This document shows positions 1-64,000 of a stretch of 64,000 nt of DNA, one piece after another. The stretch is from NCBI RefSeq assembly GCF_000379465.1, contig NZ_KB905380.1, forward strand, positions 620,001-684,000, written 5' to 3'. Positions within the stretch are counted from its first letter, which is position 1. Each line of letters starts with the position of its first letter. The DNA comes from Sciscionella marina DSM 45152 (lineage in GTDB: Bacteria > Actinomycetota > Actinomycetes > Mycobacteriales > Pseudonocardiaceae). Under the pieces are notes generated by a model that did no database searches, was not told where the DNA came from, and saw nothing but the letters and a program-made list of their open reading frames with translations. A program made the translations under genes and the position numbers.

Positions 1-289
1 GCCGACACCAGCCCGACCGGCTTGCGCACCGGACCAGTTCTGTTACTGGGCCGACGCGGACTATCACGGAAAGCCACAGGTCCTCGATCTCACCTCGGCG
101 ACCAGTTCCACCTGTGTTCCGCTCCCCGACGGCGCCGAAGCGCGCTCCTTCGTGAACAACCGCGCCCGGGAGATCACCCTCTACGAGGGCGATCACTGTT
201 CGAGCGAGGGGGACTTCCGCACCTATCCGGAGGCCACCGAGGTGCCCGCCGCGCCGTTCGTCGTGCGCGCGGTGGAGATCTGGAACTGA
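1..289 (+). CDS. Peptidase inhibitor I36-like secreted protein, 3' part only
   Basis: The frame is open from base 2 and stops with TGA at 287-289, giving about 95 residues with the 5' end outside the window. The readable part has a CAPDQFCYW segment, a FVNNRAREITLYEGDHC segment and evenly spaced cysteines. This resembles the beta/gamma-crystallin-like fold of peptidase inhibitor family I36, which in actinomycetes are small secreted proteins. Signal peptide and start cannot be seen. The gene converges on the PLP enzyme, with a strong hairpin (449-483) between them. Assignment rests on motif resemblance only; another small secreted crystallin-like protein is possible. Confidence 0.6.
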   Translation, partial: PTPARPACAPDQFCYWADADYHGKPQVLDLTSATSSTCVPLPDGAEARSFVNNRAREITLYEGDHCSSEGDFRTYPEATEVPAAPFVVRAVEIWN

Positions 290-448
290 CCGGCGAGTCC
301 GGTCGTCACAGCAAGGGCAGTCAGGCCGCGATGCCACGGGTGGCGTTTCCCGCACAGACCACCCACGGATCGAGTGCCCCGAATCGGCGAGCCACCCCAT
401 CCCCCTCGCCGAACCGATCCGTTCCCGCGGATGACGAGCCCTACCCGG

Positions 449-483
449 CGCGGGTGTCCGGACTGGGGGTCTGGACACCCGCG
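449..483. terminator. Bidirectional hairpin terminator
   Basis: CGCGGGTGTCC (449-459) pairs perfectly with GGACACCCGCG (473-483), and the stem continues inward for four more pairs (one G-T) to a 5-base loop. It lies between two convergent genes, so it probably ends both transcripts. There is no T-run, which is common for actinobacterial terminators. Confidence 0.6.
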
Positions 484-504
484 TCATCCCCGGAAGCGAT
501 CCGG

Positions 505-1623
505 TCAGGCGCGGCGAACAGCCTCACGGACCGTCTCCCATTCGGGCTCGGTGACATCCGGGACACCGGTTGCGACACCTTGATCCTTGAAACCGCTCGA
601 CGTAGCGATACATACCACCGGACCGGGGAATTCCGCGCTCTGCGCCCGCTTCCGGAAGCCTGCCAGCCCGGCGGTCGCCGAGAGCTCCTGCCACAGGCCA
701 TTGCGGCACAGTTCGTTCTGGGCGCGCGTCATCTCGGCATCGTCGACGAGCAGGGCGGCCCCGCCGCTCTCCCGGACCGTGCGGACGCCCCGGTAGCCAC
801 CCACCGGGGTGTCGATCGCGTACGCCGCCGTCGACCCGACGCTCACCTGCATGGCATCGCGCCCGAGGGCGATGGCCTGGGCGAGCGGGCCACCGGCGGC
901 GGGTTCACAGGAGAACATCCGGGGAATCCGATCGGTGCGCCCGATCCGGTTCAGCTCCACGAACCCTTTCCAGACACCGAAGAGCACCTCGCCGTATCCG
1001 GTCGGTACGAACACGGAGTCCGGCACTCCGAGGTCCGCGAAGATCTCGTAGGCGATGGTCTTGTACCCCTCGGCACCGAATGCGTGCCCGGTGTGGGTCA
1101 GGGTGCTGTTGCTGACCGGGTGGTAGCCGAATTCCGTCACGATCCGCCGCAGCAGGGGCCATCGGGCATCCGCCGGAACGGTCAACACGGTGGCACCGTA
1201 AGCACGGAGGAAGGACTCGACGGCGGGCGGCGCGCCCGCCGAGGCGAGCACCACGCATCTCAAGCCCGCGCGAGCCGCGTACGCGGCAGCCGAGGCGCCA
1301 TGATTGCCGGACGACGCCACCACGATGCCCTCCGCGCCCACCCCGACGGCAGCACTGACCGCGCAGCGATTCAGCCGGTCCTTGTGACTCCACGTGGGAT
1401 TGCGCGACTCGTCCTTGACATAGACGTCCCCGGCGAGCTGCACGAGCGGTGTGCCGCCCTCACCGAGTCCTGGGGCGAGCAGCGGTGGGAGCAGCGGGGC
1501 CCAGCGTTCGAGGCCGTCTCCGCGCCACGAGCCCGGAAACAGTTCCTCGGGGACCTGGCCGTATTCGTAGTCGACCTCGACCGGGTAAGCGAGTTTCCGC
1601 GCTGCTCGTCCGCGGACAGCCAC
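505..1623 (-). CDS. Threonine synthase-like PLP-dependent enzyme (fold type II), N-terminus out of frame
   Basis: This is a fold-type II pyridoxal-phosphate enzyme of the threonine synthase/threonine dehydratase superfamily. The SHKDR motif (Lys81 counted from the GTG at 1623) supplies the Schiff-base lysine and SSGNHG (104-109) binds cofactor phosphate. The continuous frame is 372 residues from GTG 1623, with an in-frame TGA two codons upstream and no good ribosome site. A well-placed AAAAGGGA plus ATG at 1708 opens the neighbouring frame and encodes a plausible N-terminus, so the true gene probably spans 505-1708 (about 400 residues) and carries one extra base near 1590. The substrate cannot be told from sequence: threonine synthase proper is possible, but so is an uncharacterised paralogue. 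No pathway partners flank it. Confidence 0.75.
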   Translation of the reverse strand: MAVRGRAARKLAYPVEVDYEYGQVPEELFPGSWRGDGLERWAPLLPPLLAPGLGEGGTPLVQLAGDVYVKDESRNPTWSHKDRLNRCAVSAAVGVGAEGIVVASSGNHGASAAAYAARAGLRCVVLASAGAPPAVESFLRAYGATVLTVPADARWPLLRRIVTEFGYHPVSNSTLTHTGHAFGAEGYKTIAYEIFADLGVPDSVFVPTGYGEVLFGVWKGFVELNRIGRTDRIPRMFSCEPAAGGPLAQAIALGRDAMQVSVGSTAAYAIDTPVGGYRGVRTVRESGGAALLVDDAEMTRAQNELCRNGLWQELSATAGLAGFRKRAQSAEFPGPVVCIATSSGFKDQGVATGVPDVTEPEWETVREAVRRA

Positions 1624-1708
1624 TGGTCAACGGTGGCCACAGTGGGTAGTGAACTGCCGGATCACCGAGCGATCGCTGGGCCATCGCAAGCGAATGACTG
1701 TCCACCAT
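1584..1708 (-). other. Out-of-frame N-terminal segment of the PLP enzyme
   Basis: Starting at ATG 1708, seven bases after AAAAGGG, this frame reads ...HYPLWPPLTSGCPRTSSAE, a tryptophan/proline/cysteine-rich start that looks like the N-terminal lid of threonine synthase-like enzymes. It then runs out of phase with the 372-residue frame that continues ...LAYPVEVDYEYG. Removing one A from the AAA run where the two frames meet joins them cleanly. Either the gene is inactivated or the assembly has a one-base insertion. Confidence 0.55.
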
Positions 1709-1738
1709 GAATATTCCCTTTTCGCAGGGAGTCAGACA

Positions 1739-1783
1739 CGAACGAGCGCGAAGCAGCGTTCGACACCACTTCGCGCTCGTTCG
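1739..1783 (-). terminator. Terminator downstream of nrdJ
   Basis: A 15-bp perfect stem (1739-1753 with 1769-1783) closes a 15-base loop. It lies 28 bases after the nrdJ stop and before the start of the PLP enzyme on the same strand, so it should separate the two transcription units. Confidence 0.7.
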
Positions 1784-1811
1784 GTTCAGGATCCGTCGAT
1801 CCGACGACCGG

Positions 1812-4670
1812 CTAGCTGCAGCCGGAGGTCGAGCCGCAGCCCTCGCACACGTAGCAGGAGCCCGCGGGACGCATCTTGGTCCCGCATGTCATGCACAGCG
1901 GGGCGTCGGCGGCCTTGCCCAGCTGCAGTTCGACCAGTTCCGTCGAACTGTGCGCCTCGCTCCTCTTCTCACCGCTGTCGATCTCCTCGCGCCGCGCGGT
2001 GGAGTCGACCGTGGTCCGCAGGCCTTCGAGGTCGACGTCGTCGCCGTCCGAGCTCTCGGCGGCCACCGCTGCGGTGCGCTCCTCGGCCGTGAAGATGCCG
2101 AGCTGGACCCGCTTCTCGTACGGCAGGTAGTCCAGGGCCAGACGCCGGAACAGGTAGTCGAGCACGCTGGTGGACATCCGCACGTCCGGGTCATCGGTCA
2201 TCCCGGCCGGCTCGAAGCGCAGGTTGGAGAACTTCTGCACGTAGAACTCGAGCGGAATGCCGTACTGCAGACCGACGGAGATCGACATGGAGAAGGCGTC
2301 CATCACACCGGCGAGCGTGGAGCCCTGCTTGCCGAGCTTGACGAAGATCTCGCCGAGCCCGTCGTCCGGGTAGGAACCGGCGTGCAGGTACCCCTCGGCG
2401 CCGGCGACCGTGAACGACACGGTCTGGCTCGGGCGCTTCTTCGGCAGGCGCTTGCGGACCGGCCGGTACTCGACGACGGTCTCCTTGGCCTCTTCCTTCG
2501 AGTGCTTGCCCGCGGAGAGCGGCTGCCCGACCTTGCAGTTGTCGCGGTAGATGGCGAGTGCCTTGAGGCCGAGCTTCCAGCCCTCGAAGTAGATCTCCTC
2601 GACATCCTCGATGGTCGCCGCCTCGGGCATGTTGACCGTCTTGGAGATCGCCCCGGACAGGAACGGCTGCACGGCGGCCATCATGCGCACGTGCCCCATC
2701 GGCCTGATGGAACGGTCGCCCATGGCGCAGTCGAACACCTCGTAGTGCTCGGGCCGCAGCCCGGGCGCATCGATGACGTTGCCGTGCTCCGCGACGTGCT
2801 CCACGATCGCCTCGACCTGCTCGTCCTGGTAGCCGAGTGAGGACAGCGCGCGCGGCACCGTCTGGTTGACGATCTGCATCGAGCCGCCACCGACGAGCTT
2901 CTTGAACTTGACCAGCGCCAGGTCCGGCTCGATACCGGTGGTGTCGCAGTCCATCATCAGACCGATGGTCCCGGTCGGCGCGAGCAGGCTGGCTTGCGCG
3001 TTGCGCCAGCCGTTTCGCATCCCGAGCTCGATGCCGTGCTGCCATTCCTCAGTGGCGAGCTTCTGCACTGCGCGATCGTTCCCGTGCATCGTGCGGATCA
3101 TGTCGTTCGCGGCGGCGTGCTTGCGCATGACCCTGCGGTGCGCCTGCTCATTGCGTGCGTATCCGGTGTACGGGCCGACCACCCCGGCCAGCTCGGCGGA
3201 ACGACGGTAGGCGGTGGCGGTCATCAGCGAGGTGATCCCGGCGGCGAGCGCACGGCCACCGTCGGAGTCGTACGCGTGACCGGTCGCCATCAGCAGGGCA
3301 CCGAGGTTGGCGTAGCCGATGCCGAGCTGGCGGAAGTTGCGCGTGGTTTCCCCGATCGCCTCGGTCGGGAAGTCCGCGAAGCTGATCGAGATGTCCATCG
3401 CGGTGATCGTGTACTCGACTGCCTTCGCGAAGGTCACCCCGTCGAAGGTGCCGTCCTCACCGAGGAACTTCATGAGGTTGAGCGAGCCGAGGTTGCAGCT
3501 CGAGTTGTCGAGGTGCATGTACTCGCTGCACGGGTTCGAGGCGGTGATCCGGCCGGACTCGGGCGCGGTATGCCAGTCGTTGATCGTGTCGTCGTACTGC
3601 ACCCCGGGGTCGGCGCACTCCCACGCGGCCTTCGCGAGCTTGTGGAACAACGACTTCGCGTCCGCCTCGTCGATGGTCTCCCCGGTCATGCGGGCGCGCA
3701 TCGGGAAGTTCGAGTTCGACTCGACCGCGCGCATGAACTCGTCGGTGACCCGGACCGAGTTGTTCGCGTTCTGGTACTGCACCGAGGAGATGTCCGAGCC
3801 GCCGAGGTCCATGTCGAACCCACCGTCGCGCAGGACGCGGATCTTCTCCTCTTCACGGGCCTTGGTCTCGATGAACTCCTCGACGTCCGGGTGGTCGATG
3901 TCGAGCACGACCATCTTCGCCGCGCGCCTGGTCGCGCCGCCGGATTTGATGGTGCCCGCGGAAGCGTCGGCACCGCGCATGAACGAGACCGGACCGGATG
4001 CCGTACCGCCGGAGGAGAGCAGCTCACGGGAGGAACGGATACGGGAGAGGTTGAGACCGGCGCCGGAGCCGCCCTTGAAGATCAGCCCCTCTTCCTTGTA
4101 CCAGTTGAGGATCGATTCCATCGTGTCGTCGACAGACAGGATGAAGCAGGCCGACACCTGCTGTGGGGAAGCGGTCCCGACGTTGAACCAGACCGGGGAG
4201 TTAAAGCTGAACACCTGGTGCAGCAGCATGTAGGTGAGCTCGTGCTCGAAGATCTCGGCGTCCTGTGGGCTGGCGAAATAGCCGTGGTCGACACCGGTGG
4301 CGACATAGGTCCGCACCACCCGGTCGATGAGCTGCTTGAGGCTGTGTTCCCGCGCCTCCGAGCCGATCGCCCCGCGGAAGTACTTGCTCGTGACGATGTT
4401 GGTCGCATTCACCGACCAGAACTCGGGGAACTCCACGCCACGCTGTTCGAAGTTGACCGAGCCGTCCCGCCAGTTGGTCATGACCACGTCGCGGTGCGCC
4501 CAGCGCACCTCGTCGTAGGGATGCACCCCCGCCGTGGTGTACACGCGCTGCAGCTCGAGCCCTTTGCCGCGGGCGTTCCAGCCGTTGACACCCTGCGCGG
4601 CCGCCTCCTCGGCGATCCGCGCGGCCTCGACCGCGTCGCCATCGGCCGATGTCGGCACCGATTCCGTCAT
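1812..4670 (-). CDS. nrdJ: Class II (adenosylcobalamin-dependent) ribonucleoside-diphosphate reductase
   Basis: Reduces ribonucleotides to deoxyribonucleotides using a thiyl radical made from coenzyme B12, so it works with or without oxygen. From ATG 4670 it is 952 residues, the size of the large actinobacterial NrdJ. The catalytic loop NPCSEYMHLDNSSCNLGSL (379-397) holds Asn379, the radical Cys381, Glu383 and Cys392, and Cys175 in QQVSACF is the partner of the redox pair. The C-terminal tail carries several CxxC cysteines (CMTCG, CYVCEGCG) for re-reduction. ATG 4670 was preferred to the longer open frame because AGGGAG lies eight bases upstream and the family start falls here. It follows nrdR by 72 bases and is probably cotranscribed and repressed by NrdR. 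No small subunit or activase gene accompanies it, as expected for class II. Confidence 0.97.
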   Translation of the reverse strand: MTESVPTSADGDAVEAARIAEEAAAQGVNGWNARGKGLELQRVYTTAGVHPYDEVRWAHRDVVMTNWRDGSVNFEQRGVEFPEFWSVNATNIVTSKYFRGAIGSEAREHSLKQLIDRVVRTYVATGVDHGYFASPQDAEIFEHELTYMLLHQVFSFNSPVWFNVGTASPQQVSACFILSVDDTMESILNWYKEEGLIFKGGSGAGLNLSRIRSSRELLSSGGTASGPVSFMRGADASAGTIKSGGATRRAAKMVVLDIDHPDVEEFIETKAREEEKIRVLRDGGFDMDLGGSDISSVQYQNANNSVRVTDEFMRAVESNSNFPMRARMTGETIDEADAKSLFHKLAKAAWECADPGVQYDDTINDWHTAPESGRITASNPCSEYMHLDNSSCNLGSLNLMKFLGEDGTFDGVTFAKAVEYTITAMDISISFADFPTEAIGETTRNFRQLGIGYANLGALLMATGHAYDSDGGRALAAGITSLMTATAYRRSAELAGVVGPYTGYARNEQAHRRVMRKHAAANDMIRTMHGNDRAVQKLATEEWQHGIELGMRNGWRNAQASLLAPTGTIGLMMDCDTTGIEPDLALVKFKKLVGGGSMQIVNQTVPRALSSLGYQDEQVEAIVEHVAEHGNVIDAPGLRPEHYEVFDCAMGDRSIRPMGHVRMMAAVQPFLSGAISKTVNMPEAATIEDVEEIYFEGWKLGLKALAIYRDNCKVGQPLSAGKHSKEEAKETVVEYRPVRKRLPKKRPSQTVSFTVAGAEGYLHAGSYPDDGLGEIFVKLGKQGSTLAGVMDAFSMSISVGLQYGIPLEFYVQKFSNLRFEPAGMTDDPDVRMSTSVLDYLFRRLALDYLPYEKRVQLGIFTAEERTAAVAAESSDGDDVDLEGLRTTVDSTARREEIDSGEKRSEAHSSTELVELQLGKAADAPLCMTCGTKMRPAGSCYVCEGCGSTSGCS

Positions 4671-4742
4671 GTCCAGCTCTCCCTTTGCTCCCACGTTCGA
4701 TGTCACCTGTCCATCCGGCGCCCTACCGCACCGGAACACCCG

Positions 4743-5309
4743 TCAGGTCTGGCCTTCAGCCTTTCGCCTGCCGCCCGCCTTCTCGTCCTTGGCAGTGCCG
4801 TCCTTCGCCTTGGCCTCGGTCCGCGTCCCCGTCTCGCCCTTCGCGGCGGCCCCGGACTTCGCGGCGATCGCCAGGCGCAGCTCGGCGATCTCCTTCTCGA
4901 AGTCCTCGACCGACTCGAACGAGCGGTACACGCTCGCGAAACGGAGGTAGGCGACCTCGTCCAGCGCCCGCAGCGGCCCGAGGATCGCGAGCCCGACCTC
5001 ACCGGTGGGCACCTCGGAGTATCCGCTCGCCCGTACGGTCTCCTCGACCTGCTGGGCGAGCTGCTGCAGTGCGTCCTCGTCGACCGGCCGTCCCTGGCAG
5101 GCCCTCCGCACACCGCGGACGACCTTCTCCCTGGAGAACGGCTCGGTGACCCCGGAGCGTTTCACCACGGCGAGCACCGTCTGTTCCACTGTCGTGAATC
5201 GACGGTCACATGCCGAGCAAGACCTCCGCCGGCGAATCGTCTGCCCCTCGTCGACCTCGCGGGAGTCGACAACGCGCGAATCCGTGCTCCTGCAGAACGG
5301 GCACCGCAC
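4743..5309 (-). CDS. nrdR: Transcriptional repressor NrdR
   Basis: NrdR senses ATP/dATP and represses ribonucleotide reductase operons. The 188-residue product starts with GTG 5309 (AAGGGAG upstream) and begins MRCPFC, the standard start. The zinc ribbon uses Cys3, Cys6, Cys31 and Cys34, and an ATP-cone domain follows at about residues 46-136. The last 40 residues are a Lys/Ala/Glu-rich extension beyond the usual length of about 150 and are probably disordered. It lies directly upstream of its target nrdJ. Two candidate NrdR boxes at 5398-5445 suggest autoregulation of the operon. Confidence 0.97.
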
Positions 5310-5397
5310 GACGACTCACTCCCTTCGACGACGGACATCCTGTCGGTCGCACTGTGGACTGGCGGTGGACAGCCGGTGGATAACTCCGACTCGTCAA

Positions 5398-5445
5398 CCC
5401 CAACCTGTGGACTAACAACACCACTGTAACTACTAGATGTAGGGG
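5398..5445 (-). promoter_or_regulatory. Candidate tandem NrdR boxes
   Basis: Two 16-base sites at 5398-5413 and 5430-5445 lie about 90-135 bases upstream of nrdR. The second, with core CTAGATGTAG, fits the general NrdR pattern CwAnATnTwG well; the first, with core CAACCTGTGG, fits less well. Their starts are 32 bases apart, about three helical turns, which is the spacing known for paired NrdR boxes. A further dyad AGTGG-N4-CCACT (5454-5467) lies just upstream. Confidence 0.45.
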
Positions 5446-5532
5446 TGAGCTTAAGTGGTCGGCCACTAGACCGCAAGCCGACACCGGCAACGTGTCGCCC
5501 GGCTCCGACATGCCGGGCGCGAGCTGCGGTGA

Positions 5533-6150
5533 TCACCGAGCGAACCGGGAGCCCTCCGAAACGGGAACGACGATCGGCTGCCCGATCCGAACCACGGTCG
5601 AGGTGAGCCCATTGAGTTCCTGGATGCGCCGCAGCATCGCCGAATCGTCCACCTCGGGCGCGGCGGCCTCGGCGATCGTGGACAGCGTCTGCCCCTCGTG
5701 CACCTGCACCATCGCCGTGCGCTCCGGCACCCGGGGGGAACTCGCCGAGGAGAGCACGGCGAGCAGCGCGATCGCGAGCGCGGTGCACACGCCGGCGACC
5801 ACGAGCACGCGCACGGGACGGAACGCGAACCGCGGCGCACAGGCCGCGGCCGTGCCCGAACCGCCGGCCACCGCAAGCGGAGCCGTGGAACGCCTGCCAC
5901 GCGGGCGCACACCAGCACCGGAAGACCTGCGCAGGGTGCGCTCCCCGGATGCAGTCCCGGGCATCCGCGCCGGACCCACCCGCGGCGGCACCATCTGGAC
6001 AGGCACCTCGGAACACTCCGGAGCAACCGCCCGACCGAGCGCGTCCGGGCTCACGAGCGCCAGCGACCGGGTCGCCGACCGCCGCACCCGCGCCACGTGC
6101 CCGCGACGCTCCCCGCCCGTCCGCGCCGCCGAATTCATCACCGCCGTCAT
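5533..6150 (-). CDS. LysM membrane protein, probable SOS-induced cell-division inhibitor
   Basis: A 205-residue protein with a long Arg-rich cytoplasmic N-terminus, one membrane segment (about 114-134) and a C-terminal LysM domain (about 148-196) that would bind peptidoglycan outside the cell. Its position divergent from lexA matches M. tuberculosis Rv2719c (ChiZ) and corynebacterial DivS, which delay division after DNA damage. ATG 6150 was chosen because GAGGAGGA sits five bases upstream. A perfect SOS box (6177-6192) lies 27 bases before the start, so LexA should repress it tightly. The division-inhibitor role is inferred from locus and architecture; no catalytic domain is visible. Confidence 0.85.
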   Translation of the reverse strand: MTAVMNSAARTGGERRGHVARVRRSATRSLALVSPDALGRAVAPECSEVPVQMVPPRVGPARMPGTASGERTLRRSSGAGVRPRGRRSTAPLAVAGGSGTAAACAPRFAFRPVRVLVVAGVCTALAIALLAVLSSASSPRVPERTAMVQVHEGQTLSTIAEAAAPEVDDSAMLRRIQELNGLTSTVVRIGQPIVVPVSEGSRFAR

Positions 6151-6176
6151 GACTTCCTCCTCGATCTCACGGCCGA

Positions 6177-6192
6177 TCGAACATGAGTTCGA
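6177..6192. promoter_or_regulatory. SOS box (LexA operator) for the LysM gene
   Basis: TCGAACATGAGTTCGA matches the actinobacterial consensus TCGAAC-N4-GTTCGA at all 12 fixed positions. It is 27 bases upstream of the LysM gene start. Confidence 0.9.
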
Positions 6193-6257
6193 TCGAATGT
6201 CTGTGCGAAGTTCTACCATCAAGCACCGACAAAAATCGACAGCAAGCGGCGTGTCGC

Positions 6258-6273
6258 TCGAACACGTGTTTGA
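6258..6273. promoter_or_regulatory. SOS box (LexA operator) for lexA
   Basis: TCGAACACGTGTTTGA matches the SOS consensus with one change in the right arm. It lies 138 bases upstream of the lexA start and should give LexA autoregulation. Confidence 0.85.
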
Positions 6274-6410
6274 TCCGCGAATCGAATGGGGTTAGGTTGA
6301 ACAGCGAGGTTGCGCAGTGAGCGACACGGCGTGCGACAAACCGACGCGGCTGAGACGACTCTGAGACGACAGTCGGCGAACGAGGACGAGCGAGAACCAA
6401 GGAGGCACAC

Positions 6411-7163
6411 GTGGCTGGCCAGCCAAGGAAACCGGCCCGGAGCGGCGCGCGGGAGGCCCCCCGGGGCGGGGGAACGGACGCGAACGAGCACGAGGCCGAG
6501 GTCCATCCGTTTCCGGAACAGGACGACGAGCTCGGTGTACTGACCGTGCGCCAGCGCAAGGTGCTCGAGGTCATCCGGACCTGGGTCAGCGAACGCGGCT
6601 ACCCGCCGAGCGTGCGGGAGATCGGGGACGCGGTCGGACTGACCTCGACCTCATCGGTCGCCCACCAGTTGCGCGCGCTCGAGCAGAAGGGCTACCTGCG
6701 CCGCGATCCGAACCGGCCGCGCGCGGTGGGGGTGCTCACCGCGGCCGCGGTCCCCGAGGACGCCGAGGCCGAGTCCTCGACGCATCCGACCCCCTCCTAT
6801 GTGCCGCTGGTCGGACGGATCGCCGCCGGTGGGCCGATCCTCGCCGAGGAAGCCGTCGAGGACGTGTTCCCGCTGCCCAAGGAGATCGTCGGCGAGGGTT
6901 CGCTGTTCCTGCTCAACGTGGTCGGCGATTCGATGGTGGACGCGGCCATCACCGATGGCGACTGGGTCGTGGTGCGCCAGCAGCCGAACGCGGAGAACGG
7001 GGACATCGTGGCCGCCATGATCGACGGCGAGGCGACGGTGAAGACGTTCAAGCGCCGGGACGGGCACATCTGGCTCATGCCGCACAACCCCGCCTACGAG
7101 CCCATCCTCGGGGACGAGGCGAGCGTGCTCGGCAAGGTCGTCGCGGTGCTACGCCGGCTCTGA
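6411..7163 (+). CDS. lexA: LexA repressor, SOS master regulator
   Basis: LexA represses DNA-damage genes and cleaves itself when RecA filaments form. The 250-residue product starts at GTG 6411 (AAGGAGG upstream). A non-conserved N-terminal extension (about 1-40) precedes the winged helix-turn-helix (about 43-105), and the S24 peptidase domain follows. The self-cleavage site is Ala139-Gly140 in RIAAGGP; the catalytic dyad is Ser174 (GDSM) and Lys211 (VKTFKR). It is divergent from the LysM gene and shares an operator region with two SOS boxes. It converges on hflX with a hairpin between. Confidence 0.98.
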
Positions 7164-7174
7164 TCCGGTCACCG

Positions 7175-7206
7175 ACCCGTGCGCCGGAGCACCACAGCGC
7201 ACGGGT
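7175..7206. terminator. Terminator hairpin between lexA and hflX
   Basis: ACCCGTGCGC (7175-7184) pairs with GCGCACGGGT (7197-7206), a 10-bp perfect stem twelve bases after the lexA stop. A second palindrome, CCTCCTGCAGGAGG (7248-7261), lies just past the hflX stop. Confidence 0.6.
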
Positions 7207-7264
7207 TCGTGGCCCGGCTCCGGGAAACTCGCGGAGCGGCACAAGTGCCTCCTGCAGGAGGGGG

Positions 7265-8740
7265 TCAGTGCCGCGCGTAGGGCTCCAGTGCCGCGGCGAG
7301 GTCGCCGTACACGAGCGCGCGCACCCTGGTGCCCTCGTCCCCGTGCTCGCTGCCGAGTACCTCGCCCTGCTCGTGCACCTTCGCCAGCAGATCACCCCGG
7401 GCGTACGGCACGAGCGCCTCGATCTCGATCCCCGGTTTGGGCAGCCGGTCACCGATCGCCGCGCGCAGCTTGTCGATCCCGACGCCGGTGTGTGCGGAGA
7501 CGAACAACGCGTCGGACAGTTCACCCTGCAGTTCGGTGAGCACGATCGGGTCGGCGTCGTCGATCTTGTTCACCACGAGCAGCTCCGGCGGCATCTCCCG
7601 CCCGGTGTCCGCGGTGATGTCCGCCAGCACCTCCCGCACCGCGATGACCTGGGTTTCCGGCATCGTGTCCGAGCCATCGACCACATGCACGAGCAGATCC
7701 GCCTCGGCCACTTCCTCGAGGGTGGACCGGAAAGCCTCCACGAGCTGGTGCGGCAGGTGCCGGACGAACCCGACCGTGTCGGTGAGCGTGTAGGTCCTGC
7801 CCTGCGGGGACTTCGTCCGCCGCGTCGTCGGATCCAGGGTCGCGAACAGCGCGTCCTGCACCAGCACACCCGCCCCGGTCACCGCGTTGAGCAGCGAGGA
7901 CTTACCGGCGTTCGTGTACCCGGCTATCGCGACACTGGGCACGGCGTTCGCGATCCGGCGGCCCCGCTTGGTCTCCCGCACGGTGCGCATCTCGGTGAGT
8001 TCCCTGCGCAGCTTCGCGATCCGCTTGTTGATCCGCCGCCGGTCGGTCTCCAGCTTGGTCTCACCGGGACCACGCAGCCCGACACCACCGCCGCTGCCGC
8101 CCGCGCGGCCACCCGCCTGCCGGGACAACGTCTGCCCCCACCCACGCAACCGGGGAACCAGATAGTTCAGCTGGGCGAGCTCGACCTGCGCCTTGCCCTC
8201 CTTGGAGCGGGCGTGCTGGGCGAAGATGTCCAGGATCAGCGCCGTCCGGTCGATCGTCTTGACCTTCAGCTTCTCCTCGAGATTGCGCAGCTGGCCCGGG
8301 GAGAGCTCACCGTCGCAGATCACCGTGTCCGCCCCGGTCGAAACGATGATGTCGCGCAGCTCCCGCACCTTGCCCGAGCCGATATAGGTCGACTGGTCCG
8401 GTCGCTGCCTGCGCTGCACGAGCGCCTCGAGCACCTGGGAACCCGCGGTCTCGGCGAGCCGGGCGAGTTCGGCGACCGAGGCCTCGGCGTGCTCCGCGCT
8501 GCCCTGGGTCCACACCCCCACCAGCACGACCCGTTCGAGCAGCAGCTGACGGTACTCGACCTCGTAGCCCTCGGTGAGCTCGGTGGACAGGCCCGCGACC
8601 CGGCGTAACGAGGAACGCTCCTCCAGCTCGAGCTCGCCGGTCGAGGGCGCCTGCTCGGGCGTGCCGATGGGGTCTCCGGAGATGTAGACGCCGCCGAGGT
8701 CGGTGGCCTCGTCGGTGTCGGTACGCAATGGTTCTGTCAT
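7265..8740 (-). CDS. hflX: GTPase HflX, ribosome-associated
   Basis: HflX is a translational GTPase that binds the 50S subunit and splits stalled or hibernating ribosomes. The 491-residue product has an N-terminal HflX domain (about 65-230) with the family motif GLRGPGE (221-227). A coiled linker follows, then the G domain: G1 GYTNAGKS (274-281), G3 DTVGF (321-325), G4 NKID (391-394). The N-terminal 50 residues are variable. It follows dapF on the same strand after 143 bases, in the dapF-hflX order seen in many actinobacteria. Confidence 0.97.
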   Translation of the reverse strand: MTEPLRTDTDEATDLGGVYISGDPIGTPEQAPSTGELELEERSSLRRVAGLSTELTEGYEVEYRQLLLERVVLVGVWTQGSAEHAEASVAELARLAETAGSQVLEALVQRRQRPDQSTYIGSGKVRELRDIIVSTGADTVICDGELSPGQLRNLEEKLKVKTIDRTALILDIFAQHARSKEGKAQVELAQLNYLVPRLRGWGQTLSRQAGGRAGGSGGGVGLRGPGETKLETDRRRINKRIAKLRRELTEMRTVRETKRGRRIANAVPSVAIAGYTNAGKSSLLNAVTGAGVLVQDALFATLDPTTRRTKSPQGRTYTLTDTVGFVRHLPHQLVEAFRSTLEEVAEADLLVHVVDGSDTMPETQVIAVREVLADITADTGREMPPELLVVNKIDDADPIVLTELQGELSDALFVSAHTGVGIDKLRAAIGDRLPKPGIEIEALVPYARGDLLAKVHEQGEVLGSEHGDEGTRVRALVYGDLAAALEPYARH

Positions 8741-8883
8741 GTTGTTTCCAGTGTGGCACGTCCAGCAGCACTGTCGAGTGATTTACCAAGGAGACCGGAG
8801 GTGAGCCGACTTCGACAGGTGAAATCCCTCGGCAGGCACGAGGGTCGGCTTGCCGGAGGTCGGATCGGTATCCACCAGCAAGG

Positions 8884-9717
8884 TCAGTGTGCCGCCCACC
8901 ACTGCGGATCGAGTTCGCCAGAACCGACGAGCACCGCGGGGCCGGTGAGGCTGGTGTCGTCCCCGCCGATCCCGACCGTGACCCGGCCACCGGGGACCTC
9001 GACGGTGACCGTGCCCGTGGCGAGGCCGTCGGCGTGCAGCGCGGCCGCCGCGGACGCCACGGTGCCCGTGCCACAGGAGCGGGTCTCCCCCGAACCGCGC
9101 TCGTACACCCGCATCCGCAGCCGGTCGGGAGCGAGCCGGTTCACGAACTCCACGTTCACGCCGTTCGGGAACAGCACTTCGTCGAACTCCGGTGCGGCCC
9201 ACAGGTCGATTTCGGCGACCGGGACCTCGGTCAGGCAGACCAGGTGCGGGTTGCCCACGTCGACCGCGCTGCCCGGGTACTTCACCCCGTGCACGGCGGC
9301 CGCGGACTCGTCGTGGACGCGCGCGGGTCCCATGGCGACGGTGACCGAGCCGTCCTGGTGCACCTCCACGGGGCGCGCGCCCGCGCGGGTGTGCACGGTG
9401 AACGCCCCGCGCCGCTGCCAGCCGCTCTCCACGAGGTAGCGAGCGAACACCCGCGCCCCGTTCCCGCACATCTCGGCGATCGAACCGTCCGCGTTGCGGT
9501 AGTCCATGAACCATCCGTCCACCCCGGACGGCCCGTCCTCGGCCGCCGCGCAGCGCACCACGCGCAGCACCCCGTCCGCGCCGATCCCGGCCCTCCGGTC
9601 GCACAGCGCGCGCACCAGCGAGGGGGTCAGCGCGAGCTCACCGGCGGGATCGGGCAGCACCACGAAGTCGTTCTCGGTGCCGTGTCCCTTGCAGAATCGG
9701 ACGCTCAACTCACTCAC
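8884..9717 (-). CDS. dapF: Diaminopimelate epimerase
   Basis: Converts LL- to meso-diaminopimelate, the peptidoglycan and lysine precursor, with two active-site cysteines and no cofactor. Both are present: Cys84 in MCGNGAR and Cys215 in SCGTGT of the 277-residue product, which is the usual length. The GTG at 9717 is the start because it begins the standard motif (V-S-E-L-S-V-R-F-C-K-G-H-G-T-E-N-D-F). It overlaps the miaA stop as GTGA, so the two are translationally coupled. Confidence 0.97.
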   Translation of the reverse strand: MSELSVRFCKGHGTENDFVVLPDPAGELALTPSLVRALCDRRAGIGADGVLRVVRCAAAEDGPSGVDGWFMDYRNADGSIAEMCGNGARVFARYLVESGWQRRGAFTVHTRAGARPVEVHQDGSVTVAMGPARVHDESAAAVHGVKYPGSAVDVGNPHLVCLTEVPVAEIDLWAAPEFDEVLFPNGVNVEFVNRLAPDRLRMRVYERGSGETRSCGTGTVASAAAALHADGLATGTVTVEVPGGRVTVGIGGDDTSLTGPAVLVGSGELDPQWWAAH

Positions 9718-10625
9718 GCCACCGAGTCTAGAACCCGCTCGAGCAGGTCGGCACGCCCCGCGTCGAACCAGCGCAACCGCTTGTCCCTGCGGAACCAGGA
9801 GCGCTGCCTGCGCACGAACCGCCGGGTGGCCCGTGCGGTCTCCTGCCGCGCCTCGTCCAGGGTCCGGGTCCCGTCGAAGTACTCCAGCACCTGCCGGTAG
9901 CCGAGCGCCCTGGACGCGGTGAGCCCCTCGCGCAGACCGTGCGTGCACAGTTCCCCGGTCTCTTCGACGAGCCCGGCGGCGAACATGTGCTCGACCCGCG
10001 CGTCCACCCGTTCGTCGAGCTCGTCCACCTCGCGGTCCAGCCCGATGAGCGTGGCCCCGTAGCGCGCGGGCCCCGGTTTCGGCATGCTCGCCGAGAACGG
10101 GCGCCCGGTCAGTTCGAAGACCTCGAGCGCCCGCACGATCCGCCGGGTGTTGCTCGGCAGGATCTCGGCGGCGGCCACCGGGTCGTGCATCCGCAGTCGC
10201 TCGTACATCGCCGGCGTGCCCTCCCGGTCGGCTTGCGCGTGCAGCCGTTCCCGGATGACCGGATCGGTGCCGGGGAACTCGAGCTCGTCCAGGATCGCGC
10301 GCACATACAGGCCGGAGCCGCCCACGATCACCGGCACCCGTCCCGCGGCCAGCACCGACTCCACCGCGGCGCGGGCATACCGCTGGTAGGCGGCCACCGA
10401 GGCGGTCTCGCGCACCTCGAGCACATCCAGCTGGTGGTGCCGGATTCCCCGGCGCTGCTCCGGGGGGACCTTCGCGGTGCCGATGTCCATGCCCCGGTAC
10501 AGCTGCATGGCGTCGGCGTTGACGATCTCCCCCTCGAACCGGGCGGCGAGCTCGACCGCCAGATCCGATTTCCCCGTCGCGGTCGGCCCGACGATCGCCA
10601 CCGGTGTCTGCGCTGGCGTAGTCAC
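9714..10625 (-). CDS. miaA: tRNA dimethylallyltransferase
   Basis: Adds the isopentenyl group to A37 of tRNAs reading codons that start with U, the first step of ms2i6A synthesis. The 303-residue protein has the P-loop GPTATGKS (13-20), the NADAMQLYRGMDIGTAK segment and the conserved GGSGLY motif. Its TGA overlaps the dapF GTG by four bases. MiaB, which performs the next modification step, is encoded 2 kb away on the same strand but is separated by two other genes. Confidence 0.97.
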   Translation of the reverse strand: MTTPAQTPVAIVGPTATGKSDLAVELAARFEGEIVNADAMQLYRGMDIGTAKVPPEQRRGIRHHQLDVLEVRETASVAAYQRYARAAVESVLAAGRVPVIVGGSGLYVRAILDELEFPGTDPVIRERLHAQADREGTPAMYERLRMHDPVAAAEILPSNTRRIVRALEVFELTGRPFSASMPKPGPARYGATLIGLDREVDELDERVDARVEHMFAAGLVEETGELCTHGLREGLTASRALGYRQVLEYFDGTRTLDEARQETARATRRFVRRQRSWFRRDKRLRWFDAGRADLLERVLDSVA

Positions 10626-10785
10626 GACTGGCGACGGTACCGTTCTGACTTTCTCCGTACGCGCTGACCTGTTTCAATACGCACACGCACACAACCACGC
10701 GGACCCAAAGCGAGCCGGTCCGCACGTCCCCGCGAACCCGCGGGGGCCGCCCGCCACGAGGCTGGCGCACGAGAAGGAGCCTGCA

Positions 10786-12183
10786 GTGACCGAGCACGAC
10801 CCGACCGAGAACGAGACCCAGGCCGCAGCGCTCCCCAAGCCACCGAAGCCGGGTCCGAAACCCGGGATCCCGACCCCGGCAGCACTGGGCAGGAAGCCGC
10901 ATCCGCCGGTCGCCAAGCCCGCGGGCGAGGAGCACGCCGAGCCGGATTCCCCGGTGCCCACGGCGAGCACGCAACCGTCCCGCTGGGGACGGGTGGACGC
11001 CGAGGGCGTGGTGTACGTGTTCGGCTCCGAGGGCGAGCACGAGGTCGGTTCCTGGCAGGCGGGATCGCCGGAGGAAGGGCTCGCACACTTCGCCCGCCGG
11101 TTCGATGACCTGCGTACCGAGGTCGAGCTGCTGCACGCGCGGGTCTCCTCGGGAAGCGGGGACACCAAGCAGGCGGCCACGAGCGCCCGGCACCTGCTCG
11201 ACTCGCTCGCCGAGGCCGCCGTCGTCGGGGACATCGCCGCGCTGCGGGCCCGGATCGACGCCGTCCTCGCGCACGCCGAGGTCGAACAGCAGGAGGCCAA
11301 ACGGCATCGCGAGGTAGCCAGGACCGAGGCCATCGCGCGCAAGGAGGAACTGCTCACCGAGGCGGAACGGATCGGGGCCGACTCCACCCAGTGGAAGGCC
11401 GACGGGGACCGGCTGCGCGCGATCCTCGACGAGTGGAAGACCGTCAAGGGCGTCGACCGCAAGACGGATGACGCGCTGTGGAAGCGGTTCGCCAAGGCGC
11501 GCGAGTCGTTCAACCGGCGCCGCGGCGCGCATTTCGCCGAGCTCGACAAGCAGCGGGGCAGCGCCAAACAGCGCAAGGCCGAGCTGGTCGAGGAGGCCGA
11601 GGCGCTCGCCGACTCGACCGACTGGGGCGCAACGGCGGCGAAGTTCCGCGAGCTGATGAGCGAGTGGAAGGCCGCGGGCGCGGCGCACAAGAACGCCGAG
11701 GACGCGCTGTGGAAGCGGTTCCGCGCCGCACAGGACACCTTTTTCGGCGCACGCAGCCAAGCGTTCTCCGAGCGGGACGCGGAGTTCGCGGAGAACGCCA
11801 AACACAAGGATGAGCTGCTCACCGAGGCCGAGTCGATCGACCCGCAGCACGGGCTAGACGCGGCCAAGGCGGCGCTGCGCAAGCTGCAGGAGCGCTGGGA
11901 CTCCATCGGCAAGGTGCCACGGGACCGGATGCGCGAGCTGGAGAACCGGTTCAAGGCCGTCGAGGAGCGGGTTCGCTCGGCCGAGCAGGCCTCGTGGCGG
12001 CGCACCGACCCAGAGGCGCAGGCGCGCGCCGAGCAGTTCGCCGAACGGGTCGCCCAGTTCGAGGAGCAGGCCCGTAAGGCACGCGCGGCCGGTGACGAGC
12101 GGCGCGCGCGCAAGGCCGAGGAGCAGGCCGCCCAGTGGCGGGAGTGGCTGACCACCGCGCAGAACGCGGTGGCCGACCGTTAA
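10786..12183 (+). CDS. DUF349 repeat coiled-coil protein
   Basis: A 465-residue protein of unknown function found next to miaA/miaB in actinobacteria. Residues 1-65 are Pro/Lys-rich and low in complexity. From about residue 120 it consists of DUF349 repeats of roughly 70-75 residues, recognisable by repeated WK-x(10)-LW-x-RF-x-A patterns, and it ends in a charged coiled coil. The start is GTG 10786 with AAGGAG six bases upstream; the longer open frame upstream is not supported. Its TAA shares bases with the TAA of the convergent membrane protein gene (TTAA, 12180-12183). Confidence 0.9.
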   Translation: MTEHDPTENETQAAALPKPPKPGPKPGIPTPAALGRKPHPPVAKPAGEEHAEPDSPVPTASTQPSRWGRVDAEGVVYVFGSEGEHEVGSWQAGSPEEGLAHFARRFDDLRTEVELLHARVSSGSGDTKQAATSARHLLDSLAEAAVVGDIAALRARIDAVLAHAEVEQQEAKRHREVARTEAIARKEELLTEAERIGADSTQWKADGDRLRAILDEWKTVKGVDRKTDDALWKRFAKARESFNRRRGAHFAELDKQRGSAKQRKAELVEEAEALADSTDWGATAAKFRELMSEWKAAGAAHKNAEDALWKRFRAAQDTFFGARSQAFSERDAEFAENAKHKDELLTEAESIDPQHGLDAAKAALRKLQERWDSIGKVPRDRMRELENRFKAVEERVRSAEQASWRRTDPEAQARAEQFAERVAQFEEQARKARAAGDERRARKAEEQAAQWREWLTTAQNAVADR

Positions 12184-12692
12184 CCGGTGTCGTCCCGGCG
12201 GCGGGGATCATCCGGGCGCCGTGCCCAGGTGATGCCCGCCCACAGCACGGCGAGCACGATCACCGCGACGAGCGCGATGATCTGGCCGGGACCCGGTCCG
12301 GGGCCCGCCGCCTTGGTGGCGCTGGTCTGCTGGGACCACACCGCCAGTGCCCCGGCGACCACCGCGAGGTCGCAGCCGAGCGAGGTCACCCAGGCCGCCC
12401 CGTAGCGGCGCATGGCGAGCGCGAGCAGCGAACCGCCCGCGCCGAACACGAGCGCGAGCACCAGGAACACGGTCGGCACGATGCCCGCCGCGCCGAAGGC
12501 GCTGTCCTCTCCGGAGAGCACCTCCCAGCCGTAGCGCCCGGAGACGAACGGCAGCGCGACCGAGATGAGCAGCACGAGCACGGCGATCGCGATGAACAGC
12601 GCCCGCGGTCCCGGATCGAACTGATGCCGGGTCCGTTCACCGACCTCGTCGATCTCCTGGCCGAGCCGGTCCAGTGCCTGGTCGTCGTTCAT
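12180..12692 (-). CDS. Four-helix membrane protein, conserved hypothetical
   Basis: The 170-residue product has an acidic cytoplasmic N-terminus and four predicted membrane helices at about 31-51, 69-92, 98-118 and 137-156, with a short Arg-rich tail. Its place beside miaB matches M. tuberculosis Rv2732c. No function is known. Its ATG (12692-12690) overlaps as ATGA with the stop of a 25-codon mini-ORF, which in turn overlaps the miaB stop, so the three frames form a coupled chain. The sequence GGGAGGGAGTGCG just before the ATG serves as ribosome site and belongs to a repeat found twice more in this window. Confidence 0.85.
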   Translation of the reverse strand: MNDDQALDRLGQEIDEVGERTRHQFDPGPRALFIAIAVLVLLISVALPFVSGRYGWEVLSGEDSAFGAAGIVPTVFLVLALVFGAGGSLLALAMRRYGAAWVTSLGCDLAVVAGALAVWSQQTSATKAAGPGPGPGQIIALVAVIVLAVLWAGITWARRPDDPRRRDDTG

Positions 12693-12766
12693 CGCACTCC
12701 CTCCCTGCGGGAGCTCGGCGCTTCACGGGCGCTCTGTGTCGATGAAACGCTGCCAAGCTCGCTCAT
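12689..12766 (-). repeat. ATGA-bounded repeat, copy 1, with a 25-codon mini-ORF
   Basis: A 78-base unit that begins and ends with ATGA. The mini-ORF starts [11 protein letters not shown] and ends SRREGVR. Its ATG overlaps the miaB TGA and its TGA overlaps the ATG of the membrane protein. It differs from the copy at 19969-20046 at about 12 of 78 bases, while the sequences outside both ATGA borders are unrelated. It contains the small hairpin CTCCC-TGC-GGGAG. Confidence 0.75.
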
Positions 12767-14217
12767 AGCCCGCATCCCTGGGTCTGGGGCATCGGTTCGG
12801 GCCTGCCGAAGGAGGGCAGGCCGAGACTGACGCCATCGGTTTTCGGCCGCTTGCCGAGTTCGCCGTTGTCCCCCGCCCTGGTGCGCCGGTGGCCGAGCGG
12901 CGCGTGATCGGCAATCAGGTGATGCGGCGCCGCCTTGTCCACCCGCACCTCGACCACATCGCCCGCGCGCACGGCCGCCCCGTCCGGGTTGAAGTGCACG
13001 AGTCGCCCGTCCCTCGCCCGGCCGCTCATCCGGTGGGTCTCGCCGTCCTTGCGGCCCTCCCCGTCGGCGACCAGGAGCTCGAGCGTGCTGCCGACCAGCT
13101 TGTGGTTCTCCGCGAGCGAGATCTCGTCCTGCAGCGCGGTCAGCCGCTGGTAGCGCTCCGCGACGACCTCCGGGGGCACCTGGCCGGGCAGCTCCGCGGC
13201 CGGGGTTCCGGGGCGTTTCGAGTACTGGAAGGTGAACGCCTTGGCGAACCGGGCCTGCCGCACCACCTCGAGGGTGGCCTCGAAGTCCTCCTCGGTCTCA
13301 CCGGGGAAGCCGACGATGATGTCCGTGGTCAGGGCCGCATCCGGCATCGCGTCCCGCACCTTGTCCACGATGGACAGGTACCGCGCGGAGCGGTAGGAGC
13401 GGCGCATCGCGCGCAACACGGAGTCCGAACCGGACTGCAGCGGCATGTGCAGCTGGTGGCAGACGTTCGGGGTCTCGGCCATCGCGGCGATCACGTCGTC
13501 GGTGAAGTCCCGCGGATGCGGCGAGGTGAACCGAACCCGTTCGAGTCCGTCGATCTCCCCGCAGGAGCGCAGCAGCTTGGCGAACGCGTAGCGGTCCCCG
13601 AACTCGACCCCGTAGGCGTTCACGTTCTGCCCGAGCAGCGTCACCTCGAGCACGCCCTCGTCCACGAGCGCGCCGACCTCGGCGAGAATCTCCCCCGGCC
13701 GCCGGTCCACCTCCTTGCCGCGCAGCGAGGGCACGATGCAGAAGGTGCAGGTGTTGTTGCAGCCGACCGAGATGGACACCCAGCCCGAGTACGCCGAGTC
13801 GCGCCTCGCCGGCAGCGTGGAGGGGAACACCTCGAGCGATTCGGCGATCTCCACCTGCGCGGTCTCGTTGTGCCGCGCCCGTTCGAGCAGGGTGGGCAGC
13901 GAGCCGATGTTGTGCGTGCCGAACACCACGTCCACCCACGGGGCGCGGCGCACGATCTCGCCGCGGTCCTTCTGCGCGAGGCAGCCGCCGACGGCGATCT
14001 GCATGCCCGGGCGCTCCCGCTTGTGCGGGGCGAGGTGGCCGAGGTTGCCGTAGAGCTTGTTGTCCGCGTTCTCCCGTACCGCGCAGGTGTTGAGCACGAC
14101 GACGTCCGGGTCCGTGTCACTGGCCACGTACCCCGCGCTCTCCAGCATCCCGGCGAGCCGCTCGGAGTCGTGCACGTTCATCTGGCACCCGTACGTCTTG
14201 ATCTGGTAGGTACGCAC
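12763..14217 (-). CDS. miaB: tRNA-2-methylthio-N6-dimethylallyladenosine synthase
   Basis: Radical SAM methylthiotransferase that converts i6A37 to ms2i6A37 in tRNA. The 484-residue protein has the N-terminal cluster cysteines Cys11 (YGCQMN), Cys45 (NTCAVR) and Cys79 (GGCLAQ), and the radical SAM triad Cys153/157/160 (CNNTCTFC). A C-terminal TRAM domain follows. It ends in a non-conserved tail of about 50 residues. The start is GTG 14217 with AAAAGGG upstream; it begins with the usual [13 protein letters not shown]. Its TGA overlaps the ATG of a 25-codon mini-ORF. Confidence 0.97.
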
Positions 14218-14298
14218 CTGTTTCCCTTTTCCCGTGTGCCTGCCCTCTCCAGGGTAGAACCCGCGGACAGCCGACCGAGGACAGGAGGGGGCGATCAG

Positions 14299-15255
14299 GT
14301 GAGCGGTGGCGGCCCACTCGGACGGCGAGCCCTTCTGCTGGGGACCGCGGCCATGCTCGGCGCGGCCGCCGGATGCGGCTCCCGGTTCGCCGACACCCGG
14401 CTGCGCTTCGCCGTCGGCCCCGAGGGCGGGCTCTGGGCCCGGTTCGCCGCACTGCTCGCCGAACAGTGGCGGCGGCGACTCGACCTGCCGGCCCCGGCGA
14501 TGCTGCGCTCCCCCGGCGCCTACCCGTCGGTGCGACTGCTCGCCTCGGGCCGGACCGACCTGGCCATGCAGAGCTCGGACCTGCTGGAACAGGCGCGCCG
14601 GGACCGGGTCCGGTTCGCCGAGCAGCCACTGGCCCTCGGTCGAATGTACAGCGATGTGGCCCAGGTCTTCGTGCCCGCGGAGGCACCGTACCGGCGGCTG
14701 ACGGATCTGCGCGGCAAGCGGGTGTGCACCGCGATCCCGAACCAGCGGCCCATCCCGGTCACCGCACGGGCGCTCGCGGCGGCGGGCCTGGTGGACGGCG
14801 AGTCCTTCACCGCCGTCTCGCTGCCGCTGCGGCAGGTGCTCGACGCGCTGTTCAGCGGCGAGATCGACGCGCTGTGCGCCGTGGACGGGCTCCCGCTGCC
14901 CGCCGCCGAACAGGCGGGCATGCGGCATCCGCTGCGCGTTCTCGATCTCGGGGACATCACCGAACGGCTGCTCAGCGGGCCCAGCCTGTACCAGCCGTTC
15001 ACCGTGCCCGCCGGGACCTATGGGCCCGGACAGCCCCGGGTGGAGTCGGTCCAGGTGCCGAACTATCTGCTCGCCTCGAAGCGGATGCCGGACGAACTGG
15101 CCATCGCACTGCTCGATGCGCTCTTCGAGGGGCGTTCGGCCATCACGACCCAGATGCCGATGGCCGCCGCGCTGGACAAGACCACCGCCGTGGACACCGG
15201 GACGGTCCCGCTCCATCCGGGAGCGGTGTCCTACTACCGCTCGGCCAAGGGCTGA
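14299..15255 (+). CDS. TAXI family TRAP-type substrate-binding lipoprotein
   Basis: A periplasmic-binding-type protein of the TAXI (TRAP-associated extracytoplasmic immunogenic) family. The 318-residue product starts at GTG 14299 (AGGAGG upstream). A twin-arginine-like leader (GRRALLLG) is followed by a hydrophobic core and Cys in AAAGCGS, which suggests lipid anchoring. No TRAP permease gene is nearby. Instead the gene faces a sensor kinase and response regulator, and its last 22 bases overlap the kinase gene. A role as the sensor's extracytoplasmic ligand-binding partner fits the context but is inference. Confidence 0.85.
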
Positions 15256-16646
15256 TCCCCGGAAGCCGGCAGCGTCAGCCGCACCACCAGTCCGCCCTCG
15301 GCACGGTTGCGTACCTCGATGGTGCCCTGGGACCGGCGCACCAGCCGTTCCACGATCGCGAGCCCGAGCCCGGACCCGGCCACGTTCTGGTCCCTGCGGG
15401 AGCGCCAGAACCGGTCGGTGGCCCGTTCGAGCTCCCCCGCCCGCAGTCCGGGGCCGTGGTCGCGCACCTCGATGGCCACCACCGCGGCGTCCGCTCCGGA
15501 CTGGTCCCATGCGGCGAGTTCCACCTCGGTACCCGGTTCGGTGAACTTCACCGCGTTGTCCAGCAGCGCATCCAGCGCGGTGGCCAATCCGTCCCGGTGC
15601 ACCCGCACGGCTGCCTCGGTCGCGCAGGAACCGCGCAGGGTGACCGACCTCGCCTGTGCCGCGGCGCGCCAGGCCGCGAGCCGGGCCTCGAGCACGGCGC
15701 CGACCAGGACCGGTTCCGGGGTGCCGGAGTCCTGCTCGGCGCGGGCCATCACGAGCAGGTCGTCGAGTGTCCTGGTCAGCCGTTCGATCTCGGCGGCCGC
15801 CGCGTCCGCCGCGGGCAGGTCGTCCTCGGGCAGCGCCTCACGCATGGCGACCAGCCGCAGCTGCAGCGCGGTCAGCGGGTTGCGCAGCTGGTGCGAGGCA
15901 TCGGCGACGAACTCGCGCTGCGCGTGCATGGCCTTGGCGAGTGCCTCGGCCATGGTGAACACCGAGTCGGCGAGCCGGCGCAGTTCCGGTGGACCACCGC
16001 CGATCTCGGTGTCCGAGAGCGGGCGCCCGGCCAGCACGGCGGCGGTGTACTCCACGGTCGCCGCGTCCATGCGCCGGACCGGGCGCAGGAACCACCGGGC
16101 GATCGGGATCGAGACGAGCTCGGCGATACCCAGGAACAACAGCCCGCCGAGCAGGATGAGCAGCCAGTAGCGGAGTACGTGCATACGCGCCGGATAGGTC
16201 GGCGACTCCATGATCACCGCGCCCCGGGGCTCGCCGTCGACCAGGACCCGCTCCGAAGTCCGGAAGGTGCGCGGGGACCAGGGCGTGATCAGCTCGTCGT
16301 CCCGGTGGGTGTTCCCGGCGACCGCCTCGTCGAATGCGATCCGCACATCAGGACGGTCGAGGCGGATCCCGCCCCCGGAGGCGACCGGTTTGTACTCGAT
16401 GTCCACGAGCGCGACCCGGATCCCGTAGACCTCACGGAAGCGGTTCATGCTCGACTGGAGCAGCGCGGGACGGTTCGCGTACAGCGCCCGCGCGGCCTCG
16501 GAGGCGAACCGCTCGGTGTCGGTGGTCCGGTCGAGGAAGAGTCGCTGCCCTGTCGAGTAGGACACGACCGTGCCGAGCGGTATGCCGAGCGCGATCACGA
16601 TCAGCCCGCCGAGCAGCATGAAGATGGCGACCAACCGGGTTCGCAC
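15234..16646 (-). CDS. Sensor histidine kinase
   Basis: The 470-residue membrane kinase has helices at about 7-28 and 160-180 that enclose an extracellular sensor region of about 130 residues. A HAMP-like linker follows, then the HisKA box with His252 in [11 protein letters not shown]. The ATPase domain has the N-box DNAVKF and G-boxes DHGPGL and GSGLGLAI. The start is GTG 16646, two bases after the regulator's stop, so the pair is an operon. The 3' end overlaps the convergent TAXI gene by 22 bases. The signal is unknown; the TAXI neighbour hints at a small organic acid. Confidence 0.93.
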
Positions 16647-16648
16647 GG

Positions 16649-17332
16649 CTACTCAAGGTACTCTGCGGACAACCGGTACCCCACACCGCGTACCGTCTGG
16701 ATGAAAGTCGGCAGATCCAGTTTCGTGCGCAGCGTGGCGATGTGCACGTCCAGCGTTCGGTGCGCGCCCGGCCAGCTCCGGCCCCACACCTGGGCGAGGA
16801 TCCGCTCCCGCGAGCACACCGCACCCTGAGCCCGCACGATCAGCGCGAGGATCTGGAATTCCTTGCGGGACAAGGTGATCGGTCTCCCGTGCACTCGCAC
16901 CTCGTGCCGCTCCACGTCCACCTCGACCGCCCCGCCCGCGAACCGCACCAGTGCCGCGGGCACGGTGGTGGCGGCCCGCGGTTCGGCGCGCCGGGAGACC
17001 GCCTCGATGCGCGCCACGAGCTCGCCGACGTCGTACGGCTTGACCAGGTAGTCGTCCGCGCCCGACTGCAGCGCGTTGATCCGGTCGCCGACCTCGGCAC
17101 GCGCGGAGACCACGATGATCACCACCGATGACCGGGCCCGGATCCGGCGGCACAGTTCGAAACCGTCGACATCGGGCAGTCCCAGATCGAGCAGCACCAC
17201 ATCGAACTGCGCGGCCAGGCTGGCGGCCCATTTCCCCGAATCGAGCCGGCCCAGTTCGAACCCCCGTTTGGTGAGTACCGGCATCAGTGCGTCCGCCACC
17301 CGATCGTCGTCCTCGACCAAGAGCACCCGCAC
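16649..17332 (-). CDS. OmpR/PhoB-family response regulator
   Basis: A 227-residue regulator with an N-terminal receiver domain (phosphoacceptor Asp49 in VLLDLGLPD, acidic pocket EDDD at 7-10, Lys in LVKPYD) and a C-terminal winged helix ending RGVGYRLS. It starts with GTG 17332. It is first in the operon with its kinase. It is divergent from the glutamate importer across 273 bases, where I recognise no clear operator, so whether it controls the importer is unknown. Confidence 0.95.
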
Positions 17333-17605
17333 CAGTTACCTCCCCCGGGGTCACTCCTCGTGGTTGGTCTCATCCTCACAGATGTGTCCAGTACCCTGCG
17401 GCATCCAATCGATTACGGTACGTTAGCCACCCGGTGGTGTGATCGAGTTGCAACCAGAGGCCCGCGCCGCTGCGCTTTACGAACCCGGACGCGACCGCTA
17501 GGTTTCGTCCCCGGACAGAGGGGAAGAACCCTGGTCCTCCCTGGCCACACCCCCGACACGGCAGCTCCGACACGAGCCGGTGCCAGCAAGCGAATAGGAG
17601 ATTCG

Positions 17606-18361
17606 ATGACGGCTGCCCCCGACGCGCCGCCAATGATCAAGTTCGCCGGTGTTGACAAGCACTTCGGCGACCTGCATGTACTCAAGGACATCAACCTCGA
17701 GATACCGTCCGGTCAGGTCGTCGTGGTCATCGGTCCCTCCGGCTCCGGGAAGTCGACGCTGTGTCGCACGGTGAACCGGCTCGAGCCGATCGACTCCGGC
17801 CTGATCGAGGTCGACGGGAACCGTCTTCCCGAAGAGGGCAAGGCGCTCGCCGCGCTGCGCTCCGAGGTGGGCATGGTGTTCCAGTCGTTCAATCTCTTCG
17901 CGCACAAGACGATCGTGGAGAACGTGACCCTGGGGCCGGTCAAGGTGCGCAAGACGGCCGCGGAGCCTGCCCGCAAGACCGCGATGGAACTGCTCGACCG
18001 GGTCGGCATCGCCAATCAGGCCGAGAAGTACCCCGCGCAGCTCTCCGGCGGTCAGCAGCAGCGCGCCGCGATCGCCCGCGCGCTGGCCATGCGCCCGAAG
18101 GTGATGATGTTCGACGAGCCGACCTCCGCGCTCGACCCGGAGATGGTCAACGAGGTGCTCGACGTGATGACCGGGCTCGCCGAGGACGGCATGACGATGC
18201 TCGTCGTCACCCACGAGATGGGCTTCGCGCGCAAGGCCGCACACCGCGTGGTGTTCATGGCCGACGGCGAGATCGTCGAGGACACCTCCCCCGAGGAATT
18301 CTTCACCGCGCCGAGCTCCGACCGCGCCAAGGACTTCCTCGGCAAAATCCTGCACCACTAG
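17606..18361 (+). CDS. gluA: Polar amino acid (glutamate-type) ABC transporter ATP-binding protein
   Basis: ATPase of a polar amino acid importer, 251 residues. The Walker A motif is GPSGSGKST (43-51), the signature [15 protein letters not shown] and the Walker B motif [15 protein letters not shown] 17606 was chosen because TAGGAG lies five bases upstream; the frame is open further upstream without support. It is the first of four genes that together form a complete importer (ATPase, binding lipoprotein, two permeases), in the same order as corynebacterial gluABCD. The glutamate specificity is inferred from that order. Confidence 0.92.
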
Positions 18362-18408
18362 CGATCCCCGAATCGGCCGTAAACCGGCCAGCGACAAGGA
18401 GCAACCCC

Positions 18409-19314
18409 ATGAGAATCCGCAATATCGCCACGGCAACCCTGCTCGGCGGGCTTGCCCTCTCACTTGCCGCCTGCGGTAAGACCGGAACCCCGGCACAGCA
18501 GGGCAAGAACACAATCGAACCGCCGCCGCAGATGCAAGTCGCCAAGGACGTGAACATCACCGGCTCGCCGACCTTCGACCGGATCAAGCAGAACGGCAAG
18601 ATCACCATCGGGGTCAAGGACGACCAGCCGGGACTCGGTTACAAGGACTCGGTCAGTCAGAAGTTCACCGGTTTCGACATCGACATCGCGAACTACCTGG
18701 CCGCCCAGCTCGGCTACGGGCCGGACAAGATCGTCTACAAGCAGGTCCAGTCCGCGGGCCGGGAAGCCGCGGTCGGCAATGGTGACGTCGACTTCTACGT
18801 CGGTACCTACACCATCAACGACAAGCGCAAGCAGCAGGTCGGGTTCGCCGGGCCGTACTTCGTGGCGGGCCAGGATTTGCTGGTGCGCAAGGACGACAAC
18901 AGCATCAAGGGCCCGGAGTCGCTGAAGGACAAGACGGTCTGCTCGGCGAAGGGCTCCACCCCGGTGCAGAACATCAAGGAGAAGGGCTACGCCAAGGAAG
19001 TCCGCGAGCAGGACAAGTACTCCGACTGCGTGAGCATGCTGCAGAACAAGCAGGTGGACGCGGTCACCACGGACGATGCGATCCTCAAGGGCTACGCGGC
19101 GCAGAAGCCCGACCTCTACAAGGTGGTCGGCAAGACCTTCACCAAGGAGCCCTACGGGGTCGGCCTGAACAAGGACGACAAGGTGCTGCGGAACAAGCTG
19201 GACGACTTCCTGCAGAAGGCGCTGGACGACGGGGACTGGCAGAAGTTCTACGACGGCACCCTCGGCAAGTCCGGCTCGCCCGCTCCGCAGAAGCCGACCA
19301 TCGAACGGTACTGA
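18409..19314 (+). CDS. gluB: Glutamate-type ABC transporter substrate-binding lipoprotein
   Basis: A 301-residue solute-binding protein of family 3. It starts MRIRNIATATLLGG and has a clear lipobox LAAC (Cys at about 23), so the mature protein is anchored outside the membrane. A linker rich in Pro/Gln precedes the two-lobed domain, recognisable by GKITIGVKDDQPGLGY and the TIND-x-R segment. ACAAGGAGCAACC lies just before ATG 18409. It follows the ATPase by 47 bases and precedes the permease by 10. Confidence 0.93.
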   Translation: MRIRNIATATLLGGLALSLAACGKTGTPAQQGKNTIEPPPQMQVAKDVNITGSPTFDRIKQNGKITIGVKDDQPGLGYKDSVSQKFTGFDIDIANYLAAQLGYGPDKIVYKQVQSAGREAAVGNGDVDFYVGTYTINDKRKQQVGFAGPYFVAGQDLLVRKDDNSIKGPESLKDKTVCSAKGSTPVQNIKEKGYAKEVREQDKYSDCVSMLQNKQVDAVTTDDAILKGYAAQKPDLYKVVGKTFTKEPYGVGLNKDDKVLRNKLDDFLQKALDDGDWQKFYDGTLGKSGSPAPQKPTIERY

Positions 19315-19324
19315 TTCGTCGTCG

Positions 19325-19972
19325 ATGAATGTTCTCACCGATAACCTCGACGTCTATGGCAGTGCGTTACTCAACACCGTGCTGCTGTTCGTGTTCTCGG
19401 CGATCGGCGCGCTGATCCTCGGGGGAATCCTCGCGGTCATGCGCGTCTCGCCGGTTCCCGTACTGCGCGGGTTCGGGACCGTGTTCGTCACCATCGTGAT
19501 CAACACGCCGCTCACGGTCCTGTTCCTGTTGTTCCTGTTCGGGCTGCCGGTGCTGCAGATCGCCAATATCGATCCGTTCGTGTCCGCGGTGATCGCGCTG
19601 ATCGTCTACACGGCACCGTTCATCTGCGAGGTGATCCGGTCCGGGATCAACACCGTCGATCTCGGTCAGGCAGAGGCTGCCCGCGCGGTCGGGCTCACCT
19701 TCGGCCAGTCGCTGGCGAACATCGTGCTGCCCCAGGCGATCCGCTCGGTGGTGCCGCCGTTGATCAACCAGCTCAACGCGCTGCTGAAGAACACCACGGT
19801 CGCGGCCGGGTTCTCGGTCAGCGAGCTCGCCCTGGTGTACACCACGCTCAACGAGCGCGGGTACAGCACCTTGATCGCGCTGTGCTGGGTGGCGCTGGCA
19901 TTCATCATCCTGGTCACGCCGCTGCTGATCACTCAGCGAATGCTGGAGAAACGATGGAGGGTTGCGCGATGA
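19325..19972 (+). CDS. gluC: Glutamate-type ABC transporter permease 1
   Basis: A 215-residue inner-membrane permease of the HisM type with about five helices and the EAA loop (EAARAVGLTFGQSLANIVLP). It starts at ATG 19325. Its TGA (19970-19972) overlaps the ATG of a 25-codon mini-ORF as ATGA, and that mini-ORF overlaps the second permease the same way. Confidence 0.92.
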   Translation: MNVLTDNLDVYGSALLNTVLLFVFSAIGALILGGILAVMRVSPVPVLRGFGTVFVTIVINTPLTVLFLLFLFGLPVLQIANIDPFVSAVIALIVYTAPFICEVIRSGINTVDLGQAEAARAVGLTFGQSLANIVLPQAIRSVVPPLINQLNALLKNTTVAAGFSVSELALVYTTLNERGYSTLIALCWVALAFIILVTPLLITQRMLEKRWRVAR

Positions 19973-20046
19973 GCGAGCTCGCGAGCGAATCATCGACACA
20001 GCGCCGCCGCGTTGCGCCGGGCTCCCGCAGGGAGGGAGTGCGATGA
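19969..20046 (+). repeat. ATGA-bounded repeat, copy 2, with a 25-codon mini-ORF
   Basis: A 78-base unit inserted exactly between gluC and gluD. The mini-ORF begins [11 protein letters not shown] and ends SRREGVR, with its start overlapping the gluC stop and its stop overlapping the gluD start. The mini-peptide is identical to the miaB-linked one at 19 of 25 positions. The first 32 bases are identical to the copy at 26866. The last bases, GGGAGGGAGTGCG, act as the gluD ribosome site. Confidence 0.8.
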
Positions 20047-20945
20047 GCTCCAGTGTGCTCACCGACCTGCCCGGCCCGAAGGCGCGGGCACGGCATGCCC
20101 TGTACGGCGTGATCGGCACGATCATCATCCTCGGCATCCTCGCCTTCGTCATCTACCGGCTCGCCGACAGCGGTCAGTTCAACCCTGAGTTGTGGAGCTG
20201 GATCGAGTACCAGCAGATCCAGCTGAGCATCGTGTCCGCGCTGCTGCGCACGCTCGAGGCGTTCGCCGTCGGAGCGGTGCTCGCCCTCGTGTTCGGCGCG
20301 CTGCTCGCGGCGGGCCGGCTCTCCGATCACCGGTGGGTGCGTATCCCGGCCGGGTTCGTCGTCGAGCTGTTCCGGGCGATCCCGCTGCTCGTGCTGATGT
20401 TCCTGCTGTTCTTCGGCATCGGCGGGATCAGTTCGTTCCTCGCGGTCGTGCTCAGCCTGATGCTCTACAACGGTTCGGTGCTGGCCGAGATCTTCCGCGC
20501 GGGCATCCTCGCGGTGCCGCACGGGCAGGCTGAGGCCGCGTACGCACTGGGCATGCGCAAAACCAGGGTGATGCTGCTGATCCTGCTCCCGCAGGCGCTG
20601 CGCGCGATGCTGCCCACGATCGTGAGCCAACTGGTGGTGCTGCTCAAGGACACCGCGCTCGGTTCACTCATCCTGTTCCAGGAGCTGCTCTACTACTTCC
20701 GCCAGGGCATCGGCGGGCAGACCGATTTCGGCAACCCCGCGGTGCCCTCGGCGATCTCGGTCGCCGCGATCTACATCGTGATCTGCCTGCTGCTGTCCTG
20801 GCTGGCGACCTACCTGGAGAAGCGCAACCGGCGCAGCAAGAAGCGCGTGGTCCTGGAGGGCCCGGAGGCCGAACAGGTCGAGCAGATCGCCCTCGCCTCG
20901 GGCACCGAGGTCAGCGGCGGGGGCCAGCACGACAAGAATCAGTGA
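20043..20945 (+). CDS. gluD: Glutamate-type ABC transporter permease 2
   Basis: A 300-residue permease partner with a longer cytoplasmic N-terminus, five to six helices and the EAA loop (EAAYALGMRKTRVMLLILLP). The C-terminal 45 residues are charged and cytoplasmic. ATG 20043 begins MSSSVLTDLPGPKARARH and overlaps the mini-ORF stop. It is the last gene of the importer operon, followed by a strong hairpin. Confidence 0.92.
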   Translation: MSSSVLTDLPGPKARARHALYGVIGTIIILGILAFVIYRLADSGQFNPELWSWIEYQQIQLSIVSALLRTLEAFAVGAVLALVFGALLAAGRLSDHRWVRIPAGFVVELFRAIPLLVLMFLLFFGIGGISSFLAVVLSLMLYNGSVLAEIFRAGILAVPHGQAEAAYALGMRKTRVMLLILLPQALRAMLPTIVSQLVVLLKDTALGSLILFQELLYYFRQGIGGQTDFGNPAVPSAISVAAIYIVICLLLSWLATYLEKRNRRSKKRVVLEGPEAEQVEQIALASGTEVSGGGQHDKNQ

Positions 20946-20949
20946 CCGT

Positions 20950-20983
20950 TTCGCTGCCGCGCCCAGCGGGGCGCGGCAGCGAA
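20950..20983. terminator. Bidirectional terminator between gluD and sdhB
   Basis: A 15-bp perfect stem (20950-20964 with 20969-20983) closes a 4-base AGCG loop. It fills almost the whole gap between the two convergent genes. Confidence 0.85.
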
Positions 20984-20984
20984 G

Positions 20985-21740
20985 TCAGCGCTTGTCCCGG
21001 CGGAACAGTTTGTTGCCCAGCCACACGACCGGATCGTATTTGCGGTCGGCGACGCGTTCTTTCATCGGAATGAGCGCGTTGTCGGTGATGTGGATGCCCT
21101 CGGGGCACACCTCGGTGCAGCACTTGGTGATGTTGCAGTAGCCGAGCCCGTGCTCCTCCTGTGCCGCGGGTACCCGGTCGGCCGCGTCGAGCGGATGCAT
21201 CTCCAGTTCCGCGACCCGCATCAGGAACCGCGGCCCGGCGAACGAACGTTTGTTGTCCTCGTGATCACGCACCACATGGCAGGTGTCCTGGCACAGGAAA
21301 CATTCGATGCACTTGCGGAACTCCTGGGAGCGTTGCACATCGACCTGCGCCATCCGGTACTCCCCCGCGGCCACATCCTGCGGCGGGGTGAACGCGGGGA
21401 CCTCGCGGGCCTTCTCGTAGTTGAACGACACATCGGTGACCAGATCGCGGATCACCGGGAAGGTCCGCATCGGTGTGACGGTGATGGTCTCGTCCTCGGC
21501 AAAGGTGGACATCCGGGTCATGCACAGCAACCGGGGATGGCCGTTGATCTCCGCCGAACACGAGCCGCACTTGCCCGCCTTGCAGTTCCACCGCACCGCG
21601 AGGTCCGGTGCCTGGGTAGCCTGCAGCCGGTGGATGATGTCCAGCACCACCTCACCCTCGTTGACCTCGACGGTGAAATCGCACAGCTGACCGGATTCCG
21701 CGTCGCCGCGCCAGACCTTGAACCGCGCATCGTAGGCCAT
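20985..21740 (-). CDS. sdhB: Succinate dehydrogenase iron-sulfur subunit
   Basis: Electron-transfer subunit of complex II, 251 residues. The [2Fe-2S] cysteines are Cys53, Cys58, Cys61 and Cys73. The [4Fe-4S] and [3Fe-4S] ligands are in CIECFLCQDTC and CTEVCP. It starts one base after the sdhA stop, so translation is coupled. With the single five-helix anchor protein the set resembles mycobacterial Sdh1 (Rv0247c-Rv0249c) rather than the separate SdhC/SdhD type. Confidence 0.96.
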   Translation of the reverse strand: MAYDARFKVWRGDAESGQLCDFTVEVNEGEVVLDIIHRLQATQAPDLAVRWNCKAGKCGSCSAEINGHPRLLCMTRMSTFAEDETITVTPMRTFPVIRDLVTDVSFNYEKAREVPAFTPPQDVAAGEYRMAQVDVQRSQEFRKCIECFLCQDTCHVVRDHEDNKRSFAGPRFLMRVAELEMHPLDAADRVPAAQEEHGLGYCNITKCCTEVCPEGIHITDNALIPMKERVADRKYDPVVWLGNKLFRRDKR

Positions 21741-21741
21741 G

Positions 21742-23646
21742 TCACTCCTTCCCGGTCGTCGCGCCGGTAGCGAGCCCGGTGAGTTCTTCCTCGGTGAAGT
21801 ACTTCTGCAGTTCCTCGTACTCGAACAGCTCGAGCAGATCCGTGCGCATCGGTACCTGATCGACCGTGTGCAGCCGTACCCCGCCCCCGGTGTAGAGACA
21901 CTGGATGAGCTGATTGCGCCAGGGTGCGCGCATTCCCGGATAGTCCTCCCGGGTGTGCCCTCCCCTGCTCTCGGTGCGTTCGAGTGCCGCGCGCGCCACG
22001 CATTCGCTGACCAGCAGCATGTTGCGCAGGTCGAGTGCCAGATGCCAGCCGGGGTTGAATTCGCGCACCCCGTTCACGGAAACGCCCGCCACGCGCTGCT
22101 TGAAGGTCTCGAGTTTCCCGATCGCATCGGCGATCTCGGCCTCGGTGCGGATGATCCCGACGAGCTCGTTCATCGTCTGCTGCAGCTCGGCGTGCACGGT
22201 GTAGGGGTTCTCTCCCTGTTCGGCGGTCACCGGGGCGAGCGCGCGCTCCATCGCCGCATCCACCTCGGCCTGGGGGATCCCGGTGTCTCCGGCCCCGGAT
22301 TCGACGTGGTTCGCCGCGCCGAGACCCGCCCTGCGGCCGAACACGAGCAGATCGGAAAGGGAGTTGCCGCCGAGCCGGTTCGAGCCGTGCATCCCGCCGG
22401 AGCACTCCCCCGCGGCGAACAGGCCACGGACCCCGGCCGCCGCCCCGGAATCGGGATCCACCTCGATCCCGCCCATCACGTAGTGGCAGGTCGGCCCGAC
22501 CTCCATCGGTTCGGCGGTGATGTCCACATCCGCGAGTTCCTTGAACTGGTGGTACATCGAGGGCAGCCGCCGCTTGATCTCCTCGGCCGACATCCGGCTC
22601 GCGATGTCCAGGAACACCCCGCCGTGCGGGGATCCCCGACCGGCCTTCACCTCGGCGTTGATCGCGCGGGCCACCTCGTCGCGCGGGAGCAGATCCGGGG
22701 TGCGGCGGTTCGCGTTCTGGTCGGCGTACCAGCGATCCGCCTCTTCCTCGCTCTCCGCGTACTGCCCCTTGAACACCTCGGGCACGTAGTCGAACATGAA
22801 CCGCTTGCCCTCGGCGTTGCGCAGCACCCCGCCGTCCCCGCGCACCCCTTCGGTGACCAGGATTCCCTTCACCGAGGGCGGCCACACCATGCCGGTCGGG
22901 TGGAACTGCACGAACTCCATGTTGATCAGCGAGGCACCCGCCCGCGCGGCGAGCGCGTGCCCGTCCCCGGTGTACTCCCAGGAATTCGAGGTCACCTGGA
23001 AGGACTTGCCGATGCCGCCGGTGGCGAGCACGATCGAGGGCGCTTCGAACACCACGAAGCGGCCGGACTCGCGCCAGTACGCCAGCGCCCCGGTCACCCG
23101 GTCCCCCTCGGTGAACAGCTCGGTGACCGTGCATTCCGCGAACACCTTGATGTTGGCCTCGTAGTCCCCGGTGGCCGCGTGGTCTTCCTGCTGCAGCGAA
23201 ACGACTTTCTGCTGCATCGTGCGAATCAGCTCGAGCCCGGTGCGGTCACCGACGTGCGCGAGCCGCGGGTAGGTGTGCCCGCCGAAGTTGCGCTGGCTGA
23301 TCCGCCCGTCGGCGGTGCGATCGAACAGCGCGCCGTAGGTTTCCAGCTCCCACACCCGGTCCGGCGCCTCCTTGGCATGCAGCTCGGCCATCCGCCAGTT
23401 GTTCAGGAACTTCCCGCCGCGCATGGTGTCCCGGAAGTGCACCTGCCAGTTGTCGTTGTCGTTGACGTTGCCCATCGAGGCCGCGCAGCCACCTTCGGCC
23501 ATCACGGTGTGTGCCTTGCCGAACAGCGACTTGCACACCACGGCGACCCGGTGCCCGCGCTGGCGTGCCTCGATGACCGCGCGCAGGCCAGCACCGCCCG
23601 CGCCGATCACGACGACGTCGTAGGGCAGTCGTTCGACCTCTGCCAC
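21742..23646 (-). CDS. sdhA: Succinate dehydrogenase flavoprotein subunit
   Basis: Catalytic subunit that oxidises succinate to fumarate, 634 residues. It has the FAD-binding GAGGAGLRA near the N-terminus. His46 in KAHTVMAEGG is the expected covalent FAD attachment site. Substrate-site segments include EFVQFHPTGM and the HGSNRLGGNSL motif. The start is GTG 23646 with AAGGAG five bases upstream; upstream in-frame codons are not family-like. It sits between the anchor gene and sdhB. Confidence 0.96.
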   Translation of the reverse strand: MAEVERLPYDVVVIGAGGAGLRAVIEARQRGHRVAVVCKSLFGKAHTVMAEGGCAASMGNVNDNDNWQVHFRDTMRGGKFLNNWRMAELHAKEAPDRVWELETYGALFDRTADGRISQRNFGGHTYPRLAHVGDRTGLELIRTMQQKVVSLQQEDHAATGDYEANIKVFAECTVTELFTEGDRVTGALAYWRESGRFVVFEAPSIVLATGGIGKSFQVTSNSWEYTGDGHALAARAGASLINMEFVQFHPTGMVWPPSVKGILVTEGVRGDGGVLRNAEGKRFMFDYVPEVFKGQYAESEEEADRWYADQNANRRTPDLLPRDEVARAINAEVKAGRGSPHGGVFLDIASRMSAEEIKRRLPSMYHQFKELADVDITAEPMEVGPTCHYVMGGIEVDPDSGAAAGVRGLFAAGECSGGMHGSNRLGGNSLSDLLVFGRRAGLGAANHVESGAGDTGIPQAEVDAAMERALAPVTAEQGENPYTVHAELQQTMNELVGIIRTEAEIADAIGKLETFKQRVAGVSVNGVREFNPGWHLALDLRNMLLVSECVARAALERTESRGGHTREDYPGMRAPWRNQLIQCLYTGGGVRLHTVDQVPMRTDLLELFEYEELQKYFTEEELTGLATGATTGKE

Positions 23647-23684
23647 AAGAACTCCTTGTCGTCCGGAATCGGGATCCGGTCCGT

Positions 23685-24518
23685 TCAGCCGACGAATCGG
23701 GGATCGGGAAACGCGCCCGCGGAAACGAGCATCACGTACAAATCGGCCAGGATGAGGGTTCCGATGGTGATCCAGGCGAATTGCATATGCCGCGTGTTCA
23801 GCTTCGAAACCTGGGTCCACATCCAATACCGGACCGGGTGTCTCGAGAAATGCCGCAATCGCCCGCCCGTGGCATGCCTGCAGGAATGGCAGGAAAGCGT
23901 GTACGCCCACAACATGACGACGTTCAGCAGCAGAATCAGGTTACCGAGGCCGAATCCGAATCCGCTCGGGGAATGGAAGGCCATGATCGCGTCGTAGGTG
24001 TTCAACAGGGCGAGCAGGGCCGCGACGTAGAAGAAGTAGCGGTGCACGTTCTGCACGATCAGCGGGAACCGGGTCTCGCCGGTGTACTTGGCCCGCGGCT
24101 CGGCGACCGCACAGGCCGGCGGGGAGAACCACACCGAACGGTAATACGCCTTGCGGTAGTAATAGCAGGTCAGCCGGAACACGAGCAGGAAGGGAAGCGC
24201 GATGATTCCGTACGGCAGCCAGGCAGGGAATTCACCGAACCAGGCGCCGAGGTGCTGTGATCCGGGTGCACACGAGGCCGTGGTGCACGGCGAATAGAAC
24301 GGCGTCAGGTAGTGATAGGCGGGAACCCAGTAATACGCGCCCATGAAAGCGCGCACGCCCGCATAGATCACGAACACCGCGAGCCCGGCCACGGTCAGGG
24401 TCGGTTGCAGCCACCATCGATCGGTTCGCAGTGTCTTTCCGGGTAGCTGGGCCCGCCCCGCACGTTCCGCGGATTCGGGTAACGGTGCCCTCGGCGTCTC
24501 CGACACGTTTGCGGTCAT
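23685..24518 (-). CDS. Succinate dehydrogenase membrane anchor (Sdh1 type)
   Basis: A 277-residue membrane protein with about five helices that would anchor SdhAB and carry electrons to quinone. Histidines in NVHRYFF and other helices could ligate heme. A cysteine-containing loop, CTTASCAPGS, lies outside. The N-terminal 35 residues are soluble. It is the first gene of the sdh operon, 38 bases before sdhA. The single fused-type anchor is characteristic of the actinobacterial Sdh1 class. Assignment comes from position and topology. Confidence 0.88.
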   Translation of the reverse strand: MTANVSETPRAPLPESAERAGRAQLPGKTLRTDRWWLQPTLTVAGLAVFVIYAGVRAFMGAYYWVPAYHYLTPFYSPCTTASCAPGSQHLGAWFGEFPAWLPYGIIALPFLLVFRLTCYYYRKAYYRSVWFSPPACAVAEPRAKYTGETRFPLIVQNVHRYFFYVAALLALLNTYDAIMAFHSPSGFGFGLGNLILLLNVVMLWAYTLSCHSCRHATGGRLRHFSRHPVRYWMWTQVSKLNTRHMQFAWITIGTLILADLYVMLVSAGAFPDPRFVG

Positions 24519-24597
24519 CGCGGCGCCACTGAATTCTTCATTGAATTCCGTCCCGTTTCACCGGTTTTATCGATGCTTGTACGCACCAATCGGTTAA

Positions 24598-24627
24598 GTA
24601 TCCCCCACCGTCCTTGATGGGGGATAC
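24598..24627 (-). terminator. Terminator hairpin upstream of the sdh operon
   Basis: GTATCCCCCA (24598-24607) pairs with TGGGGGATAC (24618-24627), a 10-bp perfect stem. It follows the small hypothetical gene on the minus strand and precedes the sdh anchor gene. Confidence 0.6.
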
Positions 24628-24656
24628 CGAACCATACCCAGTTGCCGCCCGCGAAG

Positions 24657-24935
24657 CTACTTGACCCTGCTGCCTCCGACACCCTCGTCGTCCGCGTCGG
24701 CCCAGAGGTCCGGGTCGTACGGGGTGTCGGAGATACGGACCCGCTCCTGTTCGGGAACCGGGCGCGCCCGGCCACGTGGTCCGGCCACTTCACTGGCGTC
24801 GATGTCGAGGCGTTCGAGATCGTTATAGAGCCTGCGCACCCCAGGTGAGTCGCCGAGCTGACTGCGCAAACTGCCCACACAAGCCCGGAGTTGCCCGATC
24901 GTCTCGTGCAGTCTGGTGATGTCCGTGCTCGACAT
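24657..24935 (-). CDS. Small hypothetical acidic protein
   Basis: A 92-residue product that I do not recognise. It starts at ATG 24935 with GGAGGAG seven bases upstream. The N-terminal half (about 1-45) looks like an amphipathic helix pair with regularly spaced Leu (ITRLHETIGQLRACVGSLRSQ). The C-terminal half is charged and Pro/Asp-rich, probably disordered. A strong ribosome site and following hairpin support it as a real gene. It lies between recX and the sdh operon. Confidence 0.65.
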   Translation of the reverse strand: MSSTDITRLHETIGQLRACVGSLRSQLGDSPGVRRLYNDLERLDIDASEVAGPRGRARPVPEQERVRISDTPYDPDLWADADDEGVGGSRVK

Positions 24936-25115
24936 AACCCACTCCTCCCGCTGGTCCACCGCCGACCACCACGTCGTGCCCGACGGCTGGTGTCTGTGAC
25001 TGTGCCTTGCCACCGTTGTTGTGACAAGTAACACATCGTAGATCAATACTGTGCTATCCATCACAGTACCCGCGGGAGTGCGAAGTGAGTGTTTCCCGCT
25101 GCGCCGAACGTGCTC

Positions 25116-25649
25116 CTAGTCGATCTCTTCGGCGTCGGCCAGGTTCGCGGCCCGGTCACCGAGCTCCTCGCGAACGATGCGGTACGCGGTTCCGGCCGGA
25201 TACCCCTTGCGTGCGAGGACACCGACGAGACGGCGCTGCAGTTTCACCGTCTCCTCCGGAGTCGCGGGGCCCCCGGAGGAACCGCGCAGCTTCTTGCGCA
25301 CGATCTCCCGCGCGCGCTGCTGCTCCTCGTCCTCGCCGATCTGCCCGGCCGCCTCCGCCGCGAGTTCGGCGTCGATACCGCGCTGCTGAAGTTCGGTGCG
25401 CACGGCGCTACGGGCCAGGCCGGAACCGGCGTGCCGGGAGCGCGCCCAGCTCTCCGCGAAGGCGGCATCGTCGACGAGTCCGGCCTTCTCGAACTTGGCG
25501 AGCACACCCGTGACCGTGTCCTCGTCGATCCCCTTGCGCAGCAGGGCATCCCGGAGTTCCTTGGTGCTGCGCTGACGTGTGGCGAGCAGGCGGTAGCAGG
25601 TGTCCCGCGCGGCCGCGTAGGGATCGAGGATCTCCTTCTTGCCCGCCAC
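25116..25649 (-). CDS. recX: Regulatory protein RecX
   Basis: RecX binds RecA filaments and modulates their activity. The 177-residue product starts at GTG 25649, three bases after the recA stop, as in other actinobacteria, and consists of tandem three-helix repeats. Recognisable segments are RDTCYRLLATRQRSTKELRD and the RKGYPAGTAYRIVREEL end. It is cotranscribed with recA and so falls under SOS control. Confidence 0.95.
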   Translation of the reverse strand: MAGKKEILDPYAAARDTCYRLLATRQRSTKELRDALLRKGIDEDTVTGVLAKFEKAGLVDDAAFAESWARSRHAGSGLARSAVRTELQQRGIDAELAAEAAGQIGEDEEQQRAREIVRKKLRGSSGGPATPEETVKLQRRLVGVLARKGYPAGTAYRIVREELGDRAANLADAEEID

Positions 25650-25652
25650 GGG

Positions 25653-26696
<1,044 letters not shown>

Positions 26697-26831
26697 GGTG
26701 AGCCACCACCTGCCTTGTCCGAGGTCTGTTCTGTTTCGTGCTGTCGTGCCCAAGCTACGACCAAGGACCGACAATCCAAGGGCGGCCCGAGAATCTGTGG
26801 ATACCGGGTACCGCTGTGGACAACACAATAG

Positions 26832-26847
26832 ACGAACACCTGTTCGA
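26832..26847. promoter_or_regulatory. SOS box (LexA operator) upstream of recA
   Basis: ACGAACACCTGTTCGA fits TCGAAC-N4-GTTCGA with one change at the outermost base. A second dyad, TGTTCG-AAG-CGAACA (26841-26855), overlaps its right arm. With the repeat copy starting at 26866 this explains most of the 308 bases between recA and the next gene. Confidence 0.85.
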
Positions 26848-26865
26848 AGCGAACAGGACACGCCG

Positions 26866-26941
26866 ATGAGCGAGCTCGCGAGCGAATCATCGACACAACG
26901 CCCGCGAAGCGCCGAGCTCCCGCAGGGAGCGAGTGCGATGA
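26866..26941 (+). repeat. ATGA-bounded repeat, copy 3
   Basis: A 76-base relative of the copies at 12689 and 19969. Its first 32 bases equal the gluC-gluD copy; its last 36 differ from the miaB copy at one or two bases. It also starts and ends with ATGA, but two bases are missing, so [11 protein letters not shown] runs on without a stop. It does not join two genes; it lies between the recA promoter and a broken oxidoreductase gene. Confidence 0.75.
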
Positions 26942-27004
26942 GGTTGCGCGCGCCGCGGAGTCGAACGGGGTACCGGAACGAACACCACGGACGACGGAGG
27001 CCCC

Positions 27005-27513
27005 ATGCCCGCGAACACCCCGGTCACCGAACTAGACCGGCGCTACAGCGATCCCGGCGGTACGGCGGTGAGCTGGCCGGACGCGCTCGAGCACCTGCGC
27101 AGGAGCACGCTGACCTGGCTGTCGACCGTACGCGGGAACGGCTGCCCGCACGTAACCCCGGTGCTGTTCGTGCTGCGGGACGGGGCCGCGCATTTCGCGA
27201 CCGGGCCGGGGAACAGAAGGCCCGCAATCTGGCCGCCGACCCGCACTGCGTGCTCACCGTCGGCGGCGGGGACTTCGAGAGCGGGTTCGATGTCATGCTG
27301 AACGGCACCGCGGAACGGGTGACCGGGCACAAGCTGCTGTGCTCGCTCGCCGAGGACTACGTGGCGAAATACGGCGAGGACTGGCGATTCACGGTGCACG
27401 AGGGAACGTTCCGGCACACCGGCGATGGGGTGGCCGAGGTGTACCGGATCGGCGCGGAGACCGCGTACGGCTTCGGCAGGGGTATCGCGAGCCACACGCG
27501 CTGGCGCTGGTGA
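27005..27513 (+). pseudogene. Pyridoxamine 5'-phosphate oxidase-like flavin protein, frameshifted
   Basis: The first part (ATG 27005, ACGGAGGCCCC upstream) reads as the N-terminus of an F420/FMN-binding split-barrel oxidoreductase, with TWLSTVRGNGCPHVTPV. After about 70 residues (FATGPG) the family sequence continues one frame over as EQKARNLAADPHCVLTVGGG and runs to the TGA at 27513. One extra G in the GGGG run at 27208-27211 would restore a 169-residue protein. So the gene is either inactive or carries a one-base sequence error. The family uses flavin or deazaflavin cofactors; the substrate is unknown. Confidence 0.8.
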
Positions 27514-27561
27514 GCGGGAAAACCCATTGCCGCGCGGACCGGTTCCTGCTGCGCTGAAACC

Positions 27562-28311
27562 ATGGACACCGCTGCGGTACTCGCCGAGTTCGATGCCCGG
27601 TTGCGCCTCGATCCGGCGCTCGAACAACCCGGGGACCGGGTCGAGCGCACCGCGCACACGGTCCGCTGTCTGCCCGCGCAAGCTCCGCCGACGGTGCTGC
27701 ACTACGACGGCGGCGGGGATCCCGGCGAGGTGATCGCCGCGGAGGCGCGGTGGCTTGCCGAACACGGCGGCGAGTGGAAGTACTACTCGCACGACCGGCC
27801 CGCGGACCTGCCCGAGCGGTTGCGCGCGGCCGGGCTGCGCGCCGGGGAGCCCGAGGCCTTCATGCTGGCCGAGACCGAACCGCTGGCGCCGTACACCCCG
27901 GCCGGGGTGGAAATCCGCGCCGTCACCGAGGAAACCGGATACGAACGGCTGCTTTCCGTGCAACGGGGCGCGTTCGGCCACACCCGCCACGCCGTGATAC
28001 GTGACCGGTTGCTGGCCGGGGCACGCGAGGGGAACCTGGTCCTGGTGCTCGCGCTGGTGGACGGGGAACCGGCGTGCGGTGGCCGCATCGAATTCCATGC
28101 GGGCACCGGATTCGCGAGCCTGTGGGGCGGCGGAACGCTCCCGGGATTCCGCGGCCGCGGGGTGTATCGCGCCCTCGTCGCGCACCGGGCCGCCCTTGCC
28201 GCGGCCCGTGGCTACCGCTATCTGTACTCGGACTGTTCCCCGGATTCCGAACCGATCCTGGCGCGCACCGGGTTCACCCGGCTGGCCACGACGATCCCGT
28301 TCACGATCTAA
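27562..28311 (+). CDS. GNAT family N-acetyltransferase
   Basis: The 249-residue product has an uncharacterised N-terminal half and a C-terminal GNAT fold from about residue 115. The acetyl-CoA-binding loop is GFRGRGVYRALV, and the C-terminal pattern (YSDCSPDSEPILARTGF) is usual for actinobacterial GNAT enzymes that act on small molecules. Substrate unknown. Its TAA shares bases with the TAG of the convergent DUF3046 gene. Confidence 0.88.
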   Translation: MDTAAVLAEFDARLRLDPALEQPGDRVERTAHTVRCLPAQAPPTVLHYDGGGDPGEVIAAEARWLAEHGGEWKYYSHDRPADLPERLRAAGLRAGEPEAFMLAETEPLAPYTPAGVEIRAVTEETGYERLLSVQRGAFGHTRHAVIRDRLLAGAREGNLVLVLALVDGEPACGGRIEFHAGTGFASLWGGGTLPGFRGRGVYRALVAHRAALAAARGYRYLYSDCSPDSEPILARTGFTRLATTIPFTI

Positions 28312-28502
28312 CGGCGTTCCTTGGGAATGGCGAAGGTCTCGCACACCGTGCGCCACACCTGCTTCGGGTCGTAGCCGTTGTCCAGCGCCTGATCGATGGT
28401 GCGACCACCGAGTTCGGCGAACACATGCGAATCGGCGAGCAGCTCCGCGCGCGCGGTGCCGAATTCGCCTGCCATCAATCCCCGGAAGACCGTCATCCTC
28501 AT
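28308..28502 (-). CDS. DUF3046 family small protein
   Basis: A 64-residue protein that begins MRMTVFRGLMAGEFG, close to the usual DUF3046 start, and contains the conserved GGRTIDQALDNGYDPKQVWRTVC type core. In mycobacteria the homologue (Rv2738c) lies beside recA; here it is 1.6 kb from recA on the other side. ATG 28502 fits the family start. A possible second ATG lies two codons in. Function unknown. Confidence 0.88.
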   Translation of the reverse strand: MRMTVFRGLMAGEFGTARAELLADSHVFAELGGRTIDQALDNGYDPKQVWRTVCETFAIPKERR

Positions 28503-28512
28503 CGGGTACAGC

Positions 28513-30300
28513 TTAGCTGCCCGGCATGACCTCTTGTTCGAAGTAGTCGGCGAGCTTGTTCGGGTCCTTGTCCGCGCCCGCGACGACCTTGCCCGCGATC
28601 GGCCTGCCCTGGACGCTGAATTCGAGCACGGCCTTGCCCGACTCGTCGTTGCCCGCGGTGTAGTCACCGGTGAGCCCGTTGCCCTGCCACCTGGCGGTGA
28701 TCTCCTTGTTGTCCCCACTCGGCCCGTCCGGCACTTTCGGGGTGTCGTTGCCCTGGTAGTAGCTGAGCGTGTGGGCCCCGGAATCGACCCGGCAGGTCAC
28801 CGCGATCGGGGCAGGGTTCTTACCCTGCGCCGAGTTGCAGCTGTCCTGCCCGCCGATGTCCCCGGCGAGCTGGCGCAGGCAGTCGGTGAATCCCTCGCTG
28901 TCCCGCTGCGCGCTGAGGTTTCCGCATTCGGCCGCGTCGACGGTCTTGCCCGAGCCGTCGAACAGGAACAGTCCGCCGACCACGAGCGCGGCGACGACCA
29001 CGAGGGCGGCACCGGCACCGATCAGGGTGCGGTTGCCCGGACGCCGCTTGGCCGCGGGCTGCGCCGCCGCGGGAGCCTGCTGGTATCCGGGGTTCGGCTG
29101 CGGGAACGCCTGCGGTGGCCTGCCGGGATGTCCAGGCGGGAAACCGGGCTGCTGCTGTGGTCCGGGCTGCTGTGGGGCCGACCAGGGCGCGGGGGCGCTG
29201 CGCGGATAGTCCTGGGTGCGGCCGGCGATCCCCTCGCGCGAGACGTGGTGCGCGCCGAGCGCCACCGCGGTCTCCGGCTGGTCCAGGCTGGTGGCCACCA
29301 CATGCAGCGATTCGCCGATCAGGGTGGCCACGAGCGGGATCCGGCTCGATCCGCCGACGAGGTAGATCCCGGCGAGCCGGTTGGGGTCGAAGCCCGCCCC
29401 GCGTACGGTCCCGGCGAGCAGTTCGACACTGCGCAGCATGCTCGGCCGGATCAGCGATTCCAGCTCGGGACGGGTGACGAGCACGTCCTCGAAGGGTTCG
29501 GGCATCGGCACATCCGCTTGCGGGTGCCGGGAAAGGGCCTCCTTCGCGGCCTTGACGTCCTCGCGCAGCGCGCGCTGGGCCCGCCGGTCGGCGGTTTCCC
29601 GCGGGCGGATCAACCGCTGCCAGCGCGCCGGATCGTGCTGCGAGATCTGCCTGCCGACGTGTTCGAACAGCGCCTGGTCCACGTCCAGCCCGCCGAGATC
29701 GGGGAGCCCGGCCTCGGCGAGCACGGAGTAGCCGTTCTGGGTGGCGCCGACCACCGCGCAGTCGAAGGTTCCCGCGCCGAGGTCGTAGACGGCGAGTGCC
29801 TGGCCGGGAGCGAGCGCCTTACCGGGGAAGGAGGCGAAGTGCGCGGCGGCCGCGACCGGTTCGGGGACCAGCAGCAGGTTGTGCCCGAGGCCCGCGGCGC
29901 GCGCAGCCCGCACGAGCGCGGCCCGGCGCAGCTCGCCCCACTGCGCGGGATGGGTGAGCCGGACCTCGTCCGGGCGCTGCCCGCCGAGCTGGCGCACGGT
30001 CTCCTCACCGACCCGGTAGAGCACCGCGGCGAGCGCGTCGATCACGGTGATCACCCGGTCACCCAGCAGCAACTGCTGCTCGTCGACGCGCCGCTTCGGG
30101 TTCGGTTCGAACCGGGAGGGATCGAGCCGAGCTCTGCGTTCGGCGTCCTTGCCGACCACGAGTGAACCGTCCTCGGCGGCGAACACCGCGGACGGCATGG
30201 TGGCCGAACCGTCGATCTCGACCACGCGCGGCTGCCTGCCGTGCGCGGCGAGTACCGCGACCGTGTTCGACGTACCGAGGTCAACCGATAGGACGTGCAC
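28513..30300 (-). CDS. Membrane-anchored Hsp70-like ATPase
   Basis: A 595-residue Hsp70-type protein whose actin-like ATPase domain fills about residues 1-370: phosphate 1 motif DLGTSNT, phosphate 2 DLGAGTFD, adenosine motif VGGSSRIP. No peptide-binding domain follows. Instead there is a Pro/Gln/Gly-rich linker, one membrane helix (about 425-447) and a 148-residue extracytoplasmic domain with four cysteines, likely two disulfides. GTG 30300 was chosen for its GAGGGAG and the immediate VHVLSVDLGTSNT. The architecture suggests a sensor or regulator rather than a folding chaperone; that role is inference. Confidence 0.85.
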   Translation of the reverse strand: MHVLSVDLGTSNTVAVLAAHGRQPRVVEIDGSATMPSAVFAAEDGSLVVGKDAERRARLDPSRFEPNPKRRVDEQQLLLGDRVITVIDALAAVLYRVGEETVRQLGGQRPDEVRLTHPAQWGELRRAALVRAARAAGLGHNLLLVPEPVAAAAHFASFPGKALAPGQALAVYDLGAGTFDCAVVGATQNGYSVLAEAGLPDLGGLDVDQALFEHVGRQISQHDPARWQRLIRPRETADRRAQRALREDVKAAKEALSRHPQADVPMPEPFEDVLVTRPELESLIRPSMLRSVELLAGTVRGAGFDPNRLAGIYLVGGSSRIPLVATLIGESLHVVATSLDQPETAVALGAHHVSREGIAGRTQDYPRSAPAPWSAPQQPGPQQQPGFPPGHPGRPPQAFPQPNPGYQQAPAAAQPAAKRRPGNRTLIGAGAALVVVAALVVGGLFLFDGSGKTVDAAECGNLSAQRDSEGFTDCLRQLAGDIGGQDSCNSAQGKNPAPIAVTCRVDSGAHTLSYYQGNDTPKVPDGPSGDNKEITARWQGNGLTGDYTAGNDESGKAVLEFSVQGRPIAGKVVAGADKDPNKLADYFEQEVMPGS

Positions 30301-30410
30301 AGCTCTCCCTCGTTCGCACACCCAGCTGTTTCGACGTGATCGTGCCATGTCAAGCCCGGGCGCGGGGTACGCGCCCGAAAAATGTCGTACTCCTGCCGCA
30401 CACTGGTGGC

Positions 30411-33400
30411 ATGTGCCCCGACGACCGAACCGAGACCGCCGCGCTCGACGGGTTCTCCCCGGCGACCCGGCTGTGGTTCGGCGAGGCGTTCGCCGAACCG
30501 ACGCCCGCCCAGGAGGGCGCCTGGACGGCGATCGGGCGCGGAGAGCACACCCTCGTCGTCGCCCCGACCGGTTCGGGCAAGACGCTGTCCGCCTTCCTTT
30601 CCGCGATCGATTCGCTGGCCAGCGCGGATCCGCCGCAGCAGCGCGAGCACCGCTGCCGGGTGCTCTACGTGTCCCCGCTCAAGGCACTCGCGGTCGACGT
30701 GGAACGCAACCTGCGAGCCCCGCTGGCCGGGATCCGGGGCGCGGCACGCCGCCTCGGTGAACCAGTGGACGAGATCACCGTCGGCATGCGTACCGGGGAC
30801 ACCCCGGCCGGTGAACGGCGGGCGTTCCACACCAAGCCGCCGGACATCCTGGTGACCACCCCGGAGTCGCTGTTCCTGCTGCTGACCTCGCAGGCGCGCG
30901 AGTCGCTGCGCGGCGTGCGCACGGTGATCCTGGACGAGGTGCACGCCCTCGCCGGTGGGAAGCGGGGGGCGCACCTGACCCTATCCCTGGAACGACTGGA
31001 CGAGCTGACCGGCGTCCAGCCCCAGCGCATCGGCCTGTCCGCGACGGTGCGCCCGGTCGAAGAGGTCGGCGATTTCCTCACCGGGGGCCGCCCGGTCACC
31101 GTGGTTCGCCCGCCGAGCGCGAAGACCATCGATATCTCGGTGCAGGTCCCGGTTCCGGATCTGGGCACGCTCGGCGAGGACAAGGACACCGACACCGCGG
31201 GCCAGCCCTCGGCCTCGATCTGGCCCGCGGTGGAACGGCGGATCCACGAACTGGTCATCGCGCACCGCTCCACGATCGTGTTCACCAACTCGCGGCGGCT
31301 GGCCGAACGGCTGACCACCCGGCTCAACGAGCTCGCCGCGGAATCGGTCGAGCTGACCGAGTTCCCCGCCGAGGCGATCGGTGAGTCCGGGATCTCCTAC
31401 GGCGCGGCGCCGACGATCGCACGCGCCCATCACGGCTCGATGTCCCGCGAACGGCGCACCATCGCCGAGGAGGAGCTGAAATCGGGCACCCTGCCCTGTG
31501 TGGTCGCGACCTCCTCGCTGGAGCTCGGCATCGACATGGGCGCGGTAGACCTCGTCGTACAGGTCGAGGCCCCGCCGACGGTGGCATCCGGGCTGCAGCG
31601 CATCGGCAGGGCGGGCCACCACGTCGGCGCGGCCTCGGCGGGCGTGCTGTTCCCCAAGTTCCGCGGCGACCTCGTGTCCGCGGCGGTGACGAGCGAACGG
31701 ATGTCCGAGGGCGCGATCGAAGCGGTGCGGTACCCGCGCAATCCATTGGATGTGCTCGCCCAGCACGTGGTGTCCATGGTCGCGGTCCAGGACTGGCAGT
31801 TCGACCGGCTCGCCGCGCTCGTGCGCCGGGCGGCACCGTTCGCCGCGCTGCCCGAGCATGCGCTGCACGCGGTGCTCGACATGCTCTCCGGGCGGTATCC
31901 GAGCGAGGACTTCGGTGAACTGCGCCCGCGGATCACCTGGGACCGGGTCACCGGAACCCTGCGCGGGCGCCCGGGAGCGCAGCGGCTCGCGGCCACCTCC
32001 GGGGGCACCATCCCGGACCGCGGCCTGTACACGGTGACCACGCCACCGGACGAGAACGGCGCGCGCACCGGCCGCCGGGTCGGTGAGCTGGACGAGGAGA
32101 TGGTCTACGAGTCCAGGGTCGGGGACACCTTCCTGCTCGGCACCTCGGTGTGGCGGATCGAGGACATCACCCATGACCGGGTAGTCGTGACCCCCGCTCC
32201 CGGGATACCCGCGCGGATGCCGTTCTGGAAGGGCGAGACGCCTGCGCGCCCGCTCGAGCTGGGCAAGGCGGTCGGCGCGTTCCTGCGGGAGATCTCCTCC
32301 GCGGACCCGGACCCGGCGCGGAACCGGTGCGCCGCGGCGGGTCTCGACGAATGGGCGACCCAGAACCTGCTGTCCTATGTGGACGAACAGCGTGCGGCGA
32401 CCCGGCAGGTGCCCAGTGATCGCACGGTGCTCGTGGAGCGGTTCCGGGACGAGCTCGGCGACTGGCGGGTCGTGGTGCATTCCCCGTTCGGCGCCCAGGT
32501 GAACGCCCCGTGGGCGCTGGCGATCGGCGCGCGGCTGCGCGAGCGGCGCGGCCTCGACGTGCAGCTGGCGCACTCCGACGACGGGATCGTGCTGCGGCTG
32601 CCCACCTCCTTCGAACAGCTCGAGGAAACCGAGACCGAGCGGGATCCGCTGATCCTCGCCGAGGATGTGCTGCTCGATCCCGAGGAGATCGCCCAGGTGA
32701 TCACCGCGGAACTCGGCTCCTCGGCGCTGTTCGCCGCGCGGTTCCGGGAATGCGCGGCGCGCTCACTGCTGCTGCCGCGCCGCGACCCGCGCAAGCGTTC
32801 CCCGCTGTGGCAGCAGCGCCAGCGCGCCGCGCAGCTGCTCTCGGTCGCCGCACGGTTCGAACAGTTCCCCGTGGTCGCCGAGGCGATGCGGGAGTGCATC
32901 CAGGACGTGTACGACGTTCCCGGGCTGCGCACGCTGCTGACCGAGATCCGCACGCACAAGATCCGGGTGGTGGACGTGACCACCCAGGCGCCGTCCCCGT
33001 TCGCGCGCAGCCTGCTGTTCGGCTATGTGGGGATGTACCTCTACGAGGGCGAGATCCCGATGGCCGAGCGCAAGGCCGCGGCGCTCTCGCTGGACTCCAC
33101 GCTGCTCGCGGAACTGCTCGGCACCGAGGCGATCCGGGAACTGCTCGACGCGGATGTGCTCGCCGAGATCGAGGCGCAGTTGCAGCGGCGCGCCGAGGAT
33201 CGCCGGGCCACCTCTGTCGAACAGGCCGCCGATCTGCTGCGTTTTCTCGGCGACCTGAGCACCGAGGAGGCTGCCGAGCGGGGCATCGAACCGGATTGGC
33301 TCGCCGAGCTCGAACGGGACCGGCGGGTCCTCGAGGTGCGCATCGCGGGCGCGCCGCGGTGGATCCCGATCGAGGACGCGGGCCGGTTCCGGGACGCGCT

Positions 33401-35057
33401 CGGGGTCGCCCTTCCGGTCGGGATCCCCGAGGCGTTCCTCGAACCGGTCGCCGATCCACTCGGCGAGCTGCTGATCCGCTACGCCCGCTGCCGTGGGCCG
33501 TTCCCGGCGAGCGAGGCGGCCACCCGGTTCGGGCTCGGCGTCTCGGTGGTCACCGGGGTACTCGAGCGGATGGCCGGTTCCGGGCGACTGGTGCGCGGCG
33601 AACTGCATCCCGAGGGCACCGGCGGCATCGAGTACTGCGACGCCGAGGTGCTGCGCAGGTTGCGGCGCGCCTCGCTGGCCCGGCTGCGCGCAGAAGTCGA
33701 ACCGGTGGAGCAGCGCGCGCTCGGCCGGTTCCTCCCGGTCTGGCACGGGATCGCGGCGCCACCCGCCGACGAGGCGGAACGCAGGCGGTCCCGGCTGAAC
33801 GCCGCGCCGACCGTGGACGACGTGCTCGGCGTGGTCGAGCAGCTCGCCGGAGTGCCGTTGCCGGCCTCCGCGCTCGAACCGCTCGTGTTCCGCTCCCGGC
33901 TGCCCGGCTACTCCCCCGCGCTGCTCGACGAGCTCACCGCGGCCGGGGAGGTGGTGTGGACTGGATGCGGGACACTCGCCGGAAACGACGGCTGGCTCTG
34001 CCTCGCCCCGGCCGATATCGCCGAGCTCGTGCTCCCCGAGGCGGAGCCGGACCCGCCGGACACCGCGGTGCACCGCCGGCTGCGGGACGCGCTCGAGGGC
34101 GGAGCACTGTTCTTCCGGCAGCTCGCCGACAAGGTGGGCGCCGCCCTTTCCGCCGAAGGTGAACAGGTACCGGCGGACGCGGATCTGGTCGCCGCGCTGT
34201 GGGATCTGGTCTGGGCCGGCCTGGTCACCAACGACACGCTCAGCCCGCTGCGCGCGCTGTTGTCCGGATCGGGCACGGCGCACCGCCAGCGCCGCCCGCC
34301 CGCGCGCGGACGCTACGCCCGGGTACGCGGAAGCTACGGCCGCGCCCCGATGCCCTCACGCACCGGCCCGCCCACGGTGGCCGGGCGCTGGTCGCTGATT
34401 CCCGCACGGGACACCGGGCCGACCCGGCGGGCGCACGCGCGCGCCGAGGTGTTCCTCGAACGGCACGGGGTGCTCACCAGGGGCGCGCTGGAGACCGAAC
34501 GGGTCAGCGGCGGATTCTCCGGCGTGTACCGGGTGCTGCGGGCGATGGAGGAATCCGGCCAGGTGGTGCGTGGCTACGTGGTCGAGGGGCTCGGGGCGGC
34601 GCAGTTCGCCGCGCACGGCGCCGTCGACCGGTTGCGCGCACTCGCGGGACCCGGCGAACCGGGCGGCCGCGACGGGGAAACCGCTCCGGGCTCGGTACTC
34701 CTGCTCGCCGCGACCGATCCGGCACAGCCCTACGGGGCCGCGCTCGCCTGGCCGGAAGCGCTCGGTGAGACGCGGCACCGGCCAGGGCGCAAGGCCGGGG
34801 CCGTGGTCGTGCTCACCGATGGGGCACCGTCGCTCTACCTCGAACGCGGCGGCCGCTCGCTGCTGAGCTTCACCGAGGACCAGTCGTTGCTCGCTGCCGC
34901 GGCCCGCGCACTGGCCGAGGCGGTGCACGACGGCAGGCTCGACACCCTCACCGTGCGCAAGGCCGATGGCGCTTCCGCGCTCACCTCGGCGCTGCACGGG
35001 GTCCTCGCCGAGGCCGGGTTCCGCTCCACCCCGTCCGGACTGCGGCTGCGCGCCTGA
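30411..35057 (+). CDS. lhr: Lhr-type ATP-dependent DNA helicase
   Basis: A very large superfamily 2 helicase, 1548 residues, the usual actinobacterial Lhr size. Motif I is APTGSGKT (51-58), motif II DEVH, motif III SAT, and motif VI QRIGRAGH. The winged-helix/beta-barrel Lhr core follows to about residue 870, and the rest is the Lhr C-terminal extension. Lhr is a 3'-5' translocase linked to repair of mitomycin-type damage in mycobacteria. ATG 30411 is the first start consistent with family alignments, though its ribosome site is weak. It is divergent from the Hsp70-like gene; no SOS box is visible. Confidence 0.95.
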   Translation: MCPDDRTETAALDGFSPATRLWFGEAFAEPTPAQEGAWTAIGRGEHTLVVAPTGSGKTLSAFLSAIDSLASADPPQQREHRCRVLYVSPLKALAVDVERNLRAPLAGIRGAARRLGEPVDEITVGMRTGDTPAGERRAFHTKPPDILVTTPESLFLLLTSQARESLRGVRTVILDEVHALAGGKRGAHLTLSLERLDELTGVQPQRIGLSATVRPVEEVGDFLTGGRPVTVVRPPSAKTIDISVQVPVPDLGTLGEDKDTDTAGQPSASIWPAVERRIHELVIAHRSTIVFTNSRRLAERLTTRLNELAAESVELTEFPAEAIGESGISYGAAPTIARAHHGSMSRERRTIAEEELKSGTLPCVVATSSLELGIDMGAVDLVVQVEAPPTVASGLQRIGRAGHHVGAASAGVLFPKFRGDLVSAAVTSERMSEGAIEAVRYPRNPLDVLAQHVVSMVAVQDWQFDRLAALVRRAAPFAALPEHALHAVLDMLSGRYPSEDFGELRPRITWDRVTGTLRGRPGAQRLAATSGGTIPDRGLYTVTTPPDENGARTGRRVGELDEEMVYESRVGDTFLLGTSVWRIEDITHDRVVVTPAPGIPARMPFWKGETPARPLELGKAVGAFLREISSADPDPARNRCAAAGLDEWATQNLLSYVDEQRAATRQVPSDRTVLVERFRDELGDWRVVVHSPFGAQVNAPWALAIGARLRERRGLDVQLAHSDDGIVLRLPTSFEQLEETETERDPLILAEDVLLDPEEIAQVITAELGSSALFAARFRECAARSLLLPRRDPRKRSPLWQQRQRAAQLLSVAARFEQFPVVAEAMRECIQDVYDVPGLRTLLTEIRTHKIRVVDVTTQAPSPFARSLLFGYVGMYLYEGEIPMAERKAAALSLDSTLLAELLGTEAIRELLDADVLAEIEAQLQRRAEDRRATSVEQAADLLRFLGDLSTEEAAERGIEPDWLAELERDRRVLEVRIAGAPRWIPIEDAGRFRDALGVALPVGIPEAFLEPVADPLGELLIRYARCRGPFPASEAATRFGLGVSVVTGVLERMAGSGRLVRGELHPEGTGGIEYCDAEVLRRLRRASLARLRAEVEPVEQRALGRFLPVWHGIAAPPADEAERRRSRLNAAPTVDDVLGVVEQLAGVPLPASALEPLVFRSRLPGYSPALLDELTAAGEVVWTGCGTLAGNDGWLCLAPADIAELVLPEAEPDPPDTAVHRRLRDALEGGALFFRQLADKVGAALSAEGEQVPADADLVAALWDLVWAGLVTNDTLSPLRALLSGSGTAHRQRRPPARGRYARVRGSYGRAPMPSRTGPPTVAGRWSLIPARDTGPTRRAHARAEVFLERHGVLTRGALETERVSGGFSGVYRVLRAMEESGQVVRGYVVEGLGAAQFAAHGAVDRLRALAGPGEPGGRDGETAPGSVLLLAATDPAQPYGAALAWPEALGETRHRPGRKAGAVVVLTDGAPSLYLERGGRSLLSFTEDQSLLAAAARALAEAVHDGRLDTLTVRKADGASALTSALHGVLAEAGFRSTPSGLRLRA

Positions 35058-35125
35058 GAGGACATCCGAGGACTCCGCGTCCCGCTGCGCTGCGGCTCAT
35101 TCCTCCACCCCTGCGGACCTCGGGC

Positions 35126-35149
35126 GCGGGTGTCCCGCGGGACACCCGC
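35126..35149. terminator. Palindromic terminator between lhr and coaA
   Basis: A perfect 24-base palindrome: GCGGGTGTCC and GGACACCCGC around CGCG. It lies between convergent genes about 70 bases from each. Confidence 0.6.
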
Positions 35150-35210
35150 CACGCTGACTCCCGCTCGCGACGGACGAGAGCCATCAGACGCACTTCGAGA
35201 CCCGCGGCGT

Positions 35211-36158
35211 TCAGAGCTTGCGCAGCCGCACCCGGTTGATCGAGTGATCGGGCCCCTTCTGCAGCACCAGTTTGGCCCGGCCCCGGCTCGGGCGGATGTT
35301 GTGCACCAGGTTGGGTTCGTTGATGCTCGTCCAGATCCCGGCCGCAGTGGCCCGTGCTTCCTCATCGGTGAGCGCGGCGTAGTGGTGGAAGTAGGACTGC
35401 GGGTCGGCGAAGGCGGTATCCCGCAGCCGCAGGAAACGGTTCACGTACCAGTTTCGGATGTCCTCGACGTGCGCGTCCACGTAGATCGAGAAGTCGAACA
35501 GGTCGGAGACCGCGAGCCGGGCGGCGGGCTGGAGGACGTTGAGCCCCTCCACGATCAGAATGTCCGGCTTGCGCACCACCTGAGATTCTCCGGGCACGAT
35601 GTCGTAGCTCAGGTGGGAGTAGACCGGGGCGTGCACCTCCTCGGCGCCCGCCTTCACCTCCGAGACGAACCGCACCAGGGCACGCCGGTCATAGCTCTCC
35701 GGGAAACCCTTGCGGTGCATGAGGTTCTGCCGTTCCAGCTCCGCGGTCGGGAGCAGGAAGCCGTCCGTGGTCACCAGATCCACCCTCGGATGATCCGGCC
35801 AGTGCGCGAGCAGCGCGCGCAGCAATCGCGCGGTGGTCGACTTGCCGACCGCGACGCTGCCCGCGATCCCGATCACGAACGGCACCCGCTCGGCACGCTC
35901 CCCCAGGAACGTGGTCGTGGCGGCGTGCAGCCGCTGCCGGGCCGCCACCTGAAGGTTGATCAACCGGGACAGCGGCAGGTAGATATCGGCCACTTCATCG
36001 AGCACGATGGATTCGCCGATACCGCGCAGTCTGTTCAGTTCCACATCGGTGAGGCGAAGCGGTGTGGTGGCCCGCAACTCTCGCCACTGGTCACGGTTCA
36101 GTTCGACATACGGGCTCAGTTCGCGGACGCGAGGCACCCGCACAGTCTGCACGTGCAC
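35211..36158 (-). CDS. coaA: Type I pantothenate kinase
   Basis: Phosphorylates pantothenate, the first step of coenzyme A synthesis. The protein has the P-loop GSVAVGKST and the conserved segments [10 protein letters not shown] and [11 protein letters not shown], and ends [12 protein letters not shown] as in M. tuberculosis CoaA. GTG 36158 gives 315 residues, close to the mycobacterial 312. A GTG further upstream at 36197 would add 13 residues and cannot be excluded. It converges on lhr. Confidence 0.95.
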
Positions 36159-36284
36159 CCCGCCGGATTCATCCTCGCAGGATATGGCCTCAATCACACG
36201 GCGAACTCATTGTCAACGCGGCGCCGGAATGCAGAACACCTTGCCCTGCGGATCCGCGAGCGCTACGCGGACGGCCCGTACGAG

Positions 36285-37103
36285 TCACCGGGTCGCCAGG
36301 CGTAGCAAGGCCCACATCTGGGCGACAGCGTCCTCGTGTTCGGTCCCCTCCCCGGCGGAACCGGTCACCTCGACGAACCCCCTGCCGAACGGCACCCGGC
36401 CCCACAGCCACAGGTAGACCTCGAGGGGGGAACCGCGCACCACGGCATCCACCACGTACCGCACCTTGCCGTTGTCCTCACCGAGCCGTTCGCCCTGCCC
36501 CTCGACCTCGTGCACCTCGATGTTCTGCCTGCTCATCCGGGCCAGCCAGCGCCTGCTCCCGGTCTCCACGAGCACGCCCGCTGTCTTGTTCGCCCGGATC
36601 CCGAGCTCGGCGAGCCGGTGCTCGAACCAGACCGAGAGCACCTCGTCCACTCCGTCGGTGGCGATCTCCTGCGCGACCGGGTCCCGGTCGATCCCCGCCG
36701 TGATCTGCGCGTCGCATCGGTGCACCGTGGTCTCGTGCAGCATCCTGCGCACCCAGAATCCGTAGTGCTGCTGGGGTGGGTACCAGGTGACGCACGGATC
36801 CGCGGGATCGTGCACGGCGAACCGGGACCGCAAGGAGGCGTAGCCCTCGCGGAGATAGTCCACGACCGGCTGCCCCTTCTTCGGGGTACGTCGCCATTCC
36901 ATGGGCCGCACCCCGTCGCTGAGCCAGGTGAACAGCATCCGGTAGATGGCCCCGACATGCCGGGCCGTCTCGCTGAGCGTGAAACTGGGGCAAGCGGTGA
37001 CCACCCGGTCGCCGGGCGCCCGGTAGGTGGCATCGGCGAGCAGTTCCACCTCGAGGTCGAGCACCTCGAGCATCCGCCCATAGTCGATGCCCGGCTCACC
37101 CAT
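36285..37103 (-). CDS. Maleylpyruvate isomerase family mycothiol-dependent enzyme
   Basis: The 272-residue product has the MDMPI N-terminal DinB-like four-helix bundle. It includes the CPSFTLSETARHVGAIYR segment and a later HETTVHRCDAQ motif, whose histidines would bind the metal. A C-terminal domain follows. Members use mycothiol, the actinobacterial thiol, in isomerase or transferase reactions; the substrate here is unknown. ATG 37103 was chosen because the family begins close to this point; the ribosome site is weak. Confidence 0.85.
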   Translation of the reverse strand: MGEPGIDYGRMLEVLDLEVELLADATYRAPGDRVVTACPSFTLSETARHVGAIYRMLFTWLSDGVRPMEWRRTPKKGQPVVDYLREGYASLRSRFAVHDPADPCVTWYPPQQHYGFWVRRMLHETTVHRCDAQITAGIDRDPVAQEIATDGVDEVLSVWFEHRLAELGIRANKTAGVLVETGSRRWLARMSRQNIEVHEVEGQGERLGEDNGKVRYVVDAVVRGSPLEVYLWLWGRVPFGRGFVEVTGSAGEGTEHEDAVAQMWALLRLATR

Positions 37104-37240
37104 GACCGTCCCCGTCTCCCTTCCCCGATCACTCCCCCGCTTCACGAACCGCGCCGCCCCCGGAGGTTCGCTCATCACCGGCCCCCGGGAACGCCACTGC
37201 CTCGGCGTCCTCGGTGCGGTACCGGTGGCTCCGTGCACGA

Positions 37241-37693
37241 TCACGGCTCCCGCTGGGGCATCGCGCGTTCCACGACCGCGAGGAACTGCCCGGTCTTGCG
37301 CACCATGTCCTCGGCGAACCCGGCCGTCATCGGCTTGTGGATCCCCGCACTGACCGCGGCGTTGACCGGGGAGACCGCGGCGAAGATCTCCGCCCACTCG
37401 CCGAGCTCCGGGGCCACCTTCGACAACAGCAGCCACGCGCTCGTCGGCTTGGACCTGCCCCGGTGCGGCCGCCCGCGCAGCGCGAGCATCGCGGCCGCAC
37501 CACGCAGCGCGGCGAGATAGGCGGAGGTGAACTTGCCCGTCGGTTCCGCCTCCCACTCCGCTTCGAGCAGGGCGCGGTCGGCCTCGCGCAGCAGCGGTAC
37601 GGCAGCCGAGGCCGGGTCGAACGCCACCTTCCGCTCCAGGACCCGCCCCGGTCCACGCCGCACGCCGACCGGGAAATCAATGAGCGCCGACAT
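37241..37693 (-). CDS. SAV_6107-type HEPN domain protein, SOS-controlled
   Basis: A 150-residue all-helical protein of the actinobacterial SAV_6107 HEPN family. Typical segments are LLREADRALLEAE, YLAALRGAAAMLALRGR and SAWLLLSKVAPELGEWA. GGAGGAGG lies before ATG 37693. HEPN RNases use an R-x(4-6)-H pair; here only an R-x3-H (Arg73, His77) is seen, so nuclease activity is doubtful. A perfect SOS box at 37785-37800, 92 bases upstream, places it in the LexA regulon. The function is unknown, but damage induction suggests a stress role. Confidence 0.85.
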   Translation of the reverse strand: MSALIDFPVGVRRGPGRVLERKVAFDPASAAVPLLREADRALLEAEWEAEPTGKFTSAYLAALRGAAAMLALRGRPHRGRSKPTSAWLLLSKVAPELGEWAEIFAAVSPVNAAVSAGIHKPMTAGFAEDMVRKTGQFLAVVERAMPQREP

Positions 37694-37784
37694 TCCGTCC
37701 TCCTCCAAGACATCGTCGAAGACAACCACCGAAGACAGGCACCGGAGACCTTCTCCGACGTCTCCGGACCTCACCGAAGGTTTA

Positions 37785-37800
37785 TCGAACGTATGTTCGA
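37785..37800. promoter_or_regulatory. SOS box (LexA operator) upstream of the HEPN gene
   Basis: TCGAACGTATGTTCGA matches TCGAAC-N4-GTTCGA at all fixed positions. It lies between the HEPN gene (92 bases) and the divergent YbaK-like gene (135 bases); the nearer HEPN gene is the likelier target. Confidence 0.88.
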
Positions 37801-37934
37801 ACACCACTGTAGCTCGCCGGACGTCCCCGCTCAACCCCCCTTCCCTCGCGGCGCGGTCAAACCCGGTATCGCCGAGGTGGCGCCGCGTGATCTGATAAAC
37901 CCCTGTCCACGGCAGGGACGAGGTGAGGAGCGAT

Positions 37935-38441
37935 ATGACCGCGCAGCCGGAGACCGATCACCGCTCGGTGGCGACAGTGCGCGCCGCCCTGCTCGCCTCC
38001 GGCCAGCGGGAGGCGGCCGAGGGCATTCGCGTCCTCGGTGACGAGGTGCGCACCGCGGCGGCCGCGGCAGCGGCACTGGGCGTCGTACCGGGCGCCATCG
38101 CGAACAGCCTCGTGTTCGCCGCCGTGCACGGAACCCGGCGGAGCCCGCTGCTGGTGCTCACCTCCGGGGCACATCGTGCGGACACCGGCAAACTCGCCGG
38201 ACTCGTCGGCGCGGACACGGTCGGCAAGGCCGATGCGGCATTCGTCGGTGAGCACACCGGCCAGGTGATCGGCGGGGTCGCCCCGGTCGGGCATCCGGAA
38301 CCGATCCGCACCCTCGTGGACCGCGCGCTCGCCGAGCATCCGGTGGTCTGGGCCGCCGCCGGGCATCCCAAGACGGTCTACCCGACCACCTTCGCCGATC
38401 TGGTGGCACTCACCGGCGGCTCCGAAGCGATCGTCGCCTGA
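37935..38441 (+). CDS. YbaK/EbsC-type aminoacyl-tRNA deacylase
   Basis: A 168-residue protein of the YbaK/ProX editing superfamily, which hydrolyses wrongly charged aminoacyl-tRNA in trans. Family features are the lysine-containing DTVGKADA segment, the GGVAPVGH loop and an AAGHPKTVYPTTFADLV end. GAGGAG lies four bases before ATG 37935. It is divergent from the HEPN gene and is followed after 11 bases by an acetyltransferase gene. The tRNA specificity cannot be told. Confidence 0.87.
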   Translation: MTAQPETDHRSVATVRAALLASGQREAAEGIRVLGDEVRTAAAAAAALGVVPGAIANSLVFAAVHGTRRSPLLVLTSGAHRADTGKLAGLVGADTVGKADAAFVGEHTGQVIGGVAPVGHPEPIRTLVDRALAEHPVVWAAAGHPKTVYPTTFADLVALTGGSEAIVA

Positions 38442-38452
38442 CCGGAACGGCC

Positions 38453-39016
38453 ATGACGCCGCAGCAGAAACCAGACGACGCCCAGATCCTCGAGTTCACC
38501 GTGGAGGATCTTCGGGCACATCTGCGGGAAGCGCTCTCGATCTATGTCGAGGCGATGGGTTATCCGAAGGGGACGGTGGACGCGCGGGCCCCGATGTGGC
38601 TCGCGCACATGCTCCGCCCCGGCTGGCGCTGTGTCGCGGCGCTGCACGGCGACTCGCTTTCCGGGATCGCGTACGGCTACACCGGTCAGCGCGGCCAGTG
38701 GTGGTACGAACAGGTGCGCAGCGGGCTGCTCAAGACCGGGGGCGAGGCGGCCGCATCGGCCTGGATGAGCGACTACTTCGAGCTGACCGAGCTGCACGTG
38801 CGCCCGGACCGGCAGGGCACCGGTCTCGGGGAGCGGTTGCTGCGCTCACTGCTCCGGGATGCGCGCTCCCGGCACGTGCTGCTGTCCACCCCGGAGGGCG
38901 AGAGCAGGGCCTGGCGGCTCTATCGCCGGCTCGGTTTCCTGGATGTGCTCCGCAGGCACCAGTTCGTCGGCGATCCGCGACCGTTCGCTGTGCTCGGCCG
39001 CACCCTGCCGCTATAG
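38453..39016 (+). CDS. GNAT family N-acetyltransferase
   Basis: The 187-residue product has a single GNAT domain. The core is ELTELHVRPDRQGTGLGERL, which includes the acetyl-CoA pyrophosphate loop, and it ends with the usual LYRRLGFLDVLRRHQF strand-helix. Substrate unknown. It is probably cotranscribed with the deacylase gene. Its TAG abuts the TAG of the convergent DUF885 gene in CTATAG. Confidence 0.88.
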   Translation: MTPQQKPDDAQILEFTVEDLRAHLREALSIYVEAMGYPKGTVDARAPMWLAHMLRPGWRCVAALHGDSLSGIAYGYTGQRGQWWYEQVRSGLLKTGGEAAASAWMSDYFELTELHVRPDRQGTGLGERLLRSLLRDARSRHVLLSTPEGESRAWRLYRRLGFLDVLRRHQFVGDPRPFAVLGRTLPL

Positions 39017-40678
39017 CGACCGCGCCAGCTCGGCACCGAGCGCGTCGAGCCCGATCGGGCCCAATTCGAGCGCGCGCCCGTGGAAAGCCTTGCTGTCGAA
39101 CGACTCCCCCGCCCGGGACCGGGCCTGCTCCCGCGCGGCCAGCCAGGCGCGTTCGCCCAGTTTGTACGAGGGCGCCTGCCCTGGCCAGCCGAGGTAGCGG
39201 TCCACCTCGTCGGCGAGGTAGTCGTGCGCGCCGAGGGTGCGCGTGGTCATGAACTCCAGGCCGAGTTCGGGCGACCACCGCTGCCCCTCGTGAAACCCGG
39301 TGCCCGCCGGGATGGACAGTTCGAGGTGCATGCCGATGTCCACGAGCACCCGCGCTGTGCGGAAGATCTGTGCGTCGAGCAGACCGAGCAGAGCGTGATC
39401 CGTACCGAGGTGGCCGAGCTCGCGCATCAGCTGCTCGGCGTAGAGCGCCCAGCCCTCGCCGTGTCCGGAGATGAAGCACAGCTGGCGCTGGAACCGGTTG
39501 AGCCGGTCGGCGTGGTAGACGGCGGTCGCGACCTGGAGGTGATGCCCGGGAACCCCCTCGTGGTACACGGTGGTCGCATCCCGCCAGACCGGGAAGCTCG
39601 GCTGCTCGTGGTCCACCGACCACCACATGCTGCCCGGCCTGCCGAAATCATCGGTCGGCCCGATGTAGTACGCGCCGAGCACCCCACCGGGCGGGGCGAT
39701 CTTGCAGTCCAGCCGCATGAGTTCATCGGGGAGCGTGAAGTGCGTGTCCCGCAGGGAGCTCAGCGCCTCGTCGGAGACCTGTTGCAGCCACGCCGCGAGC
39801 CCGTCGGTGCCGGTGACCCGGTGGCGCGGATCGGCGTCCAGCAGCTCGGCGGCCCGCGCGGGGCTCGCGCCCGGTTCGATGCGCCCGGCGACCTCGACCA
39901 TCTCGGCCTCGATCCGGGCGAACTCCTCCCAGGCCCACTGATAGGCCTCGTCCAGATCCAGCGCCGCCCCGGTGAACTGCCGGGAGTGCAGCCGGTACCG
40001 GTCCGCGCCGACCGCGTCCGCGCGCGGTGCCTTCGGGGCCAGCTGTTCGCGCAGGTACTCGCTCATCCCCGCATACGCGCCCGCCGCCGTGTTCGCGGCC
40101 GCCCCGAGCTCATCGGCGAGCGCCTCGGGGGCGTCGTCCAGCAGCCCGTGAAAATAGGACCGGCCACCGTCCCCCGACCAGCGCGCGCACTGCGTGGCGA
40201 CCTTGTCCACCTGGCGCACCGCGGCGGTGTGCCCGGCGCGGGCCGCCTGCTCGAGTCCCGCGCGCACCTGTTCGAGGGCACGTGGCAGGGCACGCATGCG
40301 CGCGGCCAGGGTGGCCCACTGCTGTTCGGTTTCGGCCGGCATGAGGTCGAACACCTCGCGCAGCGAGTGCACGGGACTCTCGATGACGTTGAGCGCACCG
40401 ATTTCCTCGCCGGCGTCGAACAGTTCCCCCGCGATCTCCATGCGTTCGGTGAACACGGCCTTGGCGATCCGTTCGGCATCATCGGCCGGTTCGATGCGCC
40501 GCACCTCGGCCAGCGCCCGCTTGCCGAGTTCGGCCCGCTCGGTCACCGCCTCCGGAGAGAAATCGGTGAGCAGGGCATCACTGCCCTGCTCACCGATCAC
40601 GGTCGCGGTGACCGGGTCGAGCCCGACATAGTCGCGAACGTACTCATCCACCCGGGCATGCACGCTGTCGTCTCGCAT
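39011..40678 (-). CDS. DUF885 family metallopeptidase-like protein
   Basis: A 555-residue protein of the DUF885 family, related to M32/M3-like zinc peptidases. The YHEGVPGHH motif (His373 to His380) gives the HExxxxH-like zinc site. A later GEGWALYAEQLM segment supplies the glutamate ligand. No signal peptide is visible, so it is probably cytoplasmic. The peptide substrate is unknown. It ends 11 bases after the start region of metF on the same strand and may be cotranscribed with it. Confidence 0.88.
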   Translation of the reverse strand: MRDDSVHARVDEYVRDYVGLDPVTATVIGEQGSDALLTDFSPEAVTERAELGKRALAEVRRIEPADDAERIAKAVFTERMEIAGELFDAGEEIGALNVIESPVHSLREVFDLMPAETEQQWATLAARMRALPRALEQVRAGLEQAARAGHTAAVRQVDKVATQCARWSGDGGRSYFHGLLDDAPEALADELGAAANTAAGAYAGMSEYLREQLAPKAPRADAVGADRYRLHSRQFTGAALDLDEAYQWAWEEFARIEAEMVEVAGRIEPGASPARAAELLDADPRHRVTGTDGLAAWLQQVSDEALSSLRDTHFTLPDELMRLDCKIAPPGGVLGAYYIGPTDDFGRPGSMWWSVDHEQPSFPVWRDATTVYHEGVPGHHLQVATAVYHADRLNRFQRQLCFISGHGEGWALYAEQLMRELGHLGTDHALLGLLDAQIFRTARVLVDIGMHLELSIPAGTGFHEGQRWSPELGLEFMTTRTLGAHDYLADEVDRYLGWPGQAPSYKLGERAWLAAREQARSRAGESFDSKAFHGRALELGPIGLDALGAELARSL

Positions 40679-40689
40679 GCCCGAGCACG

Positions 40690-41577
40690 TTACCCGGTGC
40701 GCGCGGGCACCAGGCCGAGACGTTCGACCAGCTCACTGGTCGCCTTGGACCGGTTGAAGGTGTAGAAGTGCAGATTGTCCACGCCCTCGTCGAGCAGCCT
40801 GCGGCAGTTCTCGGTGATCACATCCATGCCCGCGGCCCGGAACCCCTTGGGGTCGTCTGCGTAGGGGTCGAGCGTGCGCGCGAGCCAGTCCGGGATCGGC
40901 GCCCCGGAAAGCTCCGCGGTCTTGGTGAGGGTCTTCTTCGTGGTCAGCGGGAGGATCCCGGGGATCATCCGCTTCTCGCAGCCGGCGGCCGCGATCCGGT
41001 CCCGCAGCCGGAGGAAGTCCTCCGGGGCGAAGAACAGCTGCGCGATCGCGAAGTCCGCGCCCGCGTTGAGCTTGCGTATCAGGTACTTGGTGTCGCTTTC
41101 CAGGTCGGTGGAACGGGGGTGTCCGTACGGCGAGGCGGCGACCCCGACGCAGAAGTCGCCCAGCTCGCGCACGAGCTCCACGAGTTCTTCGGCATAGCGC
41201 AGCCCCTCGGGGTGCGGGATCCACTCCCCGTCCACGTCCCCTGGCGGATCACCACGGATCGCGAGCACGTTCTGCACGCCGACGGCCGCGTACCAGCCGA
41301 GCACATTGCGCAGCTCGGTGACCGAGTGGTCGACCGCGGTCAGGTGCGCCATCGGCACCAGGGTGGTTTCGCTCGCGATCCTGCCCGTGGTCCGGATGGT
41401 GCGGTCCCTGTTGTGTCCTCCCGCGCCATAGGTGACCGAGACATAGGCCGGATCGAGCACTTCCAGATTGCGGATGGCCCGCCAGAGGATCTGCTCGTCC
41501 TCCGCGTCACGAGGAGGGAAGAACTCCACGGAGAACGTTGGCTGGCCAGTTTCCAGTCGTTGTACTACCGAGGTCAT
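40690..41577 (-). CDS. metF: 5,10-methylenetetrahydrofolate reductase
   Basis: A flavoprotein that makes 5-methyltetrahydrofolate for methionine synthesis. The 295-residue product starts at ATG 41577 (MTSVVQRLETG); the three-codon TTG extension is unlikely. Typical segments are FSVEFFPPRD with the catalytic glutamate, SVTYGAGG, and LAIRGDPP. It matches the actinobacterial MetF of the Rv2172c neighbourhood. No S-adenosylmethionine riboswitch is visible upstream. Confidence 0.94.
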   Translation of the reverse strand: MTSVVQRLETGQPTFSVEFFPPRDAEDEQILWRAIRNLEVLDPAYVSVTYGAGGHNRDRTIRTTGRIASETTLVPMAHLTAVDHSVTELRNVLGWYAAVGVQNVLAIRGDPPGDVDGEWIPHPEGLRYAEELVELVRELGDFCVGVAASPYGHPRSTDLESDTKYLIRKLNAGADFAIAQLFFAPEDFLRLRDRIAAAGCEKRMIPGILPLTTKKTLTKTAELSGAPIPDWLARTLDPYADDPKGFRAAGMDVITENCRRLLDEGVDNLHFYTFNRSKATSELVERLGLVPARTG

Positions 41578-41728
41578 AACGAACAACCTTAGTCACTTTC
41601 CGCGGCCCCGTAGAGTGCTGTGTGACAAGGTAAGCCCGATTCGTGCGGGTCATCGACCGATTTCCCAGTCCCTGATATGGGGACACGCGAATTCCCCCGA
41701 ATGCCGTTGTGCGACCATACGTGCCGCG

Positions 41729-43318
41729 ATGGCCACGACTCGTTCACTCTCGATCAGCAGCGCCGAACAAGGTTCGACGCCGACCGGTCATGCCGGGCAG
41801 AGCCCCGTGTCCCCGGAGTCCGAACGCGTGGGACAGCTGCCGAAAGCCCTGCTCCTGCTCGGTTTCCTCGGCTCCTGCGTGATGGCGCTGGCCGCGGTCG
41901 GCGCCGGTGCCACGCTCGCCCACGATCCACTGCTCTCCACCGGGCCGCTGGCCTGGATCCGCTACGGGCACGGCCGCCAGCTGGCCACGGCGGCCCTCTA
42001 CGCCGGGCTCGCCATGCTGATCTGGGCGTGGATCCGGCTCGGCCGCGCGGTGCGGGCGCGCAGGCTCGGCAAACGCTGCGTGCTGTACGCGATCACGGCA
42101 TGGACGCTCCCGCTGATGTTCGCCCCGCCGCTGTTCTCCAAGGACATCTACTCCTACCTGGCACAGGGCGATATCGCGCTGCACGGCTTCGACCCCTACC
42201 AGGTCGGCCCCTCGGTGCTGTCCGGCGCGCTCGCGGAGAACGTGAGCTGGGTATGGCAGAACACCCCGGCGCCGTACGGGCCGCTTTTCGTACTGGTCGC
42301 CAAGGCCACGGTCGCGGTGACCGGACAGCAGATCATCCCCGGGGTGATCCTGATCCGGCTGCTCATGCTCCCCGGTTTCGCGCTGATCGTGTGGGCCATC
42401 CCGAGGCTGGCCAGGCATTTCGGCGGGCGCCCCGAGCTCGCGCTCTGGTTCGGCGCGGCGAACCCGCTGATCCTGGTGCACCTCATCGGCGGCGGGCACA
42501 ACGATCTGCCGATGGTCGGGTTCATGCTGCTCGGCATCGTGCTGGTGCTGGACCGCAAACCGGTGAGCGGATTCGCCATGGTGACCGTGGCGATCGCGAT
42601 CAAGGCCAGTGCCGCCCTGGTGCTGCCCTTCCTGGTGTGGGTGTGGGCGGGCAAGCTGCGCGGTCCGGCCTGGCGGCGGTTCACCATCGCGGCCGCGGGC
42701 GGGATCGCCGTGGTCGCGGTCGTGTTCGGCGGGATCACCCTGCTCGCCGGGGTGGACCTCGGCTGGATCCCCGCGCTGTCCTCCTCGAGCGCGATCGTGA
42801 ACTGGCTTTCCATCCCGAGCGCGATCGGCCAGTTCCTGGACATGGTCGGCGGCTGGTTCACCCGGCTGCCCGGTGGCCTGTTCATCGAGAGCATGCGGCT
42901 GATCGGGGAAGCCGTACTCGCCGTGCTGGTCATCTGGCAGTGGTGGCGCGCCCGGGTCGGCGGACCGGAGGCGGTGCGCCGCGCGAACATCGCCCTGCTC
43001 GCGCTGGCCCTGCTCGGCCCGGCCTGCCTGCCCTGGTACTTCAGCTGGCCGATCACCCTCGGTGCGGTCTTCGTCTACTCCGGGACGGGACTGGTCGCGA
43101 TCACGGGCGCCTCGGTGTGGCTGGTACTCGTGACCTATCCGTCCGGGGACACCGCGCTGTACAACTGGCTCTACGTGGCCTGCTGTGCCGCCGTCGCGGT
43201 GCTCGCCGCCCTCGCGCTGGTGCGCCCGGACCCGCTGCGGCTGTCCGCGCGTGAGCCGGATTTCCTGCTCGCGCGGGACAGTACCGCCGGAACGGGATCG
43301 CCGCAGCGGTCCGCCTGA
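41729..43318 (+). CDS. Polyprenol-phosphomannose-dependent alpha-1,6-mannosyltransferase (MptA/MptB family)
   Basis: A 529-residue GT-C membrane glycosyltransferase with about 13 helices. The first extracellular loop has FSKDIYSYLAQGDIALHGFDPY; the acidic residue there is the catalytic one in MptA/MptB. These enzymes extend the mannan backbone of lipomannan and lipoarabinomannan with polyprenol-phosphate mannose. Position between metF and the DNA-binding/kinase pair matches mptA (Rv2174), though the linked prenyl transferase is missing. ATG 41729 follows a poor ribosome site, so the start is uncertain. Confidence 0.88.
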   Translation: MATTRSLSISSAEQGSTPTGHAGQSPVSPESERVGQLPKALLLLGFLGSCVMALAAVGAGATLAHDPLLSTGPLAWIRYGHGRQLATAALYAGLAMLIWAWIRLGRAVRARRLGKRCVLYAITAWTLPLMFAPPLFSKDIYSYLAQGDIALHGFDPYQVGPSVLSGALAENVSWVWQNTPAPYGPLFVLVAKATVAVTGQQIIPGVILIRLLMLPGFALIVWAIPRLARHFGGRPELALWFGAANPLILVHLIGGGHNDLPMVGFMLLGIVLVLDRKPVSGFAMVTVAIAIKASAALVLPFLVWVWAGKLRGPAWRRFTIAAAGGIAVVAVVFGGITLLAGVDLGWIPALSSSSAIVNWLSIPSAIGQFLDMVGGWFTRLPGGLFIESMRLIGEAVLAVLVIWQWWRARVGGPEAVRRANIALLALALLGPACLPWYFSWPITLGAVFVYSGTGLVAITGASVWLVLVTYPSGDTALYNWLYVACCAAVAVLAALALVRPDPLRLSAREPDFLLARDSTAGTGSPQRSA

Positions 43319-43325
43319 CAGGCCC

Positions 43326-43691
43326 CTAGAAAGCCATCGCCTGGGCGCGGCGCTTGACCTCGGTGCCCCGGTTCCCGCGCAGCGCGTCGATCGGGCGCCC
43401 GGGAAGGGACTCGTCGGCGGTGAACAGCCAGCGCAGCGACTCGGACCGGGTGAACCCGGCGTCGGAGAGCACCGTCATCGTGCCGGTGAGGCCCTTGACC
43501 ACGCCGGACTCGTCGACGAAGTCCGCGGGCACGCACACCTCGCGGTCCCTCCGGAGCGCGATGAGCTGCCCGTCGCGCACCATTTGCTGCAGCTTGGACA
43601 CGGGAACGCCGACCTGGCCGGCGAGCTCGGAGATCGGGATGACGGCCGAATCCGCGTCAAGCACGTCCTCGGCGAGGGGAATCGAACTCAC
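43326..43691 (-). CDS. Rv2175c-like winged-helix DNA-binding protein
   Basis: A 121-residue protein with an N-terminal helix-turn-helix (IPISELAGQVGVPVSKLQQMVRD) and the family C-terminus ending RRAQAMAF, as in M. tuberculosis Rv2175c. In that species the protein is a substrate of the adjacent kinase PknL, and phosphorylation lowers DNA binding. The same divergent pairing is kept here. GTG 43691 gives VSSIPLAEDVLD as in the homologue. Its DNA targets are unknown. Confidence 0.87.
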   Translation of the reverse strand: MSSIPLAEDVLDADSAVIPISELAGQVGVPVSKLQQMVRDGQLIALRRDREVCVPADFVDESGVVKGLTGTMTVLSDAGFTRSESLRWLFTADESLPGRPIDALRGNRGTEVKRRAQAMAF

Positions 43692-43783
43692 GGCGACTAC
43701 TGTGCCACACGCGGCGGCCGGCAAGCACGGGGTTTCGGCGGGCACCAGTACGATCAACAGCTGTGACGAGTGGAGTCGCGGAC

Positions 43784-45715
43784 ATGGCAGGCACGGTGCT
43801 CGAGGGCAGGTACCGGGTGGACTCGCTGCTCGCCACAGGTGGTATGTCGACCGTGTACGCAGGCCTTGACCTGCGGCTCGAGCGTCCGGTCGCGATCAAG
43901 GTGATGGACCGCAAGCTCGCGGACAATCCCACCTTCCTGCGCCGCTTCGAGCTGGAGGCACGCGCCGCGGCGAAGCTGCATCACCCGAACATCGTCGCCG
44001 TGTACGACCAGGGCATCGACGAGACGGCCGTCTACCTGGTCATGGAGCTCGTCTCCGGGGGAACCCTGCGCGATTTGCTCGAGGAGCGCGGGCCACTGGA
44101 GCCCGCGCTCACCCTCGCCATCGCCGAACCGGTCGCCTCCGCGCTCACCGCCGCGCACCGGGCCGGGCTCGTGCACCGCGACATCAAGCCGGAGAACGTG
44201 CTCATCGGCTGGCAGGAGCACAGCGGGGGCGCGGTCAAGGTGGCCGATTTCGGACTGGTGCGCGCGCTGAGCGGGTCCAGCCTCTCCACCGGGAACGTCA
44301 TCCTCGGCACGGTCGCCTACCTGTCTCCCGAACAGGTCGCCACCGGGGACGCCGATCCGCGCAGCGACGTGTACGCGCTCGGGATCCTGCTGTTCGAGAT
44401 GCTCACCGGCCGCCCGCCGTACAACGGGGACACCGCGCTCTCGGTCGCCTACCGGCACGTGCACGAGGATGTGCCCGCTCCCGGCGAACTGCGCCCGGAT
44501 CTGCCCCCCGCGCTGGACAACCTCGTGCTGCAGGCCACCCGGCGGGATCCGGCGGCGCGCCAGCAGAACGCGGCCGATCTGGCGCTCGCCATCGAACGGG
44601 TGCGCGGCGGTCTCGGGCTGCCGAAGGTGCCCGTCCCGGTGGCCGCACCGCCCATGCTCACCGACCTCGAGGCGGCGACCGGACCCGTCGACCACGGCGG
44701 CCCATCCGGGACCAGGATGTTCACCCGCTCGGCCGCCGAGGTGCTCGAACCGGAACCGGCCACCGAGCCCCAGGCCGAGCCCGCCGGACCGGATCCGAGC
44801 GCCGGGTACCGCAAGGACCGGCGCCGGAGCAGGCGCTGGCTGGCCGTGGTCCTGGTACTCGTGCTGCTGCTCGCCGCGCTCATCGGGGTGGGCGCCTGGT
44901 GGTTCGGTTCCGGGCGGTGGACCGCGGTGCCCGCGCTGTCCGGGATGAGCAAGACCCAGGCCCAGCACAACGCGGAACAGGCCGATCTGACCACGCGGCT
45001 GACCATGCGGCAGAACAACACGGTGCCCGCGGGCACCGTGATCAGTTCCCATCCGGCGGCCGGGGCGGACGCGCTGCGCGGCAGCCAGGTCGAGCTCGTG
45101 GTGTCCACCGGGAAACCGAAGGTCCCCAAGATCGAACCGGGCACCAGCAGGCAGGAGGCCGAGCAGGCGATCCGGAGCGCGGGGCTGCGGCCGGCGCACG
45201 AGTCATCCGGGGACCGCTACAGCCCCTCGGTGGCCAAGGGTGCGGTACTCGCCGTGACCCCCTCCCCCGGCACCCCGCTGCCCGGGAACGCCGAGGTGAC
45301 CCTGCTGCTGTCCAAGGGGGTCGCGCCGATCAAGGTCCCGGATGTCACCGGTTCCGCGCACGACGACGCGTTCCAGGCACTGCGCAGGGCCGGGCTGAGC
45401 CCCTACGACCTGCCGGGGCAGTTCACCGGCTCCGGCAAACCGGGCACCGTGCTGCAGACCAATCCCTCGGCGGGGGCCAGCGTGCCCGCGGACGCCGACC
45501 GCCGCGTCGGGGTCGTGGTCTCCACCGGGGTGCAGCTGCCCGATGTGACCGGCAAGAAGGTCGGTGAGGCGCGCTCCACCCTGGAAGGGCTCGGGCTGAA
45601 GGTGCAGGTGCACCAGTTCCTGCAGAGCGACGACTCACAGGTGCTCACCCAGTCCACCCCGCCGGAGACCACGGTGGCACCGGGCACCGAGATCACCCTG
45701 AACGCGCTGCCATAG
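43784..45715 (+). CDS. Transmembrane Ser/Thr protein kinase with four PASTA domains
   Basis: A Hanks-type kinase of 643 residues from ATG 43784 (GGAG eight bases upstream); GTG 43763 would add seven. Kinase residues are Lys39 (VAIKVMD), HRDIKPEN (131-138) and DFG (155-157). A membrane helix at about 352-371 leads to four extracellular PASTA repeats (about 379-643) that bind peptidoglycan fragments. Genomic position equals pknL, beside the Rv2175c-like gene, but M. tuberculosis PknL has no PASTA region. So it could be a PknL that kept PASTA repeats or a PknB-like paralogue in the pknL place. Confidence 0.93.
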   Translation: MAGTVLEGRYRVDSLLATGGMSTVYAGLDLRLERPVAIKVMDRKLADNPTFLRRFELEARAAAKLHHPNIVAVYDQGIDETAVYLVMELVSGGTLRDLLEERGPLEPALTLAIAEPVASALTAAHRAGLVHRDIKPENVLIGWQEHSGGAVKVADFGLVRALSGSSLSTGNVILGTVAYLSPEQVATGDADPRSDVYALGILLFEMLTGRPPYNGDTALSVAYRHVHEDVPAPGELRPDLPPALDNLVLQATRRDPAARQQNAADLALAIERVRGGLGLPKVPVPVAAPPMLTDLEAATGPVDHGGPSGTRMFTRSAAEVLEPEPATEPQAEPAGPDPSAGYRKDRRRSRRWLAVVLVLVLLLAALIGVGAWWFGSGRWTAVPALSGMSKTQAQHNAEQADLTTRLTMRQNNTVPAGTVISSHPAAGADALRGSQVELVVSTGKPKVPKIEPGTSRQEAEQAIRSAGLRPAHESSGDRYSPSVAKGAVLAVTPSPGTPLPGNAEVTLLLSKGVAPIKVPDVTGSAHDDAFQALRRAGLSPYDLPGQFTGSGKPGTVLQTNPSAGASVPADADRRVGVVVSTGVQLPDVTGKKVGEARSTLEGLGLKVQVHQFLQSDDSQVLTQSTPPETTVAPGTEITLNALP

Positions 45716-45725
45716 AACACGAAAA

Positions 45726-45754
45726 ACCCGGCCACCTGGTCTCGGTGGCCGGGT
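45726..45754 (-). terminator. Intrinsic terminator of aroG
   Basis: ACCCGGCCACC pairs with GGTGGCCGGGT, an 11-bp perfect stem with a 7-base loop. Reading on the minus strand it is followed by TTTTTC, a proper T-run. It also lies after the kinase stop and may end that transcript. Confidence 0.85.
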
Positions 45755-45770
45755 CCTCGGGTTCGGTCGC

Positions 45771-47174
<1,404 letters not shown>

Positions 47175-47247
47175 CTAATGCCGCCCCACGATCGGCTCAT
47201 GACCTGGGTGGTTCACTGTGCCGGGGCACACCACCGGACACGAGAAA

Positions 47248-47273
47248 CGGCCCCACACGAACGTGCGGGGCCG
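47248..47273 (-). terminator. Terminator of rpsA
   Basis: CGGCCCC and GGGGCCG form a 7-bp outer stem, then one mismatch and four inner pairs. It is followed on the minus strand by TTTCTCG, 36 bases after the rpsA stop. Confidence 0.65.
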
Positions 47274-47308
47274 CTTCTGGTGAAAGTTACTGCTTCGGGA
47301 ACTATCGC

Positions 47309-48796
47309 TCAGTTACCGGAGAGCTTCTCGCGCAGTGCGGCGAGCTGCTCGTCGGAGGCGAGGGTGCCACCGTTGGTGGACGGCGCGGCCGGAGCGGAGG
47401 AGTATCCGCCGTCGGTCGCGGCGGCACCGGTGGTGTCCTCGCCACCCTCGGCACCGGCCTCGGCGTCGAGCTGAGCCGCACGGGCGACCTGCGCCATGTG
47501 CTGCTCGTAGCGGCGGTGGGCCTCGGCGTACTGCCGCTCCCACTCCTCGCGCTGCTTGTCGAAGCCTTCCTGCCACTCCTGGGTCTCCGGGTCGAAGCCC
47601 TCGGGGTAGATGTAGTTGCCCTCGTTGTCGTAGTCGGCGGTCATGCCGTACTGCGTCGGGTCGAACTCCGAGTCCGGGGTGAAGCCCTCGTTGGCCTGCT
47701 TGAGCGAGAGCGAGATGCGCCTGCGCTCCAGGTCGATGTCGATGACCTTGACCATGACCTCGCCGCCGACCTGCACGACCTGCTCGGGCAGTTCCACGTG
47801 CCGCTCGGCGAGCTCGGAGATGTGCACCAGGCCCTCGATGCCGTCCTGGACGCGCACGAACGCGCCGAACGGGACGAGCTTGGTGACCTTGCCCGGCACG
47901 ATCTGGCCGATCGCGTGGGTGCGGGCGAACTGGCGCCACGGGTCTTCCTGGGTCGCCTTGAGCGAGAGGGAGACGCGCTCGCGGTCCATGTCCACGTCGA
48001 GCACCTCGACGGTGACTTCCTGGCCGACCTCGACGACCTCGCTCGGGTGGTCGATGTGCTTCCAGGACAGCTCGGAGACGTGCACGAGACCGTCGACGCC
48101 GCCGAGGTCCACGAACGCACCGAAGTTGACGATGGAGGACACGACGCCCTTGCGGACCTGACCCTTGGCCAGCGCGTTGAGGAACTCGCTGCGCACCTCG
48201 GACTGGGTCTGCTCCAGCCAGGCACGGCGGGAGAGCACCACGTTGTTGCGGTTCTTGTCCAGCTCGATGATCTTGGCCTCGAGCTCCTTGTGCACGTAGG
48301 GCTGCAGGTCGCGAACCCGGCGCATCTCCACCAGCGAAGCGGGAAGGAAGCCGCGGAGCCCGATGTCCAGGATGAGGCCGCCCTTGACGACCTCGATGAC
48401 GGTGCCGCGCACCGGCTCGTCCTTCTCCTTGAGCTCTTCGATCGTGCCCCAGGCGCGCTCGTACTGGGCGCGCTTCTTGGACAGGATCAGCCTGCCTTCC
48501 TTGTCCTCTTTCTGGAGGACGAGGGCCTCGACCTCATCGCCGACGGTGACGACCTCGTTCGGGTCGACATCGTGCTTGATGGACAGTTCGCGTGACGGGA
48601 TCACGCCCTCGGTCTTGTAACCGATGTCGAGCAGCACTTCGTCGCGGTCGACCTTGACGATGGTGCCCTCGACGATGTCGCCATCGTTGAAGTACTTGAT
48701 CGTCTTGTCGATGGCGGCGAGGAAGTCTTCCTCCGACCCGATGTCGTTGATCGCGACCTGTGTGGTCGTCGGGGCGGCGGTGGTGTCGATGGACAT
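47309..48796 (-). CDS. rpsA: 30S ribosomal protein S1
   Basis: A 495-residue S1 protein with four S1 (OB-fold) RNA-binding repeats, typical of actinobacteria. Their ends are marked by repeated LSLKxxxxDPW-like patterns. The C-terminal 100 residues are acidic, Gln/Ala-rich and lack an OB fold. S1 helps mRNA bind the ribosome. ATG 48796 begins MSIDTTAAPTTTQVAIND, usual for the group. The gene is alone between aroG and a divergent methyltransferase. Confidence 0.96.
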   Translation of the reverse strand: MSIDTTAAPTTTQVAINDIGSEEDFLAAIDKTIKYFNDGDIVEGTIVKVDRDEVLLDIGYKTEGVIPSRELSIKHDVDPNEVVTVGDEVEALVLQKEDKEGRLILSKKRAQYERAWGTIEELKEKDEPVRGTVIEVVKGGLILDIGLRGFLPASLVEMRRVRDLQPYVHKELEAKIIELDKNRNNVVLSRRAWLEQTQSEVRSEFLNALAKGQVRKGVVSSIVNFGAFVDLGGVDGLVHVSELSWKHIDHPSEVVEVGQEVTVEVLDVDMDRERVSLSLKATQEDPWRQFARTHAIGQIVPGKVTKLVPFGAFVRVQDGIEGLVHISELAERHVELPEQVVQVGGEVMVKVIDIDLERRRISLSLKQANEGFTPDSEFDPTQYGMTADYDNEGNYIYPEGFDPETQEWQEGFDKQREEWERQYAEAHRRYEQHMAQVARAAQLDAEAGAEGGEDTTGAAATDGGYSSAPAAPSTNGGTLASDEQLAALREKLSGN

Positions 48797-49026
48797 GTGG
48801 TAGGTGGCTCCGGTACGGATGATCGTAGGTATGTGCTTTGGACAATGTGCGCGCGCCGCGGGCCTACGCTGAGGCGAATCGAACGCGAAGACCCCACGAG
48901 AAACAGCGTCTGACGCCAGAGGTGACTATCGCAGACAGCATCTGCCCACTGCGCAAAAGTATGGTACGCGGCGGGCTTGCGCAGCAGCAAACCAGGGTCG
49001 GATGAACAGGGAAGAAGGGTACTCCG

Positions 49027-49881
49027 GTGACCGAGAACCGGCACGCACGGGCCGAGGAAATGCTTGGCACGGTGGGAATCGAGGCCCGCGAGGCCGATTC
49101 CGCGGAGTCCGCGCGCGCCAACCGCGCCTGGTGGAACGCCGATGCCGAGGACTACCATCGGACGCACGGCGAGTTCCTCGGCGCGAGTGGTGCAGCCGAC
49201 TTCGTGTGGTGCCCGGAGGGGCTGCGCGAGCAGGACGCCCGGCTGCTCGGCGAACCCGGTGACCTGAGCGGGCGGCGGATCCTCGAGCTCGGTTGCGGAT
49301 CGGCGCCCTGTTCGCGCTGGCTCGCCGAACAGGGCGCCCATCCGGTCGGGCTGGACGTCTCGGAGGCGATGCTCGGCTACGCCCGGTCCGCCTCGGGCGC
49401 GCTGGCGCTGGTCCAGGCCGATGCGGAACACCTGCCCTTCGCCCCCGGATCCTTCGCCCACGCCTGCTCGGCGTTCGGGGCGGTCCCCTTCGCCGCCTCG
49501 GTCGCCGCGGTGTTCACCGAGGTCGCCAGGGTGCTGAAACCGGGGGGCCGCTGGGTGTTCGCGGTGAGCCACCCGATGCGCTGGGCTTTTCCCGATGTCG
49601 GCGGAACGGCGGGCCTGACGGTGACCCAGTCCTATTTCGACCGGACCCCCTATGTGGAGGTGGACGCGGACGGCCACGCCACCTATGTGGAGCACCACCG
49701 CACCCTCGGGGACTTCGTCGGGGCGATCGCCGCGGCGGGGCTCGTACTGCACCGGCTGGTCGAACCGGAGTGGCCACCGGGATTCACCCGGGAATGGGGC
49801 CAGTGGACCCCGCTGCGCGGCGCGCTGTTCCCCGGGACCGCGATCTTCTGTACGCACAAGCCACCGGACCGGCTCTCGTGA
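49027..49881 (+). CDS. Class I SAM-dependent methyltransferase
   Basis: The 284-residue product has the Rossmann methyltransferase core. Motif I is ILELGCGSAPCSRWL (about residues 85-99), then GLDVSEAML, DAEHLPFAPGSF and LKPGGRWVFAVSHPMRW. The pattern resembles UbiE/Mmy-type small-molecule methyltransferases. The substrate is unknown. GTG 49027 was chosen for GAAGAAGGG upstream. Its TGA overlaps the GTG of the next gene (GTGA), so the two are coupled. Confidence 0.9.
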   Translation: MTENRHARAEEMLGTVGIEAREADSAESARANRAWWNADAEDYHRTHGEFLGASGAADFVWCPEGLREQDARLLGEPGDLSGRRILELGCGSAPCSRWLAEQGAHPVGLDVSEAMLGYARSASGALALVQADAEHLPFAPGSFAHACSAFGAVPFAASVAAVFTEVARVLKPGGRWVFAVSHPMRWAFPDVGGTAGLTVTQSYFDRTPYVEVDADGHATYVEHHRTLGDFVGAIAAAGLVLHRLVEPEWPPGFTREWGQWTPLRGALFPGTAIFCTHKPPDRLS

Positions 49882-50795
49882 CCGCGCCGGAGTCCTTCGT
49901 CCGGGCACAGGCGGCGCACTTCGCGGCGCTCGATCCGCTGCTGCCCACTCCCGTGCTACCGCACGGCGGGGAACCCCTCGGTGCGCTGAACGAGGACCGC
50001 AAACCGCTGCTCGCGCTGCTCCGCGAGGAGTCGCATCCGCCGGGGACCGCATCGAGCCTGTGGTCGGCGCGAGTGTGCCAGCAGCTGTATCCGCTGGTCG
50101 CCTCGGGCACCGAGCTGGATCCGCTGCTGCGGCGCTGGCGGGAACTGCTCGACGACCGCCGCGATCCGGGCGTCGACTCCGCCTGCCTGCTCACCTGGCC
50201 GAGCCGGGACATCGAGGCGACCCAGGTGCTGCTGCGGCACGGTTTCGTCCCGCTGACGGTGCTCGCCGTGCGCGCCGGTTCCCCGGCCGGGGAACCGTGG
50301 GAGGACGGCACACCCGTCCGGCGGGCGGGCGAGGATGACCTCCCGGACCTGCTCGAGCTGGCCATGGCCGAACTGCAGTTCGCCGCACGGGTCGGTTCCG
50401 CCGTGGTCCGCGAGGACGCCGAACGGCTCAAGGCCACGGCGCTGCGCGACTGGCTGGACGACCGCTTCCCGATGCTGCTCGCCGAACGGGACGGCGAGGC
50501 GGCGGGCACGGTGCAGTTCCGCGCGGCCCTGCTCGACGAGGACAGCAGGCCCCGGCTGCTCCCCGACGGGCTGTGGGGCTACGTGAACTGCCTTTCCGTG
50601 CACCAGCGATGGCGCGCCTCCGGGGTCGGCAGGGCGCTCATGGCACGGGCGCACGCGGAACTGCCTGCCGACCGTATGGGGGACTATCTCTATTACAATC
50701 CGGCAAATCCGCTTTCCTCGGTGTTCTGGCCGCGGCAGGGTTACCGTCCATTGTGGACCGTCTGGGAGGTGCGCCCGGCTCGCGCGCTGCAGTAG
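49878..50795 (+). CDS. GNAT family N-acetyltransferase
   Basis: A 305-residue protein with an N-terminal GNAT-like half that seems degenerate and a C-terminal GNAT domain with VNCLSVHQRWRASGVGRALM as the acetyl-CoA loop. It ends NPLSSVFWPRQGYRPLW. This two-domain build is common among actinobacterial acetyltransferases. GTG 49878 overlaps the methyltransferase stop by four bases; a shared operon is likely. Substrate unknown. Confidence 0.87.
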   Translation: MTAPESFVRAQAAHFAALDPLLPTPVLPHGGEPLGALNEDRKPLLALLREESHPPGTASSLWSARVCQQLYPLVASGTELDPLLRRWRELLDDRRDPGVDSACLLTWPSRDIEATQVLLRHGFVPLTVLAVRAGSPAGEPWEDGTPVRRAGEDDLPDLLELAMAELQFAARVGSAVVREDAERLKATALRDWLDDRFPMLLAERDGEAAGTVQFRAALLDEDSRPRLLPDGLWGYVNCLSVHQRWRASGVGRALMARAHAELPADRMGDYLYYNPANPLSSVFWPRQGYRPLWTVWEVRPARALQ

Positions 50796-50979
50796 AACCA
50801 CCCGTTTCAGGCAAGCACCACCCGTTCGGGGGGTTCGAGCGTGAAACCCCGCGCCGGCCCGCCGATGCGCGGTATCTCTGCTTAGTCGACAGGTGTGTCA
50901 CCGTGTGTATCCCACACGGTAGGTTGCCTGTGCATCTCACCGGCGAAAAACTCGATACCGTTCGATAGAGGGAACCCCG

Positions 50980-52104
50980 TTGGACATCCATGCTCGCCAC
51001 ATAGCCGTCAACGGCCGTTACCAGCAGCTGTTGCCGCCGACTTCGCTGCTGGTGGCCGAAGGCCAGCTCACCGTCGTGCGCTGTCTCGGCGACGAAGCGA
51101 CGACGCTGGCGCTCGCGCTTTCCGGGCGGATCGAACCGGACGACGGCGCGGTACTGCTCGAGGGCGAGGGGAATGCGGCGGCACTGCGTGAGCATGTCGC
51201 CATCGTCGACGCGCCGCGGGTCACCGAACCGGAGCCCTCCCGCACCCTCGCCGCGGTCGTCGCCGAATCGCTCGCGCTCGCCCGTCAGCCCGCAGGCCGC
51301 GCGACCGTCGAGGACTGGCTCGTCGAACAGCACGCCGAGCAGTACGCGAAGTACCGCTTCGAGACCCTGCCCGCGCCACTGCGCACCCGGCTGCTCGTGG
51401 AACTCGCCCTCGCGGACGAACAGGTCCGGATCCTGATCCTGGACACCCCGGACCGGCACACCGGCGATGCGCAGACCTGGTGGTCGGTCGCACTGCGCCA
51501 GGCCCAGCGCGGCCTCGGGGTCGTCGTGCTCTGCGCCGACGGCACCGCGCGCGGACTGCACCCGGAGACCGCGAAGGTCGGCCAGATGCAGCAGCCGCCA
51601 CCGATCACGATCGGCCCGGACGGGGTGCAGTTCGCCGACGTCCCGCCGACCGATCCCAGCTTCGGCACCCAGTACGGCGATGTGTACCCCGGCGAGGAAC
51701 ACCCCGAAGAGGGGTACATCAGCGGCGAGCACTCCTACGAGGAGTTCTGGGGGGACCGGGCGCCCGAGCAGGTTCCCGAGGAGACCGACGCCGAGAAGAC
51801 CACGATGCAGCCCATTTTCCTTGAAGATGATCGGGGCCTCGAGGACGAGCCACCGGCCCTCGAGGACGAACCGCGGCTCGGCGACCACCAGTACAGCGAG
51901 CACCACTACAGCGACGCGGACTTCGAGGAACCCGCCGCGCCCGCCGAGCAGCCGTCCGAACCGACGCGGCGCTGGGACTCGCTCAGCGGGATCAGTGCCC
52001 GCCTCGCCGGCGACGACACCGGCGAGGCACAGCCGCCCGCGCACGGCGGCGACCCCGAAGAGACCACCACCCTGCACCACGTTGTCGACCGGGAGGATTC
52101 GTGA
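50980..52104 (+). CDS. Degenerate ABC-ATPase-like protein, partner of the YhgE/Pip protein
   Basis: The 374-residue product (TTG 50980, GAGGG eight bases upstream) follows the fold order of an ABC ATPase for about 200 residues. The Walker A site reads CLGDEATT (35-42) without the Lys/Gly loop, and the LSGGQ signature is missing (LPAPLRTRLLVELALA region, 130-145). Walker B survives as ILILDTPD (151-158) but lacks the catalytic Glu. Residues 205-374 are an acidic, Glu/Asp/Pro-rich tail, probably disordered. It overlaps the next gene by four bases. ATP hydrolysis is unlikely; a scaffolding role is inference. Confidence 0.75.
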   Translation: MDIHARHIAVNGRYQQLLPPTSLLVAEGQLTVVRCLGDEATTLALALSGRIEPDDGAVLLEGEGNAAALREHVAIVDAPRVTEPEPSRTLAAVVAESLALARQPAGRATVEDWLVEQHAEQYAKYRFETLPAPLRTRLLVELALADEQVRILILDTPDRHTGDAQTWWSVALRQAQRGLGVVVLCADGTARGLHPETAKVGQMQQPPPITIGPDGVQFADVPPTDPSFGTQYGDVYPGEEHPEEGYISGEHSYEEFWGDRAPEQVPEETDAEKTTMQPIFLEDDRGLEDEPPALEDEPRLGDHQYSEHHYSDADFEEPAAPAEQPSEPTRRWDSLSGISARLAGDDTGEAQPPAHGGDPEETTTLHHVVDREDS

Positions 52105-54044
52105 CCACCATCCGCCTTGCCCTTGGGGAGCTGCGCAGGGTGACCGCGGGCAGGATGCCCTTGCTCGTGACCATCGCGCTCATCCTCGTCCCGCTCGTCT
52201 ACGGCTCGATGTACCTGGTCACGAACGACGACCCGGGCAAGAAGCTGAACAAGCTGCCCGCAGCGCTCGTCGTCTCGGACACAGGCGCGCAGTCCGGCGG
52301 CAACGCGGTCAACGTCGGCCAGGATGTCGCGACGGCACTGCAGAGCGCGCGCGGTTTCGACTGGACACGCACCAACCCGGAGGACGCAGCGAACGGCCTG
52401 AAGTCCGGGAAGTACACCTTCTCGCTGACCCTCCCGCCGGAGTTCTCGGCCGCGCTCACCGCGCCCCAGCGCAGCGGGGACCAGAAGGGCCTGCTGCGGC
52501 TGACCACCAGCAACGCGCAGAACTATCTCGCGGCGCCGATCGCGGAGTCGGTCTCCAAATCGGTGCGCGACGCCGTCTCCCAGGAGGTCGGCCCGGACGC
52601 GGCGAACCGGCTGCTCATCGGTTTCTCGCCGGCGGGCGGACAGCTGGCCAACGCCGGAGAGACCGCGAAGCAACTCGCCGACGGGGCGAGCAAGACCCGG
52701 GACGGCGCGGTCGGTGTCTCGGACGCGATCGGCAAGCTCAACGCCACCCAGCAGCAGATCTCCCAGCAGAGCAAGCAGGTCGGCGACGGCATGACCGATA
52801 TGACCAACGGTCTCAACGCCGCGCGGGACAAGGCCAATCAGCTTCCGCAGCAGGCGGGCAAGATCGCCGACGACACCAAGAAGGCCGCCGATTCCGGTTC
52901 CTCGTTCTCCTCGGCCGGCTCCCAGTTCGTCGAGGCGGCCAGCGGGTTCACCGGCCAGATCGACGGGATGAGCGGGGACATCCGCGACGAACTCGAGGGC
53001 AAGGTCTCCCCCGCCGAGCTGAACAAGGTGCTCGGCATCGTCAACGACGCCAAGGGAAAGCTCGCCGATGCGAACACCAAGGTGCACGACACGAGCAGCC
53101 AGCTCACCACCGCGGTGAACAGCGCGAAGCAGGCCTCGAGTGAGGCCACCGAGCTCTCCGCGGCCGCCCCGGGCATCGCCAAACCGGTCTCCGACGGGGC
53201 CACCAGCGCCGGGCGGCTCGTCGGCCCGGCGGGCCAGGCGAGGGACAGCGCCAAGGGAGCGGCGGACGCGACCTCGAAACTGGTCGGCAGCTCCACCCAG
53301 CTGCGCAACGACGCCGGATCGCTGGCCGGATCCGCGAGCCAGATCCAGCAGCAGCTGACCACGAGCCCGGTCGGCGAGGCGGGCAAGAACCCCGCCGATC
53401 CGGTCAACGTCTCCTCCGACGGGGTGGCCAAGGCGAGCAGCTACACCGCGGGCCTCGCCCCGTTCTTCCTGGCCCTCGCCATGTGGGTCGGCGCGTTCGC
53501 GCTGTTCCTGCTGCTGCGCCCACTGTCCTCCCGCGCGCTGGCCGCCCGCGCCTCGGTGTGGCGCACCGCGGTCGGCGGCTGGCTGCCCGCCGCGGCGTTC
53601 GCGGTCGTGCAGGCCATCGTCGTGTACGTGACCGTGGTGTTCGCGATCGGCATCAAACCCTCGCAGCCGATCCTCGCCGCGGTTTTCCTGATCGTCGTGG
53701 GACTCAGCTTCACCGCGCTGCTGCACGGTCTCGGCGCGCTGTTCGGCTCGGTCGGCAGGATCATCGGCCTCGCGCTGCTGGTGCTGCAGCTGTTCACCAG
53801 TGGCGGCGCCTATCCCGCGCAGACCCTGCCCGGGGTGCTGCAGGGGCTGAACACCGTGCTGCCGATGGGATACGCGACCGATGGGATACGCCAGCTCTGC
53901 TACGGCGGCACGCTCACCGCGACCGCGATCGATGCCGGGGTACTCGTGCTGTGGGGCATCCTCGGACTGGCGCTCGGTATGGTCGCCGCCCGCCACAAGC
54001 GGGTGTGGACCGCGAACCGGGTACGCCCGGAACTGGTCCTCTAG
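52101..54044 (+). CDS. YhgE/Pip-domain membrane protein
   Basis: A 647-residue protein of the YhgE/Pip family, related to ABC-2 type transporters and to the phage-infection protein Pip. One N-terminal helix (about 15-35) is followed by a long extracellular coiled region (about 60-440) rich in Ala/Gln/Ser, and then five to six C-terminal helices (about 450-630). GTG 52101 overlaps the upstream gene as GTGA, so the ATPase-like protein and this one are translated together. Role unknown; an export or envelope function is plausible. Confidence 0.88.
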   Translation: MTTIRLALGELRRVTAGRMPLLVTIALILVPLVYGSMYLVTNDDPGKKLNKLPAALVVSDTGAQSGGNAVNVGQDVATALQSARGFDWTRTNPEDAANGLKSGKYTFSLTLPPEFSAALTAPQRSGDQKGLLRLTTSNAQNYLAAPIAESVSKSVRDAVSQEVGPDAANRLLIGFSPAGGQLANAGETAKQLADGASKTRDGAVGVSDAIGKLNATQQQISQQSKQVGDGMTDMTNGLNAARDKANQLPQQAGKIADDTKKAADSGSSFSSAGSQFVEAASGFTGQIDGMSGDIRDELEGKVSPAELNKVLGIVNDAKGKLADANTKVHDTSSQLTTAVNSAKQASSEATELSAAAPGIAKPVSDGATSAGRLVGPAGQARDSAKGAADATSKLVGSSTQLRNDAGSLAGSASQIQQQLTTSPVGEAGKNPADPVNVSSDGVAKASSYTAGLAPFFLALAMWVGAFALFLLLRPLSSRALAARASVWRTAVGGWLPAAAFAVVQAIVVYVTVVFAIGIKPSQPILAAVFLIVVGLSFTALLHGLGALFGSVGRIIGLALLVLQLFTSGGAYPAQTLPGVLQGLNTVLPMGYATDGIRQLCYGGTLTATAIDAGVLVLWGILGLALGMVAARHKRVWTANRVRPELVL

Positions 54045-54053
54045 CTTCGGATT

Positions 54054-54626
54054 TCAGGAACGCAGCTGCGCGAGGTGCGGCCAGATATCGGGTTCCCCGA
54101 TCTGGTCCGCCTCGGGCGGCGCGTCCTGCAGTGCCCGCGTCACGGCCGCCGTGATGGCCGCGCTCGCCTCGGCGTGGTTGGCGTGCCGCCTGCCCCGGCG
54201 CAGGGGAATGTAGCCGAGCGCCACTCGCTGGGTGACGTGCTCGGGAAGCGCGGGTTCGGGAAGCCCGCCGGGGAGTTCCGTGCAGGAGTAGACCTCGACC
54301 ACCCTGGCCCCTTCGGCGAGCGATCCGCCGACCGTGCGCAGTACCGGCACCCGGTGGTTTTCCGGCAGCCAGGCCACGAGCAGATCGGCGGGGCGAGCGA
54401 GTTCACGGGCCACATCGCGGGCGAGAACGGCGGGCGCGGACCAGTCGGCGCGCACCCAGCGCGCCGTTCCACCCGAGCCGTCGAGTTTCGGGCACTTGCC
54501 GAGCGGGCGGTACCGCTTGCTCGGCAGCACGACATGCCAACCCTGCGCGAGCAGTTGCTCCACACAGTCACTGAGCATTCCGCCGCCACCGATCACCAGC
54601 GCCCGCTGTCTCCGATCGTGTGACAT
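54054..54626 (-). CDS. Rossmann-fold NAD(P)-binding protein, hypothetical
   Basis: The 190-residue product begins MSHDRRQRALVIGGGGML and so has a dinucleotide-binding GxGGML-type loop near residue 13. The rest resembles a minimal short-chain dehydrogenase without a clear Tyr-x3-Lys active site. I do not recognise the family. It converges on the YhgE/Pip gene with nine bases between stops and is divergent from the next gene. Confidence 0.75.
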   Translation of the reverse strand: MSHDRRQRALVIGGGGMLSDCVEQLLAQGWHVVLPSKRYRPLGKCPKLDGSGGTARWVRADWSAPAVLARDVARELARPADLLVAWLPENHRVPVLRTVGGSLAEGARVVEVYSCTELPGGLPEPALPEHVTQRVALGYIPLRRGRRHANHAEASAAITAAVTRALQDAPPEADQIGEPDIWPHLAQLRS

Positions 54627-54678
54627 CGACAACAGGATACGGGAACAAGGCAAGCGCGGAACGGTGTTGACTGGGCGC

Positions 54679-55077
54679 ATGGACTCCCGGTTCACCGAGG
54701 CGCGCACCGCGAGCCTGGCCACCGTGCGCGCCGACGGTCGCCCGCATCTGGTCCCGGTCGTGTTCGCCTGCTCCGCGGAATTCGTGTACACCCCGGTCGA
54801 CGGCAAACCCAAGAGCGGGAAACCCTTGCTGCGCCTGGCGAACATCGCGCACGAGCCGCGGGTCGGCCTGCTTGCCGACGGCTACGCCGAGGACTGGTCG
54901 CTGCTGTGGTGGGTGCGCGTGGACGGCGAGGCAACGGCGCACTCCGGCGATGCGGTGACCGCCGAGGCGCACACGCTGCTGCGGGCGAAGTACCCGCAGT
55001 ACGGCGAAGTGGACCTGGGCAGCTCGGTCATCGCCGTGCGGGTGACCCGGGTGGCGAGCTGGTCGGCGAACGGTTAG
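54679..55077 (+). CDS. TIGR03668-type PPOX-class F420-dependent oxidoreductase
   Basis: A 132-residue split-barrel flavin/deazaflavin protein. Typical segments are RTASLATVRADGRPHLVPVVFA, YTPVDGKPK and DWSLLWWVRVDGEA. The family is linked to coenzyme F420 in actinobacteria; the substrate is unknown. ATG 54679 is preferred; an in-frame GTG at 54664 is possible. Its TAG shares bases with the TAA of the convergent VOC gene. Confidence 0.87.
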   Translation: MDSRFTEARTASLATVRADGRPHLVPVVFACSAEFVYTPVDGKPKSGKPLLRLANIAHEPRVGLLADGYAEDWSLLWWVRVDGEATAHSGDAVTAEAHTLLRAKYPQYGEVDLGSSVIAVRVTRVASWSANG

Positions 55078-55556
55078 CGCTGCACCGGGGCGTGCCGGTC
55101 CTCGCCCGCCTGTTCGGAGACGCAGTCGTCCCAGGGTTTGTCGGCGTCGAGTTCCGCGTTCGGCTGGCCGAGGGAGAACCAGTTCCCGGAATCATCGCGG
55201 AACAGCGCCTCGATGCCGTAGGGGCGCTCGGCGGGTTCGGCGAGGAACTCCACGCCCTTCGCGGAGAGCTCGGCGTACTCCCGGCGGCAGTCGTCGGTGA
55301 CCAGAACCCCACCGGAGAAGGTGCCTTTGGCGATCAGTTCCCGCAGCGTTCGTTCGGTGGCCGCGTCGTGTTGTGGCGCGCCGGGTTCCATGAGCGCGTA
55401 ACCGTAATCCGCGCCCGGCGGCCCGACCACGAGCCAGCGGAAATCTCCGACCCGGTCGTCGGAGCGCAGCTCGAAGCCGAGCTTGGTCACATAGAACTCC
55501 TTCGCGGAGTCCTGGTCGAGCACGTACAGGTTGATTATCGAAATCGCACGGATCAT
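55074..55556 (-). CDS. VOC (glyoxalase/bleomycin-resistance) superfamily protein
   Basis: A 160-residue protein with the paired beta-alpha-beta-beta-beta units of the VOC fold. It begins MIRAISIINLYVLDQDSAKEFYVTKLG and ends with an RDDSGNWFSLGQP-like strand. A candidate metal ligand is the C-terminal Glu/Asn segment, but the set is incomplete, so binding rather than catalysis is possible. It follows an AraC-type regulator gene by ten bases, which probably controls it. Confidence 0.86.
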   Translation of the reverse strand: MIRAISIINLYVLDQDSAKEFYVTKLGFELRSDDRVGDFRWLVVGPPGADYGYALMEPGAPQHDAATERTLRELIAKGTFSGGVLVTDDCRREYAELSAKGVEFLAEPAERPYGIEALFRDDSGNWFSLGQPNAELDADKPWDDCVSEQAGEDRHAPVQR

Positions 55557-55566
55557 GCCTGCGACG

Positions 55567-55995
55567 CTAGCCCGCCGCCGCGGAATCCGGCTTATCCGAG
55601 AGTGACCGATCCCGGGGCGCGGTCGCCATCAGCACGAAACAACCGGGAATGTGCGGACCGTGAGCGTTCCGTTCCCGGTAGGCGGCCGGGGATTCACCGT
55701 AGAAGTCCTTGAACCGGCGGGAGAAGGTGCCGAGCGAGCCGAACCCGACGCACCGGCAGATCTCGGTGACCGTCAGGTTCGCCGAACGCAGCAGGTCCGC
55801 GGCCCGTTCGACGCGCCGCCTCGTCAGATAGGCGGCCGGGGTCTGCCCGTAGGCCTTACGGAACGCCCGGATGAAGTGTTCCCGCGAACAGCAGGCGATG
55901 CCCGCCAGTTCGGGCACGGTCAGCGGATCGGCGAACCGCGCGTCGATCACGTCCCGCGCCCGGCGCAGGTGCGTGAGCGGTTCGACCCGGGCCAA
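55567..55995 (-). CDS. AraC-family transcriptional regulator (DNA-binding domain only)
   Basis: A 142-residue protein made of the two AraC helix-turn-helix motifs (about residues 10-110) with the signature CVGFGSLGTFSRRFKDFYGESPAAYR. There is no ligand-binding domain. It has a TTG start (55995) with AGGAGGGG upstream. The 30-residue C-terminal tail is unusual. It precedes the VOC gene, as do many small AraC regulators of glyoxalase-like genes. Confidence 0.87.
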   Translation of the reverse strand: MARVEPLTHLRRARDVIDARFADPLTVPELAGIACCSREHFIRAFRKAYGQTPAAYLTRRRVERAADLLRSANLTVTEICRCVGFGSLGTFSRRFKDFYGESPAAYRERNAHGPHIPGCFVLMATAPRDRSLSDKPDSAAAG

Positions 55996-56006
55996 CCGGA
56001 CCCCTC

Positions 56007-58703
56007 CTAGTGTGCCGCCTCGTGCCAGGAGCGGCCGACACCGACCGAAACTTCCAGCGGTACCTGGAGTTCGTGGGCCGAACCCATCTGCGCGCGCACG
56101 ATCGACTCGATCCGGTCGTGCTCGCCGTCGACCACCTCGAGCACGAGTTCGTCGTGCACCTGCAGCAGCATCCTGGAGCGCACCCCGGCCTCGTCGAGTG
56201 CCCTGCCGACCCCGAGCATGGCGACCTTGATGATGTCCGCCGCCGAGCCCTGGATGGGGGCGTTGAGCGCCATCCGCTCGGCCATCTCGCGGCGCTGCCG
56301 GTTGTCCGAGTTGAGGTCGGGCAGATAGCGGCGGCGGCCGAGGATCGTGGAGGTGTACCCGTCCTTGCGGGCGGCATCGACCAGCTCGCGCAGATAGTCA
56401 CGCACCCCGCCGAACAGGGCGAAGTAGTCGTCCATCAGGCCGCGGGCCTCGTCCACACCGATGCGCAGCTGCCCGGAGAGTCCGTAGGCGGAGAGCCCGT
56501 AGGCGAGCCCGTAGTTCATCGCCTTGATCTTGGCGCGCTGTTCGGTGGAGACCTCCCCGGCGTCCACCCCGAACACCCGGGCCGCGGTCTCGGCGTGGAA
56601 GTCGGTCCCCGACTGAAAGGCCTGGATGAGCTCGGCGTCCTCGGAAAGGTGCGCCATGATGCGCATCTCGATCTGCGAGTAGTCCGCGGTCATCAGTTCG
56701 GCGAAGCCCGGCCCGACCACGAAGCCCTCACGGATCCGTCGGCCCTCCTCGGTGCGGATCGGGATGTTCTGCAGGTTCGGATCGGTCGAGGAGAGCCTGC
56801 CGGTCGCCGCGATCGTCTGGTTGTAGGTGGTGTGGATGCGCTCGTCGTCGGCGACGGTCTTGAGCAACCCCTCGGCGGTCGTCTTGAGCCGGGTGGCGTC
56901 CCGGTGTTCGAGCAGGTGCGCGAGGAAGGGGTGTTCGGTCTGCTCGAACAGGGTCTGCAGCGCGTCCGCGTCCGTGGTGTACCCGGTCTTGGTGCGCTTG
57001 GTCTTCGGCATCTCGAGGTCTTCGAACAGCACCACCTGCAGCTGTTTCGGCGAGCCGAGGTTGATCTCCTTGCCGATCACCGCGTACGCCTCCTGCGCGG
57101 CGTTCTTCACCCGCGCGGCGAAGTGCGCCTCCAGGGCGGTGAGCGCCTCGACATCCACGGCGATCCCGATCTGTTCCATCCGCGCGAGCACTCGCAGCAG
57201 CGGCAGCTCGAGATCGCGCAGCAGCCCGGTGGCCTCGATCTTGGCGAGCTCGGCGTCCAGTGCGTCGGCGAGCTCGGCGATCGCGACCGCGCGCAGCAGT
57301 TCCGCGTTGATCAGCGCGGTGTCCTCGCCGTCCGCGCCGTCCAGCAGGGACAGCTGGGTTTCCCCGGCCTCGGCGCGCAGCTCCCGCTGCAGATAGCGCA
57401 GCACCAGGTCGTCGAGCGCGAAGGAGCGCTGTCCGGGGCGCACCAGGTAGGCGGCGAGCGCGGTGTCCGAGGTGAGCCCGCCGAACTCCCAGCCGCGCGC
57501 GGCGAACGCGTTGATCGCGCCCTTCACGTCGTGCCCGGCCTTCGGTGCTTCCGGATCGGCGAGCCACGCGGCGAGCGCCCGCTCATCGGCCTCGTCCATC
57601 GCGGCGAGTTCCACATAGCCGCCGACCCCGCCCGCGGCGAGGCTCACCGAGTAGACGTCACCGCCGCCCATCGCGAAGTTCCCGCGCACGGCGAGGCCGA
57701 TCCGGCGCCCCGAGGCGTGCTCGGCGAGCCAGTCCCGCAGCGCCCCGGTCTCGATCCGCCCGCCCTCGATGTCCAGTCCGGACTCGGCCTCGGGTTCGGC
57801 GGAGGACAGGGTCTCGAACAACCGGTCGCGCAGCACCCGGAACTCGAGGTCGTCGAACAGCCGGTGCACCGCGTCCCGGTCCCAGGGCTGGAGCTCGAGC
57901 TCGCCCGCGTGCTTGTCCAGTTCGACGTTCCGGACCAGTTCGGTGAGCTGGCGGTTGAGCAGCACCGAATCGAGGTGCGCGCGCAGCGCCTCGCCGACCT
58001 TGCCTTTCACCTCGTCCACCCGGTCGACCAGATCGGCGAGTGAGCCGAACTGCCTGATCCACTTCGCCGCGGTCTTCTCCCCGACCCCGGGGATCCCCGG
58101 CAGGTTGTCCGAGGGGTCACCGCGCAGCGCGGCGAAATCGGGGTACTGCTTCGGTGTGAGGGTGTACTTCTCCTCGACGGCCTCCGGGGTGAACCGGACC
58201 AGATCGGAGACACCCTTGCGCGGGTAGAGCACCGTCACCGCGTCGTCGACCAGCTGCAGCGCGTCCCGGTCCCCAGTGCAGATGGACACCCGCATCCCGT
58301 CCGCCACGGCCTCGGTGGTCAGCGTGGCGATCAGGTCGTCGGCCTCGTACCCCTCCTTGCGCAGGGTCGGCACGCGCAGCGTGGCGAGTACGTCCTCGAT
58401 CAGCGAGACCTGGCCACGGAACTCGTCCGGGGTGCTCGAGCGGTTGGACTTGTACTCGGCGTAGGCCTCGCTGCGGAAGGTCTTGCGGGAGACGTCGAAG
58501 GCCACGGCCAGATGTGTCGGTTGTTCGTCCCGGAGCAGGTTGATCAGCATCGAGGTGAACCCGTACACGGCGTTCGTGGTCTGTCCCGTCGTGGTGCTGA
58601 AGTTCTCCGCGGGCAAGGCGAAGAACGCCCGGTAGGCCAGCGAATGGCCGTCGAGCAGCAACAAGCGAGGTTGGTCACTTCCGGTATCGGTCTTCGCGCT
58701 CAC
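56007..58703 (-). CDS. polA: DNA polymerase I
   Basis: An 898-residue repair polymerase. The N-terminal 5'-3' exonuclease domain (about 1-290) contains LLLDGHSLAYR and RDALQLV segments. The middle domain keeps the size of the 3'-5' exonuclease but lacks its D-x-E pair, so proofreading is likely absent, as in many actinobacterial PolA. The polymerase domain has motif A DYSQIEMR, motif B GLAYGLSAYGL region and motif C VHDELVLE. It starts with GTG 58703. No SOS box is seen upstream. Confidence 0.97.
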   Translation of the reverse strand: MSAKTDTGSDQPRLLLLDGHSLAYRAFFALPAENFSTTTGQTTNAVYGFTSMLINLLRDEQPTHLAVAFDVSRKTFRSEAYAEYKSNRSSTPDEFRGQVSLIEDVLATLRVPTLRKEGYEADDLIATLTTEAVADGMRVSICTGDRDALQLVDDAVTVLYPRKGVSDLVRFTPEAVEEKYTLTPKQYPDFAALRGDPSDNLPGIPGVGEKTAAKWIRQFGSLADLVDRVDEVKGKVGEALRAHLDSVLLNRQLTELVRNVELDKHAGELELQPWDRDAVHRLFDDLEFRVLRDRLFETLSSAEPEAESGLDIEGGRIETGALRDWLAEHASGRRIGLAVRGNFAMGGGDVYSVSLAAGGVGGYVELAAMDEADERALAAWLADPEAPKAGHDVKGAINAFAARGWEFGGLTSDTALAAYLVRPGQRSFALDDLVLRYLQRELRAEAGETQLSLLDGADGEDTALINAELLRAVAIAELADALDAELAKIEATGLLRDLELPLLRVLARMEQIGIAVDVEALTALEAHFAARVKNAAQEAYAVIGKEINLGSPKQLQVVLFEDLEMPKTKRTKTGYTTDADALQTLFEQTEHPFLAHLLEHRDATRLKTTAEGLLKTVADDERIHTTYNQTIAATGRLSSTDPNLQNIPIRTEEGRRIREGFVVGPGFAELMTADYSQIEMRIMAHLSEDAELIQAFQSGTDFHAETAARVFGVDAGEVSTEQRAKIKAMNYGLAYGLSAYGLSGQLRIGVDEARGLMDDYFALFGGVRDYLRELVDAARKDGYTSTILGRRRYLPDLNSDNRQRREMAERMALNAPIQGSAADIIKVAMLGVGRALDEAGVRSRMLLQVHDELVLEVVDGEHDRIESIVRAQMGSAHELQVPLEVSVGVGRSWHEAAH

Positions 58704-58750
58704 GGATGAAGTCTATGGTGAAGCACCGACAAGTTTGGAGGCCCCGTCCC

Positions 58751-59167
58751 GTGTCCGAACAGCAGCAGCTCAATCCGTTCCCGGCGCAGCCAGCCGGGCA
58801 GTTGCTCGATGCCAAACTCGGCATCGAGGTCGTCGAAGCGAGCCCGGAGCGCGTGGTGGCGACCATGCCGGTGGACGGCAACCGGCAGCCGTACGGGCTG
58901 ATGCACGGCGGGGCGAACGCCTCACTCGCCGAATCGGTGGGTTCGCAGGCGGCGGCGCTCAACGCGGCGCCCGGTCACCCGGTCGTCGGGCTCGAGCTGT
59001 CCTGCACGCATCACCGTGGGGTCAAGGACGGAAAGGTCACCGCGGTCGCGGTGCCGGTGCACACCGGGCGGTCGACGAGCACCATCGAGATCACGATCAC
59101 CGATGAGCAGGGTCGCCGTACCTGCACGGCACGGCTGACCTGCGTCACCCTGAACAAGCCTGCCTAG
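58751..59167 (+). CDS. Hotdog-fold thioesterase (PaaI-like)
   Basis: A 138-residue hotdog thioesterase with the catalytic-site segment [14 protein letters not shown] and a later [15 protein letters not shown] strand. The family cleaves acyl-CoA thioesters, including aromatic acyl-CoA and menaquinone-pathway DHNA-CoA. GTG 58751 has GGAGG ten bases upstream; the longer ATG start at 58706 would overlap the polA promoter. It is divergent from polA by 47 bases and its TAG shares CTAG with the frr stop. Confidence 0.87.
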
Positions 59168-59721
59168 ACCTCGAGCAGCTCGGATTCCTTGTGCTTGACC
59201 AGTTCCTCCACCTGGTGGATGTACTGGTCGGTGAGGTTCTGTAGTTCCTTCTCGGCGCGGGCGCCCTCGTCCTCGCCCACCTCGCCGTCCTTGACCAGCT
59301 TGTCCAGCTCGTCCTTGCCCTTACGGCGGATGTTGCGGATGGTGACCCGCGCGTCCTCGCCCTTGGCCTTGGCGACCTTGACCATCTCGCGACGGCGCTC
59401 CTCGGACAGCTGCGGAACGTTGATGCGGATGATCTGCCCGTCATCGGAGGGGTTCACCCCGAGGTCCGATTCCTGGATGGCCTTCTCGATGGCGCGCAGC
59501 TGGCTCGGGTCGTAGGGCTTGATCACGACCATCCGTGCCTCCGGGATGCTCACGCTCGCGACCTCGTTCAGCGGGGTCGGCACGCCGTATGCCTCGACGT
59601 GGATCCTGGAGAACATCGCGGGAGTGGCCCGCCCGGTACGCACCGACGCGAGGTCGTCCTTGGCGACCGAGACGGCTTTCTCCATCTTTTCCTCGGCGTC
59701 GAGGAGCGTATCGTCGATCAC
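59164..59721 (-). CDS. frr: Ribosome recycling factor
   Basis: Splits terminated ribosomes with EF-G. The 185-residue product is of normal length. It begins [17 protein letters not shown] and contains [15 protein letters not shown] and the typical [11 protein letters not shown] hinge. GTG 59721 has AAGGAG six bases upstream. It follows pyrH by 34 bases in the classical rpsB-tsf-pyrH-frr order. Confidence 0.97.
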
Positions 59722-59755
59722 TGCTTTCTCCTTCGTGCGTGCAGCCTGCTCGTGC

Positions 59756-60466
59756 CTATGCGGGAGTACTGACCAGTGTCCCGATCTTCTCACCGCGAAC
59801 AGCCCGGGCGATATTGCCCTCGGTAAGCAGATTGAACACCAGTATCGGCATGTTGTTGTCCATGCACAGCGAGAACGCCGTCGCGTCGGCCACCTTGAGA
59901 CCACGCTCGATCACCTCGTGGTGCGTGATGGTGTCGAACATGGTGGCCTCGGGGTCCAGTTTCGGGTCCGCGGTGTACACCCCGTCCACGGCCTTGGCCA
60001 TCAGGACCGCCTCGCAGCCGATCTCGAGCGCGCGCTGGGCGGCCCCGGTATCGGTGGAGAAGTAGGGCATGCCCGTCCCGGCCGCGAAGATCACCACGCG
60101 GCCCTTGTCCAGGTGCCGTTCCGCGCGGCGCGGGACATAGGGTTCGGCGACCTGCCCCATGCTGATCGCGGTCTGCACCCTGGTCGGCACGCCCTCCTTC
60201 TCCAGGAAGTCCTGCAGGGCGAGGCTGTTCATCACGGTGCCGAGCATCGCCATGTAGTCGGCGCGGTCCCGGTCCATGCCACGCTGGGACAGCTCGGCGC
60301 CCCGGAAGTAGTTGCCGCCACCGATGACCACGGCGAGCTGAGCGCCGGTACGCACCACGTCGGCGATCTGCCGCGCCACGGTGTGCACCACATCGGGATC
60401 GACTCCGACGGCGCCGCCACCGAACATCTCGCCACCGAGTTTCAGCAGTACTCGCTTGTAGCCCAT
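59756..60466 (-). CDS. pyrH: UMP kinase
   Basis: Phosphorylates UMP to UDP, 236 residues. It starts [15 protein letters not shown] at ATG 60466, with GAGGAGG upstream, and has [10 protein letters not shown] and the [21 protein letters not shown]-type C-terminal region. It is an amino-acid-kinase-fold hexamer in other bacteria. A strong hairpin lies between it and tsf. Confidence 0.97.
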
Positions 60467-60483
60467 TCGGCCCTCCTCACATG

Positions 60484-60520
60484 CGTGTGCCCCGCCCTCG
60501 TGAAGAAGGCGGGGCACACG
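60484..60520 (-). terminator. Terminator hairpin between tsf and pyrH
   Basis: A 13-bp perfect stem (60484-60496 with 60508-60520) closes an 11-base loop. It lies 54 bases after the tsf stop and 18 bases before the pyrH start, so it either ends the rpsB-tsf transcript or tunes read-through. Confidence 0.75.
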
Positions 60521-60573
60521 GTACTCGGGTCCTCCGCTCTCGCACGCGAAGGGTGGCACACCGTGCCTGCAGG

Positions 60574-61389
60574 TCAGGCGACGCCGACCTCGAAGCGCGC
60601 GAAGCGCACGACACTGACACCGGCCTCGTCGAGCACGGCCTTGACGGTCTTCTTGTTGTCGGTGACCGAAGGCTGCTCGTTGAGCACGAAGTCCTTGTAG
60701 TAGGCGTTGACCTTGCCCTCGACGATCTTGGGCATGGCCTGCTCGGGCTTGCCCTCCTCGCGGGCGGTCTGCTCGGCGATGCGCCGCTCGTTCGCGACGG
60801 TCTCCTCCGGCACGTCCTCGCGGTTGGTGTAGCGCGCGTTGAGCGCGGCGACCTGCATGGCCGCGCCGCGGGCGGCTTCCTCATCGCTACCGGTGTACTC
60901 GACCAGCACGCCGACGGCCGGGGGCAGGTCGGCGGAGCGCCGGTGCAGGTAGCTGGTGACGTTGCCGTCGAAAAGGGTGATCCGGCGCAGCTCGAGCTTC
61001 TCGCCGATCTTCGCGGACAGCGCGGCGATGGCCTCGGAGACCGGGGCACCGTCGAGCTCGGCCGCGAGCAGGGCGTCCAGCTCGCCGATCCTGTTGTCCC
61101 GCGCGGTGGCGACGATCCTGTCCGCGAGCGCGACGAATTCGGGGTTCTTGGCCACGAAGTCGGTCTCGCTGTTGAGCTCGACCATCGCCGGGCCGGCCAC
61201 CGCGATCAGGCCCTGCGCGGTGGTGCGCTCGGCCCGCTTGCCGACATCCTTCGCGCCCTTGACACGCAGGATCTCGACGGCCTTGTCGAAGTCGCCCTCG
61301 GCTTCCTCGAGCGCCTTCTTGCAGTCCATCATGCCGGACCCGGTCGCCTCGCGCAGACGCTTGACGTCCGCCGCTGAGTAGTTCGCCAT
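60574..61389 (-). CDS. tsf: Elongation factor Ts
   Basis: Nucleotide exchange factor for EF-Tu, 271 residues. The N-terminal helix [29 protein letters not shown] is followed by the TDFVAKN core motif. Length and domain order (N-terminal domain, core, C-terminal module) fit the actinobacterial form. It follows rpsB after 89 bases that hold a 17-bp hairpin. Confidence 0.97.
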
Positions 61390-61421
61390 GAAATCTCGTT
61401 CCTTACGGTTAGTGCCTGCTC

Positions 61422-61459
61422 AGCCGTGCGGGTGGGTGCGCACACCCACCCGCACGGCT
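61422..61459 (-). terminator. 17-bp hairpin in the rpsB-tsf gap (attenuator candidate)
   Basis: Bases 61422-61438 pair perfectly with 61443-61459 around the tetraloop CGCA. It lies 19 bases after the rpsB stop and 32 bases before tsf, with no T-run. In E. coli a partial terminator at this place sets the S2 to EF-Ts ratio; the same use here is inferred. Confidence 0.75.
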
Positions 61460-61478
61460 CGTCTCTGGTTCGAGTGCG

Positions 61479-62315
61479 TTATGCCTGGTCGCCCTCGGAG
61501 CCGGCCGCGACGGTCGCCTCGGCGGTCTCCGGGTTGGTGAGCAGCTCCTGCTCCCACTCGGCGAGCGGCTCGTCGCTGGCTACACCCGGCTCGGGCTTCT
61601 CGTCCCCGGCGGAGCCGTTGCGCGCACCGGCACGGGCCATCAGCCCCGCGGCCGCGGCCTCGGCGACCACCTTGGTCAGCAGCGCGGCGGAGCGGATCGC
61701 GTCGTCGTTGCCCGGGATCGGGTAGTCGACCTCGTCCGGATCGCAGTTCGTATCGAGGATCGCGACGATGGGCACATTGAGCTTGCGCGCCTCACCGACC
61801 GCGATGTGCTCCTTCTTGGTGTCCACGATCCACACCGCGCTCGGCACCTTCGCCATGTCGCGGATACCGCCGAGGGTGCGGTCGAGCTTGTTCTTCTCCC
61901 TGGTCAGGGTCAGAATCTCGCGCTTGGTCAGCCCGGCGAAGCCACCGGTCTGTTCCATCGACTCGAGTTCCTTGAGCCGCTGCAGGCGCCTGTGCACGGT
62001 CTGGAAGTTGGTCAGCATCCCGCCGAGCCAGCGCTGGTTGACGAACGGCATGCCGACCCGCTGCGCCTCGCGCGCGATCGCTTCCTGGGCCTGCTTCTTC
62101 GTGCCGACGAACAGGATCGAGCCGCCGTGCGCGACCGTCTGCTTGACGAACTCGTAGGCGCGGTCGATGTAGGACAGCGTCTGCTGCAGGTCGATGATGT
62201 AGATGCCGTTGCGCTCGGTGAAGATGTAGCGCTTCATCTTCGGGTTCCAGCGGCGGGTCTGATGCCCGAAATGGACACCGGAGTCCAGCAGCTCCTTCAT
62301 GGTGACGACGGCCAT
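61479..62315 (-). CDS. rpsB: 30S ribosomal protein S2
   Basis: A 278-residue S2 that begins [32 protein letters not shown]. The conserved [11 protein letters not shown] and [14 protein letters not shown] segments are present. The C-terminal 45 residues are an acidic extension beyond the E. coli length, common in actinobacteria. ATG 62315 is the family start; the longer open frame upstream is not. Confidence 0.97.
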
Positions 62316-62690
62316 TGCCGGATACACCTCTGTCTTTGCTCGCGCGCACCCCGCCGGGCCGACAGCATCGAAGCGGTCGGAGCACGCTGGTTCGGTTCTT
62401 CGCCGGGCGGCCGGGTGGCCGCCTGGCCCTGGTGCCGATCGGCGATCCGAACCCCGGAACGTCCGGGGACCGTCGGATCGCGATGCCTTCCCTGCGGGAA
62501 GAATCGGCACGCGAAGTCACCACGTACGGATACGTGGCGCTCGACCAGTGTAAACCAGGCCCGATTCGCACGTCATCGCAGTATCGATGGGTATGCGGGA
62601 TGGTTGCCGTTTCTGTGGATTACCCGTGAACGGTCCACAACACGGGGCCGCGCACTTCCCATCCGAGTTCCGAGCATGCACCCTTGTCGC
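62316..62690. other. 375-base divergent intergenic region (rpsB promoter and leader)
   Basis: This gap separates rpsB from the M23 gene. I see no small gene, tRNA, SOS box or clear riboswitch. It must hold the rpsB promoter and leader and the M23 promoter. The only local symmetry I note is the weak dyad CTTCCCTGCGGGAAG near 62488-62502. Confidence 0.5.
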
Positions 62691-63263
62691 ATGCCGATCC
62701 GGTCCAGCCCACCGACGCGGGTGCACGCGGCGATAGCCAAGCTGTTCGCCGTCGTGCTCTTCGTGCCGCTGCTCGGGCTCGCGCTCGCCGGTCCGGGCAA
62801 GCTCGTCACCGCCTCCGCGCACGCCGCGACGGCCGCGGCCGGCTACGGCTGGCCGATCGCGCCCCCGCACCCGGTCGTGCGCGGATTCGACGCACCGGTG
62901 AACCCTTACGGCCCCGGGCACCGCGGCGTGGACCTCGGTGCCGCGGAAAGCTCCCGGGTCAGCGCGGCCGCGGGCGGGGTGGTGACGTTCGCGGGACCGG
63001 TCGCCGGGCACGGTGTGGTCTCCATCCAGCACGCGGACGGCATGCGCACCACCTACGAACCGGTCACCGCCACGGTCGCCAAGGGTGACCAGGTGCACGG
63101 TGGCCAGCCGATCGGCACCCTGCGGAGCGGGCACGACTGCGGAGCCGCGCGTGTGGCCGCCTGCCTGCACTGGGGCGCCCGGCACGGGGAGACCGACTAC
63201 CGCGATCCCCTCGGCCTGCTCGCGGGCGGGCACGTGCGGCTGCTGCCCTGGTACCGCCCCTGA
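62691..63263 (+). CDS. Secreted M23-family peptidase-like protein
   Basis: A 190-residue protein (from ATG 62691; an in-frame ATG at 62676 is possible) with a signal peptide ending near TASAHA. It has one LytM/M23 domain: HRGVD gives the zinc ligands His77 and Asp81, and His160 in CLHWG is the third. The usual HLH motif has Cys158 in place of its first, catalytic His, and Cys150 lies eight residues before, so a disulfide is possible. Enzymatic activity is therefore uncertain. Its place beside rpsB matches mycobacterial Rv2891. Confidence 0.87.
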   Translation: MPIRSSPPTRVHAAIAKLFAVVLFVPLLGLALAGPGKLVTASAHAATAAAGYGWPIAPPHPVVRGFDAPVNPYGPGHRGVDLGAAESSRVSAAAGGVVTFAGPVAGHGVVSIQHADGMRTTYEPVTATVAKGDQVHGGQPIGTLRSGHDCGAARVAACLHWGARHGETDYRDPLGLLAGGHVRLLPWYRP

Positions 63264-63295
63264 TCGAGCGCCGCTGATCCCGGGTCCGGCGGGCG

Positions 63296-64000
63296 CTACT
63301 CGCTGGACTGCGCCTGCATCGTGTTGCGCAGCCGCAGTACTGCCCGGGTGTGCAGCTGGCAGACCCGGGACTCGGTCACCCCGAGCACCTTGCCGATCTC
63401 CGCGAGCGTGAGGTTCTCGAAGTAATAGAGGGTGACCACGACCCGGTCGCGCTCGGCGAGCTTCGCGATGGCGTCGGCCAGCTGCTTACGGGTGTCCCGG
63501 TCGACCAGGCTGGCCACCGGATCGATCGCGGCATGGTCGCGCAGGGTGTCGGCCAGCGCGGTCGTGCGCTCCCCCGCGATCAGTTCGTCCAGTGCCATGA
63601 CGCTGGTGAGCTGGAGCTGACCGTAGAGCTCGCGCAGTTCGGTCACCCCGATCCCCAGTTCGGCGGCGAGCTCGGAATCGGTCGGGGTGCGCTGCAGCCG
63701 AGCGCCGAGGGATTCGAGCACTCGCTCCAGATCGCGCGCCTTGCCACGCACCGAACGCGGCACCCAGTCCTGGGCGCGCAGATCGTCGAGGATGGCGCCG
63801 CGGATGCGCTGCATCGCGTAGGTCTCGAACTTGAGCCCGCGTTCGGGTTCGAACTTCTCGATCGCGTCGACGAGTCCGAAGATGCCCGACTGCACGAGAT
63901 CGGCGATGTCCACGTGCGCGGGAAGCCCGACACCGACCCGGCCGGCGACGTACTTCACGAGCGGGGCGTAGTGCAGGACGAGGCGGTCCCGGGTGGCACG
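63296..64000 (-). CDS. whiG: RNA polymerase sigma factor of the WhiG/FliA type, 5' end missing
   Basis: The frame is open to the window end, so the N-terminus lies outside; about 234 residues are seen, of which the upstream-most read [20 protein letters not shown]. Region 2 contains [22 protein letters not shown] and [25 protein letters not shown]. Region 4 has [29 protein letters not shown]. This is the FliA/WhiG group that controls flagella or, in Streptomyces, sporulation. The linkage to rpsB-tsf matches Streptomyces whiG. Which morphological role it has here cannot be told. Confidence 0.93.

Follow-up and report, generated by a model that had tools for sequence, protein, structure and literature searches.

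The junction between a gluC-like and a gluD-like permease gene in Sciscionella marina DSM 45152 holds one member of a family of short, non-autonomous repeats, which are most probably insertion elements resembling the mycobacterial interspersed repetitive units (MIRUs), said to have been described by Supply and colleagues in 1997 (Mol Microbiol 26:991). Such an element would enter a DTGA sequence, with the ribosome site of the host then serving its mini-ORF, its own site serving the downstream gene, and the resulting relay keeping the operon coupled. This reading is built on the copies themselves, on empty sites, on the polarity of change at one site, on a reading frame that is open while amino acids show no sign of conservation, and on ribosome-site-like sequence on both sides. 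The window, by which we mean the whole stretch of 64,000 nucleotides that was analysed, holds three copies (Table 1). A preliminary description of this DNA had recorded two of them. Its account of the unit between gluC and gluD, running from ATGA to ATGA over 25 codons between the stop of the one gene and the start of the other, agrees with ours in coordinates and frame, and the copy beside miaB does carry the 12 changes that had been counted (65 of 77 bases identical, E 5e-20 in a search within the window); the third copy and the genome-wide family had been missed.

Table 1. Features of the gluC-gluD junction, copies of the repeat element in the window, and state of the S. marina sites in the congener G001
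Feature	Position or loci	Strand	Remarks
Repeat element, DTGA to DTGA	19969..20046	+	25-codon mini-ORF, ATG 19969, stop TGA 20044-20046; empty in congener G001
gluC-like ABC permease	19325..19972	+	BPD_transp_1; stop (19970-19972) is the element's first TGA
gluD-like ABC permease	20043..20945	+	start ATG 20043 within the element's last ATGA
Second copy	12689..12766	-	between miaB-like gene and Rv2732c-family gene; 25-codon mini-ORF; L009; empty in congener G001
Third copy	26866..26941	+	recA upstream region; 2-nt deletion; no stop/start overlap; L002; congener G001 with single ATGA
Shine-Dalgarno-like GGAGGG in gluC 3' end	19956..19961	+	before the mini-ORF here, before gluD in the empty congener site; duplex energy -10.2
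Element-borne Shine-Dalgarno-like GGGAGGGAG before gluD	20030..20038	+	duplex energy -12.1, background mean -4.97
Predicted hairpin CTCCC-GCA-GGGAG over ribosome site	20022..20034	+	pairing over 37 copies; weak covariation
Empty in G001, outside the window	L004, L006, L007, L008, L011, L013, L014, L015, L016, L020, L026		
Occupied in S. marina and G001 (7)	L010, L012, L017, L018, L019, L022, L024		
Other content in G001 (3)	L003, L023, L027		L003: 34 head-like bases; L023: 10 bases; L027: 20 bases

Across the S. marina genome the 77-nt unit gives 50 BLAST matches, and at least 28 of these extend over 64 or more of its 77 bases, a lower bound obtained with 40 of 86 first-look candidates scored and far beyond chance. 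Identity to the gluC-gluD copy is 74-91% among the near-complete paralogues; as three pairs are tandems, the 28 units occupy 25 sites. In the genomes read, 74 bases is the commonest unit length, with 71, 77 and 80 also found, 72 in the broken window copy L002, and 81 in L040, which we read as a fusion. Tandem spacings, read by hand, are 74, 77, 80, 89 or 95 in eight arrays, all 2 mod 3, as ATGA coupling demands; spacings of 75 or 63 in four further arrays, like those of 30 or 33 in head-only arrays, are 0 mod 3 and stay in frame, and a spacing of 1 mod 3 was found in none of the arrays read in this way. Copy number varies, two copies at L018 corresponding to one in G001 (L101), and tandems are also present on contigs C2 and C13.

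Within the window, the second copy is flanked by a MiaB-like ORF (UPF0004 and Radical SAM domains) and a gene for an Rv2732c-family membrane protein, while the third, 70 of 77 bases identical to the gluC-gluD copy, lies upstream of a recA ORF (RecA domain) on the other strand. Directly before this third copy, at 26830-26866 in the recA upstream region, is a palindrome-like stretch, GAACACCTGTTCG, which we take to resemble an SOS box. Rfam covariance models found nothing in positions 19700-20300, even with E values up to 1 allowed. The window also contains a 156-base direct repeat, 47688-47843 against 47946-48101, with 71% identity.

Comparison with G001, the one congener in our samples, covered 24 of the 25 S. 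marina sites, L005 being left out; one query for twenty sites beyond the window copies located every one of them there. At the three window copies the flanks in G001 are 85-98% identical over about 400 bases and enclose a single ATGA instead of the unit. Fourteen of the 24 sites, among them all 3 in the window and 11 of 20 further ones, are cleanly empty in G001 and show one DTGA, and the remainder are either occupied in both genomes or hold other content; L017 was scored as occupied because G001 has a unit there (L090), despite a gap of 3 in the automatic comparison. Aligned in this way, the occupied and empty sites show that the repeat element is mobile, and they bear out the earlier proposal of a mobile unit that goes into an overlap already present, here a DTGA, with the geometry of coupling kept. 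At two sites shared by both genomes the paired copies (a19/b87 with 15 changes, a10/b88 with 13) are less alike than either is to other copies, and re-insertion or conversion is therefore possible at those sites. The 4-base duplication that had been proposed stands in so far as (D)TGA is found on both sides of the unit; a strict length of four bases may not apply, as the letter preceding TGA is not the same at both ends of L010 and L014 (A/G), L032 (G/A) and L097 (A/T), though it agrees in L048 (G/G).

The direction of change was examined at the gluC-gluD junction only. A GluD match was obtained in 69 of 120 genomes, and the best 30 of these 69 loci, the occupied S. marina locus among them, were read: in 27 of the 29 other loci gluD starts at the position of the gluC stop minus one, a plain overlap, and insertion is therefore the derived state there. 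This single overlap, together with the empty sites of G001, is what the preliminary description had expected of orthologous operons without the element. It had also named two findings that would speak against a mobile unit, and neither was made: the two other inserts at gluC-gluD differ in sequence from the element, and the repeats elsewhere do end at DTGA. One of these two inserts (L053, in genome G138) is 201 bases long, sits at the same DTGA, comprises about five head-like units of 29-30 bases and a family-like tail, and is open in phase. The other (L074, in G127) is an unrelated-looking insert of 78 bases, again at the same DTGA, with an in-phase relay ORF of 25 codons and inverted repeats by eye.

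The mini-ORF is open from the upstream stop to the downstream start in 25 of the 26 S. marina copies scored, a set that leaves out L005 and the unit at C13:535379. Twenty-four of these have a frame of 24 or 25 codons ending in DTGA, one continues in frame through the second unit of a tandem, and the sole broken copy is the one in the recA upstream region, which has lost its frame because of the 2-nt deletion and also lies outside operon junctions. The ORFs downstream of the S. marina copies are mostly of gene length, L013 being a short exception with 33 codons, and in some copies (L008, for example) the upstream end of the element is a start codon alone, with no stop overlap. An alignment (A1) of 37 copies from three genomes, chosen by similarity and length and without L002, L015 and L027, has no in-frame stop in any copy; frame 2 is interrupted in all 37 and frame 3 in 10, being open in 27. 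The ratio of synonymous to nonsynonymous changes in these copies is 92:279 against a null of 96.6:263.8, and amino-acid changes in the mini-ORF look neutral. Of single changes that by themselves would create a stop there are 5, with 15.5 expected, when every copy is counted (minimum 6 in 300 draws), but 3 against 4.4 when counted once per column and base, with 33% of draws as low; the depletion is then not significant, and we regard it as suggestive only. In L015, indels of +1 and -1 can be read as cancelling one another and restoring the frame. Our reading is that a translatable frame, not a peptide, is being maintained.

Duplex energies with the anti-Shine-Dalgarno tail sequence place ribosome-site-like sequence on both sides of the insertion. 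Averaged over the 24 S. marina copies with a scored frame, host DNA before the target has an energy of -7.83 kcal/mol; the 212 ATGA of the window together average -4.97, and none of 5000 random sets is as low as the targets. The element's own site is stronger still, with a mean of -9.95 kcal/mol, in keeping with the earlier suggestion that the unit supplies a ribosome site. The hairpin predicted over this site (alignment columns 54-58 with 62-66) has 90.8% of cells paired over the 37 copies, against 46.5-63.8% in slid controls. Its covariation amounts to two pairs changed on both sides, mostly in the lineage of G005, and 197 of 500 shuffles reach as many; a slide of -3 scores as well for covariation (0.207 against 0.206). 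Fold z-scores are -0.31, -2.16 and -0.06 for the window copies and -1.39 for the 34-nt hairpin alone. A further helix, joining columns 22-27 to columns 73-78 over the start codon of the downstream gene, was rejected as unusable: 87.4% of its cells are paired, but it has no double-changed pairs, and shuffles reach as much because ATGA fixes its 3' side.

Taken together, the layout of these sequences points to a relay from host site to mini-ORF to element site to gene. The unit would be moved in trans, by some enzyme, into a DTGA that is mostly a stop/start overlap or a start codon, and its insertion would leave (D)TGA at either end. The ribosome site of the host would now precede the 25-codon mini-ORF, whose stop would overlap the start codon of the next gene; that gene would in turn be preceded by the ribosome site of the element, in its small predicted hairpin. 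Ribosomes could be relayed from gene to mini-ORF to gene, and the operon would therefore survive the insertion. Translation of the mini-ORF, opening of the hairpin by that translation and movement driven by a transposase are steps that we infer.

Several other readings of the same data were weighed. A frame open in nearly all copies, and a head peptide, MSELASES, that recurs in many genera, are what one could cite for the mini-ORF as a small gene that is old, conserved and makes a functional peptide, but the mini-ORF is missing from the same site in G001 and from 27 of the 29 other gluC-gluD loci, the tails vary between genera, and the substitution test, with no synonymous excess, gives no support to a conserved peptide; we consider such a gene very improbable. 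Gene conversion, which the preliminary description had offered beside mobility and which is taken here as spread between pre-existing spacers, could draw on the identity of the near-complete paralogues to the window copy and on the two shared-site pairs that are less alike than paralogues. The empty sites are exact, however, and their flanks have only DTGA in common, and therefore no earlier copy was there to convert; as a route into new sites conversion must be abandoned, and we give it hardly any credence as the origin of the family, although existing copies may still convert.

A mobile element could also have left the same pattern in other ways. If the units were ancestral and had been lost from the congener by precise excision, the loss would yield the same single DTGA, and polarity was examined at one site; at that site, though, the single overlap in 27 of 29 other loci speaks against loss, to which we assign very little weight. 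The same element might instead be moved by an enzyme of the IS200/IS605 type (Y1, REP/RAYT-like), with DTGA as the left target and the right TGA belonging to the element. Its fixed orientation to an asymmetric target would fit, as would putative hairpins close to either end (pairing in 87.8% and 90.8% of cells, with weak covariation) and the base before TGA that is not always equal at the two ends. Against this, PF01797 gave no match in the carriers G000, G001, G005, G007, G010, G016 and G020, several of these genomes being drafts, and the 5 of 41 genomes with a PF01797 match (G006, G008, G013, G041, G046) are all without an element match. We regard an enzyme of this type as unlikely, and a Y1/RAYT protein acting in trans was set aside for want of a PF01797 match in the carriers searched.

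The MIRU-like insertion element that we favour has a distinct architecture: a constant head (DTGAGCGAGCTTGCGAGCGAATCATCGACACAG), tails that are variable and differ between genera, and heads that occur alone as N-terminal fusions. A head profile (R1) matches at least 34 of 200 genomes of the order, S. marina included, in families f1, f2, f4, f8, f13, f15 and f16, and 11 of these 34 belong to the host's own family. Across the phylum it matches at least 4 of 198 genomes, S. marina included and two of them near threshold, and in family f8 at least 2 of 101; all these counts are lower bounds from strict filters on genomes many of which are drafts. The exact head pattern was found in six genera, Pseudonocardia, Actinokineospora, Kibdelosporangium, Actinophytocola, Nocardia and Rhodococcus. 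At 19 of 24 head-pattern loci a mini-ORF ends in the DTGA of a further ORF of at least 67 codons (at least 118 in 17 of the 19), three are in-frame fusions to a long ORF (L188, L191, L199), and two show neither arrangement (L186, L197). Weaker head matches gave 12 further loci in S. marina. Five have a mini-ORF ending in DTGA (L263, L268-L271), the next ORF at L268 having only 13 codons, and in the other seven (L261, L262, L264, L265, L266, L267, L272) the head forms an N-terminal extension of a long ORF; at L261 the 30-base head occurs four times in tandem, in frame. Pfam searches with six of these seven fusions and with L028 place the beginning of the enzyme domains past the added residues (FolB from residue 15, isochorismatase from residue 14). 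The head-fused enzymes of S. marina (L261, L262, L264-L267, L272, L028, L029) comprise short-chain dehydrogenase, amidohydrolase, Asp/Glu racemase, isochorismatase, ROK, FolB and alanine dehydrogenase/PNT types.

No description of this sequence family was recognised in the open-access literature searched, subscription papers lying mostly outside that scope. The family itself is apparently new: its head is constant while its tails vary, the head also occurs alone in N-terminal fusions, and members are present in seven families of the order. Its insertions amount to a natural experiment at some two dozen sites, where stop/start overlaps or start codons have been entered with a relay ORF and a new ribosome site nearly always in place. 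With occupied and empty versions of one site available in two congeners, translational coupling could be measured directly. The search for the moving enzyme would also become concrete; to our knowledge, none has been described for the MIRUs.

Other classes of short repeat share some of these properties. REP/REPIN sequences with their RAYT are extragenic palindromes without a relay ORF that need a Y1 transposase; the present family resembles them in being short, non-autonomous, interspersed and associated with palindromes, but differs in its relay ORF and in the carriers searched, which lack a Y1 transposase match. MITEs are short non-autonomous insertions that leave a small target repeat, as does the present element, in which, by contrast, no terminal inverted repeats were seen by eye; no parental transposon was found with PF01797 or in the flanks of the copies looked at.

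The closest likeness is to MIRUs. The preliminary description knew of no described element with this behaviour, a statement that has to be withdrawn, since MIRUs have been described as apparently mobile, entering start codons and carrying an internal ORF coupled at a spacing of -4 nt (PMC12548453). The senX3-regX3 junction holds MIRUs of 77 and 53 bp, both 2 mod 3 as ATGA coupling demands, which at this junction are restricted to M. leprae and the M. tuberculosis complex (PMC4213456). A published 20-nt MIRU primer (PMC2413405) had no exact match in 396 genomes of genus g42, presumed to be Mycobacterium, and matched 116 of them with 1-2 mismatches, and 30 primer-match loci in that genus held no SenX3-RegX3-like regulator above 65% identity. 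One S. marina copy, L019, has a histidine kinase gene on one side and an OmpR-type regulator gene on the other, a pair that we infer from identity and gene order to be SenX3-RegX3-like; no NCBIfam model named SenX3 or RegX3 was among the matches listed for it. In family f8 the regulator is matched, with E values up to 1e-60, in 61 of 61 genomes, the best identities being 61-83%. Among the best 30 of these 61, 22 kinase-regulator junctions are plain DTGA overlaps, six hold inserts and two show other arrangements (L201, L218). Five of the six inserts (L206, L207, L213, L214, L229, but not L204) form in-phase relay ORFs, 6 to 36 codons long, with DTGA ends and differing sequences.

Compared by the behaviour described for MIRUs rather than by sequence, the present element would work like one. 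Both are short intergenic units present many times over (at least 28 near-complete copies here), with tandem copies in variable number and an internal ORF that overlaps the upstream stop and the downstream start (25 of 26 S. marina copies; 19 of 24 head-pattern loci). MIRUs insert at DTGA, as the clean empty sites in G001 indicate for the present family. The constant head, variable tails, head-only fusions and strongest presence in the host's own family set it apart. We would suggest treating the MIRU as an example of a broader class, not as a peculiarity of mycobacteria. More tentatively, both may be branches of a translation-relay superfamily that has spread through several families of the order with translational coupling between genes as its niche, is moved by an undescribed enzyme, and, where its 30-nt head is all that is left, repeatedly seeds N-terminal extensions of enzymes, a proposal that we find plausible without yet leaning towards it.
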